A stretch of DNA of 64,000 nucleotides from the NCBI RefSeq assembly GCF_000772945.1, contig NZ_JPVN01000017.1:1-64000 (forward strand). The letters run 5' to 3'. Position 1 is the first letter of the stretch. The number at the start of each line of letters is the position of its first letter. This document shows, one piece after another, positions 1 to 64,000 of this stretch. The position numbers and the translations under genes were made by a program. Below the pieces are notes generated by a model, which saw only the letters and a program-made list of their open reading frames with translations, did no database searches and had not been told where the DNA came from. Source of the DNA: Ureibacillus manganicus DSM 26584 (GTDB taxonomy: Bacteria; Bacillota; Bacilli; Bacillales_A; Planococcaceae).

Positions 1-2
1 TC

Positions 3-3000
3 CAATTTACGATCGACAAAACTGCGCCAATCATCACAGAGGTTGAAGAAGGCAAGCATTATCAAAGCGTTGCACCAGCATTTAATGAAGGAACAGCTTT
101 ATTAACGAAGGATGGTGGAACAGGGAGTGAATTTGTAACAGGTACTGAGCTAACAGAAAACGGCCAATATACACTAGAAGTAACAGATGCAGCAGGCAAT
201 AAAACGAGCGTGCAGTTTACAGTTGATAATCAAGCCCCTGTTATTAATGGTGTAATAGATGGGGAGATCCGAAATTCTCAATTTACTCCTACGTTTAATG
301 AAGGTACAGGAGTACTTTCATTAAACGGCGGTGAATTTAAAGAGTTTATTTCAGGCTCTAATGTAAGTGATGAAGGTCAATATATGTTAGAAGTAACAGA
401 TGAAGCAGGAAACAAAACAACCGTCCAATTTACAATCGACAAAACTGCACCAATTATCACAAATGTAGAAGAAGGTAAACATTATCAAAGCGTAGCCCCA
501 ACCTTCAATGAAGGAACAGCCATCTTAACGAAGGATGGTGGAACAGGTACTGATTTTGTTTCAGGTACCGAGATAACAGAAAATGGAATATATACGCTAG
601 AAGTTACAGATGCTGCAGGAAATAAAACGAGCGTTCGGTTTACTGTAGATAATCAAGCCCCAGTGATTAGTGGTGTAGTAAATGAAGAAATCCGAAATTC
701 CCAATTTACTCCGACGTTTAATGAAGGAACTGGACGAATTTCAAAAAACGGCGATGAATTCAAGGAGTTTATTTCAGGCTCTACTGTAAGTGATGAAGGT
801 CAATATACGTTAGAAGTGATAGATGAAGCAGGAAATGCCACAACTGTTCAATTTACAATCGACAAAACTGCGCCAATCATCACAAATGTGGAAGATAGTA
901 AACATTATCAAAGCGTAGCTCCAGCCTTTAATGAAGGAACAGCTATCTTAACGAAAGATGGTGGAGTAGGTACTGCATTTGTATCTGGCACTGAGCTAAC
1001 AGAAAACGGCCGATATACTCTTGAAGTAACTGATGCAGCAGGCAACAAAACGAGCGTGCAGTTTACTGTCGATAATCAAGCGCCGGAGATTAGTGGTGTA
1101 GTAGATGGAGAAATCCGAAATTCCCAATATACTCCGACGTTTAATGAAGGAACAGGACGGATTTCTAAGGATGATGGTGAATTCAAAGAGTTTATTTCAG
1201 GCTCCACTGTAAGTGATGAAGGTCATTATAAGTTAGAAGTAGAAGACCTAGCAGGTAACAAAACAACCGTTCAATTTACGATCGACAAAACTGCACCAAT
1301 TATCATAGAAGTTGAAGAAGGCAAGCATTATCAAAGCGTAGCCCCAGCTTTTAATGAAGGCACAGCTATCTTAACTAAGGATGGTGAACCAGGCAGTAAA
1401 TTTGTATCTGGCACTAGGTTGATTGAAAACAGCCTATACACGCTAGAAGTTACAGATGCAGCTGGCAATAAATCGAGGGTGCAGTTTACTGTAGATAATA
1501 TACCGCCAGTGATTAATGGTTTAGACAATGGAGAAATCCGAAATAGTCAGTTCATCCCAACCTTTAATGAAGGAACAGGACGAATTTCCAAAAATGGAGG
1601 AGCGTTTGAATCTTATACATCAGGAACAGTTGTTGATCAAGAAGGTCAATATACACTAGAAGTAAAAGATGAAGCAGGAAATGTTAAAATTGTCCGATTT
1701 ACAATCGATAAAACTGCACCAATTATCACGGAAGTAGAAGATGGCAAGCATTATCAAAGTGCAGCCCCAGTCTTTAATGAAGGAACAGCTATCTTAACGA
1801 TAGATGGTGGAACAGGTGAAAAATATGTATCTGGCACTAGGCTGATAGAAAACGGCCTATATATGCTAGAAGTTACAGATGCAGCTGGCAATAAATCGAG
1901 TGTGCAGTTTACTGTAGATAATATACCGCCAGTGATTAGTGGTTTAGACAATGGAGAAATCCGAAATAGTCAGTTCATCCCAACCTTTAATGAAGGAACA
2001 GGACGAATTTCCAAAAATGACAGTGAATTTGATTCATTTTTATCAGGAACACCTGTTGTTGAAGATGGGAAATATACGTTAGAAGTAACCGATGAAGCAG
2101 GAAATGTTACGACCTTCAAATTTACTATCGATAAAACTGCACCAATCATCACAGAAGTAGAAGATGGCAAGCATTATCAAAGTGTAGCTCCAGCCTTCAA
2201 TGAAGGAACGGCTATCTTAACGAAAGATGGTGGAACTGGCAAAGATTTTGTATCAGGTACCAAGATAACAGAAAACGGCCAGTATACCCTTGAAGTAACT
2301 GATGCAGTAGGACACAAAACAACCGTTAGCTTTACTATTGATAATGTTCCACCTGAAATTACGGGTAAACAAAATGAGACGATCTTTAAACTGGATCAAA
2401 CATACACTGACAAAGAATTGACGATTCTATTTAATGAAGGTACTGCTAAGTTAAGCAAAGATAACGGAGCGTTTGATGTAATCGAAACTAATCATCTTGT
2501 TATAGATGATGGTGTATATGTACTAGAAGTTTCTGACTTAGCAGGTAATAAAACAGTTGCTAATTTCGTTATTGATAGAACTGTTCCAATTATCCATGGT
2601 GTTGAAAATGGAATGAGTTATCAAAGAGCAATTCCAACTTTCACTGAAACTACGGCAAAACTTAGCTTTAATGGTGGAGAAGAACAAGATTTCGTTTCCG
2701 GAACAGAGATTTCGGATGAAGGCGAATATGTATTAAGGGTAATTGATCCACTAAACCGCGAAACAATGGCATTCTTTAAAATTGATCATACAGCGCCAAT
2801 AGTAGTTTCAGCAAACTTAACAACAACAAGTGGATTCGTACCAACAAAAGCTGGAATTAACGATGTAGTCACACTTTTGGTGACGGCTAATGAAAGTGTT
2901 ACAATTTCTGATGTTGTTGGGAAAATAGGTGGTACTACAATAAGCAAAGCTGTTGTGGATGATTTGGGAGATAATAACCCAACCACTTATGGAATTAACA

Positions 3001-3923
3001 TTACTATAAGTGAACAAGGCTTAGTAAACGGTACGGTGAGTCTCGAATTTAAAATGACTGATATAGCTGGTAATTCGCAAACTATAAACACAGAAAGTCT
3101 ATCGGGAATTGGGACTGTTGACGTGGATACAGTGACACCACTTATGCAAAGTAGTTCTGTTATGGCTGATGATTATGTTGACCTTAAATTTTCTGAACCA
3201 GTTTATGGTGGAGATAAGAATGCACTTGGCCCACTAGAAGCTGCTGACTTTAATGCTGTATTGAATAAAATTGGTGGAGATTTCAACCCACTAATTGTCA
3301 CTGTATCACATATAACAGCCATAGATGGTGTAAGCCCGCTTGTAGGAGGAGAAACGGAAGTAAGGGTGCACCTAATTTATACTGGTGCGAAAGTGCAAGG
3401 TGACAAAATAGAGATAAGACCGGTTGCAGGAGCAATACTCGATTATGTTGGAAATGCAACGTCCATTAGCGAATCATCCGGATTAAAATCCTTAACGCCA
3501 CTTGTCACATATGAATGGAGTGATTCGCAGGCTGAAGATATTCTAGTAATTACAAGTAGTCATTTGAATATGTCAACTTATACAAATGTGAAATTGAGAC
3601 TTGCAGGTGATGGAAGAGGAGATGCAAATGTATTTTTAACTAACCCAACACCAATTGGCGGGGATGACCGAATTCTGATTTCTGTATCGTCTGGATGGGA
3701 TAATGCAGGTGCTTATTTTGGCAGTACAGCAAATGGTGTGTTTGCTCAAGCGGTTGGTCGTAACCGAATCCAATTTACAGCAAATACACAATATGCTCCT
3801 GATTTTCGACAAGATCATTTTTATGTCATTTTACAAGATATCAATAACCCATCAATCTTGACAATCATTGACTTAAACATTGATTCGAAAAGAGCTAATA
3901 CTATTATTAGGAACAGTAATTAA
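3..3923 (+). CDS. Giant Ig-like repeat surface protein, 5' partial
   Basis: The reading frame is open from the left edge, so the N-terminus lies outside the window; 1306 codons are visible. The visible part is built of alternating Ig-like modules. One type carries TAPIIT...GKHYQSVAP...FNEGTAILTKDGG and the other APVISGV...EIRNSQFTPTFNEGTG; each ends in a YTLEVTDAAGN-like strand. The pair repeats every 423 bp (141 residues) about five and a half times up to roughly position 2330, then diverges. After about 2780 the sequence is non-repetitive and includes a stretch resembling SbsA-type Ig-like domains (LKFSEPVYGG). No sortase motif or SLH domain is visible at the C-terminus, so any anchor must be N-terminal. 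The role is probably cell-surface adhesion or S-layer association (inference). A palindromic terminator follows the stop at once. Confidence 0.85.
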   Translation, partial: QFTIDKTAPIITEVEEGKHYQSVAPAFNEGTALLTKDGGTGSEFVTGTELTENGQYTLEVTDAAGNKTSVQFTVDNQAPVINGVIDGEIRNSQFTPTFNEGTGVLSLNGGEFKEFISGSNVSDEGQYMLEVTDEAGNKTTVQFTIDKTAPIITNVEEGKHYQSVAPTFNEGTAILTKDGGTGTDFVSGTEITENGIYTLEVTDAAGNKTSVRFTVDNQAPVISGVVNEEIRNSQFTPTFNEGTGRISKNGDEFKEFISGSTVSDEGQYTLEVIDEAGNATTVQFTIDKTAPIITNVEDSKHYQSVAPAFNEGTAILTKDGGVGTAFVSGTELTENGRYTLEVTDAAGNKTSVQFTVDNQAPEISGVVDGEIRNSQYTPTFNEGTGRISKDDGEFKEFISGSTVSDEGHYKLEVEDLAGNKTTVQFTIDKTAPIIIEVEEGKHYQSVAPAFNEGTAILTKDGEPGSKFVSGTRLIENSLYTLEVTDAAGNKSRVQFTVDNIPPVINGLDNGEIRNSQFIPTFNEGTGRISKNGGAFESYTSGTVVDQEGQYTLEVKDEAGNVKIVRFTIDKTAPIITEVEDGKHYQSAAPVFNEGTAILTIDGGTGEKYVSGTRLIENGLYMLEVTDAAGNKSSVQFTVDNIPPVISGLDNGEIRNSQFIPTFNEGTGRISKNDSEFDSFLSGTPVVEDGKYTLEVTDEAGNVTTFKFTIDKTAPIITEVEDGKHYQSVAPAFNEGTAILTKDGGTGKDFVSGTKITENGQYTLEVTDAVGHKTTVSFTIDNVPPEITGKQNETIFKLDQTYTDKELTILFNEGTAKLSKDNGAFDVIETNHLVIDDGVYVLEVSDLAGNKTVANFVIDRTVPIIHGVENGMSYQRAIPTFTETTAKLSFNGGEEQDFVSGTEISDEGEYVLRVIDPLNRETMAFFKIDHTAPIVVSANLTTTSGFVPTKAGINDVVTLLVTANESVTISDVVGKIGGTTISKAVVDDLGDNNPTTYGINITISEQGLVNGTVSLEFKMTDIAGNSQTINTESLSGIGTVDVDTVTPLMQSSSVMADDYVDLKFSEPVYGGDKNALGPLEAADFNAVLNKIGGDFNPLIVTVSHITAIDGVSPLVGGETEVRVHLIYTGAKVQGDKIEIRPVAGAILDYVGNATSISESSGLKSLTPLVTYEWSDSQAEDILVITSSHLNMSTYTNVKLRLAGDGRGDANVFLTNPTPIGGDDRILISVSSGWDNAGAYFGSTANGVFAQAVGRNRIQFTANTQYAPDFRQDHFYVILQDINNPSILTIIDLNIDSKRANTIIRNSN

Positions 3924-3929
3924 TCAGCC

Positions 3930-3970
3930 GGGACGAGGGAGACAGGTACCTCGTCCCATTATTTTTTGCA
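3930..3970 (+). terminator. Terminator formed by a dispersed GGGACGAGG palindrome
   Basis: Arms GGGACGAGG (3930-3938) and CCTCGTCCC (3949-3957) enclose 10 nt and are followed by ATTATTTTTT. It starts 6 nt after the stop of the surface-protein gene. The same palindrome family recurs throughout the window. Confidence 0.75.
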
Positions 3971-3999
3971 TTACTGAAATTAGATATGCATAAAAGGAA

Positions 4000-4030
4000 G
4001 GACGAGGGGACATGCCTGTTCCCTCGTCCC
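4000..4030. repeat. Second GGACGAGGG palindrome, convergent with the VUT gene
   Basis: Arms GGACGAGGG and CCCTCGTCC enclose about 13 nt. It lies 8 nt beyond the 3' end of the minus-strand VUT gene, so it may end that transcript as well. Only about 40 bp separate it from the palindrome at 3930. Confidence 0.7.
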
Positions 4031-4037
4031 ACTTCTA

Positions 4038-4577
4038 TTATGCAAACGTAGAGCGCTTTTCTTCATTAATGAATACTTGTTTCAACACTAATGCACCAAG
4101 CAGCTGGATGGAAGTCTTAACAATTACTTGCCCAGTAATAGCAGCTGGGATGGCTTCCCAAGGTAGAACATTTGCGCCCAGAGGACTTAAACCTATTACG
4201 ACGAATAAAACTGAATCTAAGAGTCCTCCAACTATTCCACTATAGAAAACTCTCCATGCCATCGGAAGTTTTAAACGTGAGTAAATCTCTGTATCCGCTG
4301 TTTCTGAAACCACAAATGAGATTGCAGATGCAACCACTACTAATAATGTATCACCTAACATAAACGAAACTAATGCGGATAAGATTAACGCTGTAAGAAT
4401 AAACAGATATGTCTTTGTACGTCCGTATTTATTCTGTACAAGATCCCTAAAGATGAAGGTTGCTCCGATTAACAACGTTCCCATTGGGACAATAAATAAG
4501 CCAAGTTGTAACGGGGCAAATTTAGCCGTTACCACATTAGCAATGACGATGGATAGTAAATAAAATAAAATTCTCAT
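4038..4577 (-). CDS. VUT-family transporter, probable queuosine-precursor uptake
   Basis: A 179-residue integral membrane protein with about five or six hydrophobic segments, matching the VUT/YhhQ family (PF02592). Motifs seen include FIFRDLVQNKYGR near residue 43 and the conserved D-S-x-L-F motif in GGLLDSVLFVVIG. Members import preQ0/preQ1-type queuosine precursors in other bacteria. It lies 52 bp downstream of queF on the same strand with no terminator between, so the preQ1 riboswitch at 5264-5298 should control both. The ATG at 4577 has an AAGGAG site about 7 nt upstream. The queuosine role therefore rests on both family and operon context; the exact substrate (preQ0, preQ1, or queuine) is not determined. 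Confidence 0.88.
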   Translation of the reverse strand: MRILFYLLSIVIANVVTAKFAPLQLGLFIVPMGTLLIGATFIFRDLVQNKYGRTKTYLFILTALILSALVSFMLGDTLLVVVASAISFVVSETADTEIYSRLKLPMAWRVFYSGIVGGLLDSVLFVVIGLSPLGANVLPWEAIPAAITGQVIVKTSIQLLGALVLKQVFINEEKRSTFA

Positions 4578-4629
4578 GTGAAAACTCCTTAGTTATAAAG
4601 CTAAATTTCTTCTATTAAATGATTGAACT

Positions 4630-5130
4630 TTAACGATTGTCTATCTTTTCTGGGTTTAAATCATGGTTCATTAAACGGTAATTCGCGATTTCTTCATATT
4701 TTGTTCCTGGTCTTCCGTAGTTACACCATGGGTCAATTGAAATTCCACCGCGCGGAGTAAATTTCCCCCATACTTCTATGTATCTTGGGTCTAATAATTT
4801 AATTAAATCGTTCATGATGATATTTACACAGTCTTCATGAAAATCACCGTGATTTCTAAAGCTAAATAAATAGAGCTTTAACGATTTACTTTCCACAATT
4901 TTTTTATCCGGTATGTACGATATATACATCGTTGCGAAATCCGGTTGATTGGTTAAGGGACATAAACTCGTAAACTCTGGACAATTGAACTTTACGAAAT
5001 AATCACGATTTGAATGTAGATTATCTACGGACTCCAATACCTCAGGTGAGTAATTAAAAGCGTAATTTGTACCTTGATTTCCTAGTAATGTTAAATCTTT
5101 TAAACCGTCTTCATGGCTTCTGCCAGACAT
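4630..5130 (-). CDS. queF: NADPH-dependent 7-cyano-7-deazaguanine reductase QueF
   Basis: QueF reduces the nitrile of preQ0 to the aminomethyl of preQ1 in queuosine tRNA biosynthesis. The 166-residue protein is the short unimodular type. The catalytic Cys57 and Asp64 lie in [12 protein letters not shown], and the QueF signature [18 protein letters not shown] follows. An upstream in-frame start at 5163 was rejected: the ATG at 5130 begins MSGRSHEDG as in Bacillus homologues and has AGGAGG 7 nt upstream, whereas the longer start lies within the leader. It is the first gene of a two-gene unit with the VUT transporter and is preceded by a preQ1-I riboswitch and terminator, which predicts repression when preQ1 is abundant. 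Confidence 0.97.
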
Positions 5131-5218
5131 AAAAAAACCTCCTAAAAATGTGTTTCCCAACACTTTTTAAGAAGAGGCTCTTTTCATTGATCTATAAAAC
5201 ATATGATAAAAACATAAA

Positions 5219-5246
5219 ATGCCACGTCCAATTATGGACATGGCAT
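5219..5246 (-). terminator. Intrinsic terminator of the preQ1 riboswitch
   Basis: Read on the minus strand, ATGCCATGTCC and GGACGTGGCAT pair across ATAATT and are followed by TTTATGTTTTT. It lies 17 nt after the aptamer and about 90 nt before the queF start, as expected for a transcription-attenuation expression platform. Confidence 0.85.
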
Positions 5247-5263
5247 GGATCGTCATGTTTCCA

Positions 5264-5298
5264 TAGTTTTTTATAGAGGGTATCAGCTATGAACCTCT
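5264..5298 (-). promoter_or_regulatory. Class I preQ1 riboswitch aptamer
   Basis: The minus strand reads AGAGGTTC, then AGC, then ACCCCTCT, followed by the A-rich tail AAAAAACTA. This is the preQ1-I pseudoknot pattern: stem P1, ligand-binding loop, and a 3' A-rich strand that docks into it. The downstream terminator and the queF/VUT operon agree with preQ1-dependent shut-off. Confidence 0.96.
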
Positions 5299-5332
5299 CC
5301 CATATAAGCATGGGTGTATGTGTTTCTGTTAT

Positions 5333-5361
5333 ATCTTATAGATTCATAGGGGAAAAGTCAA
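5333..5361 (-). promoter_or_regulatory. SigA-type promoter of the queF operon
   Basis: On the minus strand TTGACT (5356-5361) is separated by 17 nt from TAAGAT (5333-5338). Transcription would begin about 25-30 nt before the preQ1 aptamer. Confidence 0.8.
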
Positions 5362-5364
5362 GGT

Positions 5365-5900
5365 TGGGATTGGAGGATGAGGGATTCCTGACGAAAATGG
5401 ACAAAACAACAAGAAAAGTAATTCCGAACCTTTGATGTGTGGGTCTTCTTCGAAACGCGCCATTATGTCAGGAAAAATTAAAAACATATAAAGGCGCCAA
5501 GTGATCCAGTCACTTCGCATAATTTTTCTTCAGCAGTATTCCTTTTATTCTTTCTCTATTAACTTACGAATCCGTTTGCACAAATACCATCACAGTATGT
5601 TATCTAACAATCCCTACACGGGACGGGGGATCACATCATACCTCGTCCCACTTTTAAATTCAATAGGACACTGTACCAAGGGAATAGGGGACAGGTACTT
5701 CGATCCGCCATATTTATTACAATTACTGAAAGTAGATAGGCATAAAGGATATAACAATAGCTCACCTCTTAACGTCACAAGAATCCATCCAAATTAAGTT
5801 TGACAACAATTGCGTTGAAACTGTTTCCTTCATGTGCTAGAAAGATTACTATCATCCTACCTCATTCATTCACCAATGCTGTTTAGATTTAAGCTTTATT
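5365..5900. other. Gene-poor stretch with palindromic repeat fragments
   Basis: No credible gene was found. A 98-codon open frame at 5501-5797 has no ribosome binding site and crosses repeats. Seen here are the palindrome GGGACGGGG...CCTCGTCCC (5620-5649, one mismatch) and a degenerate GGGGACAGGTAC copy near 5688. The latter is followed by ATTACTGAAAGTAGATAGGC, nearly the same text as at 3971-3990 after the palindrome there. This looks like the decayed edge of a mobile or repeat element. Confidence 0.6.
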
Positions 5901-6130
5901 AATAAAGAATTTGAGAAAAATTACAGTAAATATTATGGTACCAGCAAAAGAGCCCGAGCTCATGGTAAAACTTCACATTTTTCTGGCTACAAGACAGAAT
6001 ATAAGATGACAACAGAAGAACGAATTCTCACAACAGTCCAAGTAAGTAACGAAGTTTATGTCGATGGAACTAAGTTGATGAATTATTAGAATTAAACATG
6101 AAAAGTGATGTAGTTGTTGGAGAATTATAA
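5901..6130 (+). pseudogene. IS1182-like transposase remnant, frameshifted
   Basis: Translation gives fragments such as TSKRARAHGKTSHFSGYKTE, TTEERILTTVQV and VYVDGT, which match the catalytic-core region of IS1182-family transposases. The frame breaks near 6077. There the second remnant in this window (27231-27400) has one extra base and stays open, so this copy carries a single-base deletion plus loss of both ends. No terminal inverted repeats could be assigned. Confidence 0.7.
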
Positions 6131-6278
6131 TTGCATTACCATATTCCAGGAATTCCATTCCAGTAATGTGGACTTTTTCAGTGATCTCGGACAGCTACAA
6201 TGTCCCGCTATTTTTTAAAAAGTTTAATCAAATTAAATTTGTGAAACAATAAATATAAAAAAGGAAACCCGTTCTTTG

Positions 6279-6300
6279 GGGACACATGAACCACTGTCCC
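6279..6300. repeat. GGGACA...TGTCCC palindrome
   Basis: Six-base arms separated by 10 nt; a diverged member of the dispersed GGGAC palindrome family. It is downstream of, and convergent with, the minus-strand gene ending at 6372. Confidence 0.5.
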
Positions 6301-6371
6301 TTAAAATTATAAATTTTAAATAGGTATACTTTAATTCCTTGAAAGACCTACCATCTTATTAAATATATTAT

Positions 6372-7424
6372 TTACTCAAATGGAAGAATCCCATTTTCCC
6401 TTGCAAGCCTTAAGGAAACCATTCTTGCACCACTAGTTTTAGGTTCGTTATGATTGTTAAAGTATTTGTCAAATTGTGAAGTGCCTATTTCAAGTGCTTT
6501 CTTGAAACTACTGTTTCCTAGACAAGTAGCTTCAATATATACCCACATTCCTGTTAACTTAACCGCTAAAAAAGCATGACCTGGAATTAACACTAATTCT
6601 ACTTCGTGTTTACAGGATTCATAGGCACTTGCCAGTAATAATGACAAATCTATACAATTGCCTGATTTTAATTCAAGTGTAGTGCTAGGTAAACTTATTC
6701 TTTGACCGTCATTTTTGTTGTCTAATGAGAAATTAAAAGATCTAGTTACGTATGTCATATCTTTAGATAAAACATTGTATATAGCTTCTAATTCGTTGAT
6801 CATTTTGTTAAAATTATTAGATAATGTACCCAAAATTCTTCCTACTGATTTAGATGCTTCTGATATTATTTTCTCAATCTCTCTCGTGTGAGGTGTACAG
6901 TAACATGCTAACAATTGGAAAAGATAGGTCTTAAATGAGGATCCCTGATCTTGAAAATGGTAAATGAAACTTTCAACTGGATGTACTACTATTTCAGTTG
7001 TTTCTGAATATATTCTTTTATTATTTTCATAAATATTTATTTCTAAGTTTTTTGTTGTTATTTCATTTATTTCTAATATCTTTTTTTCATCTAAGAAGGG
7101 AAGGATAGGTAGGGACTTATATTCATGAGGTCTTATATTTACGTTTATTTCAAATTTTTTAGAAAGTCCATGTATTTTTGATACTAATTTTACCTTTCTG
7201 ATTCTATCCGATGAATTTATTAAACTTACTTGTGCAGGTGCATATTTACCTTCATAAAGTCTTTTCATGGAATTGTAAAGTCCGGTTAATAATGGAAACT
7301 TAGATACTTTAGAATTTACTGTAAATCCATTTTCCACTTTTAATGTAATATTGTGATGGAAAACACAGTATCTATCGTAATAAAAATTATTAGGTATTTC
7401 TAATATAGAATCAATCTTGAACAT
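6372..7424 (-). CDS. Transglutaminase-like cysteine-protein of unknown function
   Basis: A 350-residue protein I cannot name. The first 170 residues are beta-rich with no recognised motif. The last third has the transglutaminase/cysteine-protease pattern: a Cys in SGNCIDLSLLLAS (about residue 257), a His in LIPGHAFLAV (about 283) and an acidic residue in WVYIEAT (about 298), where most transglutaminases have Asp. There is no signal peptide, so it is probably cytoplasmic. The ATG at 7424 is preferred over GTG at 7433 because the GGTGG ribosome site fits it better; the start overlaps the upstream gene by 14 nt, implying translational coupling. The partner is a Cys-rich protein. An amide-bond-acting role is inferred only from the fold. 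Confidence 0.7.
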   Translation of the reverse strand: MFKIDSILEIPNNFYYDRYCVFHHNITLKVENGFTVNSKVSKFPLLTGLYNSMKRLYEGKYAPAQVSLINSSDRIRKVKLVSKIHGLSKKFEINVNIRPHEYKSLPILPFLDEKKILEINEITTKNLEINIYENNKRIYSETTEIVVHPVESFIYHFQDQGSSFKTYLFQLLACYCTPHTREIEKIISEASKSVGRILGTLSNNFNKMINELEAIYNVLSKDMTYVTRSFNFSLDNKNDGQRISLPSTTLELKSGNCIDLSLLLASAYESCKHEVELVLIPGHAFLAVKLTGMWVYIEATCLGNSSFKKALEIGTSQFDKYFNNHNEPKTSGARMVSLRLARENGILPFE

Positions 7425-8361
7425 ATCCACCACCTTCGATAGTGTTCATATTCCCTTCCAATGGTAATGCAAATAGTTGTTCATCTCTGATTTTATTTGG
7501 AATAATCATTGAATACTTAGATTCTTTTTCTAGATTTAAATCATCTGAAACAACTAGTGAATAATCCAAATAATTTACATAATTAAATGGAAAATATAAT
7601 CCAAATGGAATTTTAATCTGCTGATTTTTCTTATCTATTATTAGGTTATTATAACTAATATCTAATGAAATTTTATATTCTTTATCTAAAAGTAGTTCTG
7701 TCCATAAAGTATCGTTCTTGCCAAAAAAACCTTCTCCTTCAATTACTCTTCCTACAATTATATCCTCTTGAAACTCTTGTTTTTCTTTAACTTTAATATA
7801 ATCTTTTTTAGCATATGAAAATGGCTGCCAAGTTTTATAATGATAGGACGTCATCTCTTGCTTCATAAAAGGATGGTTATCGATGCTGAACGAATTTGGA
7901 ACAACACTTGTTGAGCCATGTTCAAAAGTATAGATTTGCAGAATAGGAACAAGTCCTCTTAAATGCTCTCCATTTTCAGCAATTTTCCAATCATCTTTTA
8001 AATATTCCTCATTATTTACTTTTGTAATTTCTTTTATTTTAAAAATAAGGTCCACCTCAATATGATTTGGGTCAAATACATTCACATTACAAAATGAGAT
8101 TTCGCAATATAATTGACTGAAGATATTAGGTAAAAACATGTCCTCAACAAACGTATGAGTATGTCCATCGTAAACGCGTGTTAGTTCAAAGCCTTTAACT
8201 AATGGTGCATGAGATACCTCTTTGGGGAAATATTCACAATTGGTATCACATAAATCCCAAGATCGAATATTTTCGCAACAACTTAAACAAAGTGAATTTC
8301 TTCCATCACGTTGTAAGCAGCTTGATATTGAATCTAAATTATTACAGGCTATACATGTCAT
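7411..8361 (-). CDS. Cys-rich (putative zinc-binding) N-terminal protein, unknown function
   Basis: A 316-residue protein with no recognised family. Its first 42 residues hold eight cysteines (C3, C6, C15, C25, C28, C29, C38, C42) in CxxC-type pairs, suggesting a zinc-binding or treble-clef-like head. The rest is rich in beta-strand and aromatic residues. The ATG at 8361 has GGAGG 6-8 nt upstream. It is translationally coupled to the transglutaminase-like gene, so the two products probably act together. The pair is divergent from a ParB-like gene, and AT-rich composition plus nearby transposase debris suggest acquired DNA. Function cannot be assigned. Confidence 0.65.
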   Translation of the reverse strand: MTCIACNNLDSISSCLQRDGRNSLCLSCCENIRSWDLCDTNCEYFPKEVSHAPLVKGFELTRVYDGHTHTFVEDMFLPNIFSQLYCEISFCNVNVFDPNHIEVDLIFKIKEITKVNNEEYLKDDWKIAENGEHLRGLVPILQIYTFEHGSTSVVPNSFSIDNHPFMKQEMTSYHYKTWQPFSYAKKDYIKVKEKQEFQEDIIVGRVIEGEGFFGKNDTLWTELLLDKEYKISLDISYNNLIIDKKNQQIKIPFGLYFPFNYVNYLDYSLVVSDDLNLEKESKYSMIIPNKIRDEQLFALPLEGNMNTIEGGGYVQD

Positions 8362-8672
8362 TTTACATCCTCCATTTTGGGTATCTTACTTTCTATTTAT
8401 ATTTATTATAAACTAATAAGTAGAGTGGATAGTAGATTGAAATTACAAAAATTGTAACATGCATAGTATTCATTTACTTATTCTTATAAAACTTAACTAA
8501 TCATTTATCATATCCCTCCTAAGACTATTTACATATTTATTATATGGCGTAGTACTAAATATCACTTGAAATTGTTAGTAATAATAAATTATGTAAATTC
8601 CAAATAAATTTTCTCTTTGTAATTGGACAATCCCATTACTGAATACCTTTTATCAAAAAGGGAAATGGGTGA
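8362..8672. other. AT-rich divergent intergenic region
   Basis: About 310 bp between the Cys-rich gene and the ParB-like gene. It is very AT-rich. An AGGAGGG sequence on the minus strand near 8513-8520 is followed only by ATG-led micro-frames of four codons or fewer. No convincing promoter could be chosen. Confidence 0.5.
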
Positions 8673-9659
8673 ATTGTCATAGGTAAACACATTAAGAAGA
8701 TAAAACTTAGTCAAATAGAACCTGAGACAACTTTTAGAAAAAACGAAAAGGATATCAGTCTTGCAGATGACATTAAAGAGAATGGATTACAAGTACCGTT
8801 AATTGTTGAAGAAGTAGGTGTAAATCAATATGTTCTCGTTGATGGTTATCGTCGATATTATGCATTAATATTTTTAAATGAGGAAGAAGTTAACTGTACG
8901 GTGGACGCAAGATCTTCTGAAGAGGGGAGAATTATTAAGAGACTCAGATTGGAATTGCATTCTGAAAAGAGATCCGCATTTGATTTAGAAAAAATGATAA
9001 GAAAATTAATGGAAAACGAAAATTATGATATCAAAGAAGTTGCTAAAGCCTGTGGTGTTACTGTGCCAACAATTAAAAAGTATGAACGTGTTGCAAGAGT
9101 TGAACCTGAAAAGGTTGCAAAAGCAAAAGAGGCTGGTGTAGGAATACATGGATTAACTGATATAAATGAATCAAAAATCAATGAAGGATTAAAAGATAAT
9201 ATTTTTGATAGATATTTGAATAATGAATTCAAAACAAAAACATTGGGGTACATTAAAAGAGCGACGAATGAAACTGTGTTTAAAGATATAGCAACTATTA
9301 ATTCTGCTAATGAATGTCTTGAAGAAATAATTCAATCAAACCCACAAAACTATGAAATTGTGAAAACAATTCTCTATAAGCATAGATTGCTAGTAAGTTA
9401 TGATAAAAGTAGTCATTCTGAAATCCATAATTCAAATCTAAAGCATATGCAAGAAATATTAAAAAATCTTGCATTAACAAATTATGTTCAGTTTTTAACA
9501 CCGAAACAGAAAAATGATTATAAGATATTTGAACAAAAACTAAATCAATTTTTGAATCCGCCAAGAGTAAACTCAGGATTCCCTATAGAGGTTAAACTAG
9601 TAAAAAAATCACAGAAGAAAAGATCAAGCGTAAGGGAAATGGGAAAAGATCTGAGTTAG
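8673..9659 (+). CDS. ParB-like nuclease-domain/HTH protein with uncertain start
   Basis: The N-terminal half matches the ParB/Srx domain: SQIEPETTFRKNEKD, then DDIKENGLQVPLIVEE and VDGYRRYYAL (residues 57-64). An HTH of the Spo0J/KorB type follows (IKEVAKACGVTVPTIKKYE, about residues 119-137) and then a coiled, charged C-terminus. ParB-domain proteins bind DNA and often CTP. No parA neighbour is present, so it need not be a partition factor. The frame is open only from 8673 and contains no ATG/GTG/TTG before the conserved domain. Either it starts at ATT (8673) behind GGGTGA, or a base was lost. An ATG at 8665 reads MGELS then stops, and one extra base near 8679 would join it to the domain. 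The GTG at 8901 would remove the ParB core and is rejected. Confidence 0.72.
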   Translation: MVIGKHIKKIKLSQIEPETTFRKNEKDISLADDIKENGLQVPLIVEEVGVNQYVLVDGYRRYYALIFLNEEEVNCTVDARSSEEGRIIKRLRLELHSEKRSAFDLEKMIRKLMENENYDIKEVAKACGVTVPTIKKYERVARVEPEKVAKAKEAGVGIHGLTDINESKINEGLKDNIFDRYLNNEFKTKTLGYIKRATNETVFKDIATINSANECLEEIIQSNPQNYEIVKTILYKHRLLVSYDKSSHSEIHNSNLKHMQEILKNLALTNYVQFLTPKQKNDYKIFEQKLNQFLNPPRVNSGFPIEVKLVKKSQKKRSSVREMGKDLS

Positions 9660-9766
9660 AAAGAGTGAAGTGAAAACAAATCCGCAACTGATTTAACTGG
9701 TTAGAAGAGACAGGCACCTAGCAATTTTTAAAAAAATCTATATTAAAGGCAATTATTATAAACGAT

Positions 9767-9785
9767 GGGACAGTGTGCCTGTCCC
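9767..9785. repeat. GGGACAG...CTGTCCC palindrome, possible terminator
   Basis: Seven-base arms with a 5-nt loop, in the 3' region shared by the ParB-like gene and the convergent YeiH-type gene. A further half copy (CTTCGTCCC) follows at 9793-9801. Confidence 0.6.
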
Positions 9786-9815
9786 CAATGTACCTTCGTC
9801 CCATTATAACAATCC

Positions 9816-10964
9816 CTACAAAACAATCAAATCCCCAAAAATAGAAATGAGCAGCAAACTGACGACTCCGACAGAAAGGGAAGCGATTAAACCGATGTAA
9901 AATGGTTTAATGCCCATTCCTTTAAAGATTTTTAGATTCGTTGATAGACCCACGCCCGCCATTGCTAGCCCGAGCAGATAGGTGGATCCAAATGTACTCC
10001 AGAAACTATAGAAGTCCTTCCAAGCAGATGGTTCAAACAGATTAAAAGCCATTCCTGTCGATGATAAGGTTGCATCCCCAATCGTCCGGATTAATGATAA
10101 GAACAAGAAGCCAAGTATGAAAAGAGGGAACAGTTTGTACCATTTTGGAAGGTTTACGCTCTGTTCTTTCCCATTACTACGCTTCCCTCGATAGAAGAAG
10201 TAAGCGACAATTGGGATAACGGCAATAATAAATAAATTTCTCGTAAGTTTGGTAATGGTCGCTACTTCTACGACTTTTTCCGAATGAAACATTTGGTCAT
10301 ACATTAATGCTGCCCCAGTTACTTGTGCTGTATCATGAATGGCCGTTCCTAAAAATAATCCAGCCTTAATCGGGTCATCAGCAAAAAAGAAGTTTGCTAG
10401 ATATGGATAAAAAAGCATTCCCACTAAACCAAAAATGGTAATATTGGCAACGGCATATGAAATTTCATTTTCCTCCGCCTTAATAACCGGTGCTGTAGCC
10501 ATAATTGCAGTCACACCGCAAATCCCAGTACCATTCGCAATTAATGCCCCCAGGCGAGCCGATTGGTTCATTTTATTTGTGAAATAAAGAGTGACTATCA
10601 ATCCAACTGAAATGCAAGAGATAATGAGAGGAAGTCCCCATGCCCCCAGTTTAAGTGCTTCCGTTAAACTCAATCGTAAACCGAGTAAAATGATTCCGGC
10701 ACGTAACGCATATTTTACGGCGAAACTGATTCCTTTAGTGAATAGATCCGGGAGTCCAACTGTATTACGTATCAAAATCCCCAATAGTATTGCGACGAAG
10801 ATTCCTGAGATTGGACTGCTACTACCTTCTGACAAAACCCCTATTAATAAGAGCAAATCTCCGATAAGCCCTGCACCATAAACCCCCAACATCATGACAA
10901 CAAAACAAACTACTAAGCCAGGGATGAAGCGAGTAACTACCATTGCTTTATTTCGTAAATTCAT
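9816..10964 (-). CDS. YeiH-family putative sulfate/anion exporter
   Basis: A 382-residue membrane protein with about ten hydrophobic segments, matching the YeiH/UPF0324 (PF03601) family. Recognisable conserved stretches are GIFVAILLGILIRN (about 52-65), LGLRLSLTEALKLG (about 97-110), NGTGICGVTAIMATAPVI (about 142-159) and GTAIHDTAQVTGAAL (about 207-221). Characterised relatives have been linked to sulfate or organosulfonate metabolism, but substrate assignment is uncertain. It stands alone, without the LysR gene that often accompanies yeiH. Its upstream region (10965-11165) is shared with the divergent threonine-synthase-like gene. Confidence 0.85.
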   Translation of the reverse strand: MNLRNKAMVVTRFIPGLVVCFVVMMLGVYGAGLIGDLLLLIGVLSEGSSSPISGIFVAILLGILIRNTVGLPDLFTKGISFAVKYALRAGIILLGLRLSLTEALKLGAWGLPLIISCISVGLIVTLYFTNKMNQSARLGALIANGTGICGVTAIMATAPVIKAEENEISYAVANITIFGLVGMLFYPYLANFFFADDPIKAGLFLGTAIHDTAQVTGAALMYDQMFHSEKVVEVATITKLTRNLFIIAVIPIVAYFFYRGKRSNGKEQSVNLPKWYKLFPLFILGFLFLSLIRTIGDATLSSTGMAFNLFEPSAWKDFYSFWSTFGSTYLLGLAMAGVGLSTNLKIFKGMGIKPFYIGLIASLSVGVVSLLLISIFGDLIVL

Positions 10965-11165
10965 ACAGCCATCTCCTAATTTTTTAGATTTCTAATGCCT
11001 TAAGTGCATAAAAGTTCCAATTATGTATGCTTTCTAATTAATCGTAAACATTTCATTTAAACAATACAATACCCAATTAAAATTTTATTTGAATATTTAA
11101 AATTTTCTTGCAATTGAAGTTATGGATTGGTAAAGTTGTAATTAAATTGAAGGGAGTAGATAGTA

Positions 11166-12398
11166 ATGAAATACAGTTTTGTTTCTCATCTGTTTTGCCC
11201 GAAGTGTGAAAAGACGTACGACACCAAAGAACAACACCAGTTGTGTTCTTGCGGATCCCCATTGTTGGTTGACTATCATTGGGATCAAATAAAAGAAAAT
11301 TTAAAACGAGAAGATTTACTAACTAGGGAGCCTTCGTTATGGAGATATCATGAGTTATTGCCAGTTGAAGATTCCAATAATGTCGTTTCACTCGGTGAAG
11401 GCATGACACCTCTTATTTCAATGCCGACACTAGGAAAGGACATGTCCGTGGAAAATCTCTTTATGAAAGATGAAGGGCTTGTTCCGACTGGTACTTTTAA
11501 AGCTAGAGGAGCAGCAGTTGGGGTCTCAAAAGCAAAGGAAATAGGTGTAAAAGAACTGGCGATGCCGACCAATGGGAATGCAGGTGCAGCGTGGGCTCTT
11601 TATGCAGCAAGAGCGGGTATCAACTCAACGATTGTCATGCCAGTGGATGCGCCGGTAATCACTAGGAATGAGGTAGCTTCATCAGGTGCAAAACTCTATC
11701 TGGTTAATGGATTGATCAGCGATGCAGGAAAAATTGTAGCGAAAGCCGTAAAGGATAACAATCTATACGATGCATCGACATTGAAGGAACCTTACCGAAT
11801 CGAAGGCAAGAAAACGATGGGACTAGAAATTGCCGAACAAATGGGTTGGAAGATGCCTGATGTTATTTTGTATCCGACAGGTGGGGGAGTAGGATTAATC
11901 GGAATCTATAAGGCTTTGAAAGAATTAAAGTCTTTGGGTTGGGTGGAAGGAAAATTGCCTAGATTGGTAGCAGTACAAGCATCGAATTGTGCACCAATCG
12001 TAAAAGCTTGGGAAGAGAAAAAGACTGAGTCCGAGTTTTGGCAAGACTCTAGTACACTAGCTTTTGGCATTAATGTTCCTAAGGCATTAGGGGACTTTTT
12101 AGTTTTAGATGCCATCTATCAAACAGATGGCTGTGCAATCGCGATTGACGACCAATCTATGGTCGAGGAACAAGAAAAGATTTCTCGATTAGAAGGTGCT
12201 TTTATTTGCCCAGAGGGAGCTTCTACGTTTGTAGCAATTCGTAGATTAAGAGAAAGCGGATGGATTAAAGAAGGAGAAACAGTAGTTGCATTGAATACGG
12301 GGGCAGGCATCAAATACCCAGATACAGTGAAAGTAGAAGTACCAATGCTTGAGAAGGAAGCATCAATTTATGAAGACCATAAGGATTTGGTTAAGTGA
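11166..12398 (+). CDS. Threonine-synthase-family PLP enzyme (likely ammonia-lyase or synthase)
   Basis: A fold-type II PLP enzyme of 410 residues with an N-terminal zinc-ribbon-like CPKC...CSCG, as in archaeal-type threonine synthases. The PLP lysine is K112 in GTFKARGA, and the phosphate-binding glycine loop is PTGGGVGLIG (about 238-247). By sequence it would be called threonine synthase (O-phosphohomoserine to threonine). However, no hom or thrB is adjacent. Instead it heads a unit with a YheO/DauR-type regulator and RidA, followed by an amino-acid symporter. That context fits a catabolic amino-acid ammonia-lyase whose enamine/imine product RidA hydrolyses (inference). The start has AAGGGAG upstream. 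It overlaps the next gene by 4 nt (GTGA). Confidence 0.85.
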   Translation: MKYSFVSHLFCPKCEKTYDTKEQHQLCSCGSPLLVDYHWDQIKENLKREDLLTREPSLWRYHELLPVEDSNNVVSLGEGMTPLISMPTLGKDMSVENLFMKDEGLVPTGTFKARGAAVGVSKAKEIGVKELAMPTNGNAGAAWALYAARAGINSTIVMPVDAPVITRNEVASSGAKLYLVNGLISDAGKIVAKAVKDNNLYDASTLKEPYRIEGKKTMGLEIAEQMGWKMPDVILYPTGGGVGLIGIYKALKELKSLGWVEGKLPRLVAVQASNCAPIVKAWEEKKTESEFWQDSSTLAFGINVPKALGDFLVLDAIYQTDGCAIAIDDQSMVEEQEKISRLEGAFICPEGASTFVAIRRLRESGWIKEGETVVALNTGAGIKYPDTVKVEVPMLEKEASIYEDHKDLVK

Positions 12399-13054
12399 AA
12401 AAAGAACATGAAACCATTTTCGATCAAGCTTGTCGTACAGCAGACACACTTGTCGCCATGTTTGGCCAGCGGTGTGAGGTAGCGGTACATGATTTTAGTA
12501 ATCTGGAGGAATCTCTTTTTTATCTTAAAGGGAACCTTACAAATCGTAAAAAGGGAGCACCCATCACAAACCTTGTATTACAAGAATTGAAAAAAGATGA
12601 TCTCGAGATAGCAGACATCACCAACTATGAGACGATTTTGAAGACAGGAAGTGTGCTGAAATCTTCTACCATCTTTTTAAGAGATTCATCAAACCATGTA
12701 ATTGGGGCTCTTTGCATTAACTATGATATTAGTTTATTGATTCAGATCAGCGGAGAAATTGAGGAACTACTAAAGTTTAATAAATCCGAGCAAAAAACCG
12801 AAAATTTCTATTCCTCTGTACACGAAGTATTGGAAGACATGGTGAACTCTGTATTAAAAGATTTTCCTAAAGCGCAAACCTTGCTTGATATGGAAGAAAA
12901 GATTGAATGTGTCAGTAAATTAGAGGAAAAAGGCGCATTTTTAATCAAAGGATCTGTCGAGTACTTATCTGAAGTCTTGGGTGTATCAAAATTTACGATT
13001 TATAACTACCTGAAAAAAATAAGGGAAGAAAAAGAATTTTCAATAAAGGAGTGA
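12395..13054 (+). CDS. YheO/DauR-type PAS-HTH transcriptional regulator
   Basis: 219 residues in two parts: an N-terminal YheO-like PAS domain (PF08348; TIFDQACRTADTLVAMFG and EVAVHDFSNLEESL, about residues 5-115) and a C-terminal HTH_22-type domain (KGSVEYLSEVLGVSKFTIYN, about 188-207). DauR, a characterised member, controls D-arginine use. The GTG start overlaps the stop of the PLP enzyme by 4 nt, so the two are translationally coupled, and RidA follows after 4 nt. It probably senses an amino acid or product and controls this cluster and perhaps the symporter downstream (inference). Confidence 0.88.
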   Translation: MKKEHETIFDQACRTADTLVAMFGQRCEVAVHDFSNLEESLFYLKGNLTNRKKGAPITNLVLQELKKDDLEIADITNYETILKTGSVLKSSTIFLRDSSNHVIGALCINYDISLLIQISGEIEELLKFNKSEQKTENFYSSVHEVLEDMVNSVLKDFPKAQTLLDMEEKIECVSKLEEKGAFLIKGSVEYLSEVLGVSKFTIYNYLKKIREEKEFSIKE

Positions 13055-13058
13055 TTAA

Positions 13059-13436
13059 ATGGAATTCATCACAACTAAAAAAGCTCCGGAAGCAATCGGA
13101 CCTTACTCACAAGCAGTCAAAGTCAACAATATGCTTTATCTTTCGGGCCAGATTCCAATAAACCCTGAAACTGGACAAGTAGTAGAAAATGATATCGTCC
13201 TGCAAACCCGGCAAGTTCTACAAAATATAGAAGCCATTTTACACGAAGAAAATTTGTCGATTGATCAAGTAGTGAAGACGACCATTTTCATAAAAGATAT
13301 GGCTCAGTTTCCAATTATAAACGAAGAATACAGCAGCTTTTTTAAGGATCATAAACCTGCCAGATCTACAGTAGAAGTGAGCCGTTTACCAAAAGACGTA
13401 TTGATCGAAATAGAATCTATTGCGGTTCTAAGTTAG
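13059..13436 (+). CDS. ridA: RidA family enamine/imine deaminase
   Basis: A 125-residue YjgF/YER057c/UK114 protein. It shows the family marks APEAIGPYSQAV (residues 9-20), LSGQIPINPETGQ and the C-terminal RSTVEVSRLPKDVLIEIE, which contains the conserved substrate-binding Arg. RidA hydrolyses reactive 2-aminoacrylate-type intermediates released by PLP-dependent dehydratases. Its position directly after a threonine-synthase/dehydratase-like PLP enzyme supports a shared pathway. The ATG has AAGGAG 7 nt upstream. Confidence 0.95.
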   Translation: MEFITTKKAPEAIGPYSQAVKVNNMLYLSGQIPINPETGQVVENDIVLQTRQVLQNIEAILHEENLSIDQVVKTTIFIKDMAQFPIINEEYSSFFKDHKPARSTVEVSRLPKDVLIEIESIAVLS

Positions 13437-13524
13437 GCAAGGAGCAAGTCTTGAAATTGTTGGGACAGTGGATAACGAAAGGTGAATCTCTTTTTTTGAC
13501 AGAAGATATAGCCATGCACTTTTT

Positions 13525-13538
13525 TGTAAGCGTTTTTA
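13525..13538 (+). promoter_or_regulatory. cre-like site upstream of the symporter
   Basis: TGTAAGCGTTTTTA matches the CcpA cre consensus TGWAANCGNTNWCA with one mismatch. It lies 154 bp before the symporter start. A TGTAAT/ATTACA inverted repeat (about 13626-13642) sits closer to the gene. Both are candidates only. Confidence 0.35.
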
Positions 13539-13691
13539 TAGTGGATGAATTTTTAGAAAAACAACACGTTCAAAAGTACTCTAAAACATCTTAGAAATAC
13601 CCCTTTGTCAGACACAAGAAAAAATGTAATACGAAATTACACGTTAGTTAATCTGTGTTCAATGCCAAAGAATAATAAAGGGGAGAAATAA

Positions 13692-14957
13692 ATGTTTAAG
13701 ATAAAAGGAAATTTGTTGGCTCAAATCTTTATTGCATTCGTGCTTGCAGTTGTGTTAGGTATAGCTTTTGGTCCTTCGATTGAAGTATTAAAGCCACTTG
13801 GGGATTTATTTTTACGTCTCATCAAATTCATTATCGCCCCATTAATTTTAGCATCACTAGTTGTTGGGGTAGCTAGTACAGGGGATCCGAGGAACCTGGG
13901 GAGAATCGGTGCAAAGACAATTAGTTACTACTTGATAACTAGTGCAATTGCAGTCATCATCGGTTTGGCTATTGCCTTTTTGATCAATCCAGGAAAGGGT
14001 CTGAATATAAGTGCACCTGAAGAGGCAACAACAGTGAATGAAACTGGTGGGGTAATTGCTACTTTACTAAATATCATTCCAGATAATCCTTTCGCTGCAC
14101 TTGCTACAGGTAATGTATTACAAATTATATTCTTTGCGATCTTTATCGGGATTGCCATTTCACTCGTTGGGAAACCGGCGCAACCAGTTTATCGATTCTT
14201 TGAAGGTTTCGCAGAAGTCATGTATAAAATAACGGGAATCGTCATGTGGGTAGCACCAATTGGTGTATTAGGATTGGTCGCACCAGTAGTTGGCCAATAT
14301 GGGGTAGATGTATTAATGCCGCTATTAAAAGTAATTCTAGCTGTAGCCATAGCTTGTATTATTCATGCTGTCTTCATTTATTCACTAGCAGTTAAGAAAT
14401 TTGCCAAGATGAGCCCTTTAAAATTCTTTAAAGGAATCGCTCCGGCAGCCACTGTTGCCTTCAGTACATGTAGTAGTGCTGGAACCTTACCTGTTACTAT
14501 GAAAAACACACAGGATCTAGGTGTATCGAAAAAAATAAGCAGCTTTGTTCTCCCACTTGGAGCAACTTTGAATATGGATGGAACTGCCATTTATCAAGGG
14601 ATAGCGGTTGTCTTCATTGCCCAATTTTATGGAATGGACTTAACCTTCTTACAATTATTAACCGTTGTGTTAACAGCTGTTTTGGCATCCATCGGCGCAG
14701 CAGGGGTCCCAGGAGCAGGGGTCATTATGCTTGCCATGGTACTCGCATCAGTAAACATGCCATTAGAAGGAATCGCTCTTGTAGCTGGTATCGATCGTGT
14801 ACTAGACATGTTCAGAACTTCAGTTAACGTCATAGGTGACGCATCGGCAGCAGTCGTAGTTGGAGCTACAGAAGATGGGTTAGGGTCTGATAATATCAAC
14901 GACACAAAAGTTGATGAAGAATCCCATACTAAACAACTTGACAGTGTTAATGTGTGA
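13692..14957 (+). CDS. Dicarboxylate/amino acid:cation symporter (DAACS/GltP family)
   Basis: A 421-residue transporter of the glutamate/aspartate symporter fold. The hairpin-loop serines are in FSTCSSAGTLP (about 257-267), the hallmark NMDGTAIYQ is at about 295-303, and the substrate/cation motif DRVLDMFRTSVNVIGD is at about 364-379. Relatives carry glutamate, aspartate, C4-dicarboxylates, serine or threonine with H+ or Na+. It is separated from ridA by 255 bp and has its own leader, but its proximity to the PLP enzyme/RidA unit suggests it supplies that enzyme's amino-acid substrate (inference). A terminator follows the stop. Confidence 0.92.
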   Translation: MFKIKGNLLAQIFIAFVLAVVLGIAFGPSIEVLKPLGDLFLRLIKFIIAPLILASLVVGVASTGDPRNLGRIGAKTISYYLITSAIAVIIGLAIAFLINPGKGLNISAPEEATTVNETGGVIATLLNIIPDNPFAALATGNVLQIIFFAIFIGIAISLVGKPAQPVYRFFEGFAEVMYKITGIVMWVAPIGVLGLVAPVVGQYGVDVLMPLLKVILAVAIACIIHAVFIYSLAVKKFAKMSPLKFFKGIAPAATVAFSTCSSAGTLPVTMKNTQDLGVSKKISSFVLPLGATLNMDGTAIYQGIAVVFIAQFYGMDLTFLQLLTVVLTAVLASIGAAGVPGAGVIMLAMVLASVNMPLEGIALVAGIDRVLDMFRTSVNVIGDASAAVVVGATEDGLGSDNINDTKVDEESHTKQLDSVNV

Positions 14958-14962
14958 AAATA

Positions 14963-14995
14963 AGGTGGGTACCTCTTTAGGTACCTGCTTTTTTT
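14963..14995 (+). terminator. Intrinsic terminator after the DAACS symporter
   Basis: GGTACCT and AGGTACC pair across CTTT, extended by weaker pairs, and are followed by GCTTTTTTT. It begins 6 nt after the stop codon. Confidence 0.8.
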
Positions 14996-15100
14996 CTGTT
15001 AGTGGGATTTGAATTGTTTAGTTTTAGAAGATCGATTAGGGAATGAAGTTTATCAAAATTACATCGGATGTTAGGAGGTTTTATTTTTTGGGATAGGGTG

Positions 15101-15126
15101 AGACGAGTGGACAAGGTCCCTCGTCT
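15101..15126. repeat. AGACGAG...CTCGTCT palindrome
   Basis: Seven-base arms enclosing 12 nt (TGGACAAGGTCC, itself partly palindromic). A member of the dispersed GGGACGAG family, lying between convergent genes. Confidence 0.55.
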
Positions 15127-15172
15127 GAACTTTCAACGGCTAGAAAAGGACTACAAAGCTGTACTGTGACCC

Positions 15173-16123
15173 CTAAAAGCTTATCATATTTAAAATTAAT
15201 ATCATTAATGGAATGGTGAACATTGCAAAAATTGTTGAAATCGCTGTCGTTGCTGCACCCATTTCATCATCTGATGAAAATTTTGAAAAAAGAATTGATG
15301 CTAACGTTAAAGAGGGCATCATGGATTGTACGAACACGGTTTGGAATATTGTATTATCTAGGCTCAACAGATTCCCAATACTTAATACGATTAAAGGTAC
15401 TAATATAAGTTTAATTGTAATCGGAAGCCAAAGTGCTTTTTTGTAGGTCGCTAACGAATTAACAGCACGCGCTTTATAAAGATTCATTAATAACATTCCA
15501 ATATAGAACATCGCTAATGGTGCACCTAGTGAAGCTAGCAGGTTAAACAAATCAAGGAAAAATACATAAGGTTTAATCTGTATGATTGAAAATGTTAAAC
15601 CGAATACGATTGCAATCATAGGTATGTTAATAAGAGATTTTAGCGTGTTTAGATTTACTTTTTTCTCTTTTTGTAAAATTAAGGATCCTACAGTCCATAA
15701 AGTGATATCTACTCCTGCGTCAAACATTGCAGCATAAAGAGCACCTTCGGGACCTAGAAGAATTGCGCATAGGGGGATACCGATGAAACCGGTATTCCCA
15801 AGGCCTGATAAAATAGCAATTTCACGAGTTCGATCTAACTGGGGATATACTCGTGAAGCAATTAGTCCACCAATAATAATTCCTAATATATTAATAATAA
15901 TAGATAGAAATAAGACAAGGAACGCATTGGAAAGTAGCTCATTGGTCATATCAAGTTTAAATATACTTGAAAGAATAATACAGGGCATTGCTATGTTCAC
16001 GATTAAAGTCGTAAACATATTCCTTATATCATTGTTAAACTCTATTTGTTTCGTTATAAATGCCCCAATCATAATCATAATTGTAATAAGTGCAATGGAG
16101 TGAAAAACAATACCAATTGCCAT
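15173..16123 (-). CDS. AEC-family (auxin efflux carrier-type) transporter
   Basis: A 316-residue membrane protein with about ten hydrophobic segments in the AEC fold (PF03547). The N-terminal half contains LIVNIAMPCIILSSIF and SGLGNTGFIGIPLC, the typical N-P/G-x-x-G-I-P elements; the C-terminal half has LASLGAPLAMFYIGMLL. Bacterial members export or import malonate, malate or other organic acids. The ATG at 16123, with TAGGA 7 nt upstream, is preferred over the TTG at 16162, which lacks a site. It lies 72 nt after the M20 peptidase gene and may be the last gene of the TctCBA-peptidase operon. Confidence 0.85.
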   Translation of the reverse strand: MAIGIVFHSIALITIMIMIGAFITKQIEFNNDIRNMFTTLIVNIAMPCIILSSIFKLDMTNELLSNAFLVLFLSIIINILGIIIGGLIASRVYPQLDRTREIAILSGLGNTGFIGIPLCAILLGPEGALYAAMFDAGVDITLWTVGSLILQKEKKVNLNTLKSLINIPMIAIVFGLTFSIIQIKPYVFFLDLFNLLASLGAPLAMFYIGMLLMNLYKARAVNSLATYKKALWLPITIKLILVPLIVLSIGNLLSLDNTIFQTVFVQSMMPSLTLASILFSKFSSDDEMGAATTAISTIFAMFTIPLMILILNMISF

Positions 16124-16195
16124 TGTAATTCCTACTTTCTCCCTTGAAAAAGCACCATGCAATTGTTCGAATTGGCATAGTGCTTTACGGTCGTA

Positions 16196-17359
16196 TTAGA
16201 GTTGTTTACAGAACAATAAGATTGAGCTCGCCAGTAATTTTGTACGTGGAATTAATGAGTTTAACTCCATGTATTCATTTTCTGCATGCCAATTTCCACC
16301 AATTGGCCCCATTCCGCATATGGAAGGGATTCCTAAAGCGGCAGTAAATCCAACATCAGCAGCACCTTTAGTTGTTTGTTCCGTAATATTAATGTCTAAA
16401 TAATTCGCAGCATTCTTTACAATTTCCAAAAGCTTCAGAACACCTTCGTTTTTTTCCATCGGAAGCATACCAATGTCACCTGATAGTTTGCTTTTCGTTC
16501 CTTCTATATAACTTGTGTTTACTATTCCTTCAATCTCTTTATACGTTTTTTTATAATCTTCTAATTTCCAAAAAGCAAGATGTATGCTTGTATAAGCGCA
16601 AGGGGATACAACATTATTTCCAATCCCACCATTTAGTTTTCCAAAATTGATGGTAATCCCATCTTCAATATTCATTAATTTCTTAATATGAATCATTTTT
16701 TGTGCGAGTTCATCATTGGCACTTATTCCATTCTCGATAAAAGCGCCAGAATGAGCTGCTTTCCCTTCAATATCGATACGTAAATGTGCTGATCCTTTAC
16801 GTGCAGTAACTATTGAACCGTCTGGTCTTCCAGGTTCTAAATTGAAGACGCAAGAAGCATCTTTAGCTAGTTCAGTAATTACACTCTTTGAAATAGGTGA
16901 GCCCAATTCTTCATCTGGAGTGAATAGCAATTGAATATCACATATTTCATCTGCTGCTAAATTTTTAAGGGAACTAGCTGCTTGAATCATTGTGACTAAA
17001 CCGGATTTCATGTCTGATACTCCAGGTCCAGCAATGTGATTTTCAGTTATCTTGAAAGGTCTATTTTTCGCTGTTCCGTCTGGTAATGCAGTATCTTTAT
17101 GGCCCATTAGTAAGATTTTACCTTTTTTCTTCCCCTTAATAGTTGCAATGATATGGTTGCCGTAATTCTCATTTTCTAAAATTTCATAATCTATATTTTC
17201 TGACTCTAGTTTTCTTCTAATTTCATGGCCGACAAGGTTTACACCTTCTTTATTGACTGTAGGACTATCAATATTCACGATAATTTCTAAAAGGTTTAGT
17301 GAATCTTCGTATTTGTTTTCAATGTCGTTATAAACTTTTTTTAATAGGCTGTCATTCAT
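16196..17359 (-). CDS. M20 family metallopeptidase (carboxypeptidase G2-like)
   Basis: A 387-residue zinc hydrolase of the M20 family. Metal and catalytic motifs are seen in order: LLMGHKDTALP, GPGVSDMKSGL (bridging Asp), TPDEELGS (catalytic Glu pair), LEPGRP, and the late GGNWHAENEYM His. The dimerisation/lid domain begins at RKGSAHLRIDIEGKAAHSG. Relatives cleave C-terminal glutamate or N-acyl amino acids. The start codon overlaps the tctA stop by one base (TAATG), so the enzyme is made together with the tripartite carboxylate transporter and probably processes what it imports (inference). The likely substrate is an N-acyl or peptidyl carboxylate; it is not otherwise defined. Confidence 0.9.
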   Translation of the reverse strand: MNDSLLKKVYNDIENKYEDSLNLLEIIVNIDSPTVNKEGVNLVGHEIRRKLESENIDYEILENENYGNHIIATIKGKKKGKILLMGHKDTALPDGTAKNRPFKITENHIAGPGVSDMKSGLVTMIQAASSLKNLAADEICDIQLLFTPDEELGSPISKSVITELAKDASCVFNLEPGRPDGSIVTARKGSAHLRIDIEGKAAHSGAFIENGISANDELAQKMIHIKKLMNIEDGITINFGKLNGGIGNNVVSPCAYTSIHLAFWKLEDYKKTYKEIEGIVNTSYIEGTKSKLSGDIGMLPMEKNEGVLKLLEIVKNAANYLDINITEQTTKGAADVGFTAALGIPSICGMGPIGGNWHAENEYMELNSLIPRTKLLASSILLFCKQL

Positions 17360-18870
17360 TATGATTCTCCTTCGATAGACTGCTGTTTTAGATTCTTTTT
17401 CTTCATTTCATTCCAGAGGATCCGCCCAAGAATGAAAAGAGTAACAATAATTACAACAGCTGAAATAGGTCTTGTGATGAAAATAGAGAAATCATTTTGT
17501 GATAATAACATTGATCGTCTAAAGTTTGTTTCGATAATTGGTGCTAAAATCATTGCAAGAAGTAAAGGGGCTAATGGGATCCCAAACTTCAATAGTAAAT
17601 AGCCTAAAAAACCGAATACTAACATAATTAGTACATCAAATGTTGAATTTGAAATAGAATAGGAACCTAAAATACAAAAGACAACGATCGTAGGCATTAG
17701 TATAGATTCGGGAATTTGTAAAATTTTTGGTAGCACTTTAGCGGCACCAAGACCTAAAATGAGTAGGAAAATATTCGAAATGATTAATGCTGTAAAGATT
17801 CCATAAATAATATCACCATTTGTAGTAAATAATGTTGGTCCAGGTGTTAGACCTTGAATCATTAAAGCTCCTAACAATACAGCCGTTATAACATCCCCTG
17901 GAATTCCTAAAGTTAGTAGGGGTACCAGAGCACCTCCTGTTACAGCACTATTTGCTGATTCAGTAGCTGCAATACCGTCGATATTTCCTTTTCCAAATTT
18001 CTTCTTATCTTCTTCATTTGAGGCTCTTTTTAATTCATTGTATGCGACAAATGAAGCCACTCCAGAACCTGTAGCAGGAATAATTCCTATAAATGTACCA
18101 ATTGCAGATGATCGTAAAATGTTAAACCAATTTTTCTTTAAATCGGTAAATTTCATACCAATCGACGTTTCTGCTAGCCTTGCTTTCATCTGCTCAGATT
18201 TTCCTTCAAGTCTTGTTAGTACTTCTGAAATAGCAAATAATCCTATTAATGCTGGAACGACATCTATTCCATTTAATAGATTAGCATTTTCGAAAGTAAA
18301 GCGGTTTGTCCCTGTAATCGGATCCATTCCAATAAGTGCAATAAAGAAACCGATTAACCCTGCAATAAGACCCTTTAAAAGGGAATCACCTGAAACACCT
18401 GCAACAATTGAAATGCCAAATAAACCAAGGGCAAAATACTCAGGTGGCCCAAATGTTAAAGCTACATTAGCAAGTTGTGGAGCAATTAAAATTAGCGCTA
18501 AACAACTGAGTAAACCACCAACAGCAGAAGCAACTGTTGTCATAGTTAAAGCCTTTTTTGCTTCTCCTTTTTTCGTTAATGCAGGACCTTCTAAAAGTGC
18601 TGCCGCTGCCGCAGCTGTTCCAGGAGTGCCGACTAAAATAGAAGTTAAAGAACCTGCATAAACTGCTCCAACGTATACACCAAGTAGGGCACTGAATGCT
18701 ACTACTGGGTCAATACCAAATGTTAAAGGAATTAGTAAGGCAATCCCCATTGTTGCTGTAAGACCAGGAAGTGATCCAAATACAATACCTAATGCTACAC
18801 CGAGTAAATTTGCAATAATAGCAGCAGGTACTAATGCATATAAAATACCTTCAATTACTTCTGTGGACAT
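17359..18870 (-). CDS. tctA: Tripartite tricarboxylate transporter large membrane subunit TctA
   Basis: 503 residues with about twelve hydrophobic segments. It carries the TctA signatures GIVFGSLPGLTATMGIALLIP near residue 30 and its pseudo-repeat GIIPATGSGVASFVAYNELKR (about 263-283). Additional family motifs are GVYVGAVYAGSLTSILVGTPG and TLGIPGDVITAVLLGALMIQG. It forms the secondary-active membrane complex with TctB and receives substrate from the lipoprotein TctC. It is the third gene of tctCBA and overlaps the M20 peptidase gene by 1 nt. Confidence 0.96.
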   Translation of the reverse strand: MSTEVIEGILYALVPAAIIANLLGVALGIVFGSLPGLTATMGIALLIPLTFGIDPVVAFSALLGVYVGAVYAGSLTSILVGTPGTAAAAAALLEGPALTKKGEAKKALTMTTVASAVGGLLSCLALILIAPQLANVALTFGPPEYFALGLFGISIVAGVSGDSLLKGLIAGLIGFFIALIGMDPITGTNRFTFENANLLNGIDVVPALIGLFAISEVLTRLEGKSEQMKARLAETSIGMKFTDLKKNWFNILRSSAIGTFIGIIPATGSGVASFVAYNELKRASNEEDKKKFGKGNIDGIAATESANSAVTGGALVPLLTLGIPGDVITAVLLGALMIQGLTPGPTLFTTNGDIIYGIFTALIISNIFLLILGLGAAKVLPKILQIPESILMPTIVVFCILGSYSISNSTFDVLIMLVFGFLGYLLLKFGIPLAPLLLAMILAPIIETNFRRSMLLSQNDFSIFITRPISAVVIIVTLFILGRILWNEMKKKNLKQQSIEGES

Positions 18871-18882
18871 GTATTTCCCCTC

Positions 18883-19332
18883 CTACTCAAAAAATCCTGG
18901 TAATGGTATATTGAAAGCTTTTGTGAATATGAGATATAAAAGAATAGGAAGAATCACAGAAACCCCGATTAAAAGAACAGGTTTCCTAACTCCAAATATA
19001 AACTGAGCTACTAATAAAAATACGATTGTTGAGATGATAAAACCAGTAACAAAGAATAGCAGAACATATCCAATTAGTACTCCAGTAAATATGAAAATTG
19101 TTAATAGTATATTTTTATCAAGTTGGAATGTATCTTTACTTGCCTTCCACTTAAAAATGGTATTTACAACTAAAATAATGGAAGCAATCATTAATAATGT
19201 TAGAATTAGTTTAGGAAAAAATGATGGTCCATATGGTTGGTTAGAATCTATTTGACTAGTGAAGAAAAATCCAATAGTAGCCAAAGAGAAGAGCAGGGTA
19301 CCTGCTCCTAGGTCGATCACTTCTTTTTTCAT
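18883..19332 (-). CDS. tctB: Tripartite tricarboxylate transporter small membrane subunit TctB
   Basis: 149 residues with four hydrophobic segments, the standard TctB size (PF07331). It shows GPSFFPKLILTLLMIASIIL near residue 34 and a C-terminal F...PLPGFFE end typical of the family. It lies between tctC (17 nt away) and tctA (12 nt away) and is assigned as much by this conserved order as by sequence. Confidence 0.92.
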   Translation of the reverse strand: MKKEVIDLGAGTLLFSLATIGFFFTSQIDSNQPYGPSFFPKLILTLLMIASIILVVNTIFKWKASKDTFQLDKNILLTIFIFTGVLIGYVLLFFVTGFIISTIVFLLVAQFIFGVRKPVLLIGVSVILPILLYLIFTKAFNIPLPGFFE

Positions 19333-19349
19333 AGTTCTACGCTCCTTAT

Positions 19350-20330
19350 TTACTTAAGCGATTGAATGACTTCTGCATTTTTAACATTCTCTTGTTCTAC
19401 TTTTGTTTTAAAATCTTGAGAGTTTAAATAACGTATTGGTAAACCTGCATTTTTAAATTGAGCAATAACATCTTCATCTTCAAGTGCTTTTTTAATTGCT
19501 TCATCTAATGTAGTAATAATTTCTTCTGGTGTTCCTTTTGGCGCCATAAAGCCGAACCATGCACCATTCCCGATTAATTCAAAGCCAAGTTCCCCAAAAG
19601 TAGGCACTTCGGGTAAATCTTCTAATCTTTCTTCAGATGTAACTGCTAAAATTCTTAAACCATTCCCGTTATGAGGAATAATTTCTGAAACAGTGTTAAC
19701 AGATGCTGTCGTATGATTTCCTAATAGAGCACTTACAGCTTCAGCACCACCTTCAAATGGAATATGCTCCATCTCTACACCGTCTAAAGTAGCAAGGAAT
19801 GCAGAAGTTACAACATGTTGGTGAAGGCCGGCACCAGTAGTTCCATAAGTTACTGATTTCGGGTTATTTTTAGCTTGATCAAGTAACTCATCCAAAGATT
19901 TAACAGTAGAACTTTCATTTACAGCAATTCCATAAGGTGCCTCTGAAATTTGAGCAATTTGTTCGAAATCCTCTGTTACGGTATAACCAACATCATTTGA
20001 ATTTGGAGTTAATGTGGAAGGTCCTACAGCAGTTAAAATAATATTGTATCCATCAGCTTTAGATGATTTGACTGCATTCATCCCAATTGAACCAGCTCCA
20101 CCAGGTTTAGAAATTACATTTACGGTTTGCTTTAATTCTTTTTGTAAAAATTCTGCAATAATACGAGCTTGTAAATCGCCACTACCTCCAGCAGCATATG
20201 GAATTGTAATGTTAATCGTACGACTTGGGTAATCGCTACCGTTTGTAGTACTCCCACTACTAGCGCTAGTTGAACACGCAGCTAGAACAACTATTAATAA
20301 TAAGGTGCTTACTAATTTCAAAAATCTCAT
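19350..20330 (-). CDS. tctC: TctC/Bug-family solute-binding lipoprotein
   Basis: 326 residues. A lipoprotein signal ends in the lipobox VLAAC with Cys19. The mature part is a Bug-type binding protein: YPSRTINITIPYAAGGSGDLQAR, then VISKPGGAGSIG, and TYGTTGAGLHQHV in the first lobe. This family binds carboxylates through two ordered water molecules and two beta-beta loops. It leads the operon tctC-tctB-tctA-M20 peptidase, divergent from a LysR regulator. Whether the ligand is citrate-like or an acylated amino acid is unknown; the co-transcribed peptidase favours the latter (inference). Confidence 0.95.
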   Translation of the reverse strand: MRFLKLVSTLLLIVVLAACSTSASSGSTTNGSDYPSRTINITIPYAAGGSGDLQARIIAEFLQKELKQTVNVISKPGGAGSIGMNAVKSSKADGYNIILTAVGPSTLTPNSNDVGYTVTEDFEQIAQISEAPYGIAVNESSTVKSLDELLDQAKNNPKSVTYGTTGAGLHQHVVTSAFLATLDGVEMEHIPFEGGAEAVSALLGNHTTASVNTVSEIIPHNGNGLRILAVTSEERLEDLPEVPTFGELGFELIGNGAWFGFMAPKGTPEEIITTLDEAIKKALEDEDVIAQFKNAGLPIRYLNSQDFKTKVEQENVKNAEVIQSLK

Positions 20331-20356
20331 TTGAACCCCTCCGAGTAATATTTTGA

Positions 20357-20393
20357 GTGAAAATTCTAATTATTCCCCCTGGTGAAAATTCTA
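20357..20393. promoter_or_regulatory. Direct repeat in the tctC-lysR divergent promoter region
   Basis: GTGAAAATTCTA occurs at 20357-20368 and again at 20382-20393, 25 bp apart, between divergent tctC and lysR. Two-and-a-half-turn spacing of half-sites is compatible with a LysR-type activator tetramer. Assignment is by position and repeat only. Confidence 0.4.
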
Positions 20394-20467
20394 GATGTTG
20401 CCGTATAATATGTAAAATATATATTATAACTATTAAATATATATTTTTTATATAAGGGGTGAGATAA

Positions 20468-21370
20468 ATGGATTCAGAGCGTTTGAGATACTTTGTTGAG
20501 GTAATAGAAAAGGGATCGATATCTAAAGCTGCGTTATCACTAAACATGACCCAGCCTCCTTTAAGCATTGCCTTAAAGAAATTAGAAGAAGAATTAGGAA
20601 CACCTTTATTTATAAGGAAGGGGAAAAAAGTAATAGTAAATGATACAGGTAAACTATTATATAAGCGCGGTAAAGAGTTATTATTATCAACCGAACAAGT
20701 GAAAAATGAAATCGTAGAGTTTAGTAATGGGAAACAATCGGAGGTTACAATAGGGTGTTCGACCATTGCCAATTTAACAATCATTCCTGAAGTTGTTAAA
20801 AGACTAAATGAACGAAACTTAAAAATAACAATACGTGTATTAGAAGGAAATGCAGCTTTTATTTTAGATCAACTCAGACAACACAAAATGGATATTGGAA
20901 TCATGAGAAATATTTTTAGTGAAAACGATTTACATACAACAGCATTACTTTCTGAAAATCTATATGTAGCTTTACCACACAATCATCCATACGCTCAATA
21001 TGAAACGATTAGCTTAGATAAACTATCAAACGAAAACTTCCTTATGCCTCATACAACCATGGGATTAGGAATTTCAGATTTTATTTTAGAAGCTTGTCAA
21101 GTTCATGGATATACACCAAAAATTATTTATTGGGGCACCGAAACAATCCCAATGTTAAATATGGTAAAAGAAGGGCTGGGTATAGCTTTTGCACCTGAAC
21201 TATTTACAAAATTAAAAGATTACAAGATGCCACCTTTAGTAAAGTTAGTGAATCCTACAATTAGTGCGAAACTTAATTTAGTGACATTAAAAAATAGTGT
21301 AAAAAGCTTACCAACTGAACAATTTCTTGAGGTAACGAAAGAGGTTATTAATGAATTGGCGATAGAATAG
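20468..21370 (+). CDS. LysR family regulator, divergent from tctCBA
   Basis: 300 residues: an N-terminal winged HTH (MDSERLRYFVEVIEKGSISKAA, then NMTQPPLSIALKKLEEELGTPLF, residues 1-55) and a C-terminal type 2 periplasmic-binding-like effector domain from about residue 90. The ATG follows AAGGGGTGAG. Divergent orientation 137 bp from tctC makes it the probable activator of the transporter/peptidase operon, with the imported acid as co-inducer (inference). Downstream lies a palindromic repeat shared with the convergent YfcC gene. Confidence 0.93.
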   Translation: MDSERLRYFVEVIEKGSISKAALSLNMTQPPLSIALKKLEEELGTPLFIRKGKKVIVNDTGKLLYKRGKELLLSTEQVKNEIVEFSNGKQSEVTIGCSTIANLTIIPEVVKRLNERNLKITIRVLEGNAAFILDQLRQHKMDIGIMRNIFSENDLHTTALLSENLYVALPHNHPYAQYETISLDKLSNENFLMPHTTMGLGISDFILEACQVHGYTPKIIYWGTETIPMLNMVKEGLGIAFAPELFTKLKDYKMPPLVKLVNPTISAKLNLVTLKNSVKSLPTEQFLEVTKEVINELAIE

Positions 21371-21382
21371 TGGTGGAAAGGG

Positions 21383-21403
21383 GGGACAGGTTATGCCTGT
21401 CCC
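21383..21403. terminator. GGGACAGG...CCTGTCCC palindrome between convergent genes
   Basis: Perfect 8-bp arms with a 5-nt loop (TTATG), between lysR (stop 21370) and the minus-strand YfcC-type gene (stop 21432). It is a member of the dispersed palindrome family and well placed as a bidirectional terminator, although a U-tract is lacking. Confidence 0.55.
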
Positions 21404-21431
21404 TCTGTCCCTGAATCACAAAACACTAATA

Positions 21432-22886
21432 TTAAAACCCAACCCATCCAATCGATGCAATGTAGTAGAGAATTATTGAACCTACAACCATCCATATAAT
21501 GAATAAAGGGATCATAAATTTAATCCAGGAACCGAAGTTTGCTCTTGCGATAGCTATCGCTCCCATAGTAGCACCAAGAGTAGGAATGATTAAATTTCCT
21601 AAACCTCCTCCAAATTGTATTGAAGTAACTAATACTTGATCAGTCATTCCAAGCATATCTGCAACGGGTTGTAAAATAGGCATCATCACTCCACTCATTC
21701 CAGATCCAGATGGTACTAAGAAGTTGAATATAAGTGCAACTAAGAAAATAAAAATAGATGTAATACCAAGTGAGAAGTCTCCTAATGAACTTGTCATGAA
21801 GTTAATAACAGTACTCAAAATATTACCTTTTTCTAGAATAATACTTACGGTTCTTGCTAAACCAATTACAACAGCAACTACAACCATATCATTTAGTCCC
21901 TTAGTAAAAGCTCCAACCATCTCATCTAATGATTTTCTTTTCACAACAAAAGCAACTATAAATGCTAACATGAATACTGTAATTACTGCGCCGTTATTAT
22001 AAAGTGCCGCCCAATTTAGAACAAGATTTCCATAAGCTAAAATAATTGGAGAAATAATAACAGTTCCAATAACGACTACGTCTTGCCAAGTAACTTTCTG
22101 TGCTTTATCAATTTTAACTTCACTTTCTTCTTGACCATTCATTGTGATCCATTCTGTATTTCCCATTGCACTTTTTGAAGGGTCCTTTAAAACTTTACGA
22201 GCATATAGGACGACATAAGCTGCTGTAATTGGCATGAAAATTAAAAACATAATTGTTCGTCCAATATATCCTGAGTAAAGTGGAATACCAGCAAATAGTT
22301 GCGCAATATATGCTTCGCCATTTGGAGCAACTGAAAATGCAAGAAATAGAGGTAAAAATGTAACTGCTAATGCTGTTATCGGATCTAACTTTAACTTACG
22401 GGTTAGTATGACCCCTAATGTGACAAATACAATCATCATGTCGCCGCCAAGGAAAAATCCTATGAAGGACATTAATAAGAACATACCTAATACAAGAACA
22501 TTAGGTCCAGCATTTTCGAATCTCATAATTAAAGCACTGATAATTTTATTGATCGAATCTAATTGGAATATCCCACCTAGTAAACCACCCATGAAAAGAA
22601 TAGTAATAATTACATTACTAGCTTTAACTCCACCTTCTAATATAAGTGTTAATGCATAAATTGGATTGACAGGAGTACCTTCCACACTATGATAAGTACC
22701 AGGAATCAATTTGCCATCTTCAGAATACTCAAAATTTCCTGCTGGAATAATATAAGTTAATATACACGCTATTAACATCATTAGTAACATCATAATAATG
22801 ACATTCGGTAATCTAAATTTGAATTTTTTCATTGGACTTTTCACTTCATTTTTAGATTCTATTTTAGAGTTTATCTTCGTAACCAT
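21432..22886 (-). CDS. YfcC-family (C4-dicarboxylate anaerobic carrier-like) transporter
   Basis: A 484-residue membrane protein with about 12 hydrophobic segments in the YfcC/DcuC-like family (PF03606). Conserved stretches include YIIPAGNFEYSEDGK, FMGGLLGGIFQL and GGDMMIVFVTLGVILTRKL; the second half has NFLVPSGSGMSGVMMPILQP. Bacterial relatives move arginine/ornithine, dipeptides or short organic acids. The ATG at 22886, with AAGGGGGAA upstream, is chosen over an ORF start 32 codons earlier that has no site. It lies 26 nt after the MFS gene in a four-gene unit with an M20 amidohydrolase and MalY, so the imported compound is probably an amino-acid derivative. Confidence 0.88.
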   Translation of the reverse strand: MVTKINSKIESKNEVKSPMKKFKFRLPNVIIMMLLMMLIACILTYIIPAGNFEYSEDGKLIPGTYHSVEGTPVNPIYALTLILEGGVKASNVIITILFMGGLLGGIFQLDSINKIISALIMRFENAGPNVLVLGMFLLMSFIGFFLGGDMMIVFVTLGVILTRKLKLDPITALAVTFLPLFLAFSVAPNGEAYIAQLFAGIPLYSGYIGRTIMFLIFMPITAAYVVLYARKVLKDPSKSAMGNTEWITMNGQEESEVKIDKAQKVTWQDVVVIGTVIISPIILAYGNLVLNWAALYNNGAVITVFMLAFIVAFVVKRKSLDEMVGAFTKGLNDMVVVAVVIGLARTVSIILEKGNILSTVINFMTSSLGDFSLGITSIFIFLVALIFNFLVPSGSGMSGVMMPILQPVADMLGMTDQVLVTSIQFGGGLGNLIIPTLGATMGAIAIARANFGSWIKFMIPLFIIWMVVGSIILYYIASIGWVGF

Positions 22887-22912
22887 AAATTTCCCCCTTG
22901 TGTATAAATAAT

Positions 22913-24082
22913 TTACATTGCTTTTTGAAACCCCTTTGCTAAAACGATAGAAATAAAGAGTAGTAAAACTATAAAAATCCATAACACATTAAAATGAGGA
23001 ATTGTTTCTAATAATCCACCCCCGATTATAGGACCGAGTATACTACCAAAACTGAACACAATTCCTGATAATACAGTCCCCATTGGAATGAGTTGTTTTG
23101 GTATTAAATCGATCATGTAAGCAATTCCTAAAGAGTATATGGACCCAACAAACATACCTGCTATACATAACATAGAGATTAATAAAATAATATTGTTAAA
23201 GAAAATGACACCAACAACAAATGAGATAGTACCAATGGCAGTTGCAATCGCTAGAATTTTTCTTCTTCCAAAACGGTCACTCATGATTCCTAAAGGAATT
23301 TGAAATAAGATACTTCCTAATGCAAATACTGAAACGAGCACGGAAATTAATGTTAAATCAAGATTGGATCGTAATACTTGAGTAGGTAAATTGACATTAA
23401 TGACAGATTCTAAAACGCCATAGGTAAAAGGGAATAATAAGGCAACCCAAGCGTAATTTAAAACGAGTTTAAATCTAGTAAAGAAATCCATTAAACGAAA
23501 GTTAACTTGCTCGTCATACTGAATGGAATGTCTATTTTCTAAAAACAAGACAATAATAAAAACTGTAATACTTAAACAGGCTAATATGAGAAATGGTAGA
23601 TTTTCATTGTATTCTATTAGACTAGTAGCATAAGGTCCAATAGCAAATCCTAATCCGAAACATAATCCATAAATTGAGATAATTAGACCTCTTTGTTTTT
23701 GCCCAACGGTGGAAGTAATCCATGTTTGAGATGCTAGTGCGCACATATTCGCCCCAATACCGATCAATAGTCTTAACAAGAACCAAATGAAGATCGATTC
23801 AAAAACGACAAATAGAAGGTTAGAGATAAATGTTATGGTTAAACCGACTAAGATTACATTTTTAAACCCAAATTTACGAATAACCATTTCCATAAAAGGT
23901 GACGCAATTAATATTCCAATATAAAAAGCTGATGAGTGAAATCCAGAGATTGTTGGTGAAATCCCTTGTTGTTCAAAGATTATGGATATAACTGGCATGA
24001 GCAAACCTTGAGAAATACCGGAAACTACAACGGTTATTAATAGAACAAACAAGACAGATTTTTTTAGTGTGTTAGTCTCCAC
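22913..24082 (-). CDS. MFS transporter
   Basis: A 389-residue major facilitator with 12 predicted segments. The loop 2-3 motif is degenerate (MVIRKFGFKN), but the loop 8-9 copy is clear (GIMSDRFGRRK, about residues 264-274). The closest feel is to YwfA/AraJ-like sugar or drug exporters; the substrate is not predictable. The GTG start has AAGGAG upstream. In the same direction as, and between, the M20 amidohydrolase and YfcC genes, it may export a by-product of the operon. Confidence 0.85.
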   Translation of the reverse strand: METNTLKKSVLFVLLITVVVSGISQGLLMPVISIIFEQQGISPTISGFHSSAFYIGILIASPFMEMVIRKFGFKNVILVGLTITFISNLLFVVFESIFIWFLLRLLIGIGANMCALASQTWITSTVGQKQRGLIISIYGLCFGLGFAIGPYATSLIEYNENLPFLILACLSITVFIIVLFLENRHSIQYDEQVNFRLMDFFTRFKLVLNYAWVALLFPFTYGVLESVINVNLPTQVLRSNLDLTLISVLVSVFALGSILFQIPLGIMSDRFGRRKILAIATAIGTISFVVGVIFFNNIILLISMLCIAGMFVGSIYSLGIAYMIDLIPKQLIPMGTVLSGIVFSFGSILGPIIGGGLLETIPHFNVLWIFIVLLLFISIVLAKGFQKAM

Positions 24083-24152
24083 TGCTGGTTCTCCTTATCG
24101 CAATTATTGGTGATAAAGACTATGAAAAACATAAAGTGTGCCTCTTAAGATC

Positions 24153-25427
24153 TTAAATTTGAAAACCATTATCTATAAATAAGTCTTTTACAGATCTCTT
24201 ATAAGGTGTAAATTTAATATCTGCACCTGCATTCAAAAAATTAATAGCATATTCAACTGTTGAAGCAATACCTATCTTTAAAGCGCTTTCATCAATATCG
24301 AAATTTTCATTATGATGTTCTGCACCTGAACCTAGTTCTTCATTTGCAATGCCTAAGAATGCAAAAACCCCTGGGAAATATTTTTGATAGATTGAAAAGG
24401 ATTCCGATGCCATCCATGCTGGATATTTATAATTCACTTCGCTCCCTAAAGCTTTTGAAACGGCTTCAGTAGCAATTTGAGAACATTGTTCGTTGTTGTA
24501 GACGATCAGATCCATCGCTTTTGGTTCTGAAATATAGTTGAATTGACAATGATGAAGATCACAAATTTTAGTTAAAATCTCTTTAAACTTAATTTCAGCT
24601 TGTTTCCCTTGAGAAAAGTGTAAAAATCTACACGTTCCTGAAAACGTCAATGTTTGTGGAATAATATTAGCAGCATTTCCATATTCAATCGTTCCAATTG
24701 AAAGAGCTATTGGGTCAAAAGGATTCAATCCAGTTAATCGCATTGACTTGATATTTTGGTAGAAGTCTGTGAAACAATCGAGTGGTGCGATGGATAAATC
24801 GGGTCTTGAACCATGACCGCTTTTTCCTTCAATCATCACTTTAAATGCGAACGCACTAGCCATCCGAGGACCTGCTTCAACAGAAATCTTCCCTGCAGGA
24901 ATATCCGATTTTAAATGTGTTCCCCAAACTCCATCTGCACCGATTTCATGTAATCTAGTTAAAAGATTATAGATTCCACCACCAATTTCTTCCGCTTGTT
25001 CAAAGGCTAAAATAATGGTTCCATTTATTAATTCTTTGTGTGCTGTTAGAATTTTTGCAGCACCTAGTAGCATAGCTGTATGAGCATCGTGGCCACATGT
25101 ATGAGCAGCGGCATCGTTTTTGGAAACGACTTCTTTCTTTTGTTTTAAATTGAACTCCGATTCCTTCATAGGTAACGCATCTAGATCAGCACGTAAAATC
25201 ACTTTTTTCCCTGGTTTGTTGCCCACTATATAGCCAATAATGCCGCCATTCTCCACAATCTCAAAAGGTATGGACATTTTATTTAACTCATTTGTGACAT
25301 ATTGAATAGTGTTTTTTTCTTGTAGTCCAATTTCCGGGTTTTCATGTAAAAAACGGCGAGTACGTATGACATAATCTTCTATATCCAGTGCCTCTTTTAA
25401 AACGTCTAGTGAAGTTTTATTTACCAT
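24153..25427 (-). CDS. M20 amidohydrolase (hippurate/IAA-amino acid hydrolase type)
   Basis: 424 residues in the M20D subgroup. The dinuclear metal site motif HTCGHDAHTAMLLGAA (about residues 108-123) contains the Cys and His ligands, EQAEEIGGG gives the catalytic Glu pair, and GVWGTHLKSDIPAGK supplies the next His. The lid domain begins near KVMIEGKSGHGSRP. The family cleaves N-acyl amino acids or peptides such as hippurate, N-acetyl amino acids and aminobenzoyl-glutamate. It is 18 nt after the MalY gene. An acyl-cysteine or similar sulfur amino-acid derivative would link both enzymes (inference). Confidence 0.92.
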   Translation of the reverse strand: MVNKTSLDVLKEALDIEDYVIRTRRFLHENPEIGLQEKNTIQYVTNELNKMSIPFEIVENGGIIGYIVGNKPGKKVILRADLDALPMKESEFNLKQKKEVVSKNDAAAHTCGHDAHTAMLLGAAKILTAHKELINGTIILAFEQAEEIGGGIYNLLTRLHEIGADGVWGTHLKSDIPAGKISVEAGPRMASAFAFKVMIEGKSGHGSRPDLSIAPLDCFTDFYQNIKSMRLTGLNPFDPIALSIGTIEYGNAANIIPQTLTFSGTCRFLHFSQGKQAEIKFKEILTKICDLHHCQFNYISEPKAMDLIVYNNEQCSQIATEAVSKALGSEVNYKYPAWMASESFSIYQKYFPGVFAFLGIANEELGSGAEHHNENFDIDESALKIGIASTVEYAINFLNAGADIKFTPYKRSVKDLFIDNGFQI

Positions 25428-25445
25428 AATAATAACCTCCTATCT

Positions 25446-26621
25446 TTAATTGAACTCTTTCGCAATTCGAACAAATGCTTCTTGTACAAGACTTCTTGGT
25501 GATGGGAGACAGATTCTTTGGAAATCTTCATATTCTTTTCCAAACATTTTCCCATCTTCTAAGACAACATTCGCCTTGTTATAAATTCGATCATGCACTT
25601 CTTGTGGTGTTAAGTTATAGCCACTAAAATCCATCCATAAGACATAGGTGCCTTCGGGAATACGGTATTTTACTTGAGGCATCTGTTCACTTAAAAATCG
25701 ATCCACCCATTCAAATGTTCCATCCAAATATTCTTTTAGTTGACCCAGCCATTCATCACATTCGTTATAAGCTGCAATGAGTGCAGCAATTGCGAAAGGC
25801 GTAGGGGACTGCATTCCTTGTACCGTTTCATATTTTTTTCTTAACTCTTCATTTTGAATAATCGTGTTTGAGCAATGTAAACCAGCTACATTAAATGTTT
25901 TGTTAATAGCAGTGAGAGTAATTAAATGATCATAATTTGTGATTGATGCTAATGGATGAAAGGCTGCGTTTTTCCGTATTAAATCTCCATGAATTTCGTC
26001 ACTAATAATAATTAAGTTATTTCTTTCGCCAATTTCTGCGATTCTACGAAGTTCTTCTTTTGTAAAAATGCGACCAGAAGGATTATGTGGGTTGCAAAGG
26101 ATGAGTAATTTATTTTTAGGGTCTTGCGCTTGTATTTCTAGCTCTTCAAAATTGAATTGATATTGGTTGTTTTCATCTAGTACTAGATGGTTATCAACGA
26201 TTGTACGTCCATTATTTTCAATAGCAGTTGCAAATGGCGGGTAAGAAGGACGTTGAATGATGATTCCATCTCCAAGTTCGCTAAATGCTTTTACACATGT
26301 ATTGATGGCATTAACGGTTCCTGGGCTATAAACGATCTGTTGTTTTTCGATCTGCCAATTATATTTTCTGCTAAACCAATTTTGGATCGACTGATAGTAT
26401 TCATCTGGAATGATTGAATAACCAAATATTTTATTGTCAATGACTTTTTGCATAGCTTGGATAATGGGTTCCGCGACTGGAAAATCCATATCAGCTATAA
26501 ATAGGGGCAATGTATCATTGTCAAAACGTTCTGTAAAACCAATTGATTTGATAAGTTCACCCCCATCCCACTTTACAGAGTTACTATTCCTTCTATTTAC
26601 AACAGTGTCAAAGAGTTGCAT
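25446..26621 (-). CDS. MalY/PatB-family PLP enzyme (C-S lyase-like aminotransferase fold)
   Basis: 391 residues of fold-type I PLP enzyme in the MalY/PatB group. It shows the N-terminal SVKWD and FIADMDFPVAEPI, the PGTVNAI pocket, LLCNPHNPSGRIF, and the PLP lysine in TAINKTFNVAGL. PatB is a cystathionine/cysteine-conjugate beta-lyase; MalY also has lyase activity. It is the first gene of the unit MalY-M20-MFS-YfcC and is divergent from a MarR gene with a palindrome between them. Together with an M20 deacylase this resembles routes for N-acetylated S-substituted cysteines (inference). Confidence 0.9.
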   Translation of the reverse strand: MQLFDTVVNRRNSNSVKWDGGELIKSIGFTERFDNDTLPLFIADMDFPVAEPIIQAMQKVIDNKIFGYSIIPDEYYQSIQNWFSRKYNWQIEKQQIVYSPGTVNAINTCVKAFSELGDGIIIQRPSYPPFATAIENNGRTIVDNHLVLDENNQYQFNFEELEIQAQDPKNKLLILCNPHNPSGRIFTKEELRRIAEIGERNNLIIISDEIHGDLIRKNAAFHPLASITNYDHLITLTAINKTFNVAGLHCSNTIIQNEELRKKYETVQGMQSPTPFAIAALIAAYNECDEWLGQLKEYLDGTFEWVDRFLSEQMPQVKYRIPEGTYVLWMDFSGYNLTPQEVHDRIYNKANVVLEDGKMFGKEYEDFQRICLPSPRSLVQEAFVRIAKEFN

Positions 26622-26680
26622 AATTTCTCCCTCCCTAGTAAATTAAAATTAGTTTAGCACCTGAACTAATTGAAATCAAT

Positions 26681-26703
26681 ATTAAATTTTCAGAAAATTT
26701 AAT
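26681..26703. promoter_or_regulatory. Perfect palindrome, probable MarR operator
   Basis: ATTAAATTTTC and GAAAATTTAAT are perfect 11-bp arms around one A, in the 133-bp gap between divergent malY-type and marR genes. A TATAAT at 26726-26731 lies just downstream in the marR direction. Size, symmetry and position fit a MarR dimer site controlling both genes. Confidence 0.65.
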
Positions 26704-26754
26704 TATTTTAAGATACCAATAATGGTATAATTGGTGTAGATGGGAGGAATTAAA

Positions 26755-27228
26755 ATGATGGATAAAAATAAATTGGTCTATTCGATAATGGATACGCTTT
26801 ACGAATTATCCAGAGAAATTAGCGAATATGAATCGATTCCAAGACAATATGGAACGGATGATGAGATTTTTATGGTAGAGGCCCATACGATTAACTTAAT
26901 AGGGGAAAATTCAAGTATTACAATCTCTGAAATTGCCAAAATGTCAAATAAAACAAAAGGTGCAATTTCACAGATGGTGGAAAAATTAATTAATAAAGAA
27001 ATTGTCTTTAAGGTAAAAGATTCATCAGATCAAAGGAGAGTTTTTTTAAATTTAACGGAAAAAGGAAAACGAATATTCGATTATCATAAAAAACTCGATG
27101 AAAAAGAATATTCAAAGATTATCAAAAAGCTTAATCACTTTACATACGATGAATTTGAAACGTTCTATCAAATTGCCCAACAAATGTTGGAGATTATGAG
27201 AGAAGGTAGTGCCAAGGGGACAGAATAG
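26755..27228 (+). CDS. MarR family transcriptional regulator
   Basis: 157 residues with the winged-helix core SITISEIAKMSNKTKGAISQMVEKLINKEIV, broken here as SITISEIAKMSNKTKGAIS then QMVEKLINKE (about residues 52-82), and the wing DSSDQRRVFLNLTEKGK. The ATG at 26755 follows GGGAGG; the ATG at 26740 overlaps that site and is rejected. Divergent from the MalY operon, it is its likely repressor through the palindrome at 26681-26703. The last five codons (AKGTE) read into a GGGGACAG repeat fragment and transposase debris, so the original C-terminus may have been altered. Confidence 0.9.
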   Translation: MMDKNKLVYSIMDTLYELSREISEYESIPRQYGTDDEIFMVEAHTINLIGENSSITISEIAKMSNKTKGAISQMVEKLINKEIVFKVKDSSDQRRVFLNLTEKGKRIFDYHKKLDEKEYSKIIKKLNHFTYDEFETFYQIAQQMLEIMREGSAKGTE

Positions 27229-27230
27229 GT

Positions 27231-27400
27231 CACAAAAGTAAAACTTCTCATTTTTTTGGGTACAAAACGGAATTTATGATGACAACAACTGATCGAATTA
27301 TCACGGCAGTTCATGTAGGTGACGGTGCTTATGTAGATGGAACCAATTTTAATGAGTTATTAGAATTAACTATGAAAAGTGGTGTAATAAGTAATACCTT
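27231..27400 (+). pseudogene. IS1182-like transposase remnant
   Basis: Fragments KTSHFFGYKTEF, TTTDRIITAVHV and AYVDGTNFNELLELTMKSG translate in one frame and match the remnant at 5901-6130, with one base difference that keeps the frame open. Both transposase ends are missing. It abuts the marR stop. Confidence 0.7.
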
Positions 27401-27449
27401 CACATTGGTTTACTTTCCTTTCAATTCCATTATGTAATGTGAAGGTATT
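27395..27449 (+). terminator. Long perfect hairpin, possible terminator
   Basis: The hairpin lies directly after the transposase remnant. AATACCTTCACATT and AATGTGAAGGTATT form a 14-bp stem around about 29 nt and run into TTTTTTA. A similar, shorter motif with CATTAC/GTAATG arms follows the other remnant near 6131-6166, so it may belong to the element's end. The interval 27450-27650 holds nothing else recognisable. Confidence 0.5.
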
Positions 27450-27665
27450 TTTTATATTCTCAAACTAATTCCCCTTATTTTTGTAAAAAATTTCAGTGGT
27501 ACGTGCTAAAAAGTGTATGGAATGATGTGCCCTCCTTGTATTAAAAGATGAATCAAATTCAACTAAAAGGTATTCCTTCTTAACTTGTAGAAATATATAT
27601 TAATTGAAAGTAATTTAGTTAGATTAAAAAAGAAAGACATATTAATTTCAAAGGAGTAGATAATC

Positions 27666-28538
27666 ATTAACATTCAAAATTTAGAAGCATTTATTTATGT
27701 TGTCTATTCTGGTAGCTTTAGTAAGGCTGCGGAGGCATTGTATTTATCACAACCTTCTATTTCAGCACGGATTCGATCTTTGGAAAATGACTTAAATACA
27801 ACGTTGTTAAAAAGAGATGGCCGTAAGTCACTTTTAACTGAGGCAGGGAAGAACTTTCTGCCATTTGCTGAGAAGATTTTAGAACAGTATCAAAAGGGTA
27901 TATATAAATTAAATCAACAACTTTATATACCTGATCAAATAAGTATAGGGTGTTCTAACTCTGTATCAAGTTATTTACTACCTGAAATAATCCCTCATTT
28001 AATAAACAAATTCCCTGAATTGAACATTACAATTCAATCTTATCATTCAGAAGAGGTTGTTTCTAAAGTACTTAATCAGGAAGTAGATTTTGGAATTGTA
28101 AGAGAAATTACGCATCCCAAAATTAATTCGATTTTAATTTTAAATAGTCATGTCGGACTTTATGCAAGTCCAGATCACCCGCTAATTAAAATGCAAGAGA
28201 GAATGACTAAGGAAGACCTATCCAACTATGAATTTGTTTTTTACGACCATAATTCTACCGATTGGCTGCTAATTAGCCGGTTGTTAGAACCTGTTAAGAT
28301 TCAAAGAAAAATTATTATTCATGTAGATAATATGGAAGCAGCTAAACGATTAGTAAAAAAGAATATGGGGCTGTGTTTTTTACCTGAGCACGCCGTACAA
28401 GAAGAATTAGATAATGGCACAATAGTGCAAGTACCTATTGATTGTATTACTGAAGTAAGTACCAAAATTTCAATAATCTATTTAAATGAAAAAGAGAAAT
28501 CTCCCATCGTTGAGTTAATTGAAGAACTTTATAATTAA
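27666..28538 (+). CDS. LysR family regulator with apparent ATT start codon
   Basis: Read from 27666 the protein is 290 residues, standard for LysR, and begins (M)NIQNLEAFIYVVYSGSFSKA, a textbook LysR N-terminus. The HTH continues through ALYLSQPSISARIRSLENDL. The effector domain starts near residue 88. The frame is closed by TAG at 27657, and no ATG/GTG/TTG exists before TTG 27738, which would delete half of the HTH. ATT at 27666 lies 9 nt after AAGGAG (27651-27656), so ATT is the likely initiator. It precedes gltS and an agmatinase-family gene in the same direction and probably regulates them (inference). A terminator-like hairpin follows. Confidence 0.85.
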   Translation: MNIQNLEAFIYVVYSGSFSKAAEALYLSQPSISARIRSLENDLNTTLLKRDGRKSLLTEAGKNFLPFAEKILEQYQKGIYKLNQQLYIPDQISIGCSNSVSSYLLPEIIPHLINKFPELNITIQSYHSEEVVSKVLNQEVDFGIVREITHPKINSILILNSHVGLYASPDHPLIKMQERMTKEDLSNYEFVFYDHNSTDWLLISRLLEPVKIQRKIIIHVDNMEAAKRLVKKNMGLCFLPEHAVQEELDNGTIVQVPIDCITEVSTKISIIYLNEKEKSPIVELIEELYN

Positions 28539-28545
28539 GATCATG

Positions 28546-28590
28546 AACCGTTTAGTGTGTGTTTTTTATCATACTTAGAACGGTTTTTTT
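28546..28590 (+). terminator. Terminator after the LysR gene
   Basis: AACCGTT and AACGGTT form the base of an imperfect hairpin, followed by TTTTTG. It begins 7 nt after the lysR stop. Confidence 0.6.
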
Positions 28591-28736
28591 GTATTGAATT
28601 TATATGAAAAATTTACAAACAAAGCCACCTATAAAATTTTTCTATAAATTCATAAACTAATTTGATGATTGTAAATGTAAATATAATGTTATAGTTTCGT
28701 TAATAATTAGAAAATTCGGTTAAAGGAGGCGGATAA

Positions 28737-29957
28737 ATGGTCTATGAAAATGGTGTTCTAACATTAAATTTGATAACCTCAGTCGCATTAGGAGTTTTGT
28801 TATTACTTATAGGTAAATGGTTAAGTAACAAAGTCAGTTTCTTCAGAAACTATTGTATACCTGCTCCAGTAATTGGGGGCTTTGGTTTTGCGATTGCTGT
28901 TTGGATTTTAAACGGAGCGAATATTACGATAACCATTGATAAAACTTTAGGCGATCTGTTTATGTTTATCTTTTTTGTAACGATAGGTATTGGTGGCAGC
29001 TTTGCCCTTATTAAAAAGGGTGGTAAGCTATTATTCTATTATCTTTTAATCTGTTGGGGACTTGCTATTTTTCAAAATGGATTGGGTGTTGCTTTAGCAT
29101 CATTACTAGGAATTGATCCACTTTTAGGAATTGCTTCAGGTGCGGCCGCTTTAGAAGGTGGCCATGGGATGGTTGCTGCAATGGCTCCATTTATCGAAGA
29201 ATCTGGTGGAACGGGTGCATTAACAGTAGGTATGGCGGCTGCAACATACGGACTTGTTGCAGGAAGTCTAATTGGCGGACCTTTAGGTAACTGGTTAATA
29301 AAGCGAAATAACTTAAAAATTGAAACAGATGAAGGCTGGAATAGATCTTTAGATGCTTCAGAAGGAATTAAAATAGAGGACCAAATTACTGTAAGAAATG
29401 TATTCACTTTAATTGCGGTCATTATTATCGTTTTAGGAGTAGGGACGAATGTTGCAAGATGGATTACAGATGCAACAGGATTCACAGTTCCAGGACATGT
29501 ATTTAGTTTATTCTTAGGATTGCTATTTGCATCAATAAATAGCAAAAAACAATTTGTTGAAATGAATAGAAAAGGCATTGAGATTATTTCTGTTATATCT
29601 CTAGAACTTTTCTTAACAATGGCAATGATGAATCTTAAGATTTGGGAATTGTACGACCTTGCTCTACCTTTAATTATCATATTATTAGTACAAACAGTGT
29701 GTATTATTCTAATTGCTTGGTTAGTTGTCTTTAGATTTACTGGTAAAAACTATGATGCTGCTTTATTATCGGCTGGATTTATTGGACATGGTTTAGGTGC
29801 AACGGCAAATGGATTAGCTGTAATGGATTCAATTACAAACAAATACGGAGTGATTTCACGAAAGGCGTTCTTTATCATCCCAGTTAGTGGATCAATGCTG
29901 ATTGATTTAGTTGGGGTTCCGTCAATTGTAATTTTTACGAATATTTTTGCACCGTAA
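28737..29957 (+). CDS. gltS: Sodium/glutamate symporter GltS
   Basis: A 406-residue GltS-family (ESS) carrier. Each half bears the inverted-repeat signature: YCIPAPVIGGFGFAIAVW (about 38-55) and GGHGMVAAMAP with GLVAGSLIGGPLGNWLI in the first half, GFIGHGLGATANGLAVM (about 346-362) in the second. It imports glutamate with Na+. The ATG has AAGGAGGCGG upstream. It is 84 nt before the agmatinase-family gene; the pair may handle glutamate or related C5 amino acids and guanidino compounds. Confidence 0.95.
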   Translation: MVYENGVLTLNLITSVALGVLLLLIGKWLSNKVSFFRNYCIPAPVIGGFGFAIAVWILNGANITITIDKTLGDLFMFIFFVTIGIGGSFALIKKGGKLLFYYLLICWGLAIFQNGLGVALASLLGIDPLLGIASGAAALEGGHGMVAAMAPFIEESGGTGALTVGMAAATYGLVAGSLIGGPLGNWLIKRNNLKIETDEGWNRSLDASEGIKIEDQITVRNVFTLIAVIIIVLGVGTNVARWITDATGFTVPGHVFSLFLGLLFASINSKKQFVEMNRKGIEIISVISLELFLTMAMMNLKIWELYDLALPLIIILLVQTVCIILIAWLVVFRFTGKNYDAALLSAGFIGHGLGATANGLAVMDSITNKYGVISRKAFFIIPVSGSMLIDLVGVPSIVIFTNIFAP

Positions 29958-30041
29958 TTAACTATTTAATTGATTCATAGGGAGTAACTGTAATTATTTA
30001 CAATAAACTCTACTACATTTATCGAAATTGGAGGATTTATC

Positions 30042-30980
30042 ATGAATAAAATTAACATGCCCATTACAGGAATTGCATCCTTTGCAAAGTATCCAATATG
30101 TGGTGATTTAGAAAACTTAGATGCAGACATTGCAGTATTAGGTGTTCCATATGATACAGGGGTAGGTTTTTTATCTGGATGTCGATTTGGACCTAGAAGA
30201 ATCCGTGAAGTGTCTACTCATTATAGTCGTGGCGATGCTGGATTTTATGATCCAGAAAGAGATGAAGTGTTCTTAGCAGCACCGAATAAAATCGTTGATG
30301 TTGGAGACGCAGATGTCGTCCACGGAGATATCCAAGGTTCCTTTGACGCAATTGAATATGCAGTTAGAAAAATTAGGGAAAAAGGTGCAATTCCAGCAAT
30401 TATGGGAGGCGACCACTCGATTTCCATTCCGATTGCGCGGGCTTTAAGTGACGAAGGTGATATAACAGTAATACAATTAGATGCACATCTTGACTGGTCT
30501 GACGCGCCAGGTGGACAACGTTTTGGAAATGGTAGTCCAATGAGAAGAATGTCTGAGATGGGCCATATTAAAGACATGATTCAAATCGGTTTGCGTGGTC
30601 TTGGAAGTAGTAGAAAAGAAGATTTCGAAGCAGCGAAGGAATTCAATAGTCATCTAATTTCTGCAAAAGAAGCACAGTCCATTGGTGTTGAAGGGGTACT
30701 TTCTCAAATTCCAAAAGCTGATAAATATTACGTTACTATTGATATTGACTGTTTTGATATTTCTTTAGCCACTGGAACAGGATCACCATCTCCAGGCGGA
30801 TTCTCATATGACTTTTTGAATGATATATTAATTGGCATTGCGGAAAAGGGAAATGTAATTTGCTTTGATCTTGTTGAGGTTGCTCCACAATATGATCCTA
30901 CTAATTCTACTACACGTGTAGCTGCTATGACCATGTTGAATTTTATGGGGCATATATTAAAGCAAAAAGAAAAAAATTAA
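30042..30980 (+). CDS. Agmatinase/ureohydrolase family enzyme
   Basis: 312 residues of the arginase fold with all dimanganese ligands visible: H125 in GGDHS, D147/H149/D151 in DAHLD, and D234/D236 in DIDCFD. The N-terminal GVPYDTGVGFLSGCRFGPRRIRE is agmatinase-like. The family hydrolyses guanidino groups to urea (agmatine, guanidinobutyrate, guanidinopropionate and related compounds) or formimino-glutamate. The residues after H149 (LDWSDAPGGQRFGNGSPMRR) resemble agmatinase/guanidinoacid hydrolases more than arginase. Following gltS, a guanidino acid or a product feeding glutamate metabolism is plausible; the exact substrate is open. Confidence 0.9.
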   Translation: MNKINMPITGIASFAKYPICGDLENLDADIAVLGVPYDTGVGFLSGCRFGPRRIREVSTHYSRGDAGFYDPERDEVFLAAPNKIVDVGDADVVHGDIQGSFDAIEYAVRKIREKGAIPAIMGGDHSISIPIARALSDEGDITVIQLDAHLDWSDAPGGQRFGNGSPMRRMSEMGHIKDMIQIGLRGLGSSRKEDFEAAKEFNSHLISAKEAQSIGVEGVLSQIPKADKYYVTIDIDCFDISLATGTGSPSPGGFSYDFLNDILIGIAEKGNVICFDLVEVAPQYDPTNSTTRVAAMTMLNFMGHILKQKEKN

Positions 30981-31023
30981 ACCTTCACATGTCTTGAAAT
31001 TAAAATATAGTGTAAGAATAGGA

Positions 31024-31057
31024 AAAGTGAAATCGATAGTGAGATTTCACTTTTTTT
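31024..31057 (+). terminator. Terminator after the agmatinase-family gene
   Basis: AAAGTGAAATC pairs with GATTTCACTTT around an 8-nt loop and is followed by seven Ts. It ends the gltS-ureohydrolase transcript. Confidence 0.88.
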
Positions 31058-31370
31058 AATTATATAGCGTAATTGTGATCATTAAAAGCTGTTTCCATGT
31101 GTAAAGAAGTGTGTTGAAATTGTAGAAAGCTCATATAAATCCTGTGAGTTTATAAAATGTAGAAAACTTTTTTAGCCGAAATTTTTGTAGAAACATAAAT
31201 AAATTTCTTCTTTGCTGCATAAATAAATGTAAGGGTTTTCAACTTTGAAAAATTCCTATCATATTCTGTTATATTAATATATTAAATTTGTGATTGCTGT
31301 TATATAACATGATATGATACTATTATTTTTGTAAGTATCAGAATTTTCTAATAGGGGTGGGGATGAGAAA
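31058..31370 (+). promoter_or_regulatory. cstA leader region with a cre-like site
   Basis: TGTAAGGGTTTTCA at 31228-31241 matches the CcpA cre consensus except for one central base (G for C), about 130 bp before cstA. Catabolite control of cstA would fit its carbon-starvation role. No other structure stands out. Confidence 0.35.
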
Positions 31371-32822
31371 ATGATTACGTTTTTAGTGTGTATTGCCCTT
31401 CTAATTGTGGGTTATTTCACGTATGGCAAGTTTGTCGAGAAAGTATTTGGTTCAAAACCAGCTCGACCAACACCGGCATTTGTTAATGCAGACGGAGTTG
31501 ACTATGTGCCAATGTCAACGCCAAAAAACTCTCTAATTCAGTTATTAAATATTGCAGGGACTGGGCCAGTATTTGGACCAATTGCAGGAGCATTATATGG
31601 ACCTGTAGCATTTGTATGGATAGTCGTTGGATGTATTTTTGCAGGAGCTGTTCACGATTATTTAACAGGAATGATTTCTATTCGTAACAAGGGAGCGCAC
31701 CTTCCTGAACTGGCTGCAAAATTTTTAGGTAAGTTTATGAAACACGTTGTAAATGTTTTTGCACTTTTATTACTTATTTTAGTTGGTACTGTATTCGTTA
31801 CTTCACCAGCGATGTTAATTAGTAATTTATTGAATGGACAGGTTGCACTTGCTGTGATTGTTGCAGTTATTTTTGCTTATTATATTCTTGCAACATTGCT
31901 TCCTGTTGATAAAATTATCGGTCGCCTTTACCCATGGTTCGGTGCGGTTTTAGTTATTTCTGCAGTTGGTATCGGTATTGGTTTGATTTTCACAGGAGCA
32001 CCAATTCCTGAATTAACATTTGCTAACATGCATCCAAATAGTTTACCGATTTTCCCATTAATCTTCTTTACGATTACTTGTGGGGCATTATCTGGATTCC
32101 ATGCGACTCAAACACCAATTATTTCTCGTACAACACAAAATGAAAATCAAGGTCGCAAAATTTTCTACGGTATGATGATTGCTGAAGGGATTATTGCGAT
32201 GATTTGGGCTGCTGCTTCAATGAGTCTATTCGGCGGTTATGGTGGGTTAAATGAATTATTAGCAGCTGGTGGTCCTGCTGCTGTAGTTAGTCAAGTTTCA
32301 TTACTAATGATGGGTACAATTGGCGGTACGCTTGCAGTAATTGGGGTTATCATCTTACCAATCACTTCTGGTGATACTGCGTTCCGTGCAGCACGTATGA
32401 TTATTGCTGATTATTTCAAATTCGCTCAAGGTAAATTATTAAGTCGTTTATGGATTGCGATTCCTTTATTCGTTATTTCATTCTTATTAACAAGAATCGA
32501 CTTTAATATTTTATGGCGCTACTTCTCATGGGCAAACGGTGTAACTGCTGTAATTGCACTTTGGGTCGGTGCAATGTATTTATTCTTATCTCACAAAAAT
32601 CACTGGATCGCAACGGTTCCAGCAACATTTATGACATCTATGTGTTTTGTATATATCCTGTATGAATCAAAAATGGGCTTCGGTATTCCACTGACTGCTT
32701 CATACGTTGGTGGCGCAGTTCTAACAGCTGCGATTGTGGCAATCTTCTTCATCTCGGGATATAAACAACGTGGAAGCTCGTTCTTATTGGACGAAGATGT
32801 ATCTGGGTTTAAGGTGAATTAG
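31371..32822 (+). CDS. cstA: Carbon starvation protein CstA family transporter
   Basis: A 483-residue membrane protein of the CstA family (PF02554) in the shorter Bacillus-type form, with about 13 hydrophobic segments. Signatures seen are AGTGPVFGPIAGALYGPVAF (about 62-81), GAVHDYLTGMISIRNKG (about 96-112), and the FHATQTPIISRT and TSGDTAFRAARMI motifs. Characterised members import pyruvate or peptides during starvation. It is a single-gene unit with its own leader and a palindrome-derived terminator. No LytS/LytT-type two-component pair is adjacent in the window. Confidence 0.94.
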   Translation: MITFLVCIALLIVGYFTYGKFVEKVFGSKPARPTPAFVNADGVDYVPMSTPKNSLIQLLNIAGTGPVFGPIAGALYGPVAFVWIVVGCIFAGAVHDYLTGMISIRNKGAHLPELAAKFLGKFMKHVVNVFALLLLILVGTVFVTSPAMLISNLLNGQVALAVIVAVIFAYYILATLLPVDKIIGRLYPWFGAVLVISAVGIGIGLIFTGAPIPELTFANMHPNSLPIFPLIFFTITCGALSGFHATQTPIISRTTQNENQGRKIFYGMMIAEGIIAMIWAAASMSLFGGYGGLNELLAAGGPAAVVSQVSLLMMGTIGGTLAVIGVIILPITSGDTAFRAARMIIADYFKFAQGKLLSRLWIAIPLFVISFLLTRIDFNILWRYFSWANGVTAVIALWVGAMYLFLSHKNHWIATVPATFMTSMCFVYILYESKMGFGIPLTASYVGGAVLTAAIVAIFFISGYKQRGSSFLLDEDVSGFKVN

Positions 32823-32831
32823 AGTTGAGCG

Positions 32832-32862
32832 GGACGAGGGGAGGTACCTCGTCCTATTTTTT
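32832..32862 (+). terminator. cstA terminator made from the GGACGAGG palindrome
   Basis: GGACGAGG (32832-32839) and CCTCGTCC (32847-32854) with a 7-nt loop are followed by TATTTTTTTT, starting 9 nt after the cstA stop. Confidence 0.85.
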
Positions 32863-32897
32863 TTGACTGTGATAATAAACTGTTGTTTTGTCCCATG

Positions 32898-32942
32898 AAA
32901 AAAGTCGATTTGATCACAGTATTTGTGATAAATCGACTTTTT
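32898..32942. terminator. Bidirectional terminator hairpin
   Basis: AAAAAAGTCGATTTGATCACA pairs with its complement on the far side of a 4-nt loop, with one bulged base; A and T tracts flank it on both sides. It can end the minus-strand SLH remnant, whose stop is at 32984, and back up the cstA terminator. Confidence 0.85.
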
Positions 32943-32983
32943 CATTTTATGAAATGGGACATTGAACTGCCCCTAACTGCAGT

Positions 32984-33340
32984 CTAAATTTCTTCTAATA
33001 ATTTTAGAACCTGGTAAAGCATTACTGCTGCTTCAGCACGTGTTGTGTCTTTTTTAGGTGCAAATTTGTTGTTACCGATATCTTTAATGATATTTAGAGC
33101 AGTTGCTTTTTGAATAGCATCTATCGCGTAAGTACTAATGTTGTTTTCATCAGCGAACTTATTAGATGTTGAAGTTGCTTCTAGTCTACTATCCTCTTTG
33201 TATTCAAGTGCTCTCATAAGCATTGCTGTCATATCTTCACGAGTAATTTTGTTATGTGGATTAAAGTTGCCCTCTAGATCTCCAAAGACAATTCCAGTAC
33301 GTTTTGCTACTTCAATTTGTAGAACACTCTTAGTAGAGGT
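32984..33340 (-). pseudogene. SLH-domain protein remnant, C-terminal end only
   Basis: About 118 codons remain. They carry two SLH repeats: GNFNPHNKITREDMTAMLMR with AL after it, and NKFAPKKDTTRAEAAVMLYQ followed by VLK at the extreme C-terminus. A complete SLH protein needs three repeats, a signal peptide and usually a larger ectodomain; none is present. Immediately upstream the frame runs into the 52-bp tandem array at 33341, and the apparent N-terminus (MMILFRPLIYS) is translated repeat DNA. No ribosome binding site is seen. This is the 3' end of a surface-protein gene whose 5' part was lost, apparently at the array boundary. Confidence 0.78.
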
Positions 33341-33911
33341 GATGAAGACTTTTGAGTAGATGAGCGGTCTGAAAAGGATCATCATAGGGTAGATGAAGAC
33401 CTTTTAAGTTAGATAATCGGCAAGAAAAGGTCCTCATAGGCTCGATGAAGACCTTTTGAGCTGGATAATCGATCGGAAAAGGTCCTCATAGGGTAGATGA
33501 AGACCTTTTGAGCTGGATAATCGATCGGAAAAGGTCCTCATAGGGTAGATGAAGACCTTTTGAGCTAGATAATCGACCAGAAAAGGTCATCATAGGTTTG
33601 ATGAAGACCTTTTGAGCTGGATAATCGACCGGAAAGGGTCTTCATAGGGTTAATGAAGACCTTTTGAGTTAGATAATTGCCCAGAAAAGGTCCTCATAGG
33701 GTAGATGAAGACCTTTTAAGTTAGATAATTGCCCAGAAAAGGTCCTCATAGGGTAGATGAAGACCTTTTAAGCTAGAAAATCGGCAAGAAAAGGTCCTCA
33801 TAGGGTAGATGAAGACCTTTTGAGTTAGATAATTGCCCAGAAAAGGTCATCATAGGCTTGATGAAGACCTTTTGAGTTAGATAATCGGCCAGAAAAGGTC
33901 CTCATAGGCTT
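33341..33911. repeat. Tandem array A: 11 units of a 52-bp inverted-arm repeat
   Basis: GATGAAGAC-type unit starts lie at 33341, 33392, 33444, 33496, 33548, 33600, 33652, 33704, 33756, 33808 and 33860: a strict 52-bp step (51 for the first). Each unit has arms ATGAAGACCTTTT and AAAAGGTCCTCAT (13 bp, one mismatch) around a 19-nt variable loop (GAGCTAGATAATCGGCCAG type), with a 7-nt joint. The array ends abruptly at 33911. Because 52 is not a multiple of three, open frames through it change phase each unit; it is non-coding. Function is unknown. Confidence 0.95.
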
Positions 33912-34012
33912 GAGAAAAGTACTACCATGGTAATGAGTGGAACAACAAAAACATATCCCTCTATATCGAAAGTAGATTTTTGTAACCCTTTACACAAAAT
34001 TTACAAAATATA

Positions 34013-34041
34013 TTTACTATTCAGAAAAAAGCATCTATAAT
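34013..34041 (+). promoter_or_regulatory. SigA-type promoter of the lacI-type gene
   Basis: TTTACT (34013-34018), 17-bp spacer, TATAAT (34036-34041). The palindromic operator starts 17 bp beyond the -10 box, so repressor binding would cover the transcription start. Confidence 0.7.
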
Positions 34042-34057
34042 TTAAGTACAAGGCAGA

Positions 34058-34075
34058 AATCTAAACGATTAGATT
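34058..34075. promoter_or_regulatory. LacI-type operator, copy 1 (autoregulatory)
   Basis: AATCTAAACGATTAGATT: an 18-bp near-perfect palindrome centred on CG, as expected of LacI/GalR-family sites. It lies between the promoter and the start of the LacI-family gene. The same motif recurs at 35225, 51502 and 51569. Confidence 0.85.
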
Positions 34076-34162
34076 AGAAATTTCTTCCTTGGTAGTGTTC
34101 GTAGTAATTATTTATACTAGAGATAGTAGAAATAATACTAATAATAATCTGGAGTGAAAGTA

Positions 34163-35176
34163 TTGAAAGGCACCGAGAAATTAACGATCAAAGATGTAGC
34201 AAAGAGGTCTGGCTTTTCTGTTGCGACAGTATCCGCAGTCATTAATGACGTACCTATCGTTAGTGAGAAATCAAAAAATAAGATTTTACAAGTCATTGAG
34301 GAAATGGGATATCGACCAAATACGATTGCTCGAAGTTTAAAAAAGTCAAAAACTTCAACATTAGCGATTATCGTTAAAGATATCACGAACCCCTTTTATC
34401 CGGAGTTAATCTCTGGGATTGAAGAAGTGGCTTGGAGTAAGAATTACGAAGTGTTTCTATGTAATACCGAAAATGATATAGAAAAAGAAAAAAAGTATAT
34501 TGATAACTTAATAAGCAAACAAGTGGATGGTGTGTTTCTTTCAACATCTTCGCTAGATCGAATTGTTGACTACACTGTATTAAGTGATAGTAATATCCCT
34601 TATGTGTTTGTGAATCGTAAGCCAAATGTGTTATTTGATAATGAATGGTTTGTGGGAACAGACAACTATGCAGCAGTTCAAAAAGCGATTCGATATATCA
34701 TTTCTAAAGGAATTAAGGATATTGCATTTTACGCAGGTCCACAAGAATACTGGACTTTTAATCAGCGACTTCTAGCTTTTAAAGAAACGATGGAAAAAGA
34801 AGGACTTGAAGTAAAGGATGAGTGGATCTTTACCCGCGAAGAATTCAACGAAGAAACTGGATATAACAATACGCTTAAATTAATAAAAGATAGTAAACTA
34901 CCAGAGTGTATATTTTGCTCCTCAGATCCTTTAGCATTTGGTGCTTACAAAGCATTATCAGAAAATAATATTAAAGTTCCTGATGATATGTATTTAATGG
35001 GAACGGATAATAATAAATTTGGTGAACTCATTGGACTTAGTTCCATTGATATGAATAATAAACAACTCGGTAGGGAAGCAGCAGAAGTATTAATTGATGT
35101 ATTAAAGAATAAAGAAACACAAAAGAAAAATGAAATCATTTTACCACCAGAGTTAATCATAAGAAGTAGTTGTTAA
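34163..35176 (+). CDS. LacI family transcriptional regulator
   Basis: 337 residues. The N-terminal HTH is LTIKDVAKRSGFSVATVSAV and the hinge helix region RPNTIARSLKKSKTSTLAII follows (about 1-65). The rest is a periplasmic-binding-like effector/dimer domain with IVKDITNPFYPELISGIEE and the late LMGTDNNKFGEL. The TTG at 34163 has GGAG 8 nt upstream and is preferred to GTG at 34154. The operator at 34058 predicts autoregulation. Copies before the 3-hydroxyacyl-CoA dehydrogenase and before the thiolase operon 17 kb away define its probable regulon. The effector is unknown; a CoA ester or the imported acid are candidates. Confidence 0.93.
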   Translation: MKGTEKLTIKDVAKRSGFSVATVSAVINDVPIVSEKSKNKILQVIEEMGYRPNTIARSLKKSKTSTLAIIVKDITNPFYPELISGIEEVAWSKNYEVFLCNTENDIEKEKKYIDNLISKQVDGVFLSTSSLDRIVDYTVLSDSNIPYVFVNRKPNVLFDNEWFVGTDNYAAVQKAIRYIISKGIKDIAFYAGPQEYWTFNQRLLAFKETMEKEGLEVKDEWIFTREEFNEETGYNNTLKLIKDSKLPECIFCSSDPLAFGAYKALSENNIKVPDDMYLMGTDNNKFGELIGLSSIDMNNKQLGREAAEVLIDVLKNKETQKKNEIILPPELIIRSSC

Positions 35177-35186
35177 TGTTATGTAT

Positions 35187-35212
35187 GGCCGAAATAGATT
35201 ACTATTTAGGCC
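35187..35212 (+). terminator. Hairpin after the lacI-type gene
   Basis: GGCC-AAATAG and CTATTT-GGCC pair across ATTA, with a single-base bulge on each side. A short U-rich stretch (TTCATTAT) follows. It lies 10 nt after the stop. Confidence 0.55.
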
Positions 35213-35224
35213 TTCATTATAAAA

Positions 35225-35242
35225 AATCTAAACGATTAGATT
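35225..35242. promoter_or_regulatory. LacI-type operator, copy 2
   Basis: AATCTAAACGATTAGATT, identical to copy 1, ending immediately before the GGAG ribosome site of the 3-hydroxyacyl-CoA dehydrogenase gene. A clear -35/-10 pair was not found upstream; binding here could also block elongating polymerase or the ribosome site. Confidence 0.82.
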
Positions 35243-35255
35243 GGAGTTGGATAAT

Positions 35256-36146
35256 TTGGAAATTAGAAAAGTTGCTGTCGTTGGTGCAGGGTTAATGGGC
35301 TCAGGAATTACTCAAGTGATTGCAGAAGCAGGGTTTCCTGTTACTTGGGTGGATATTTCTACGGAACAATTGAACAAAGGAACTGAAAAAATTAAGTCTC
35401 TACTTGAAAAGAAAGTGAAAAAAGGTCTAGTCGATGCATCTTATGTTGATGCGACATTACAAAATATTACTATAACAAATGAGCTTCAAGATGCATACGA
35501 TGTGGATTTAGTGATCGAAGCAGTTCCAGAAAACCTAGATTTGAAGAAGAAGGTATTTAAACAACTTGATGAGACTATTAATGAAAACGCTATTTTAGCT
35601 TCTAATACATCTGCATTATCAATTTCTGCAATTGGTTCAGTAACAAAACGACCACATAAAGTTGTTGGTACTCATTTCTTCTACCCAGTTCCAGTAATGG
35701 GCTTATTAGAAGTGATTCCAGGTTTAGCAACATCCGAAGAAATCACGAATCTTGCACTTGAATTTGGTGAAAAAATCGGGAAAAGACCTGTGCTTTGTAA
35801 CGACTTCCCAGGGTTTATCGTGAATCGTTTATTAGTTCCTATGGTCAATGAAGCTGCTTACTTAGTCATGGAAGGTGTGAAACCTGAAGATGTTGACGCA
35901 GCTATGCAAATTGGTGCCAACCATAAAATGGGTCCATTAACTTTAGCTGATTTTGTTGGAATCGAGACATTGACGGCAACAATGGAAGGGCTTTATGAAG
36001 GATTCAGAGATTCCAAATATCGCCCATGTCCGTTACTTGTGAAAATGGTTGAAGCTGGAAAATTAGGGGTAAAATCAGGCTCAGGATTCTATGAATACGA
36101 TGCGTCTGGTAAGAAAATTGCAAAAGGCGAGCTAGTTAAACAATAA
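35256..36146 (+). CDS. 3-hydroxybutyryl/3-hydroxyacyl-CoA dehydrogenase
   Basis: 296 residues. The NAD-binding Rossmann motif is VAVVGAGLMGSG (residues 6-17). The catalytic region shows SNTSALSISAI, then the active-site His in GTHFFYPVPVMGLLEVI, followed by NDFPGFIVNRLLVPMVNEA. The C-terminal helical domain includes ADFVGIETLTATMEGLY. It interconverts 3-hydroxyacyl-CoA and 3-oxoacyl-CoA. The TTG at 35256 (GGAG 9 nt upstream) gives the usual N-terminus MEIRKVAVVG. A LacI-type operator abuts the gene. Together with the similarly controlled thiolase, SDR and CoA-transferases it forms the acyl-CoA end of the island's pathway. Confidence 0.95.
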   Translation: MEIRKVAVVGAGLMGSGITQVIAEAGFPVTWVDISTEQLNKGTEKIKSLLEKKVKKGLVDASYVDATLQNITITNELQDAYDVDLVIEAVPENLDLKKKVFKQLDETINENAILASNTSALSISAIGSVTKRPHKVVGTHFFYPVPVMGLLEVIPGLATSEEITNLALEFGEKIGKRPVLCNDFPGFIVNRLLVPMVNEAAYLVMEGVKPEDVDAAMQIGANHKMGPLTLADFVGIETLTATMEGLYEGFRDSKYRPCPLLVKMVEAGKLGVKSGSGFYEYDASGKKIAKGELVKQ

Positions 36147-36160
36147 CGAATTTCGTTATT
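36142..36160. repeat. Inverted repeat overlapping the dehydrogenase stop
   Basis: AATAACGAA and TTCGTTATT are perfect 9-bp arms around one T; the stop codon lies inside. A T-rich stretch follows. It could be a weak terminator or a protein-binding site. Confidence 0.4.
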
Positions 36161-36241
36161 TTAGTATTGTTTTTTCTCGATATTTCAAAGTTTTGCTGTC
36201 ATAGTCCAATCGTCCCGTTAGACAAATTTCGACAAAATAAG

Positions 36242-36293
36242 TCAGAATTTTTATTTAATTTTTATTGACTAAATTCTGAATATTCAATAACAT
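36242..36293 (+). promoter_or_regulatory. Promoter and inverted repeat before the IclR gene
   Basis: TTGACT (36265-36270), 17-bp spacer, TAACAT (36288-36293). Flanking it, TCAGAATTT (36242-36250) and AAATTCTGA (36271-36279) form a perfect inverted repeat, the second arm lying in the promoter spacer. This is a candidate IclR autoregulatory site. The promoter also excludes the ATG at 36292 as a start. Confidence 0.6.
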
Positions 36294-36348
36294 GAATAAC
36301 ATGAAATGGAACTCAGTTCCAAAATATGATGCTCGAGGCGATTGGATC

Positions 36349-37116
36349 ATGACAAACAACGTAAATGACAAAGTACTGTTAGTTCTAGAAGCAATTTGCG
36401 ATGAAAAATCAGGTCTTACATACAGCGATATTGTAAATAGGCTCTCTTTACCAAAAAGTACCACTCATCGAATATTAGATTCACTCAAACGAATGAATTA
36501 TATATCCTTTGATGCAAAAACGGAGCGTTATTCAACTGGTTTGAAGATCATTGAACTTGGAGTTAAAGGTTTACAACAACAAGAATTAGTAGATGTTTCA
36601 ATTGATTTTTTGAAAAAACTTACTGAAATCACAAATGAAACTTCATTTTTATCAATCTTAATCGAACCAAATGAAATCATTCATATTTACAAAGTCGAAA
36701 GCTCCTATTCTATTCGCACAGGTGCTGACCTTGGAATCAGAAGACCGTTCTACGCAACGGCTGTTGGGAAGATTATCGTAGCACATCTAAATGATGATCA
36801 GATTCATGAAATTGTGAAAAGTACTCAATATAGCTCTTTTACAAAAAATACAATGACAGATCCTACATTCCTTATAGAAGAACTTCGTCGGGTTAAGAAA
36901 ATGGGTTATTGCATGGATGATGAGGAGATTGAGTTAGGTTTAACTTGTTTTGCAGTACCTGTCTTTAACTGGACAGATAATGTAATAGCTGCAATTAGTG
37001 TGGGTGGCCCAACAGATCGTATGAAGTCAAAGGAACACCTAATCGTTAGTGAATTACAAAAGACATCCATAGAGATTTCAAAATGGTTAGGATATCACAG
37101 GGAAACTGTTCAATAA
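36349..37116 (+). CDS. IclR family transcriptional regulator
   Basis: 255 residues from the ATG at 36349. An upstream ATG at 36292 lies within the -10 box and so cannot be the start. The N-terminal winged HTH has LTYSDIVNRLSLPKSTTHRI (about 22-41). The IclR effector domain follows, including SSYSIRTGADLGIRRPFYATAVGK, seen here as RTGADLGIRRPFYATAVGK (about 119-137), and ELGLTCFAVPVFN. IclR proteins bind small organic or aromatic acids. It heads the operon VOC-SDR-TRAP-SDR, 12 nt before the VOC gene, so it is the probable local regulator of uptake and first steps. Confidence 0.93.
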   Translation: MTNNVNDKVLLVLEAICDEKSGLTYSDIVNRLSLPKSTTHRILDSLKRMNYISFDAKTERYSTGLKIIELGVKGLQQQELVDVSIDFLKKLTEITNETSFLSILIEPNEIIHIYKVESSYSIRTGADLGIRRPFYATAVGKIIVAHLNDDQIHEIVKSTQYSSFTKNTMTDPTFLIEELRRVKKMGYCMDDEEIELGLTCFAVPVFNWTDNVIAAISVGGPTDRMKSKEHLIVSELQKTSIEISKWLGYHRETVQ

Positions 37117-37128
37117 AGGAGGGATCAC

Positions 37129-37602
37129 TTGGTAAAAGGAATTTGGCATTTTAGTTTTACAGTAAAAGACATTGAAAAATCTAAACGTTTCTATTCCGAT
37201 CTTCTAGGCTTGGAAGTGGTTCATGAACAAGTTCAAAACAATGAATATACTTCAAAATTAGTAAATTATGAAAACGCTCACTTAAAGGTTGTAATGTTTG
37301 GGATTCCAAATGTAGATCATGGAGTTTCAGGTCATGTGATTGAACTTGTAGAGTATGTTAATCCAGTGGGAAATGATATCGAGCTTGAAACGAAGAATAC
37401 AGGTGTAGGTCATATTGCTTTTGTCGTAGAGGATATACATCAAGAGTTTAATAGATTAGTAGCTGCAGGTGTAAAGTTTAAAGCCGAAGAACCAATCAGT
37501 ATTGTTGCAGGGAGAAACAAAGGTGGTTATACGATTTACTTCTACGATCCTGATGGAATCACATTAGAATTGTTCCAACCACCAAAGCAAAGTGGGGTGT
37601 AG
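37129..37602 (+). CDS. VOC superfamily (glyoxalase/dioxygenase-fold) protein A
   Basis: 157 residues in two beta-alpha-beta-beta-beta modules. Expected metal ligands are H7 (WHFSFTV), H95 (GVGHIAFVVED) and E147 (DPDGITLELFQ), and DLLGLEVV marks the first module. The VOC fold includes glyoxalase I, methylmalonyl-CoA epimerase, extradiol dioxygenases and resistance proteins; size and an epimerase-like layout do not settle which. The TTG start follows AAGGAGGG. It lies 12 nt after iclR and 3 nt before an SDR gene. A second VOC paralogue sits at 45574-46032 in the partner operon. Confidence 0.85.
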   Translation: MVKGIWHFSFTVKDIEKSKRFYSDLLGLEVVHEQVQNNEYTSKLVNYENAHLKVVMFGIPNVDHGVSGHVIELVEYVNPVGNDIELETKNTGVGHIAFVVEDIHQEFNRLVAAGVKFKAEEPISIVAGRNKGGYTIYFYDPDGITLELFQPPKQSGV

Positions 37603-37605
37603 AGC

Positions 37606-38385
37606 TTGTTGCTACAAGGGAAAAATGCAATTGTTACTGGAAGCTATCAGGGGATAGGTAAAGAAGTTGCATCAAAGTTTGTATTAGAAGGTGCAAACGT
37701 TGTACTCATCGATCTTAATGAAAAGATTACCGAAACAGCTCTTGAGCTTCAAAACCTAAATGGTGAAGCTAAAATCGTTTCAATTCAAAAAGATCTTTCA
37801 AATGTAGGTTTAATACCTGAAATCATTGATGAGATTAAACAGCATTTCAATTCAGTAGACATTCTAGTTAACAACGCTGGGATATATAGAACAGAAAACA
37901 TTTCAGATATTACTGAAGAATCATGGGACCAAGTGTTTAACATCAATCTTAAGACGACATTTTTCCTTTCGAAAGAAATTGTTAAATTGATGATGGAAAA
38001 TGAAAGCGGTTGTATATTAAATCTTTCGTCAGTAGCAGGGAAAAAGGGAAGACCATATGGCGCACATTATGCCGCGAGTAAGGCAGCAGTAATTAGTGTT
38101 ACGAAATCGTTTGCAGAAGCTTACGGCCAATATGGTATTCGAACAAATGCTTTATGCCCAGGAATTATTCGAACAAGTATGATCGAGTCAATTATAAATA
38201 ATCGATCAGCTCTTGAAAACAAAACAACAGGTGAAATTGAACAACAATATTTAGATAAAATTCCTTTAAACAAATTAGGAACACCTGAAGATGTCGGACA
38301 GTTTGCAGCTGTTATCTGTTCGGATTATTCATCTTATATAAATGGACAAGCAATCAATGTTTGCGGTGGGTTTGAAACAGATTAA
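37606..38385 (+). CDS. Short-chain dehydrogenase/reductase (SDR) A
   Basis: 259 residues of classical SDR. The cofactor loop is TGSYQGIGKEVA (about 10-21), NNAGIY is conserved, the catalytic Ser is in LNLSSVAGKKG, and the Tyr-Lys pair in HYAASKAAV. An acidic residue (D in VLIDLNEK) after beta-2 favours NAD. The start is TTG, 3 nt after the VOC stop, so the genes are coupled. It is likely to oxidise a secondary hydroxyl of the imported compound, but substrate is unknown. Confidence 0.92.
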   Translation: MLLQGKNAIVTGSYQGIGKEVASKFVLEGANVVLIDLNEKITETALELQNLNGEAKIVSIQKDLSNVGLIPEIIDEIKQHFNSVDILVNNAGIYRTENISDITEESWDQVFNINLKTTFFLSKEIVKLMMENESGCILNLSSVAGKKGRPYGAHYAASKAAVISVTKSFAEAYGQYGIRTNALCPGIIRTSMIESIINNRSALENKTTGEIEQQYLDKIPLNKLGTPEDVGQFAAVICSDYSSYINGQAINVCGGFETD

Positions 38386-38415
38386 AAGATTAAAAAAAAC
38401 AAGGGGGATATTCTA

Positions 38416-39429
38416 ATGAAAAAAATTATTTTGTCAGTGTTATTGTTCACAGCGTTATTTGTGTTAGCGGCATGCGGATCAAGCTCTAATGGTGGGTCAG
38501 GTTCATCATCAGATAAAATCGTATTAAAATTCGGTCACCATTTATCTGAAAATCACACGTTAGGTAAGCAAGCTACATTATTTGCAGAAAAAATTGCAGA
38601 AAAAACTGATGGAAGAATTACAGTTGATGTATACGCAAATGGTCAAATCGGGGATCAACGCGACTTAATCGAAGGTTTAAAAATCGGTACAGTTGACATG
38701 TCTTTAGGGGATACAGCAGTAGTATCAAACTACTATACTCCACTTGGAATTCTAGATTTACCTCAAATGTTTGATTCGATGGAAGAAGGTATGGAAATCG
38801 TATCAGGTGAATTAGGGGATGTATTCAAAAAAGAAATTGAAGAACAAATTGGTATTAAAACATTAGTAATCGAACCAGTAGGATACAGATTTACAGTTTT
38901 AGGTAAAGATAAGAAAGTAAGCTCTTTAGATGATTTTAACGGGTTAAAGCTTCGTACACTTGAATCTCCACAAATCGTAGGAACATTTAAAGAGTTAGGT
39001 GTTCAAACAGTAGCGTTACCAACTGGAGAAGCATTATCAGCAATGGAAACAGGTGTAGTAGATGGATTAGAAAGTAACGCGGAATTTTTATCTACAATTA
39101 ACATTTGGGATTTAGGTAAATATATCGTTGAAACAAACCACAACTTAACATTCGAAACAATTAATATTAGTACAGCAACTTGGGCGAAATTAAGTGCTGA
39201 AGATCAAAAGCTAGTTCTTGAAACGTTGGATGAATCAGTTGATGCATATTTCCAAGATTCTTTAGCTGCGAATGTATCTGCAAGAGAGTTGATGGAAGAA
39301 AAAGGAATGGAGACATTAGATATTGATGTATCAAGAATGGATCCAATTTCTGAAAAAGTTACTGAAGGATATGTAAAAGATAACAAATTAGAGAAGTACC
39401 ACGAAATTATTAAAAAAGCTAAGGAGTGA
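38416..39429 (+). CDS. dctP: TRAP transporter solute-binding protein DctP
   Basis: 337 residues. A lipoprotein signal ends at VLAAC (Cys20). The mature protein is DctP-like: LKFGHHLSENHTLGKQATLF, YANGQIGDQRDLIEGLKIGT, and the carboxylate-binding Arg region LKLRTLESPQIVGTFKELG. TRAP binding proteins usually take C4-dicarboxylates, sugar acids, 2-oxoacids or aromatic acids via this Arg. The order P-Q-M is complete. The preceding VOC/SDR and the downstream racemase/dehydratase-type enzymes argue for a hydroxylated organic acid (inference). Confidence 0.96.
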   Translation: MKKIILSVLLFTALFVLAACGSSSNGGSGSSSDKIVLKFGHHLSENHTLGKQATLFAEKIAEKTDGRITVDVYANGQIGDQRDLIEGLKIGTVDMSLGDTAVVSNYYTPLGILDLPQMFDSMEEGMEIVSGELGDVFKKEIEEQIGIKTLVIEPVGYRFTVLGKDKKVSSLDDFNGLKLRTLESPQIVGTFKELGVQTVALPTGEALSAMETGVVDGLESNAEFLSTINIWDLGKYIVETNHNLTFETINISTATWAKLSAEDQKLVLETLDESVDAYFQDSLAANVSARELMEEKGMETLDIDVSRMDPISEKVTEGYVKDNKLEKYHEIIKKAKE

Positions 39430-39434
39430 TTGTA

Positions 39435-39917
39435 TTGAAACACTTAGCAAAAATAGCAGATACCTTAAGTGTAATATTATTTGCACTACTCGTAGCAGAT
39501 GTATTTTTACAAGTACTTGCACGTTTGTTTAAAATATCGAATGTTACATGGACAGAAGAACTTTCAAGATTCTTGTTTGTTTGGTTAATATTTATCGGTG
39601 CGTTTACAATGATTCGCCGTGGTATGAATATTCGATTTGATTTAGTTGAAGATGTTCTGCCAACGAAGGTTTGGAAAATTACATTTACGATAGGAAATAT
39701 TTGTAGTTTGTTATTCCTAGTTGTCATTGCATTTTACGGTTCACAATTAGCAATCATGAACATGACTCAGTTATCACCAGTTATGCAAATCCCAATGGGA
39801 CTTGTTTATGCGGCATTGCCAGTAGGAGCAATTTTAATGATAGCTGCACAAATTGAACTTTACTTTAAATTAATGAAAAATCGAGGTGAGAATCTTGCTC
39901 ATAGTTCTAGTGATTAG
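39435..39917 (+). CDS. dctQ: TRAP transporter small membrane subunit DctQ
   Basis: 160 residues with four hydrophobic segments. The DctQ hallmark WTEELSRFLFVWLIFIGAF is at about residues 37-55 and RRGMNIRFDL follows. The TTG at 39435, 8 nt after AAGGAG, is preferred over GTG 39426, which overlaps that site. It overlaps dctM by 23 nt. Confidence 0.93.
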   Translation: MKHLAKIADTLSVILFALLVADVFLQVLARLFKISNVTWTEELSRFLFVWLIFIGAFTMIRRGMNIRFDLVEDVLPTKVWKITFTIGNICSLLFLVVIAFYGSQLAIMNMTQLSPVMQIPMGLVYAALPVGAILMIAAQIELYFKLMKNRGENLAHSSSD

Positions 39918-41175
39918 TTTTTTATTATTAATTACAATTGGGGTCCCTATCGCATTTGCGATGGGAGCCTCCTCACTCTTTAGTTTATTTGCAGACGGTG
40001 GGTTAGGACTAGCCCTCATACCTCAACGAATGTTTACAGGGATTAACTCGTTTGCACTACTTGCGATTCCGTTATTCGTTTTAGCTGGATCGATTATGGA
40101 ACACGGCGGTATTTCGAGAAGGTTAGTGAACTTCTCGAATGCACTCGTCGGCTATATTAGTGGTGGTTTAGGATTATCAACAGTTTTAACAAGTATTGTT
40201 TTTGCCGGTGTATCTGGATCTGCTGCTGCTGATACTGCTGCAGTAGGAAGTGTAATGATGCCAGCCATGAAGAAAAAGGGTTACCCTACAGGACTTGCGG
40301 CAACGATTCTTGCCTGTGCGGGATCATTAGGACCGATTATTCCTCCAAGTTTAACGATGATTCTTTATGCGGTAATTACTAACGTTTCGATCGTTGGATT
40401 ATTTATCTCTGGGATTATTCCTGGGTTACTTATGGGATTAGGTTTAATGTTACTTACTTATTATTTTGGTAGAAAATTAAACTTAAAAGAAGATGGTAAA
40501 CCAAGCTTTAAAGAAATTAGTAAAGCTACAGTTGAAGCAGTTTGGGCATTAATTATGCCTTTAATCGTTTTAGGTGGAATTGTATTAGGTTACTTTACAG
40601 CAACTGAAGCTGGAGTTATCGCAGTAGTGTATGCATTAGTTATCAGTATGTTTGTCTATAAAGAGTTAGATATGAAAGGCCTTTACAAAGTTTTTGTTGA
40701 ATCAGCTGCTACAACGTCAATGATCGCAGTTATTATTGCAGGTGCTGGTATTTTAGGTTGGTTAGTAGCGTTTGGAAAACTTCCATTAATGGTAGTAGGC
40801 TTCCTAACAAGCATTACAGATAATCCAACACTTCTATTATTATTAATTGTTGTGTTCATCGTATTCTTAGGAATGTTTATCGAAACAATTGCAGCAACAA
40901 TTATCCTTGCTCCAATTTTAGCTCCATTAGTAGTAACGATTGGTTATGATCCAATTTACTTTGGATTTGTTATCGTAGCAAGTTTAGTATTTGCAGGTAT
41001 TACACCACCAGTTGGAGCGATTTTAAATATTGCGGTCGGTATAGGAAAAGGAAAACTAAAAGAGACAATCCCTTATGTTATCCCTTACTTCTTAGTTATG
41101 TTAGCCGTCGTAGTTTTGGTTGTATTTGTACCACAAGTTGCTACTTATCTACCATCAATTTTATTACCTCAGTAA
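39895..41175 (+). CDS. dctM: TRAP transporter large membrane subunit DctM
   Basis: 426 residues with about 12 hydrophobic segments. Family motifs are VPIAFAMGASSLFSL, LAIPLFVLAGSIMEHGGIS (about 55-73), FAGVSGSAAADTAAVGSVMM (about 106-125) and GSLGPIIPPSLTMILYAV. The TTG at 39895 is chosen because GAGGTGAG lies 5 nt upstream and it gives the usual MLIVLVISF start. It forms the Na+-coupled channel with DctQ. Confidence 0.96.
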   Translation: MLIVLVISFLLLITIGVPIAFAMGASSLFSLFADGGLGLALIPQRMFTGINSFALLAIPLFVLAGSIMEHGGISRRLVNFSNALVGYISGGLGLSTVLTSIVFAGVSGSAAADTAAVGSVMMPAMKKKGYPTGLAATILACAGSLGPIIPPSLTMILYAVITNVSIVGLFISGIIPGLLMGLGLMLLTYYFGRKLNLKEDGKPSFKEISKATVEAVWALIMPLIVLGGIVLGYFTATEAGVIAVVYALVISMFVYKELDMKGLYKVFVESAATTSMIAVIIAGAGILGWLVAFGKLPLMVVGFLTSITDNPTLLLLLIVVFIVFLGMFIETIAATIILAPILAPLVVTIGYDPIYFGFVIVASLVFAGITPPVGAILNIAVGIGKGKLKETIPYVIPYFLVMLAVVVLVVFVPQVATYLPSILLPQ

Positions 41176-41216
41176 ATTCTGATGTGTACACTCATTAATA
41201 CAATTTGGGGGTCAAA

Positions 41217-41978
41217 ATGGATTTTTTAGAAAAGGTTGTTGTTATTACAGGTGGTACAGGTGGAATTGGATCTAAAACGGCGGACTTATTCTATAACGCT
41301 GGGGCAAAGGTAGTAATTGCTGATGTCAACGAACAGAGACTACAAGAAATGAAAGAACAATACAACAATAATATTTTTACGATTAAGGTGGATTTGAACG
41401 AAGAATCTGAAATAGATTCAATGTTTCAGACAATCATAGAAACCTATGGAGCAGTGGATGTTTTTGTTAATAACGCTGGTACTGAAGGAAAGCTATGTGA
41501 CTTTGAGGATATTCAACTTGAAGACTTACTAAGTGTTTATCGAATAAATGTATTTGCGCCACTGTTGTGCATGCAACATTGTATTCGACATATGAAAAAC
41601 CGTGGTGGGTCGATTGTAAATCTTGCATCGGTTGCAGGTGTCGCTGGTTCTCCAGGATTAGGAGTCTATAGTTCTTCAAAGCACGCGTTAATAGGGCTTA
41701 CAAAAACAGCCGCTCTTGAAAATGTAACGAATAATATTCGCGTGAATGCCATTTGCCCAAGTCCTGTAAAAACTCGAATGATCGATTCAATTGATAGCAT
41801 GAGAACACCAGGTGATTTTTCGAAATCTAGAAAGGAATACGAGGCGAAAATACCAATGAATCGATATGCAGATCCGATAGAGATTGCTAACTTAATATAC
41901 TTTTTAGCATCAGACAAAGCTTCTTATATAACAGGAGCTGCTTATCGTATCGATGGTGGTATGGGTGCAAGAGCTTAA
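41217..41978 (+). CDS. Short-chain dehydrogenase/reductase (SDR) B
   Basis: 253 residues of classical SDR: cofactor loop TGGTGGIGSKTADLF (about 12-26), D in VVIADVNEQ (NAD preference), NNAGTEG, catalytic Ser in VNLASVAGVAG and the pair Y-K in VYSSSKHALIG. The ATG at 41217 follows GGGGGTC. It is the last gene before a large hairpin terminator and so belongs to the TRAP operon. It shares only general SDR motifs with SDR A, implying a second dehydrogenation or a different substrate. Confidence 0.92.
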   Translation: MDFLEKVVVITGGTGGIGSKTADLFYNAGAKVVIADVNEQRLQEMKEQYNNNIFTIKVDLNEESEIDSMFQTIIETYGAVDVFVNNAGTEGKLCDFEDIQLEDLLSVYRINVFAPLLCMQHCIRHMKNRGGSIVNLASVAGVAGSPGLGVYSSSKHALIGLTKTAALENVTNNIRVNAICPSPVKTRMIDSIDSMRTPGDFSKSRKEYEAKIPMNRYADPIEIANLIYFLASDKASYITGAAYRIDGGMGARA

Positions 41979-41983
41979 AAATT

Positions 41984-42048
41984 TGGGGATATTGAAGATT
42001 CAAAAGTAGATAAATTACTTTTATCTTTAAATACCCCATTTTTATTTT
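41984..42048 (+). terminator. Long hairpin terminator between the two catabolic operons
   Basis: TGGGG-TATT pairs with AA-TACCCCA, and inside it AAGAT..AAAAGTA pairs with TACTTTT-ATCTT. TTTTTATTTTT follows. It separates the TRAP/SDR unit from the tautomerase/oxoacid dehydrogenase unit. Confidence 0.7.
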
Positions 42049-42075
42049 TCCTAAAAACAAACAGGGGGTAAATGT

Positions 42076-42279
42076 ATGCCATATATAGCTTTAAAACTTG
42101 TTGAAGGAAGAAGTATCGAGAAAAAAAGAGAGCTTGTCTCATCAGTAACAAAGGCAGTGTGCGACAGTTTAGAAATTACTCCAGACAATGTAAGAATCGA
42201 ACTCATCGAACTAAAAGCAGACCTTTTTAGTATTGGTGGAGAGTTAGTATCTGACCGTGATCAAGTAAAAGCGAAATAA
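42076..42279 (+). CDS. 4-oxalocrotonate tautomerase family enzyme
   Basis: 67 residues. The catalytic Pro follows the initiator Met (MPYIALKLVEGRS), the signature of the 4-OT family, in which Pro1 is the general base after Met removal. Length fits the hexameric small tautomerases. The position of the usual Arg pair is less clear (R9-equivalent is in EGRS). It would interconvert enol and keto forms of a 2-oxo acid, which fits the 2-oxoacid dehydrogenase encoded 17 nt downstream. Confidence 0.9.
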   Translation: MPYIALKLVEGRSIEKKRELVSSVTKAVCDSLEITPDNVRIELIELKADLFSIGGELVSDRDQVKAK

Positions 42280-42296
42280 GGAAAGGATGACGACAA

Positions 42297-43286
42297 TTGT
42301 TCAACCTCGAAGTATCAGATCCAGCAAACTTGCTATTTTCGAAAGAAGAAAGCTTACGAATTTTAGATCAATTAATTACGATACGGAAATTTGAAGAGAA
42401 ATCGATTGAATTGTACAAATCAGGGCTAATGGGAGGCTCTTTGCACGGATATATTGGCCAAGAAGGCGTTGCTGTGGGCGTTTGCAGTCAGTTAAATAAA
42501 GATGATTATTTAACGGTAACTTATCGTTCAAGAGGTCAAGCAATTGCAAAGGGTGCCTCTATGGAGAAGTTATTTGCAGAAATGATGGGGAAAGTTGACG
42601 GGTATTGCAAAGGAAAAGGCGGACCAATGCACATTACTGACTTAGAGATTGGTTTTTTAGGTGCCAATGGAATCGTCGGTGCAGGGATTCCAATTGCAAC
42701 TGGTGCAGCTTTTACCGCTAAAAAGAAAGGAACTTCCCAAGTTTCTGTTACATTCTTTGGCGATGGTGCAACAAATCAAGGTGTATTCCATGAAGCATTA
42801 AATTTAGCGTCCATTTGGAAATTACCTGTCGTATTTGTTTGTGAGAATAATTTATATTCTGAAATGTCACCAATTGCAGATATGGTGCCAAACGAACATC
42901 TTGCAGAAAGAGCATTAGCTTACCATATTCCAGCTGTTATCGTTGATGGAAACGATGTAGAAGCAGTAAGTAAAGTAACGCAAGAAGCAGTAGAAAGAGC
43001 GCGTAATAATGGTGGTCCGACATTTATCGAAGCGAAGACGTATAGACAACAAGGTCATATGTTTGGGGATGCTGAAACGTACCGTACGAAAGAAGAAGTC
43101 AATGAATGGAAAAAGAAAGATCCAATTCTACTCTTTACGAATAAGCTTATCGAGCTAGGGCTTGTTACAGACGAAATTGTTGAACAGCTCTCTCATGAAA
43201 TTGAATTGAAAGTCGAAAAAGCCTATCAATTTGCTCTTAATAGCGAGCAACCAAACTATGATGAAATCTTCACAGATGTTTTTTAG
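42297..43286 (+). CDS. Thiamine-dependent 2-oxoacid/acetoin dehydrogenase E1 alpha
   Basis: 329 residues. The thiamine diphosphate motif is GDGATNQGVFHEALNLA, with the closing N in CENNLYSEM; the substrate channel region GSLHGYIGQEGVAVG is typical of acetoin dehydrogenase AcoA and PDH alpha. The TTG start begins MFNLEVSDPANLLF. It forms an alpha2-beta2 E1 with the next gene, decarboxylating a 2-oxoacid or cleaving a diketone/acetoin-like compound. No acetoin regulator (AcoR) or E3 is present, so the substrate need not be acetoin; E3 would come from elsewhere in the genome. Confidence 0.9.
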   Translation: MFNLEVSDPANLLFSKEESLRILDQLITIRKFEEKSIELYKSGLMGGSLHGYIGQEGVAVGVCSQLNKDDYLTVTYRSRGQAIAKGASMEKLFAEMMGKVDGYCKGKGGPMHITDLEIGFLGANGIVGAGIPIATGAAFTAKKKGTSQVSVTFFGDGATNQGVFHEALNLASIWKLPVVFVCENNLYSEMSPIADMVPNEHLAERALAYHIPAVIVDGNDVEAVSKVTQEAVERARNNGGPTFIEAKTYRQQGHMFGDAETYRTKEEVNEWKKKDPILLFTNKLIELGLVTDEIVEQLSHEIELKVEKAYQFALNSEQPNYDEIFTDVF

Positions 43287-43298
43287 GGGGATGTGTAT

Positions 43299-44288
43299 AT
43301 GACTAGACAGATTACTTACGCGGAAGCGATTAATGAGGCTTTGGATGAAATATTAAGAGAAGATGAATCGGTATTTTTGTTAGGTGAAGATATTGGTCAT
43401 TACGGTGGTGTGTTTAAAGTAACAAAGGGACTTTACGACAAGTTTGGCGGGGAACGAGTAATTGATACACCAATTTCAGAGTCAGGTTTTATCGGTCTTG
43501 GAATCGGTGCAGCTATGACAGGTTTAAAACCAATCATTGAAATTATGTGGGTTGACTTTACTTTAGTAGCGATTGACCAAATTTTAAATCAGGCTGCAAA
43601 ATTTAGTTATATGTCTGGCGGGCAAACGAAAGTTCCACTTGTTATCCGTACGCAAGGCGGTGGGGGACGAGGAAATGGGGCTCAACATTCTCAAAGTTTA
43701 GAAGGATTATTCGCCCAATTCCCAGGGATCAAAGTAGTTTGTCCATCAACACCTTATGATGTGAAAGGATTATTAAAGTCCTCGGTTGCAGAGAATGGTC
43801 CAGTCATTTTTATAGAACATAAAATGCTCTATAACACGAAGGGAGAAGTTCCTGAAGAAGACTATTCAATTCCTCTAGGTAAAGCAGATATTAAACGAAA
43901 AGGTTCTGATGTAACGATTGTCTCTCTTTCAAGAATGGTGCAATTCTCTTTAGATGCAGCAAAAGAGCTTGAAAAAGAAGGTATTGATGCAGAAATTATT
44001 GATCTTCGAAGTTTGGCTCCACTCGATACTGAAACAGTTATTGAGTCAGTTAAAAAGACGAACCGTTTAGTCGTTGTACACGAAGCACATACAACGTTTG
44101 GTTGGGGTGCAGAAATCGTGAGTCAAGTTCAACAAGATGCTTTTGACTATTTAGACGGACCAATTATTCGAGTTGGCGCGGAAGATGTTCCGATTCCATA
44201 CAATCTTGAATTAGAAAAAGAAGTATTACCACAAGTAAAAGATATAGTAAAAGCGGTTAAAGAAGCGCTTTATATTGAAGTAAAATAA
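43299..44288 (+). CDS. 2-oxoacid/acetoin dehydrogenase E1 beta
   Basis: 329 residues. It shows the transketolase-type beta signatures MTRQITYAEAINEALDEIL, LLGEDIGHYGGVFKVTKGL, RVIDTPISESGFIGLGIGAA, and the C-terminal VVVHEAHTTFGWGAE (active-site His region). The ATG at 43299 with GGGGAT upstream is preferred over GTG 43293. It follows E1 alpha after 12 nt. Confidence 0.92.
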   Translation: MTRQITYAEAINEALDEILREDESVFLLGEDIGHYGGVFKVTKGLYDKFGGERVIDTPISESGFIGLGIGAAMTGLKPIIEIMWVDFTLVAIDQILNQAAKFSYMSGGQTKVPLVIRTQGGGGRGNGAQHSQSLEGLFAQFPGIKVVCPSTPYDVKGLLKSSVAENGPVIFIEHKMLYNTKGEVPEEDYSIPLGKADIKRKGSDVTIVSLSRMVQFSLDAAKELEKEGIDAEIIDLRSLAPLDTETVIESVKKTNRLVVVHEAHTTFGWGAEIVSQVQQDAFDYLDGPIIRVGAEDVPIPYNLELEKEVLPQVKDIVKAVKEALYIEVK

Positions 44289-44311
44289 TTGGCTGAGGGG
44301 AGGGAGAAAAT

Positions 44312-45550
44312 TTGAAAATACCTGTTAACCTTCCGAAAATGGGTTTAACGATGGAAGAAGCAACAATTGTGAAGTGGTTAAAACAAGCTGGTGATGTTGT
44401 AAACAAGAACGATGTTTTACTTGAAGTTGAAACAGATAAATCTGTTCTTGAAATCGAAGCACCAACTGCAGGTACTGTAATTGAGCGTCTTTTTGATGAA
44501 GGTGATTCGATTAAAGTGTCAGAAACGATTTGTATTTTAGAAAATGGTGAAAAAGGTACTGATGAAAAAACTACTAATCCAGTGAATGTTCAGGACCCGC
44601 CTGTAGTTCAAGAAGAGTCGATAATAGTGGCGGCTACAAGTTCGAAAAATGCGCCAATGTATCCGCGTTTTCCAAACAAACCAGTATCACCTGCTGCAAG
44701 AAGAAAGGCTCACGAAATGGGACTGACAGCAGAAGAAATTCAGTCAATTAAAGGATCTGGCCCTAGAAATCGAGTGATTTTAAGGGATATAACTTCTTAT
44801 TCAAAACAAGTGAATCCTGTAAGCCAAACGACGAATGTAGAACATAATGTAATAGATTCAAATGTCGAATTTGAAAAGTTAACTACTATTCGCTCACTAA
44901 CTGCTAAGAAATTAACGGAAAGTTTCCGCGATGTTCCACAATTTATGATTAAGAAAAGTATTGATGTCACAAACATCAATGACATAAAAAATAAGCTAAG
45001 CGAGTTAAATATTAAAATCTCTTTAAATGATTTTATAATTCAAGGAGTTTCGCAGGCAATTCAGAAGAATAGAATTGTAAATAACTATTTCATAGAAACT
45101 GAAAATGAAATGCGTATTCAAAAGAATAATAAGATCAATGTAGGTTTAGCAGTGGCAATTGATGGTGGTTTAGTTGTACCTGTCGTTAAAGATGCAGATC
45201 AATTATCTTTAGTTGACATTGCGAGAAAAAGAGATGATCTAATTCAAAAAGCTCGAACAAATCGATTAACACCAAATGATATGAATGAAGGTACAATTAC
45301 AATTTCAAATTTAGGGGCATTTGGGGTAGATGAATTTAACGCAATCATAAATAAGCCAGAAGCTGCAATACTAGCAGTTGGCTCAGTGGTGAAACAACCA
45401 GTTGTCAATGAAGCTGATGAAATTGTCGTAAAGCCTATTTTAACGATTACGGCATCTTTTGATCATAGAATCCTCGATGGTGCAGTTGCAGCTCAATTTA
45501 TGAAGGACTTATCAGCTATTCTGGAATCAAAAGATTGGAAGATTGTTTAA
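44312..45550 (+). CDS. Dihydrolipoamide acyltransferase (E2)
   Basis: 412 residues: one lipoyl domain (residues 1-77, lipoylated Lys43 in ETDKSVLEIEAP), a linker, the E1/E3-binding domain (VSPAARRKAHEMGLTAEEIQ, about 128-147) and the catalytic trimer domain ending in FDHRILDGAVAAQF with His385 and Asp389. The TTG start follows GGGAGG. It transfers the acyl group from E1 to CoA, yielding the acyl-CoA that HBD/thiolase enzymes of the island could use. A presumptive shared E3 is required. Confidence 0.94.
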   Translation: MKIPVNLPKMGLTMEEATIVKWLKQAGDVVNKNDVLLEVETDKSVLEIEAPTAGTVIERLFDEGDSIKVSETICILENGEKGTDEKTTNPVNVQDPPVVQEESIIVAATSSKNAPMYPRFPNKPVSPAARRKAHEMGLTAEEIQSIKGSGPRNRVILRDITSYSKQVNPVSQTTNVEHNVIDSNVEFEKLTTIRSLTAKKLTESFRDVPQFMIKKSIDVTNINDIKNKLSELNIKISLNDFIIQGVSQAIQKNRIVNNYFIETENEMRIQKNNKINVGLAVAIDGGLVVPVVKDADQLSLVDIARKRDDLIQKARTNRLTPNDMNEGTITISNLGAFGVDEFNAIINKPEAAILAVGSVVKQPVVNEADEIVVKPILTITASFDHRILDGAVAAQFMKDLSAILESKDWKIV

Positions 45551-45573
45551 TTTTTGAAAGCAGGTGAGTGATA

Positions 45574-46032
45574 GTGGGAGGATATGTGACTGGTTTTTAC
45601 CATGCAGGTGTGACAGTTCAATCGATGGAGAAATCTTTAGATTTTTACTGTGGATTATTAGGCTTGGAACTGTATTCACTAAGAGATGCGACAGAGGAAT
45701 ATATCATGAAGATTGTAAATGTTCCTGCTGAAAAAATCCGAGTAGCCTTTTTAAAGGTGCCAGGTAGTGATGCAATGGTAGAACTTTTAGAATATGTAGG
45801 AGTCGAACGTCATCCAAGTAGCGTCAGACCTTGCGATTATGGTTCAGGTCATTTCTGCTTATACGTAAGTGATCTAGATAAGGTCTATAGTGAACTGGCT
45901 TCAAAAGGTGTACAGTTCAGGTCAAATTTACCGATTGTTTCAACTGCTGGTTTAAACAAAGGTGCAAAAATTGTTTATTGTATCGATCCAGATGGGTATT
46001 TAATCGAGTTAATTGAACCTGTGAAAAAGTAA
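45574..46032 (+). CDS. VOC superfamily protein B
   Basis: 152 residues with paired VOC modules. Candidate metal ligands are H10 (FYHAGVTV), H93 (GSGHFCLYVSD) and E145 (YLIELIEP). It is related in layout to VOC protein A at 37129 but clearly diverged. GTG at 45574 with AGGTGAG upstream is preferred to GTG 45568. Located between E2 and the enolase-superfamily gene. Epimerase, lyase or dioxygenase chemistry is all possible. Confidence 0.85.
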   Translation: MGGYVTGFYHAGVTVQSMEKSLDFYCGLLGLELYSLRDATEEYIMKIVNVPAEKIRVAFLKVPGSDAMVELLEYVGVERHPSSVRPCDYGSGHFCLYVSDLDKVYSELASKGVQFRSNLPIVSTAGLNKGAKIVYCIDPDGYLIELIEPVKK

Positions 46033-46078
46033 GGTTCGTTTATTGGACTTTTAAGATGAATGATGAGGAAGTGCCAGA

Positions 46079-47206
46079 ATGGAGATTGTCAAAAATATTA
46101 AAGTATCTACTATAAATATTCCTCTAGATGATCCAGTTTGGCTAGGAAGTTATTCAGTTAATAGTAGAGAATATTGTTTGGTAGAGGTTATTACGAATCT
46201 TGACCGCATTGGAGTTGGACTTGCTTTCACGCGCGGTGGAGATTTAAGCACGGCTATTTTAAAAAATATTGCACCATTTGTTATTGGTGAAGATGTTAAT
46301 AATATAGAAGCTATTTGGGAAAAAGCATATATTGGGAATCGTTTAAATGGACGTCAAGGTTTATTCATGCGAGCACTTTCCCTTGTAGATTTAGCCTTAT
46401 GGGATTTAAAAGGGAAGAAAGCGAATATGCCTCTTTATGAATTATTAGGAGGCTATAAAAAATCTATTCCTGTCCTAATGGCTGGTGGGTACTACGCTCC
46501 AAACAAAGATATTACACAACTTTGTCAGGAATATGAGGAGTACGTCGAACATGGGTACAAACAGTTGAAGTTAATGGTCGGTGGGGCTTCGATGGAAGAA
46601 GACTATGAGCGCTTTGTCGCTCTTAGAAAATTCCTTCCAGATGATGTTTCATTAGCAATTGATACGAATGGTAGTTGGACAGATCTTCATGAAACTGCAA
46701 GATGGGTCAATAAAGCCGAGAAGGAAGGCTGTTATCTTTCATTTATCGAGGAACCTTTACCACCTGAAAATAAGGAAGGTTTGTCTCTTTTAAGAAATAA
46801 AATCGATACAAAAATTGCAATGGGTGAATTTATAGCAGGGCGTTGGGAGTTTCTCGACATCATGAACCGCCAAGTAGTCGATGTTGTAAGAGCTGATACA
46901 ACGCTTTGTGGTGGAATAACTGAATGGAAAAGAATTGCTTCTTTAGCAGCAGCTCACAACCTGAAATTATTCCCACACTATTATGCATCGCTTCATTTAA
47001 ATGTAGCATTAGCCTTTCCAAATGTTGAAATGATCGAGGTTGTGTCAACGAAAGGAAAAAATAGTAGCTTCTCATTAATCGCAGGTGAAAATTATACAAT
47101 TCAAAATGGAGTTGCAACTCCAAAAGATTTACCTGGATTAGGGCTAACAATTGATGATGAACTGGTGAAATTTTATTTAACGACTGAAGCATCATTTATT
47201 TCATAA
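46079..47206 (+). CDS. Mandelate racemase/muconate lactonizing enzyme-like (enolase superfamily)
   Basis: 375 residues. An N-terminal capping domain precedes the barrel. Metal ligands are visible as D195 (AIDTNGSW), E224 or E225 (FIEEPLPPEN) and E250 (AMGEFIAG). Candidate catalytic bases are K164 (QLKLMVGG) and H300 (FPHYYASLHL). The second residue of the usual KxK is Met166, an atypical KxM. The superfamily abstracts the proton next to a carboxylate, so racemisation, dehydration of sugar acids or cycloisomerisation are all possible. With a TRAP importer, glycerate kinase and LarA nearby, acid-sugar dehydration or alpha-hydroxyacid epimerisation is the best guess. Confidence 0.9.
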   Translation: MEIVKNIKVSTINIPLDDPVWLGSYSVNSREYCLVEVITNLDRIGVGLAFTRGGDLSTAILKNIAPFVIGEDVNNIEAIWEKAYIGNRLNGRQGLFMRALSLVDLALWDLKGKKANMPLYELLGGYKKSIPVLMAGGYYAPNKDITQLCQEYEEYVEHGYKQLKLMVGGASMEEDYERFVALRKFLPDDVSLAIDTNGSWTDLHETARWVNKAEKEGCYLSFIEEPLPPENKEGLSLLRNKIDTKIAMGEFIAGRWEFLDIMNRQVVDVVRADTTLCGGITEWKRIASLAAAHNLKLFPHYYASLHLNVALAFPNVEMIEVVSTKGKNSSFSLIAGENYTIQNGVATPKDLPGLGLTIDDELVKFYLTTEASFIS

Positions 47207-47221
47207 AAAGTAGGTGAAACA

Positions 47222-48256
47222 ATGAAAGCATTATTGAAGGTGAACGAGGGTTACTCAGGTGTCGCTCTACAAGATATACAGGAACCTGCAATTGAATCTA
47301 ACGAACAGATTAAGATAAAAGTACATGCTGCAGGGATTTGCGGTACGGATATGCATATTATTTACGATGAATATCCAGTAAATATGCCCGTTGTGATGGG
47401 TCACGAATTTTCTGGAACAATTGTTGAGCTTGGAAGTGACGTGAAAGATTTTTCTATTGGAGATCGAGTTGTTTCTTTAACGGCAGCTGTGACATGTGGA
47501 AAATGTATTTATTGTAAACAAGGGGTTTTGATGTTATGTAACTCAAGAAAATCGATAGGTTCTGGAGTGAACGGTGCTTTTGCGGAATATTTAATTGTTC
47601 CATCTAGAGCTGTCTATAAAATCCCAGAAAATATTAGTCTTGACGAAGCAGCATTATCTGAACCTTTAGCTTGTGTTGTGAGATGTTTGATCGAAAGAGG
47701 AACTGTTACATCAAACCATCATGTTGTCATATCCGGTGTCGGGGCAATGGGAATGCTTGCATTACAAGTAAGTGTTGCGAATGGTGCGAAAGTGGTTGTG
47801 GTTGGAACGTCAAGAGATAAGGATCGACTTGAAATTGCAAAAGAATTTGGTGCCTATGAAGCCATTAATATTGAAAATCCTGAAGCTTTTGAAAGATTAC
47901 AAGAATTAGGTGGACCTTATGGATTTGATGTTGCCATTGAATGTGCTGGCCATGAATCTTCTTTAGATAATAGTATCCAATTATTAAGAAAACAAGGGGA
48001 ACTTATACAAGTTGGCTTATTTGGGAAACCGATTCGATTTAACTCTGATTTACTATTAATGAAAGAGATTAAATATGTAAATGGTTTCGCATCAAATCCA
48101 ACTTCATGGGACATCGCCTTAACATTAATGAAGGAAAACAAAGTTTCTTTAAGTAAATTAATCTCACATAAATTTGCTTTAGACGATTGGGAAGCGGCCA
48201 TAAATTCTGTGAAACAGGGTCAAGGTTTTAAAACATTGTTTATGCCGAATGCTTAA
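47222..48256 (+). CDS. Zinc-dependent medium-chain alcohol dehydrogenase
   Basis: 344 residues of the sorbitol/threonine dehydrogenase-like MDR group. Catalytic zinc ligands are C40 (GICGTDMHI) and H61-E62 (GHEFSG); the structural-zinc cysteines are in CGKCIYCKQGVLMLC; the Rossmann loop is VISGVGAMGMLALQV. It would oxidise a secondary alcohol of a polyol or hydroxyacid with NAD(P). It lies 15 nt after the enolase-superfamily gene and ends before a hairpin at 48261. Confidence 0.93.
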   Translation: MKALLKVNEGYSGVALQDIQEPAIESNEQIKIKVHAAGICGTDMHIIYDEYPVNMPVVMGHEFSGTIVELGSDVKDFSIGDRVVSLTAAVTCGKCIYCKQGVLMLCNSRKSIGSGVNGAFAEYLIVPSRAVYKIPENISLDEAALSEPLACVVRCLIERGTVTSNHHVVISGVGAMGMLALQVSVANGAKVVVVGTSRDKDRLEIAKEFGAYEAINIENPEAFERLQELGGPYGFDVAIECAGHESSLDNSIQLLRKQGELIQVGLFGKPIRFNSDLLLMKEIKYVNGFASNPTSWDIALTLMKENKVSLSKLISHKFALDDWEAAINSVKQGQGFKTLFMPNA

Positions 48257-48260
48257 AACG

Positions 48261-48297
48261 AATACTCTATAATTCTAACTAAGAGTTATAGAGTATT
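48261..48297 (+). terminator. Hairpin after the alcohol dehydrogenase gene
   Basis: AATACTCTATAA and TTATAGAGTATT form a perfect 12-bp stem around 13 nt, followed by ATTCTAATTTT. The U-tract is weak, so read-through into the glycerate kinase gene is possible. Confidence 0.65.
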
Positions 48298-48338
48298 ATT
48301 CTAATTTTATCGATTATAAAAAGAATGAGGGACAAAAT

Positions 48339-49475
48339 ATGAAAATTGTTATCGCACCGGATTCTTTTAAAGGAAGTTTAAATGCAATTGAAGTTTCAAA
48401 ATCCATCGAAAAAGGCATAAAGAAGGCTGATCCTGAAGCAAATATTGTACTAATTCCAATGGCTGACGGTGGGGAAGGCACAATGGAAACATTGGTTGCC
48501 TCTACGAATGGATATCAAAAACAAGTTACTGTTACAGGGCCACTTGGTGCAAAAGTGGAAGCATCGTATGGTGTCCTTGGAGACTCTGAAACTTGTGTAA
48601 TTGAAATGGCTAGTGCATCGGGTTTACATTTAATCGATTCAAGAGAGTTGAATCCATTTAAAACTACTACATATGGTGTCGGAGAGTTAATAAAAACAGC
48701 GCTGGATGACGGATTTAGAAAATTTGTGATCGGCCTTGGTGGTTCTGCTACAAATGACGGTGGAGCTGGTATGCTCCAAGCACTTGGTATGAAACTTCTT
48801 GACGTAAATGGCAGTGAGGTTGCCCATGGTGGTGGGGAATTAATTAATATTAAAGAAGTCGATTTAAGTAGTTTTGACAGTCGAATTAAGGATAGCGTAT
48901 TTATTATTGCATCTGATGTACAAAATCCAATGATTGGGCCTCAAGGTGCTTCTCACGTTTTTGGTCCGCAAAAAGGTGCAACATCAACAATGGTGCGACT
49001 TTTGGATGAAGGAATGAAGAATTGGGCTGACCAAATTGAAAAAGTTACTGACGTTTCCCTTCATGACCGTCCAGGAGCTGGTGCAGCTGGTGGAATCGGG
49101 GGTGCTTTCCAAGCATTTTTCCCTTCAGAAACTAGAAGAGGCATTGATATCGTCATCGAGTATACAAAATTAGAAGAAGTGATTATAGATGCTGATTTTG
49201 TTATTACAGGTGAAGGGAAAATTGATGATCAAACTGTTTTTGGAAAAACACCAATGGGAGTCGCACAAATCGCTCAAAAACAAAACGTCCCTACAATTAT
49301 CCTTGCAGGAACGGTAGGAAAAGGCATTGAGCAACTATATCAATATGGCGTTATAGCTGTCTTTAGTATTATCAATAGACCACTAACATTAAATGAAGCA
49401 ATTCAAGGTGCACAGGAGCTGTTGGAAAATACAGCAGAACAAATTACACGGTTGTTGATGAAACACGGCAAATAA
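48339..49475 (+). CDS. Glycerate kinase (GarK/GlxK type)
   Basis: 378 residues of glycerate kinase family 1. Signatures are MKIVIAPDSFKGSLNAIEVS at the N-terminus, MADGGEGTMETLVAS, GLGGSATNDGGAGMLQALG (about 129-147) and RPGAGAAGGIGGAFQAFF. It phosphorylates D-glycerate to 2- or 3-phosphoglycerate. Its presence implies that one fragment of the imported compound leaves the pathway as glycerate, as in glucarate/galactarate or glyoxylate routes. It is followed by the LarA-family gene after 24 nt. Confidence 0.94.
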   Translation: MKIVIAPDSFKGSLNAIEVSKSIEKGIKKADPEANIVLIPMADGGEGTMETLVASTNGYQKQVTVTGPLGAKVEASYGVLGDSETCVIEMASASGLHLIDSRELNPFKTTTYGVGELIKTALDDGFRKFVIGLGGSATNDGGAGMLQALGMKLLDVNGSEVAHGGGELINIKEVDLSSFDSRIKDSVFIIASDVQNPMIGPQGASHVFGPQKGATSTMVRLLDEGMKNWADQIEKVTDVSLHDRPGAGAAGGIGGAFQAFFPSETRRGIDIVIEYTKLEEVIIDADFVITGEGKIDDQTVFGKTPMGVAQIAQKQNVPTIILAGTVGKGIEQLYQYGVIAVFSIINRPLTLNEAIQGAQELLENTAEQITRLLMKHGK

Positions 49476-49499
49476 GTTTGTGTGAAGGGGGAGTTTCAA

Positions 49500-50762
49500 A
49501 TGGAGGTAAATTTACTTTATGGCCGAGATGGTCTGTTGATTGATGTTCCAGAGGATACATTTATCGTTGAGCCGAAACATGTACCGAAATGTGATAATGA
49601 GGAAGAAGCTGTTATTGAAGCTTTACGAAACCCAATCGGAAGTTCACCTTTAAAGGAACGAGTAAAGTCTACAGATAAAGTCGCAATTGTAATTAGTGAC
49701 ATTACAAGACCAACTCCGAATCATATATTAGTTCCTTTGCTAATAAAGGAGTTAGATCATGTACCGTTGGAAAATTTTGTTATTATTAATGGAACAGGTA
49801 CCCACCGCGATCAAACAAAAGAAGAATTTATTCAGATGTTAGGTGAATGGGTTGTTGAAAACGTTCGTATTATTAATAATCAATGTCACAATAACGAAGC
49901 ACTCGTAAAAGTAGGGGAAAGTAGATTTGGTTGCGATGTTTATTTAAACAATGAATATGTAGAGGCCGATTTTAGAATCGTCACTGGGTTTATCGAACCT
50001 CATTTCTTTGCGGGATATTCAGGTGGTCCAAAAGGAATTATGCCGGGTATTGCGGGAATTGAAACGGTCATGACATTCCACAATGCGAAAATGATTGGCG
50101 ACCCAAAAGCGACTTGGGGTAACATGCAAGGAAATCCAGTGCAAGACATGACAAGGGAAATCAATAGAATGTGTAAACCTGATTTCATGCTAAATGTTAC
50201 GTTAAATAGAGAAAAAGAAATTACTGCAGTGTTTGCTGGAGAGCTATATGAAGCACACGATAAAGGTTGTGCCTATGTTGAAGAACATGCAATGGTAAAA
50301 TGTGAACAACGTTTTGATGTGGTGATCACTTCAAATTCTGGTTATCCATTAGACCAAAATTTATATCAAGCGGTAAAAGGGATGAGTGCAGCACAAAAGA
50401 TTGTGAAAAAGGGTGGCACAATCATTATTGCTTCTGAATGTTCAGATGGTATTCCAGACCATGGGAACTTTTATAAAATACTGCAATTAGCAAAAACACC
50501 ACAAGAGTTGCTTGATATGATTAATAATCCTGAATTCAAAATGTTTGATCAATGGCAAGTGCAAAAACAAGCAGTGATCCAAACTTGGGCAGATGTCTAT
50601 GTTTATTCGCAATTATCAGAAGAACAAGTGACAAATTCATTGTTGAAGCCGACAGATAACATTGAGAAGACTATAGAGGAATTAAGAGAACAATACGGTG
50701 AAAACATGTCCGTGGCGGTGTTGCCATTAGGTCCGCTAACGATTCCGTATGTGCACGAGTGA
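49500..50762 (+). CDS. LarA-family nickel-pincer racemase
   Basis: 420 residues. The four residues that hold the nickel-pincer cofactor in Lactobacillus plantarum LarA (H108, H174, K184, H200 in that numbering) appear here as H102 (GTGTHR), H168 (EPHFFAG), K178 (SGGPKGIM) and H194 (TFHNAK), each exactly six lower. SDITRP is also conserved. The family racemises or epimerises alpha-hydroxyacids such as lactate, malate and 2-hydroxyglutarate. Cofactor-building LarB, LarC and LarE are not in the window. ATG 49500 with AAGGGGGAG upstream replaces GTG 49482. The context suggests epimerisation of an island intermediate. Confidence 0.92.
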   Translation: MEVNLLYGRDGLLIDVPEDTFIVEPKHVPKCDNEEEAVIEALRNPIGSSPLKERVKSTDKVAIVISDITRPTPNHILVPLLIKELDHVPLENFVIINGTGTHRDQTKEEFIQMLGEWVVENVRIINNQCHNNEALVKVGESRFGCDVYLNNEYVEADFRIVTGFIEPHFFAGYSGGPKGIMPGIAGIETVMTFHNAKMIGDPKATWGNMQGNPVQDMTREINRMCKPDFMLNVTLNREKEITAVFAGELYEAHDKGCAYVEEHAMVKCEQRFDVVITSNSGYPLDQNLYQAVKGMSAAQKIVKKGGTIIIASECSDGIPDHGNFYKILQLAKTPQELLDMINNPEFKMFDQWQVQKQAVIQTWADVYVYSQLSEEQVTNSLLKPTDNIEKTIEELREQYGENMSVAVLPLGPLTIPYVHE

Positions 50763-50810
50763 TCCACAAGCGTGAGGAAGTTGGGGAAGTGTGTATGTGA
50801 TGGGTTGTAA

Positions 50811-51375
50811 TGGACAGTAGGAGTGAAAAAAGTAGGTGAGTTGTCCAATATCGTGGCGATATTGGACAGTAGGAGTGGAAAAAGCTGGTGAGTTGTCCAA
50901 TATCGTGGCGATATTGGACATTAGGAGTGAAAGAAGTAGGTGAGTTGTCCAATATCGTGGCTATATTGGACATTAGGAGTGAAAGAAGTAGGTGAGTTGT
51001 CCAATATCGGAGCTATATTGGACAGTAGGAGTGAAAAAAGTAGGTGAGTTGTCCAATATCGTGGCGATATTGGACAGTAGGAGTGAAAAAAGTAGGTGAG
51101 TTGTCCAATATCGGAGCTATTTTGGACAGTAGGAGTGAAAAAAGTAAGAGAAGTGTCCAATATCCGGGCGATATTGGACAGTAGGAGTGAAATAAGTAAG
51201 TGAAGTGTCCAATAACGTGGCGATATTGGACAGTAGGAATGAAAAAAGTAGGTGAAGTGTCCAATATCAGGGCTCTCATGGACAAAAACGTAAGGAAAAG
51301 TGAAGGAACTGTCCATGAGAAGCTGTCTCATGGACAAAAGTGCGAGAAAAAGCGCAGGAACTGTCCATGAAGCGG
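50811..51375. repeat. Tandem array B: ~11 modules of a 52-bp inverted-arm repeat
   Basis: GTCC marks recur at 50843, 50895, 50947 and on by exactly 52 bp to 51363. A module is CGATATTGGAC, a 27-nt purine-rich loop (AGTAGGAGTGAAAAAAGTAG plus GTGAGTT), then GTCCAATATCG, with 3-nt joints. The last two modules use TCTCATGGAC/GTCCATGAGA-type arms instead, changing both sides together. At 51259-51283 an old left arm meets a new right arm, showing that the modules are arm-loop-arm. Open frames through it on the minus strand are artefacts of the repeat. The array follows the LarA gene and precedes the thiolase promoter. Confidence 0.95.
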
Positions 51376-51432
51376 CCTCCGCACAAAATCCTCATTAATT
51401 TGAATAATAATTAACAGATAATTCTAAAAGTA

Positions 51433-51461
51433 TTTACAAATCAGAAAAATGATTTTATAAT
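51433..51461 (+). promoter_or_regulatory. SigA-type promoter of the thiolase operon
   Basis: TTTACA (51433-51438), 17-bp spacer, TATAAT (51456-51461). Two LacI-type operators lie downstream in the leader. Confidence 0.8.
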
Positions 51462-51501
51462 TAAGCTAGTTATCTAAATAACTATTATTTTTTTGAAATA
51501 A

Positions 51502-51519
51502 AATCTAAACGTTTAGATT
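51502..51519. promoter_or_regulatory. LacI-type operator, copy 3
   Basis: AATCTAAACGTTTAGATT, a perfect 18-bp palindrome, about 35 bp after the predicted transcription start of the thiolase operon. Confidence 0.87.
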
Positions 51520-51568
51520 CACGAAACTAGTGGATTTTCCAACATGGAAATCTCTAACTATATCAAAA

Positions 51569-51586
51569 AATCTAATCGTTTAGATT
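51569..51586. promoter_or_regulatory. LacI-type operator, copy 4
   Basis: AATCTAATCGTTTAGATT, the reverse complement of copies 1 and 2. Its centre is 67 bp from that of copy 3 (about six and a half turns), so the two may act as roadblocks or bind a tetramer. Confidence 0.85.
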
Positions 51587-51632
51587 CTAAAATTGTAAAC
51601 AAAACTTCAACCATTTGAAAGGGGATAATGAA

Positions 51633-52811
51633 ATGAAAGAAGTAGTAATCGTAGGGGCAGCAAGAACGGCAATTGGAACTATGGGTGGAACAATTAAGGA
51701 TCTACATCCTTCTGAATTAGGTGCAATTGCAATTAAAGAAGCATTACAAAGAGCGGGTGTAGCAGCGGAATCAGTTGAAGAAGTCATTGTTGGTAGTGTT
51801 GGGCAAGTTGCTGAAAACGCTTTTATCGCACGCATGTGTGCAATTGAAGCAGGAATTCCTACTCATTCAACAGCATTAACGGTGAATCGTCTATGTGGTT
51901 CAGGACTACAAGCTATTAATAGTGCAGTGCAAGCAATTCAAACAAACCAAGCGGATATTATCGTTGCAGCTGGAACAGAAAATATGGATTTACTTCCATA
52001 CTACGTTCGAAAAGGCAGATACGGATATAAAATGGGTCATGACATTTTAGAAGATGGTTTATTAACTGCATTAACAGATCCATTTGGAAAATATGCAATG
52101 GGTGTTACAGCTGAAAAAGTAGCTGAACGTTTTAACGTTTCTCGTGAAGAACAAGACGCATTTGCATTAAAGAGCCAAGAAAAGGCTAAACAAGCAATTG
52201 AAAACGGTTACTTCGACGATGAAATTGTACCTGTTGAAGTAAAAGGCAGAAGAGGCGAAGTAACAATCTTTAATAAGGATGAGCATCCTCGCGACACTTC
52301 CCTTGAAAAGTTAGCAAAACTTAAACCAGCATTTGTTGAAAATGGAACTGTTACTCCAGGGAATGCATCTGGTATTAACCAAGGCGCAGGGGCAGTAGTC
52401 ATTATGTCTAAAGAAAAAGCAGACGAATTAGGATTAAAACCTCTTGCTTATATTCGCGAACAAGCGGTAGCTGGTGTTGACCCAGAAATTATGGGATTTG
52501 CGCCATCACCTGCAGTGAAAAAAGTATTAGATAAAGCAGGATTAACATTAAATGATATCGATTTAATCGAATTAAATGAAGCATTTGCTGCACAATCTGT
52601 AGCAGTTATTAAAGATTTAGAAATTGATGAAGAAAAAGTTAACCCGAATGGTGGAGCAATTGCACTAGGACACCCAATTGGTGCGAGTGGAACAATCTTA
52701 ACTGTGAAATCAATTTATGACATGAAACGTAGAGGTCTAAAACGTGCCATTATCACAATGTGTATTGGTGGAGGCCAAGGAATCGCTACTATTATCGAAA
52801 ACGCTGAGTAA
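51633..52811 (+). CDS. Acetyl-CoA acetyltransferase (thiolase)
   Basis: 392 residues. The classical thiolase residues are C88 (NRLCGSGLQAI), H347 (GHPIGASG) and C377 (ITMCIGGGQG). It cleaves or forms acetoacetyl-CoA-type 3-oxoacyl-CoA. The start at 51633 (MKEVVIVGAARTAIG) has AAGGGGATAA upstream; the TTG at 51615 overlaps that site. It is the first gene of a four-gene operon under two LacI-type operators. With HBD, which shares the operator, it completes the last steps of beta-oxidation-like cleavage. Confidence 0.96.
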   Translation: MKEVVIVGAARTAIGTMGGTIKDLHPSELGAIAIKEALQRAGVAAESVEEVIVGSVGQVAENAFIARMCAIEAGIPTHSTALTVNRLCGSGLQAINSAVQAIQTNQADIIVAAGTENMDLLPYYVRKGRYGYKMGHDILEDGLLTALTDPFGKYAMGVTAEKVAERFNVSREEQDAFALKSQEKAKQAIENGYFDDEIVPVEVKGRRGEVTIFNKDEHPRDTSLEKLAKLKPAFVENGTVTPGNASGINQGAGAVVIMSKEKADELGLKPLAYIREQAVAGVDPEIMGFAPSPAVKKVLDKAGLTLNDIDLIELNEAFAAQSVAVIKDLEIDEEKVNPNGGAIALGHPIGASGTILTVKSIYDMKRRGLKRAIITMCIGGGQGIATIIENAE

Positions 52812-52836
52812 TTTTTAATATAAGGAGAGAATTTCA

Positions 52837-53577
52837 ATGATCGATTTAACAGGAAAAGTAGCCATTGTTACAGGTTCAGCCCGAGGTTTAGGACGCGGAA
52901 TTGCCGAAAAGTTAGCAAGTCTGGGCTCACAAGTAATTATTTCAGATATTAACGCGGAAGGATTAGAAATTACAGCTTCTGAATTCCGTGACAAAGGTTA
53001 TAAAGTAGATTCATATGTTGCGAATGTTGCAAAACGTGAAGATGCTGAAGCATTAGTACAATATGCAATTACTCAACATGGCAAATTAGATATTTTGGTA
53101 AATAACGCAGGTATTAACCGCGATGCGATGCTTCACAAAATGAACCAAGAACAATGGGATAGTGTGATTGGGGTAAATTTAACTGGTGTATTCAACGTTT
53201 TACAACCAGCAGCAATCCATATGCGTGAACAACAATCGGGTCGCATTATTAACATTTCATCTGCAAGTTGGTTAGGAAATATCGGGCAAGCAAACTACGC
53301 AGCAGCAAAAGCAGGTGTGGTTGGTTTAACAAAAACGGCAGCTCGTGAACTAGCTAAATTTAATGTGACATGTAATGCGATTTGTCCAGGATTTATCGAA
53401 ACAGATATGACACGTGGTGTACCAGAAAAAGTTTGGGATACGATGATTTCAAAAATTCCGATGGGCAGAGCAGGTAAACCAGAAGATGTGGCTAACATGA
53501 TTGCCTATTTAGCATCTGACCAAGCTTCTTATATTACATCTGAAGTTATTAATGTTGGTGGGGGCTTTATTCTCTAA
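52837..53577 (+). CDS. SDR family 3-oxoacyl reductase (FabG/PhaB-like)
   Basis: 246 residues, very close to FabG/acetoacetyl-CoA reductase in layout: VTGSARGLGRGIAEKLA (about 10-26), NNAGINRDAMLHKM, catalytic Ser in IINISSASWLGNIGQ, Y-K in ANYAAAKAGVVG, and NAICPGFIETDMT. The hydrophilic residue pattern after beta-2 (ISDINAEG) points to NAD rather than NADP. It sits 25 nt after the thiolase and probably acts on 3-hydroxy/3-oxoacyl-CoA. With HBD the organism would have two enzymes of opposite stereospecificity (inference). Confidence 0.92.
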   Translation: MIDLTGKVAIVTGSARGLGRGIAEKLASLGSQVIISDINAEGLEITASEFRDKGYKVDSYVANVAKREDAEALVQYAITQHGKLDILVNNAGINRDAMLHKMNQEQWDSVIGVNLTGVFNVLQPAAIHMREQQSGRIINISSASWLGNIGQANYAAAKAGVVGLTKTAARELAKFNVTCNAICPGFIETDMTRGVPEKVWDTMISKIPMGRAGKPEDVANMIAYLASDQASYITSEVINVGGGFIL

Positions 53578-53593
53578 AATAGGGGTGTACTTG

Positions 53594-55189
53594 ATGGGAA
53601 ATAAATTACTATCTGTCAAAGATGCAGTTGATTTAATAAAAAATGATTCAAGTATTGCGGTGGCTGGATTTGCGATTATGGGTTCCTGCGATACGATTTT
53701 GAAAGAAATTGAAAGAAGATATTTAGAGACAAAACAGCCATCCAATTTAACATTAATACACAGTGCAGGTTGCAGTGATCGTGTTGATGGAATTGAACAC
53801 TTAGCATATAAAGGTCTTGTAAATAGAATCATCGGCGCACATTGGGGATTAGCTCCAAAATGGGGAGAACTTATTCACAAAAACGAAGTAGAGTGTCATT
53901 GCTTACCACAAGGGCAATTGACACATCTATTCCGTGCAATGGCCTCTGGTAAAAGTGGAAACCTTTCAAAAGTAGGTCTAGGTACGTTTGTTGACCCTCG
54001 AGTTGAAGGCGGGTTAATGAATAACAAAGCAAAAGAAACGACTAGTTTAGTAGACGTGATTGATATAAAGGGTGAAGAGTATTTATTTTACAATTCAGTT
54101 CATGTAGATGTAGCCATCATCCGCGGTACTACTGCAGATGAATTTGGAAACATCACTATGGAAGACGAAGCGATTAAACTTGAAGCACTTTCCGTTGCCC
54201 AAACAGCAAAAAGATTTGGTGGAAAGGTAATTGCTCAGGTGAAAAATATCGCTCGTAAAGGAACTCTTCATGCGAAAGACGTTGTTATTCCAGGCATTTT
54301 TGTCGATGCAATCGTTCTAGCAGAAGATCCAACAACTGAACATAAACAAACATCTTCTGCATTTTACGATCCAGTTTACTCTGGGGATATTAAAGTCCCT
54401 CAAAAAGCGCTTCAACCAATTCCTTTAGGTGTAAGGAAAATCATTGGTCGACGTGGAGTAATGGAATTATTCCCAAATGCAGTAGTGAATCTTGGAATTG
54501 GTATTCCAGGAGATACAATCGGACCAGTAGCTAGTGAAGAAGGTATTTTAAAAGATATTCACTTAACTGTTGAATCAGGAGTTATCGGTGGTGTTCCTTC
54601 TGGAGGAACTGATTTCGGTATTGGGAAAAATGCTGATGCAATCATTGAGCATCCATATTTGTTTGATTACTACAATGGTGCCGGCGTTGACCTTACCTTC
54701 ATGGGAATGGCTGAAGTGGATTCAGCAGGAAATATCAATGTTAGTAAATTAGGAGATCGTGCCGTTGGCTGTGGTGGTTTTATCGATATTACTCAACCTG
54801 CTAAAAAGGTAGTATTTTTAGGAACTTTCACTGCAGGTGGACTTGATGTTGAAATCTCTAATGGCAAATTAAAAATAATAACTGAAGGTAAACACCGCAA
54901 ATTCTTAAAAAATGTTAAACAAATCACATTTAGCGGTAATTATGCTCGGGAGCAAAAACAGCATGTGTATTACGTTACTGAACGTGCTGTCTTCAAACTA
55001 AGTCAAGAAGGTGTGGAGTTAATAGAATATGCACCTGGCATTGATATTGAAAGAGACATTTTAAGCAATATGGACTTTATGCCAATCATTTCTCCAAATT
55101 TAAAAGAAATGCCTAAAGAATTATTTAATCATTCTGTGATGAATATTAGTAATGCATTTAATGGACAAAAGTCTGCTGTAATGTCATAG
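53594..55189 (+). CDS. Acyl-CoA:acetate/propionate CoA-transferase A (family I, fused subunits)
   Basis: 531 residues, alpha and beta CoA-transferase domains in one chain as in propionate CoA-transferase and YdiF. The catalytic Glu is E327 in LTVESGVIGG; VNLGIGIPGDTIG and GAGVDLTFMGMAEVDSAGNI are typical of the second domain. It moves CoA between carboxylates through a glutamyl-CoA intermediate. ATG 53594 with AGGGGTG upstream is chosen over an in-frame start inside the SDR gene. A tandem paralogue follows. Confidence 0.93.
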   Translation: MGNKLLSVKDAVDLIKNDSSIAVAGFAIMGSCDTILKEIERRYLETKQPSNLTLIHSAGCSDRVDGIEHLAYKGLVNRIIGAHWGLAPKWGELIHKNEVECHCLPQGQLTHLFRAMASGKSGNLSKVGLGTFVDPRVEGGLMNNKAKETTSLVDVIDIKGEEYLFYNSVHVDVAIIRGTTADEFGNITMEDEAIKLEALSVAQTAKRFGGKVIAQVKNIARKGTLHAKDVVIPGIFVDAIVLAEDPTTEHKQTSSAFYDPVYSGDIKVPQKALQPIPLGVRKIIGRRGVMELFPNAVVNLGIGIPGDTIGPVASEEGILKDIHLTVESGVIGGVPSGGTDFGIGKNADAIIEHPYLFDYYNGAGVDLTFMGMAEVDSAGNINVSKLGDRAVGCGGFIDITQPAKKVVFLGTFTAGGLDVEISNGKLKIITEGKHRKFLKNVKQITFSGNYAREQKQHVYYVTERAVFKLSQEGVELIEYAPGIDIERDILSNMDFMPIISPNLKEMPKELFNHSVMNISNAFNGQKSAVMS

Positions 55190-55242
55190 GTTTACGATAC
55201 CTCAATCATAAGTTGAGAACGAACATAAACAAGGGGGATCAT

Positions 55243-56835
55243 ATGGCAAATTTAATAGATGCAATGGAACTTGCGAAAAAAATTCCAGACAATAGTACCA
55301 TTGGGCTAGTTGGTTTTGGGGGAATTGGTCAGTGTGATAAAATATTGCGTTCCATAGGGGAAAATTTCAAAGAAACTGGCCATCCAAAAAATTTGACTGT
55401 GTTCCATACTGCAGGGCAATCTGACACGACAAATGGGATTGAACATATCGCAGAGGAAGGTTTAATTGGCCGAATTATTGGCGGACATTGGGGGTTAGCT
55501 CCAAAGGCAAGAAAGTTAATTCAAGAAAATAAAGTAGATTGTTACTGCTGGCCACAAGGTCAACTAACACATCTATTGCGTGCAATGGCAAATAAATTGC
55601 CAGGACAAATTTCGCCTGTCGGATTAGGGACTTTCGTCGATCCACGAATTGAAGGCGGTAAATTTAATGAAAGAACTAAAGCTCTAGATGATCTTGTTCA
55701 AGTGATTCATATCAATGACGAGGAGTTTTTACTATATCCATCGATTCCATTAGATTATGTATTTATCCGTGGAACAAGTATCGATGAAGCTGGGAACCTT
55801 ACAACAGATGAAGAACCACTCAAATTAGAAATTTTGTCTGCTGCACAGGCAGCTAAAGCTTATGGTGGAAAAGTGATTGCACAAGTAAAATATGTAGCGC
55901 AAAAAGAATCTTTCCATCCAAAGCAAGTAGTGGTTCCAAGTTATTTAATCGATGAGTATGTACTAGTAGAAGACCCTGCAAAGGACCATAGACAAACATT
56001 TAGTGAAGTCTTTTCACCAGTATTCGCTGGCGATATTCGTACACCAAAAGAATCAATCGATGCAATTCCACTCGATATTCGAAAAATTATTGGACGTCGA
56101 GCAATTAAAGAATTGCAGAAAAATAATGTCGTTAACTTAGGGATTGGGATTCCGGGAGATGTTATTGGAAACATTGCAAACGAAGAAGGCATTGGGCAAG
56201 ATATCGTATTAACGATGGAATCTGGAGTCGTTGGTGGTAGTTCAGTAGGGAAAAATGAGTTTGGTGTAGCTAGGAATGCAGATGCAATCCTTGAGCACGA
56301 ATACTTATTTGATTATTATCATGGAACTGGTATCGATGTCACTTTTATGGGTGGAGCAGAAGTCGATGAGTTCGGAAATGTGAATGTATCAAACTTTGGT
56401 GGAAGAGCTGTTGGTTGTGGTGGTTTTATCGATATAACGCAAACTGCTAAAAAGGTTGTTTTTCTAACGACATTCACAGCTGATGGGCTAAAAGTTGCCA
56501 TTGATAATGGTCGATTACAAATCCTACAAGAAGGTAAAGTTTCTAAATTTACGAATCATGTTCAACAAATTACATTTAGCGGAAGATACGCATCTACCCA
56601 TTCTAAAAATGTAATTTATGTAACTGAGCGAGCTGTCTTTACATTAACGAAGGATGGTTTAGAGCTTACTGAAATCGCACCAGGTATTGAACTTCAAAAG
56701 GATATATTGGATCATATGAAGTTTAAGCCAATCATTTCAAAAAATCTAAAAGTGATGGATATGGAAATTTTCAGCGATCAACTGTTAGGAATTGCAAATG
56801 AATGGAATAGACAAGTAGAAACAGTGAACTCATAA
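55243..56835 (+). CDS. Acyl-CoA:acetate/propionate CoA-transferase B, tandem paralogue
   Basis: 530 residues, colinear with the preceding CoA-transferase throughout, including LTMESGVVGG with catalytic E326 and VNLGIGIPGDVIG. The two are diverged enough not to be a recent duplication; for example the C-terminal helices differ. Adjacent paralogues suggest either a hetero-oligomer or different acid specificities for activating substrates and releasing products. The ATG at 55243 has AAGGGGGAT upstream. A strong terminator follows. Confidence 0.93.
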   Translation: MANLIDAMELAKKIPDNSTIGLVGFGGIGQCDKILRSIGENFKETGHPKNLTVFHTAGQSDTTNGIEHIAEEGLIGRIIGGHWGLAPKARKLIQENKVDCYCWPQGQLTHLLRAMANKLPGQISPVGLGTFVDPRIEGGKFNERTKALDDLVQVIHINDEEFLLYPSIPLDYVFIRGTSIDEAGNLTTDEEPLKLEILSAAQAAKAYGGKVIAQVKYVAQKESFHPKQVVVPSYLIDEYVLVEDPAKDHRQTFSEVFSPVFAGDIRTPKESIDAIPLDIRKIIGRRAIKELQKNNVVNLGIGIPGDVIGNIANEEGIGQDIVLTMESGVVGGSSVGKNEFGVARNADAILEHEYLFDYYHGTGIDVTFMGGAEVDEFGNVNVSNFGGRAVGCGGFIDITQTAKKVVFLTTFTADGLKVAIDNGRLQILQEGKVSKFTNHVQQITFSGRYASTHSKNVIYVTERAVFTLTKDGLELTEIAPGIELQKDILDHMKFKPIISKNLKVMDMEIFSDQLLGIANEWNRQVETVNS

Positions 56836-56863
56836 AGATAAGTCAACTTCATTACCAAATTGA

Positions 56864-56890
56864 GGGGAATCATTATCGATTCCCTTTTTT
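56864..56890 (+). terminator. Terminator of the thiolase/CoA-transferase operon
   Basis: GGGAATC (56865-56871) and GATTCCC (56878-56884) with a 6-nt loop are followed by six Ts. Confidence 0.88.
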
Positions 56891-56908
56891 AAGTGGGGGA
56901 TTGCAGAA

Positions 56909-57586
56909 ATGAGTAGTAAATCAGCTAATCAGGATTTGAAAGAAATACAAACAGATGATTTTGGTGATCGATTCTTACCTTTAGTAGAAGTAATTCATGA
57001 AATAGTAGAGGGAAGTAAGGCCCCAATCATCATGGCTTTAGAAGGTCGATGCGGAAGTGGCAAAAGTACACTTTCAACATTTCTTAGAGGAAAGTTCGAT
57101 TGTAATGTGATCCATATGGACGATTTTTTCCTACCACCAAATTTAAGGACTAATGAGCGATTAAATGAGCCTGGGGGAAATATTCACTACGAGAGATTTA
57201 TAGAAGAAGTTATTCATCCTTTGAAGGAGAATAGCGCATTTTCTTATAATGCTTTTCAATGCTCAGATGGTTCGTCTAGTAGAAAAGAATTACAACCTGC
57301 GAGGCTTACGATCATAGAGGGAGTCTACAGTCTTCATCCGAAACTGCAATCAATTTACGATTATAAAGTTTTCCTTACGATGAGTCCAAAAGAACAAATT
57401 AGACGATTATCTAAAAGGAATGAAAAGATGTTAGATAAGTTTATAAACATATGGATACCACTTGAAGAAAAATACTACTCTACTTTTCAAGTAGAAAAGT
57501 ACTGTGATTTTATTTTTAATACAGAAACATGCTCTCTGACCGTAAATTCAGAGACAAGCGTTTTTAAAGGAGATGAGTCTAATTGA
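56909..57586 (+). CDS. Uridine kinase-like P-loop kinase
   Basis: 225 residues. The Walker A motif is GRCGSGKST (residues 46-54), followed by HMDDFFLPPNLRTNERLNEP with the substrate-side Asp pair, and IIEGVYSLHPKL. This is the uridine kinase/phosphoribulokinase/type I pantothenate kinase superfamily. The length and DDFF motif resemble uridine-kinase-like proteins of unassigned substrate. Its stop overlaps the start of an ECF transporter S-component, a pairing that suggests phosphorylative trapping of an imported vitamin or nucleoside (inference). Confidence 0.85.
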   Translation: MSSKSANQDLKEIQTDDFGDRFLPLVEVIHEIVEGSKAPIIMALEGRCGSGKSTLSTFLRGKFDCNVIHMDDFFLPPNLRTNERLNEPGGNIHYERFIEEVIHPLKENSAFSYNAFQCSDGSSSRKELQPARLTIIEGVYSLHPKLQSIYDYKVFLTMSPKEQIRRLSKRNEKMLDKFINIWIPLEEKYYSTFQVEKYCDFIFNTETCSLTVNSETSVFKGDESN

Positions 57587-58119
57587 ATAATGTCATTCGA
57601 AATATAGTTTTTACCTCTCTATGTATTGCAATAGGACTTCTTTTACCTCAATTCATAAAGATTATTCCTGTGATGAATATTGGAGCCGTTTTATTACCAA
57701 TGCATATTCCAGTATTAATTTGTGGAATTTTGTGTGGATGGAGATTTGGAGTCATTTGTGGCGCAACATTACCAATCTTAGCTTACGTTTTAACAGGAAT
57801 GCCACCAATTTTCCCAATTGGTATTTCCATGATGTTTGAGCTTGCTACATATGGATTACTGACTGGACTATTATATGAACTTACAAAGGGGAAAATATAT
57901 ATTTCTCTAATAGGTGCCATGATTGGTGGACGCCTTGTTATGGGCATCGCAAATACCATCTTGTTTAACTTTGCGGGTAATGCATTTGGCTGGATGGCTT
58001 TCATTTCAAGCGCGTTCATCACAGCTTTACCAGGGATCATCATTCAATTAATCATCATTCCTGTTATTATTATGGCACTTCAAAGAAACCTTGTGTGGAA
58101 GCAAGCTACACAATACTAG
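57583..58119 (+). CDS. ECF transporter substrate-binding (S) component
   Basis: 178 residues with about six hydrophobic segments and the S-component layout. NIGAVLLPMHIPVLICGILC and GWRFGVICGATLPILAYVL are typical of the fold, and FPIGISMMFELATYGLLTGL follows. S-components bind a vitamin or precursor and work with a shared energising module (EcfT/EcfA), not encoded here. TTG 57583 overlaps the kinase stop by 4 nt and has AAGGAGATGAG upstream. A pantothenate-like cargo would suit the CoA-heavy island, but that is only a hypothesis. A terminator follows. Confidence 0.85.
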   Translation: MNNVIRNIVFTSLCIAIGLLLPQFIKIIPVMNIGAVLLPMHIPVLICGILCGWRFGVICGATLPILAYVLTGMPPIFPIGISMMFELATYGLLTGLLYELTKGKIYISLIGAMIGGRLVMGIANTILFNFAGNAFGWMAFISSAFITALPGIIIQLIIIPVIIMALQRNLVWKQATQY

Positions 58120-58182
58120 TGGTACAAGTGGATAGAATTACCTATGTCGAAACTATATTAATATAAATAAATATCTCAATGG

Positions 58183-58219
58183 GACCACAATTTGATAGTA
58201 AATTGTGGTCTATTTTTTA
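58183..58219 (+). terminator. Terminator after the ECF S-component
   Basis: GACCACAATTT pairs perfectly with AAATTGTGGTC across GATAGT, followed by TATTTTTTA. Confidence 0.9.
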
Positions 58220-58417
58220 TTCTATTTATATAACAATAAAACTATCAATATAAGGAGGGGGGTATCTAGTCCTGGATTCTTTAGACTAATCTAGTACAGT
58301 AAACCTGTCCCGTACTCTCTAATTTCGTCCCAATTACACAGAAATTTGTCATAGTTTTTGAATCTCCGGTACTAGCAATTTCAAAAGGACAAACTCTTAT
58401 ATTAATAGAATATTAAG

Positions 58418-58445
58418 ACTATGAATGGATTACTTCATTCATAGT
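58418..58445 (+). promoter_or_regulatory. Leader hairpin before the subtilase gene
   Basis: ACTATGAATG and CATTCATAGT form a perfect 10-bp stem with an 8-nt loop, ending 16 nt before the AAGGGAGG ribosome site. There is no U-tract, so it is more likely an mRNA-stabilising structure or protein site than a terminator. The rest of 58220-58417 holds GTCCC-repeat fragments and nothing else recognised. Confidence 0.45.
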
Positions 58446-58475
58446 GTGATTTGTCAGCGAAAGGGAGGAATTGTA

Positions 58476-61400
58476 TTGGGGAAAAAGTTTGTAAGTAAGT
58501 TCTTTAGTTTGTTTGTGGTACTAGCAATGGTCATTTCATTGTTCGGTCCAGCAATGACTGTTTCAGCAAATGAGGCAAACGTGCCGTTCAAGTCAAACAG
58601 TCAAAGCGAAAGTACAATGCAATTAAAAGCTGCCATCGTAGAGCAATTGAATGTGATCGAAGGCGGTCCAAAGCTTCACAAAGATTTACAAGGGTTAACA
58701 GGCAATCAGGAAGTTGCAGTTATTATTCATTTATCTGAAAAACCTGTTGCGCTTGAAAAGGGAATGAGCCAATTAAAAGGCAAAGGATTCTCTGCAACAC
58801 AAGAAAAACAAGTGAGAGCAAAAGTGAAAGCGCAGCAAGCTGCTGTGAAAAAAGAACTGAATGCTAAAAAGGTTAATTTTAAACAAGGATATGAATTTGA
58901 TACAGTGTTAAATGGTTTTGCAGCAACAGTAAAAGCGGATGATCTTCCAACATTACTTACTGTTGATGGAATAACGTTAGTTGAACCGGACGTTATCGTA
59001 CATGCGATGGAAGAACCGGTAAAATCCAAACCAATATATACAACGCCTATTAAAGACGGCCAATTAGAAGCACAAATGAATACAAGTATTTCATTTTTAG
59101 GAATTGAAAAGCTATGGAATGAAGGGTATGAGGGACAAGGTATTAAAGTTGCCGTTCTTGATACAGGAATAGATGCAGATCATCCAGAATTTGCTGGAAT
59201 CTATAAAGGTGGAAAGAACTTTATTCCACATTCATCGACGTATACAGTACCACGTGCAGATGATGATGCGTCAGAAACATTACCATCAGAACGTCCAGTG
59301 GGAGTACCTGAGTTTAATACGAATGGTAGTTCGTTCTACACATCTCACGGGACACATGTTGCGGGTACAATTGCAGCAATTGGAGCAAATGATTTTGGGA
59401 TTAAAGGGATCGCACCTAAAGTGGATCTTTACGCATATCGCGTACTTGGCGCGTATGGAAGTGGCGCAACTTCTGGAATCGTAAAAGCGATTGATACAGC
59501 GGTTATTGAAAAGATGGATGTTATTAATCTATCACTAGGTGGGGGTTCTAACACGGAAACAGATAGTGGATCATTTGCGATCAATAACGCTATGATGGCT
59601 GGAACAATTGCTGTTATTGCAACAGGAAATTCAGGCCCTAACCGTGGAACAATGGGGACTCCAGCTACATCACGTTTAGGAATTGCTGTTGGTAATACAA
59701 CAAATCCAGAAACGAAGTACAACGGTGAAGTGAATATTACGGTTGGTTCCTATAACTTAACGAAACAATTGCAGTTAATGGGAACAACTTTTGGTAAAGA
59801 TTTAGCGACACAACTTCAAGGGGAATATGAATTAGTTGCTGTTCCTGGCCTTGGAGAGGCTGAAGATTATGAAGGCCTTAATGTAAATGGAAAAGTTGCA
59901 TTAATTTCTCGTGGTGAAATTCCATTTGTTGAAAAAATTGAGTATGCAAAAGCAAACGGTGCAGTAGCTACGATTATCCATAACTTTGCTGGTGGTTCAA
60001 ATGCACCGAATGCATCAGGAACATTTTTAGGCGATGCGTTCGAATTTATTCCAACGTTTGATATGTCTCAAACTGATGGGGATGCGATTCGCGAGGCGTT
60101 AAGTGGTGGAGTAGGAACTGTTACATTTGGTAACTTTGGTTCGACGACTTCTACTGGAGATGAAGTAAATAGTTCAAGTTCACGTGGACCTTCTACTCCA
60201 AACTTTGATATTAAGCCGGATGTATCGGCACCTGGTACAAACATAATGTCGACTATTCCAATGTACAAAGCAGATTTCCCTGATGCTGTTTATGATGAAG
60301 CTTATGCTCGCAAAACGGGAACTTCAATGGCAACACCACATATTGCAGGGATTGCAGCACTTGTTAAACAAGCAAATCCAACTTGGAATGCTTTCGACGT
60401 AAAAGTTGCGCTTTCTAATACAGCAAAATTGCTTGATACGACTAAGTTTGATGTGTTCGCACAAGGTGCTGGTCGTGTAAACGCATATGCTGCAGCTCAC
60501 CCAAGTGTTCTTGCATATGCACTTGATACTGCGGTATTAGATAACAGTGGCGTAATCGTTGATAACTTAAAAGGAACGGTTACTTTTGGTCCTCAGTCAT
60601 TAAAAGAAGGTAATGTTTCTATTTCGAAACAAGTTCTTGTTAAAGATGTAGCGGAACTTGGTGGGAATTATACAGTAACAGTTAATACGACTAAAACATT
60701 TGGTGATGCAAAAGTTACTGTGGACAATCCTTCATTTACATTGGAAGGGGAACAATTGTTAAATGTTACTTTAACTGCTTCTCAAGCAGATGCACCAACG
60801 GGCTCTGAAATTCTTGGCTATATCCATATTATCGGTGAGGGTTCTGAGATTTCATTGCCATTTGCGGCAGACTTTAGTGGAGTTGCTCCAACAGAAATTC
60901 AAAATATGGCTATCACAGAAACAGACCTTTCCTTTGATGGAGATGGCGTGAAGGATTCAGCTGACCTTACATTCACACTGACTGGAGATGTAACAACAAA
61001 CTATATCGAGCTTTGGGATATTATGAATCCAGATGGTGGTTACTATGGAGATGGCTATATTGGTTACTTACATGCAGGGTCTTCTTTAGGAAAAGGGTCT
61101 TGGAGATTAGTTGTTGGTGGACAGTACACTCCTTGGGGCAGTACAACTAGTACGAAGATCCCTGATGGATTATATACAATTGATTTTACAGCATTGACTG
61201 CTAGTGGAGTGATTGGTGACTATGTAGGGCCAATTGTCGTGAAAACGACGAAACCTGAAATTACAGGTTCATTAGCTGATGGTACTGTTACAGGCCAAGT
61301 AACTGACAAATATATTGAGTACAATGAAGAGTTAACTTTATATGGATTAGATTATAATTTAAATGATAAATTACATGCTTCATATGTTGCGACGATCAAT

Positions 61401-62048
61401 GGGGTTAATGCGGATGCAGTGGCGTTAGAATTAGCACAAGACGGCTCATTCTCATTCCCAATGCCTGCTGGCGCAGAATTTGTAACAGTTGTCATTAATG
61501 ATGAAGCTGGTAACGTTGGGGAATTTGTAATTGAAAATGAAATTGTTTTACCTGGAGTGAAACTGGTTGCCAATACAACTGAACTAGAGTTGGAATTAGG
61601 AAAAGAATCACAACTATCGATTAAAGAAGTGACAACAGCAGCAGATGGTAGTACAAGTGAAAAAGACGTAACAAAATCAGCGAAATATACTGTGGCAGAT
61701 AAAAAAGTAGTTTCTGTAAAAAATGGGTTAGTGAAAGCTAATAAAGTAGGAAGTACAACAATTACTGTGAAAAACGGTAATAATGAATTAACAATCAATG
61801 TAACAGTAACGGATGGTGATGTGACAGAACCAGGTGAGCAACAGCCACAAGTAACACTAAGCGTGGACCAAACTCAACTAGAATTGAAAGCTAAAGAACA
61901 GGTGCAGCTGGTAGTGAAAGAAGTAACTACATTGGCAGATGGTACGGTAACAGAAAAAGACGTAACAAATGAAGCTGCCTATAGTGGAAATGGACCTATC
62001 ATTAGCGTGAAAAGCGGCTTAGTTCAAGCGAAAAAAGCAGGATCTTAA
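58476..62048 (+). CDS. Secreted S8 subtilase, Vpr-like, with C-terminal Big2 domains (truncated by a stop)
   Basis: 1190 residues from TTG 58476, chosen for AAGGGAGG 7-8 nt upstream. Order: signal peptide (cleavage near VSANEA), I9-type propeptide, catalytic domain with D229 (VAVLDTGID), H291 (SHGTHVAGT) and S617 (GTSMATPHIAG), and a PA insert around residues 469-520. Beta-rich domains follow, then two Big2-like domains (about 1027-1114 and 1125 on). The last stops at TAA 62046-62048, yet the same frame continues for 19 more codons (TIIIQYGGNNVTVEVTVTK) to TAG 62106-62108 and completes the domain by comparison with the previous one. The enzyme should be secreted and active. Confidence 0.93.
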   Translation: MGKKFVSKFFSLFVVLAMVISLFGPAMTVSANEANVPFKSNSQSESTMQLKAAIVEQLNVIEGGPKLHKDLQGLTGNQEVAVIIHLSEKPVALEKGMSQLKGKGFSATQEKQVRAKVKAQQAAVKKELNAKKVNFKQGYEFDTVLNGFAATVKADDLPTLLTVDGITLVEPDVIVHAMEEPVKSKPIYTTPIKDGQLEAQMNTSISFLGIEKLWNEGYEGQGIKVAVLDTGIDADHPEFAGIYKGGKNFIPHSSTYTVPRADDDASETLPSERPVGVPEFNTNGSSFYTSHGTHVAGTIAAIGANDFGIKGIAPKVDLYAYRVLGAYGSGATSGIVKAIDTAVIEKMDVINLSLGGGSNTETDSGSFAINNAMMAGTIAVIATGNSGPNRGTMGTPATSRLGIAVGNTTNPETKYNGEVNITVGSYNLTKQLQLMGTTFGKDLATQLQGEYELVAVPGLGEAEDYEGLNVNGKVALISRGEIPFVEKIEYAKANGAVATIIHNFAGGSNAPNASGTFLGDAFEFIPTFDMSQTDGDAIREALSGGVGTVTFGNFGSTTSTGDEVNSSSSRGPSTPNFDIKPDVSAPGTNIMSTIPMYKADFPDAVYDEAYARKTGTSMATPHIAGIAALVKQANPTWNAFDVKVALSNTAKLLDTTKFDVFAQGAGRVNAYAAAHPSVLAYALDTAVLDNSGVIVDNLKGTVTFGPQSLKEGNVSISKQVLVKDVAELGGNYTVTVNTTKTFGDAKVTVDNPSFTLEGEQLLNVTLTASQADAPTGSEILGYIHIIGEGSEISLPFAADFSGVAPTEIQNMAITETDLSFDGDGVKDSADLTFTLTGDVTTNYIELWDIMNPDGGYYGDGYIGYLHAGSSLGKGSWRLVVGGQYTPWGSTTSTKIPDGLYTIDFTALTASGVIGDYVGPIVVKTTKPEITGSLADGTVTGQVTDKYIEYNEELTLYGLDYNLNDKLHASYVATINGVNADAVALELAQDGSFSFPMPAGAEFVTVVINDEAGNVGEFVIENEIVLPGVKLVANTTELELELGKESQLSIKEVTTAADGSTSEKDVTKSAKYTVADKKVVSVKNGLVKANKVGSTTITVKNGNNELTINVTVTDGDVTEPGEQQPQVTLSVDQTQLELKAKEQVQLVVKEVTTLADGTVTEKDVTNEAAYSGNGPIISVKSGLVQAKKAGS

Positions 62049-62130
62049 ACAATCATTATTCAATATGGTGGGAATAATGTGACTGTGGAAGTTACTGTTA
62101 CAAAATAGAATTAAAACTATAGGAACAAAC

Positions 62131-62163
62131 TGGGGGCAAGCGTAGTCTTGTCCCTTTTTATTT
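62131..62163 (+). terminator. Terminator after the subtilase gene
   Basis: GGGGCAAG and CTTGTCCC (one G-U-type pair) enclose a short loop and are followed by TTTTTATTT. Confidence 0.6.
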
Positions 62164-62242
62164 GGAAAATGTGGAGCGATTGTACCTGTGAAGATTAATT
62201 ATTACATAATATGCCAATCCTTAGCATCGAGGAGTGGTGCTA

Positions 62243-62347
62243 ATGGAGAATCGTTTTTTTATTGGATTGATCAATGGTTTTATATTAAGTGCTATATTAT
62301 GGGTTTCGATATTCGGGTGGATAAAAATTATTATGAAATTACTTTAG
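62243..62347 (+). CDS. 34-residue membrane microprotein
   Basis: ATG 62243 is preceded by GAGGAG at about 9 nt. The product starts MENRFFIGLINGF, continues as a single strongly hydrophobic segment (ILSAILWVSIFGWIKIIM) and ends KLL. The layout resembles small single-span proteins common in Bacillaceae, whose functions are mostly unknown. A plausible ribosome site and a clean hydrophobic segment support it, but there is no further evidence. Confidence 0.5.
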   Translation: MENRFFIGLINGFILSAILWVSIFGWIKIIMKLL

Positions 62348-62440
62348 GGAACGACTAAAGTAATATTTTTATGGAATGGTATGGGTGTATAAGACATAAA
62401 TTGCTTTATAAATGGTGAGGAGGATGGAGCACTGAGTGAA

Positions 62441-62902
62441 GTGAATTTGAAGACAATGGATATGGTGCGAGTAGCAAAATTGTCTCGTGAGGATTATAAG
62501 GATCTCAATACAGTCGAAAAATGCTTGGAATTTTTTATAGATACAGTTCCTAATAATTCTTATTATTTTCCAATTCGTGGGGAAGGTCATAAACTTTCAA
62601 CAAAATACGATCACACAGGAGCATTAATTTTATTTTCTTATTATAAAAATGTATATGCTCTTGGCTTTATTAAAGATGTGAAAGAAGAAGATAATCGGAT
62701 TGTAGGCGTGTACTTAGAAGAATATAACTATAAGGTATTCGATGATGAAAAATTCTTTGAATTAGAAGAATTAGAAGGAGCTCTTGGATTTGAAATATTT
62801 GATTTTAATTTCAACAATCAAGGCTGGAATGTTCTCACAGGTGAGAATGCACAAATTGTATTTAACTACTTATCTGATGTTAAAGGAATTGATCTAAATT
62901 AA
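62441..62902 (+). CDS. Hypothetical protein, start uncertain (possible CTG)
   Basis: 153 residues from GTG 62441, no family recognised. The middle is a compact beta-rich core (HTGALILFSYYKNVYALGF, then DNRIVGVYLEEYNYKVF), and the C-terminus is acidic and aromatic (FEIFDFNFNNQGWNVLTGE). There is no signal or membrane segment. GTG 62441 lies 17 nt from the only good ribosome site, AGGAGG (62418-62423); a CTG at 62432, in frame, lies at the ideal 8 nt and would add three residues. It ends before a palindrome terminator. Confidence 0.7.
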   Translation: MNLKTMDMVRVAKLSREDYKDLNTVEKCLEFFIDTVPNNSYYFPIRGEGHKLSTKYDHTGALILFSYYKNVYALGFIKDVKEEDNRIVGVYLEEYNYKVFDDEKFFELEELEGALGFEIFDFNFNNQGWNVLTGENAQIVFNYLSDVKGIDLN

Positions 62903-62923
62903 TTTTTTGAATAAGTGATTAGT

Positions 62924-62957
62924 AGGACAGGGTGTAGGTACCTTGTCCTGCTTTTTT
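62924..62957 (+). terminator. AGGACAGG...CCTTGTCCT palindrome terminator
   Basis: Nine-base arms (one G-U) around about 9 nt, followed by GCTTTTTTA. It is another member of the dispersed palindrome family used as a terminator. Confidence 0.8.
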
Positions 62958-63087
62958 ATTGGGACTACAAGCCTGAATCAACAATATATTCTTCTAAATA
63001 AGTAAATATTTAACAATATTATCATAGTATTATCTCTTTCCATATGATACCATTTTGTTGTAATGATAACAAATATTGGAGGTTATT

Positions 63088-64000
63088 ATGATTAAAAGAA
63101 TACTAGGATTTTTACTATCATTCTTATTAGCATTTAGTATAATATTCCCTCAAAATGCTGCAAAGGCAACAGGGGATATTTACATCACCCAAATTAACTT
63201 TATCGATTTGTCGAAAAATTATTGGGCAAATGATGCGATCAACAATATGGCGAAAAGTGGTATTATCAGTGGGTATAAAGATGAAACTTTTCGTCCTGAA
63301 AATCCTGTTTCAAGGGCAGAGTTTGCTACGTTGATCTCAAAGACATTTTATCTAGATTTGCCAACAGGGTCACAGGCAACTTTTTATGACGTTCAGCCAA
63401 GCCATTGGTCTTATCCATATGTCGAAGCTTCAAAAGATTTTTTAACTGGCTATTATCCTCCAAGTGGACGAGCATTTTTTAGTCCAGATATGAATGCAAC
63501 ACGTGAAGACGTTGCTGTAACACTTGTAAAAGCTTTAGGATACACAGTGGATGATTTGAAGAATCGTAGAATCCTAGAGCAAAACTTTAATGATGTCGAT
63601 TCAATCTCTCCAAATTTAAGAGATTATGTTGCAATTGCGTATGAAAAGGAATTATTTAGTGGGTATCCTGATTATACATTTAGAGGCGATGCACCTATTA
63701 ACCGTGCGGAAGTTGCGACTCTACTCTATAAAATTATTAAAAATGCAGCTACGGATGGTAATAGTGATATTGTCCTTGAGGTAAGTGCACCGGAAAAGGT
63801 GAATGAGCCAACAGTTTACATTTCAGGTACAACTTCCCGAGGTGCTACGGTAAAGATTGATGGGAAAGATGTAAATGTCGTTAACGGAAAATTCAATAAT
63901 GGTTATACTCTGAAAGATGAAGGTCTTTATGAATTTGAAGTTACTGCTCGAATTGCAGGTGGGAAAACGAAAACGGTTGTAAAACAAGTATTATTTGAGC
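63088..64000 (+). CDS. SLH-domain surface protein with Ig-like region, 3' partial
   Basis: The frame is open to the window edge (304 codons). ATG 63088 follows GGAGG by 5 nt. Residues 1-30 are a signal peptide (LGFLLSFLLAFSII...AKA). Three SLH domains follow (about 35-215): FIDLSKNYWANDAINNMAKS, with GYKDETFRPENPVSRAEF, then FYDVQPSHWSYPYVEASKDF, then FNDVDSISPNLRDYVAIAYE with GYPDYTFRGDAPINRAEVAT. An Ig-like region begins near residue 230 (LEVSAPEKVNEPTVYISGTT). SLH triplets bind pyruvylated cell-wall polymer, so the protein is surface-anchored. The Ig-like start recalls the giant gene at the left edge. Confidence 0.93.
   Translation, partial: MIKRILGFLLSFLLAFSIIFPQNAAKATGDIYITQINFIDLSKNYWANDAINNMAKSGIISGYKDETFRPENPVSRAEFATLISKTFYLDLPTGSQATFYDVQPSHWSYPYVEASKDFLTGYYPPSGRAFFSPDMNATREDVAVTLVKALGYTVDDLKNRRILEQNFNDVDSISPNLRDYVAIAYEKELFSGYPDYTFRGDAPINRAEVATLLYKIIKNAATDGNSDIVLEVSAPEKVNEPTVYISGTTSRGATVKIDGKDVNVVNGKFNNGYTLKDEGLYEFEVTARIAGGKTKTVVKQVLFE

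Follow-up and report, generated by a model that had tools for sequence, protein, structure and literature searches.

52-nt satellites of Bacillus and other Firmicutes are reportedly the subject of a 2020 article by Subirana and Messeguer in J Bacteriol. In the accessible parts of their 2021 article, the same authors describe 52-nt tandem repeats in Bacillus and other Firmicutes, which are 51–53 nt in length and non-coding, occur in several families per genome, are patchy among species, and carry short sequences together with their reverse in one repeat (PMC8161180). Their sequence is regarded there as unconserved and species-specific, RNA or protein roles are discussed, and the function is left open (PMC8161180, available parts). 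Transcription of such satellites has been reported in B. coagulans (PMC8625621, available parts). The array analysed in this study shares with these satellites a period of 51–53, at least four copies, a non-coding position, the occurrence of several families per genome, a patchy distribution among species, and short sequences accompanied by their reverse (TGTC/GACA and the arms); thus, the claim of a preliminary description of this DNA that no described element has such a design was mistaken. Whereas the published satellites are presented as species-specific, the design found here, a 27-bp block followed by a 25-nt linker, recurs across arrays of one genus and also in three genomes that belong to two other families. 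The accessible literature on such satellites, to which the 2020 article in J Bacteriol and the supplements do not belong, describes neither replication polarity nor the 27 + 25 design, arm covariation, or targeting by insertion sequences (IS).

REP/BIME and REPIN sequences resemble the arrays in being short, clustered, intergenic palindromes and IS targets, according to the available parts of the reports (PMC1525189, PMC3733652, PMC3116915, PMC2817692). REP palindromes are known as such targets, with ISPsy8 located at the symmetry axis of the hairpin, and ISRm5, a REP-associated element, belongs to the IS256 family (PMC1525189, available parts). The 27-bp block falls within the size of REP/REPIN palindromes (20–40 bp, intergenic), but the arrays have a strict 52-bp head-to-tail period. 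The unpaired GTAG/CGTC foot tag of REP was absent from our column profile, in which TGTC pairs with GACA. The Y1 tyrosine transposase (PF01797) was absent from the genome under study (hereafter G000) and from a second genome, G002; since both are array-rich, a REP-type Y1 transposase was rejected as a necessary mobiliser. KOPS and Chi are polar octamers oriented along replication. The same holds for SRS, the octamer GAGAAGGG (PMC5869595, available parts). The arrays share this orientation, and they consist of palindromes, whereas SRS, KOPS, and Chi are dispersed single motifs. Intrastrand triplex repeats were also considered and set aside; the motifs in the accessible part of that report are GC-rich purine/pyrimidine stems, unlike the arrays here (PMC4666352).

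The window, that is, the whole stretch of DNA that was analysed, comprises the first 64,000 nucleotides of contig NZ_JPVN01000017.1 of Ureibacillus manganicus DSM 26584, and the features discussed below are collected in Table 1. TRF detected a period of 52 at 50811–51268 and 51254–51367 (8.8 and 2.2 copies), and the match of 90% at such length is far beyond chance. Eleven modules can be laid out from 50811 at a step of 52 bp with the register kept and zero indels, in agreement with the preliminary description. Every module contains a 27-bp block, from 50842–50868 and then each 52 bp up to 51362–51388. The first block recurs in slightly altered form at 50894, 50946, 50998, 51050, 51102, 51154, and 51206, so that blocks 1–8 carry AATATCG-type arms (TGTCCAATATCG...CGATATTGGACA). 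Pairing of the arms is perfect in four of the 11 blocks (50842, 50894, 51050, and 51310), and in the remaining five of blocks 3–8 the arms mismatch at one or two positions. The preliminary description had also stated that the last modules use other arms with both sides changed and that an old left arm is joined to a new right arm at the junction, and both statements held for block 10 and block 9, respectively.

Table 1. Positions of the arrays, their parts, and neighbouring features in the window.
Feature	Position	Strand	Remark
52-bp satellite array, 11 modules	50811–51375	+	Purine-rich strand is +; local GC skew +0.192, giving the leading strand
First 27-bp quasi-palindromic block	50842–50868		TGTCCAATATCG-TGG-CGATATTGGACA
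Purine-rich linker, 25 nt	50869–50893	+	Separates block 1 from block 2; one copy of the repeated linker
Junction block 9	51258–51284		Left arm AATATCG type, right arm TCTCATG type; 3-nt-loop hairpin broken
Block 10, other arm pair	51310–51336		TGTCCATGAGA/TCTCATGGACA (CATGAGA/TCTCATG); pairing perfect
Last block 11	51362–51388		Degenerate, left arm only
Lactate racemase LarA family gene (Lar_N, LarA_C)	49482–50762	+	Upstream neighbour
Thiolase gene	51615–52811	+	Downstream neighbour
Promoter-like TTTACA-17-TATAAT	51433–51461	+	11/12 matches; array/thiolase gap, ~60 bp past array end
Second 52-bp array, different sequence, same design	33341–33908	+	AGGTCCTCATAGG-G-TAGATGAAGACCT type block + linker TTTGAGTTAGATAATCGACCAGAAA

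The array is non-coding and lies between larA and the thiolase gene, beginning 49 bp after the LarA stop; its period is no multiple of three. Minus-strand ORFs of up to 138 aa span it and are taken as mechanical. The region between the array and the thiolase gene contained two promoter-like sites against a shuffle mean of 3.3, that is, no excess. Near-palindromes of AATCTAAACGTTTAGATT and its variants occur upstream of the thiolase gene (51502–51519 and 51569–51586) and after the second array (34058–34075), and they look like sites of one regulator. A search of plasmids gave no match to the array at 50811–51375, and a search of phages gave none to the array at 33341–33908. The second array has arms of the AAGGTC/GACC type. 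Its 5' end touches a minus-strand ORF of 133 aa with S-layer homology domains (32984–33385), which makes it one of the rare divergently placed arrays.

The survey of G000 covered 1.264 Mb (31% of the genome), namely the window and 60 stretches of 20 kb on contigs with earlier search matches, and found 29 arrays of 50–53 bp, or 31 under another merging rule. Several sequence families with the same 52-bp period coexist in this genome, and similar units recur at many of its loci. Contigs C1, C13, C14, C20, C42, C43, and C62 of G000 begin or end inside such arrays or a few bases from them, and array numbers in draft genomes are therefore probably too low. Numerous arrays of 20–21 nt, mostly intergenic, accompany the 52-nt ones (e.g. 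C42:55468–55646, C11:162989–163204, and C42:14398–14469), and some of them contain TGTC/GGACA or GAAAAAATC.

Rotation of the consensus units to a common phase yielded an alignment in which a 27-bp block is followed by a 25-nt purine-rich linker. Four arrays of G000 (C1_1, C11_43069, C42_115655, and C81_67916) were omitted from this alignment, C10_33341 was rephased, and the last modules of the array at 50811–51375 were added. Arrays of differing sequence thereby share one design that is new here: a 27-bp quasi-palindrome, TGTC-N19-GACA, and a purine-rich linker of 24 nt in 51-bp arrays and 25 nt otherwise. The block also occurs as AGGTC...GACCT and GGTAAC...GTGCCC; the linker opens with AAA or TTT, contains a central GAAA, and carries GAA just ahead of the next block. 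In the column profile, G27, A34, T44, C51, and the GAA ahead of the block are nearly fixed. Additional arrays were taken at model matches in G002, G006, G014, and G018 and at model or BLAST matches in G000, and the 112 arrays obtained had periods of 52 (n = 95), 51 (n = 14), 50 (n = 2), and 53 (n = 1). These 112 were the arrays with a profile score of at least 15 among 116 found by TRF, a selected sample: the profile was derived from G000, the score rewards pairs, and the arrays of the other genomes were chosen at matches of a model that scores pairing and thus lean towards the design. The unselected part of the sample is the survey of G000. When the best 27-bp palindrome of each array was tested individually against 300 shuffles, it was significant (p ≤ 0.05) in 19 of the 31 distinct arrays of G000. 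Among eight period-52 arrays picked without the model (seven loci in other genera and one in G005 of the same genus), only L028 of Oceanobacillus caeni had a significant palindrome (p = 0.001); in L038 of Bacillus sp. FJAT-27445, TGTC...GACA spaced 27 bp was seen by eye only. The longest exact palindrome run per consensus was discarded as a poor test.

Conservation of the letters TGTC, GACA, and GAAA points to a protein that binds the unit; slippage by itself would require none. The arrays might accordingly be polar protein-binding sites, the unit being read by a nucleoid protein, by a SpoIIIE/SftA/FtsK-type translocase via polar octamers, or by AddAB at Chi, with the polarity serving chromosome handling and five helical turns placing each site on one DNA face. 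We consider this reading unlikely, but since some letters of the unit are nearly fixed it is a serious rival, and the fixed period (52 or 51 bp in all but three arrays) is in its favour, as is the proposal of repeat-polymerising proteins by Subirana and Messeguer (PMC8161180, available parts). It is less easily reconciled with the inner arms, which covary without conservation of sequence.

To keep this covariation test clean, phase and strand were set from linker and outer letters only, the starting rotation was random, and no array was dropped. In the 31 arrays of the G000 survey that were found by TRF only, the seven inner pairs scored in leave-one-out fashion were Watson-Crick in a share of 0.751 as compared to 0.430 after shuffling (maximum of 500 shuffles, 0.521) and 0.18–0.30 in the slid controls, and double changes numbered 65 where 21.7 were expected from the shuffles. 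Application of the same profile to 66 arrays (65 distinct) of the four other genomes gave 0.725 versus 0.537 shuffled (maximum, 0.580) and 0.21–0.38 slid, with 76 double changes versus 33.3; relatedness of the arrays is ignored by the shuffles but not by the slid controls. Earlier counts lean towards pairing because the phases had partly been picked for it (standard pairs in 82.7% of cells vs. 57.3%; both-side changes, 89 vs. 34; slid controls, 31–44%). The pairing-blind repeat agrees with them, and its phase equals the earlier one in 30 of 31 arrays of the survey and in 66 of 66 of the other genomes. Thus, the inner arms of different arrays preserve their complementarity even though their sequence drifts. 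Complementarity without sequence conservation fits intrastrand pairing better than symmetric protein contacts.

Inside the arrays, pairing in single copies is weakly kept: departures from the paired consensus were one-sided breaks in 908 cases, compensated changes in 55, and double changes without pairing in 61. The ratio of 908 breaks to 55 compensations leaves site-by-site compensatory selection unsupported. The preliminary description had read the co-change of both arms as a sign that a fold or symmetrical protein binding is under selection; this agrees with the complementarity between arrays, which exceeds both the shuffled and the slid controls, but not with the changes within them, most of which break pairs. 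The one-sided breaks consisted of 224 G-T, 214 A-C, and 470 others. Such equality of G-T and A-C gives no sign of the wobble tolerance of RNA and argues against an RNA fold. At the consensus level, the ten outer pairs contained more G-T (51) than A-C (23), related arrays not being independent in this count, and the oriented strand folds more stably than the opposite one in more of the 112 arrays, both as RNA (69 vs. 39) and as DNA (63 vs. 34); these two observations could be claimed by an RNA reading.

Such a reading, in which the arrays would give rise to 3'-UTR hairpins, terminators, or small RNAs, has further points in its favour. Among 102 arrays with both neighbours, 58 lie between co-directional, 35 between convergent, and nine between divergent genes, as compared to 360, 89, and 131 of the 580 gaps in G000 that measure 100 bp or more. 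Arrays are thus overrepresented in convergent gaps (p = 2e-5) and underrepresented in divergent ones (p = 9e-4), although these statistics rest on simple ORF calls and set arrays from five genomes against gaps from one. The transcription reported for the B. coagulans satellites (PMC8625621, available parts) would also be in line with it. However, the array at 50811–51375 contains a single terminator-like site, on the minus strand, and does not show the gene-sense stem with a downstream T run that an intrinsic terminator requires; it matched no family of Rfam 15 at the gathering score, the weak matches lying far below. Moreover, all seven arrays situated between co-directional genes of the lagging strand (six in G002 and one in G006) follow replication and not the adjacent genes. 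Since orientation tracks replication and not genes, an RNA fold tied to the host transcript, one of the options in the preliminary description, is improbable, and we regard an RNA-level element in general as very doubtful.

The orientation of the arrays follows replication irrespective of the direction of genes. Of 108 arrays that could be assigned (the other four of the 112 have too little skew), 101 have the purine-rich strand of the unit as the leading strand; outside G002, the leading strand was derived from the GC skew of the contig or of the local sequence, and related and neighbouring arrays were counted as independent. The leading-strand orientation was found in 45 of 50 arrays between co-directional leading-strand genes and in 33 of 35 between convergent genes. 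G002 is one contig, a complete chromosome with dnaA at 2.329 Mb and the antipode at 0.219 Mb. Among the clusters formed from the model matches listed for G002 (150 of 3226 candidates scored), 29 of 30 lie on the strand predicted by the replichore, the exception being at 3.9955 Mb; after merging of same-strand neighbours less than 2.5 kb apart, 24 of 25 fit (p = 1.5e-6). Outside the arrays, GAAAATC has a leading-to-lagging ratio of 41:48 in G002, where it is thus not polar, and of 256:176 in G000; the non-polar behaviour in G002 means that composition does not explain the polarity of the arrays.

Replication polarity is also what polar protein-binding sites would display. The loop of the unit, which often reads AGAAGGG (41 units) or AGAAGCG (163 units), resembles the SRS octamer (PMC5869595, available parts), and AGAAGGG is polar outside the arrays in G000 (119:28). 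Nevertheless, it ranks only 104th among the polar 7-mers of G000, its polarity in G002 is weak (28:17), and the exact octamer, which occurs in only 7 of 1095 units, is not kept.

The arrays do not begin and end at random phases. In 28 arrays with at least four blocks, 26 of 56 edges lie within 6 nt of a block centre, a share that was never reached in 400 runs of random-phase cutting (mean, 0.25; maximum, 0.46), and 58 of the 150 edges of the other arrays behave likewise (p = 2e-4). When all edges are plotted as a histogram, another peak appears immediately beyond the block, and mid-linker positions hold few edges. Arrays thus tend to start or stop with a single arm or a complete block, in keeping with the arm-27 nt-arm unit advanced in the preliminary description. 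That unit gains no edge over a 3-nt-loop hairpin in interior blocks, where long and short loops were inseparable (111 and 104 of 267 cells). An apparent preference for the long loop over all blocks (254 vs. 191 of 585 cells) was an artefact of half blocks at array ends.

In G002, pairs of arrays separated by ca. 1.5 kb turned out to be single arrays split by IS elements. The IS256-type transposase (PF00872) was found in 14 copies, namely 11 in G002 (one in two pieces), two in G006, and one in G000, and 13 of the 14 loci lie in or beside arrays: ten in 52/51-bp arrays (L300 of G006 and L302, L303, L305–L307, and L310–L313 of G002), L309 of G002 inside a 21-nt array, and L301 of G000 and L304 of G006 at the edge of 21-nt arrays. 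TRF found no array at L308. Duplications of 8 bp are visible at all 14 copies, with one mismatch at L312, and those in the ten 52/51-bp arrays fall, by eye, in the inner arm beside the apex (seven) or at the arm base (three). IS256-family elements thus use the palindromes of the arrays as landing sites.

This association, the presence of similar units at many loci of one genome, the edges at the block centre, and a polarity like that of elements targeting the lagging-strand template (PMC6006769, available parts) would all suit non-autonomous mobile units of the REPIN or MITE kind. These would be moved by a transposase in trans and arrayed through repeated insertion or amplification, and a single-strand-targeting enzyme would impose the strand bias. 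We nonetheless judge this decidedly improbable. The 8-bp duplications that IS256-family copies carry are of array sequence, which identifies these elements as visitors; G000 has a single copy against its 29 arrays in 1.264 Mb; and no terminal duplications of single units were seen. Of the 25 genomes of the genus, 14 contain PF01797, and these are array-rich (G006, G014, G018, and G020) and array-poor alike; as described above, array-rich G000 and G002 lack it.

Model R1 matched in 13 of 61 genomes, with at most 96 candidates scored per genome under stricter filters; all 13 belong to the same genus as G000, where they make up 13 of 25 genomes, and had from one to at least 96 matches each. The genomes from outside the genus, 12 from other genera of the family and 24 from other families, gave no match. 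When 398 genomes of the class were searched with 14 candidates scored in each, R1 matched in three outside the genus, and these genomes, which represent two other families, contain 51/52-bp arrays with the same letters, in one case two adjacent units seen by eye. Over 80 named loci, R1 gave 12 matches (best E, 0.3). The 27 + 25 design is common in array-rich genomes of the genus and is present beyond it, but its extension to all 52-nt satellites is supported only in part. Patchiness within a genus would be odd for sites devoted to chromosome handling and counts against the protein-binding reading.

In the sister species G018, LarA at the same locus is 93% identical, and the sequence between the same flanks was read as a relic of about one degraded unit. 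The array at 50811–51375 is therefore either young or lost in G018. Since the relic resembles the last modules (ATGAGA...TCTC), the arms regarded as new may be the older ones. Array lengths varying freely among close relatives had been named in the preliminary description as evidence against a selected structure, and the relic provides this in part. The difference between the sister species at the LarA–thiolase locus, as well as the prevalence of pair-breaking variation within arrays, would be expected if there were no selection at all, the co-changing arms arising from template-switch (quasi-palindrome) correction and unit duplication and the polarity being a by-product of leading-strand composition. 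This account is barely credible, however, as the purine share of the leading strand is just 53.3% in G000 and 51.3% in G002, against the 24 of 25 clusters of G002 that fit the replichore, and the same letters are found again in two other families of the class, in a total of three genomes.

The reading we favour, with a confidence slightly short of even, is that the 52-bp arrays are a DNA-level element acting through a hairpin or cruciform at the replication fork, that is, DNA parasites or scaffolds comparable to REP/BIME and not RNA genes. DNA is preferred to RNA because of the fork polarity, the lack of wobble asymmetry inside arrays, and the independence of gene direction. The palindrome is most likely maintained as a hairpin on the single-stranded lagging-strand template, or as an extruded cruciform, at the fork. 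Slippage at the fork and template switching between units or arrays would then add and remove 52-bp units, copy one arm onto the other so that the two stay complementary, and preserve the polarity. The fixed 52 bp could result from the copying of whole hairpin-plus-linker units, possibly with helical phasing. More tentatively, and against some doubt on our side, at least part of the 52-nt satellites of Firmicutes may form a single ancient class of DNA hairpin elements that are polar to replication, with a conserved 27 + 25 architecture, variable complementary arms, and specific IS256-family visitors, a counterpart of REP/BIME that would spread at the fork without a dedicated Y1 transposase. 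If so, a class of polar DNA repeats would be added in Bacilli, and arm covariation would here signal the structure of DNA and not of RNA, which calls for caution in RNA motif discovery. Strand, fork direction, and apex now provide testable handles, where the earlier report offered only constant length and variable sequence.

Two further features of the window lie apart from the arrays. A PreQ1 riboswitch reached the Rfam gathering score at 5257–5303 on the minus strand. The first 2311 nucleotides (1–2311) contain a tandem repeat of 423 bp in 5.5 copies, which is possibly the gene of a repetitive surface protein.
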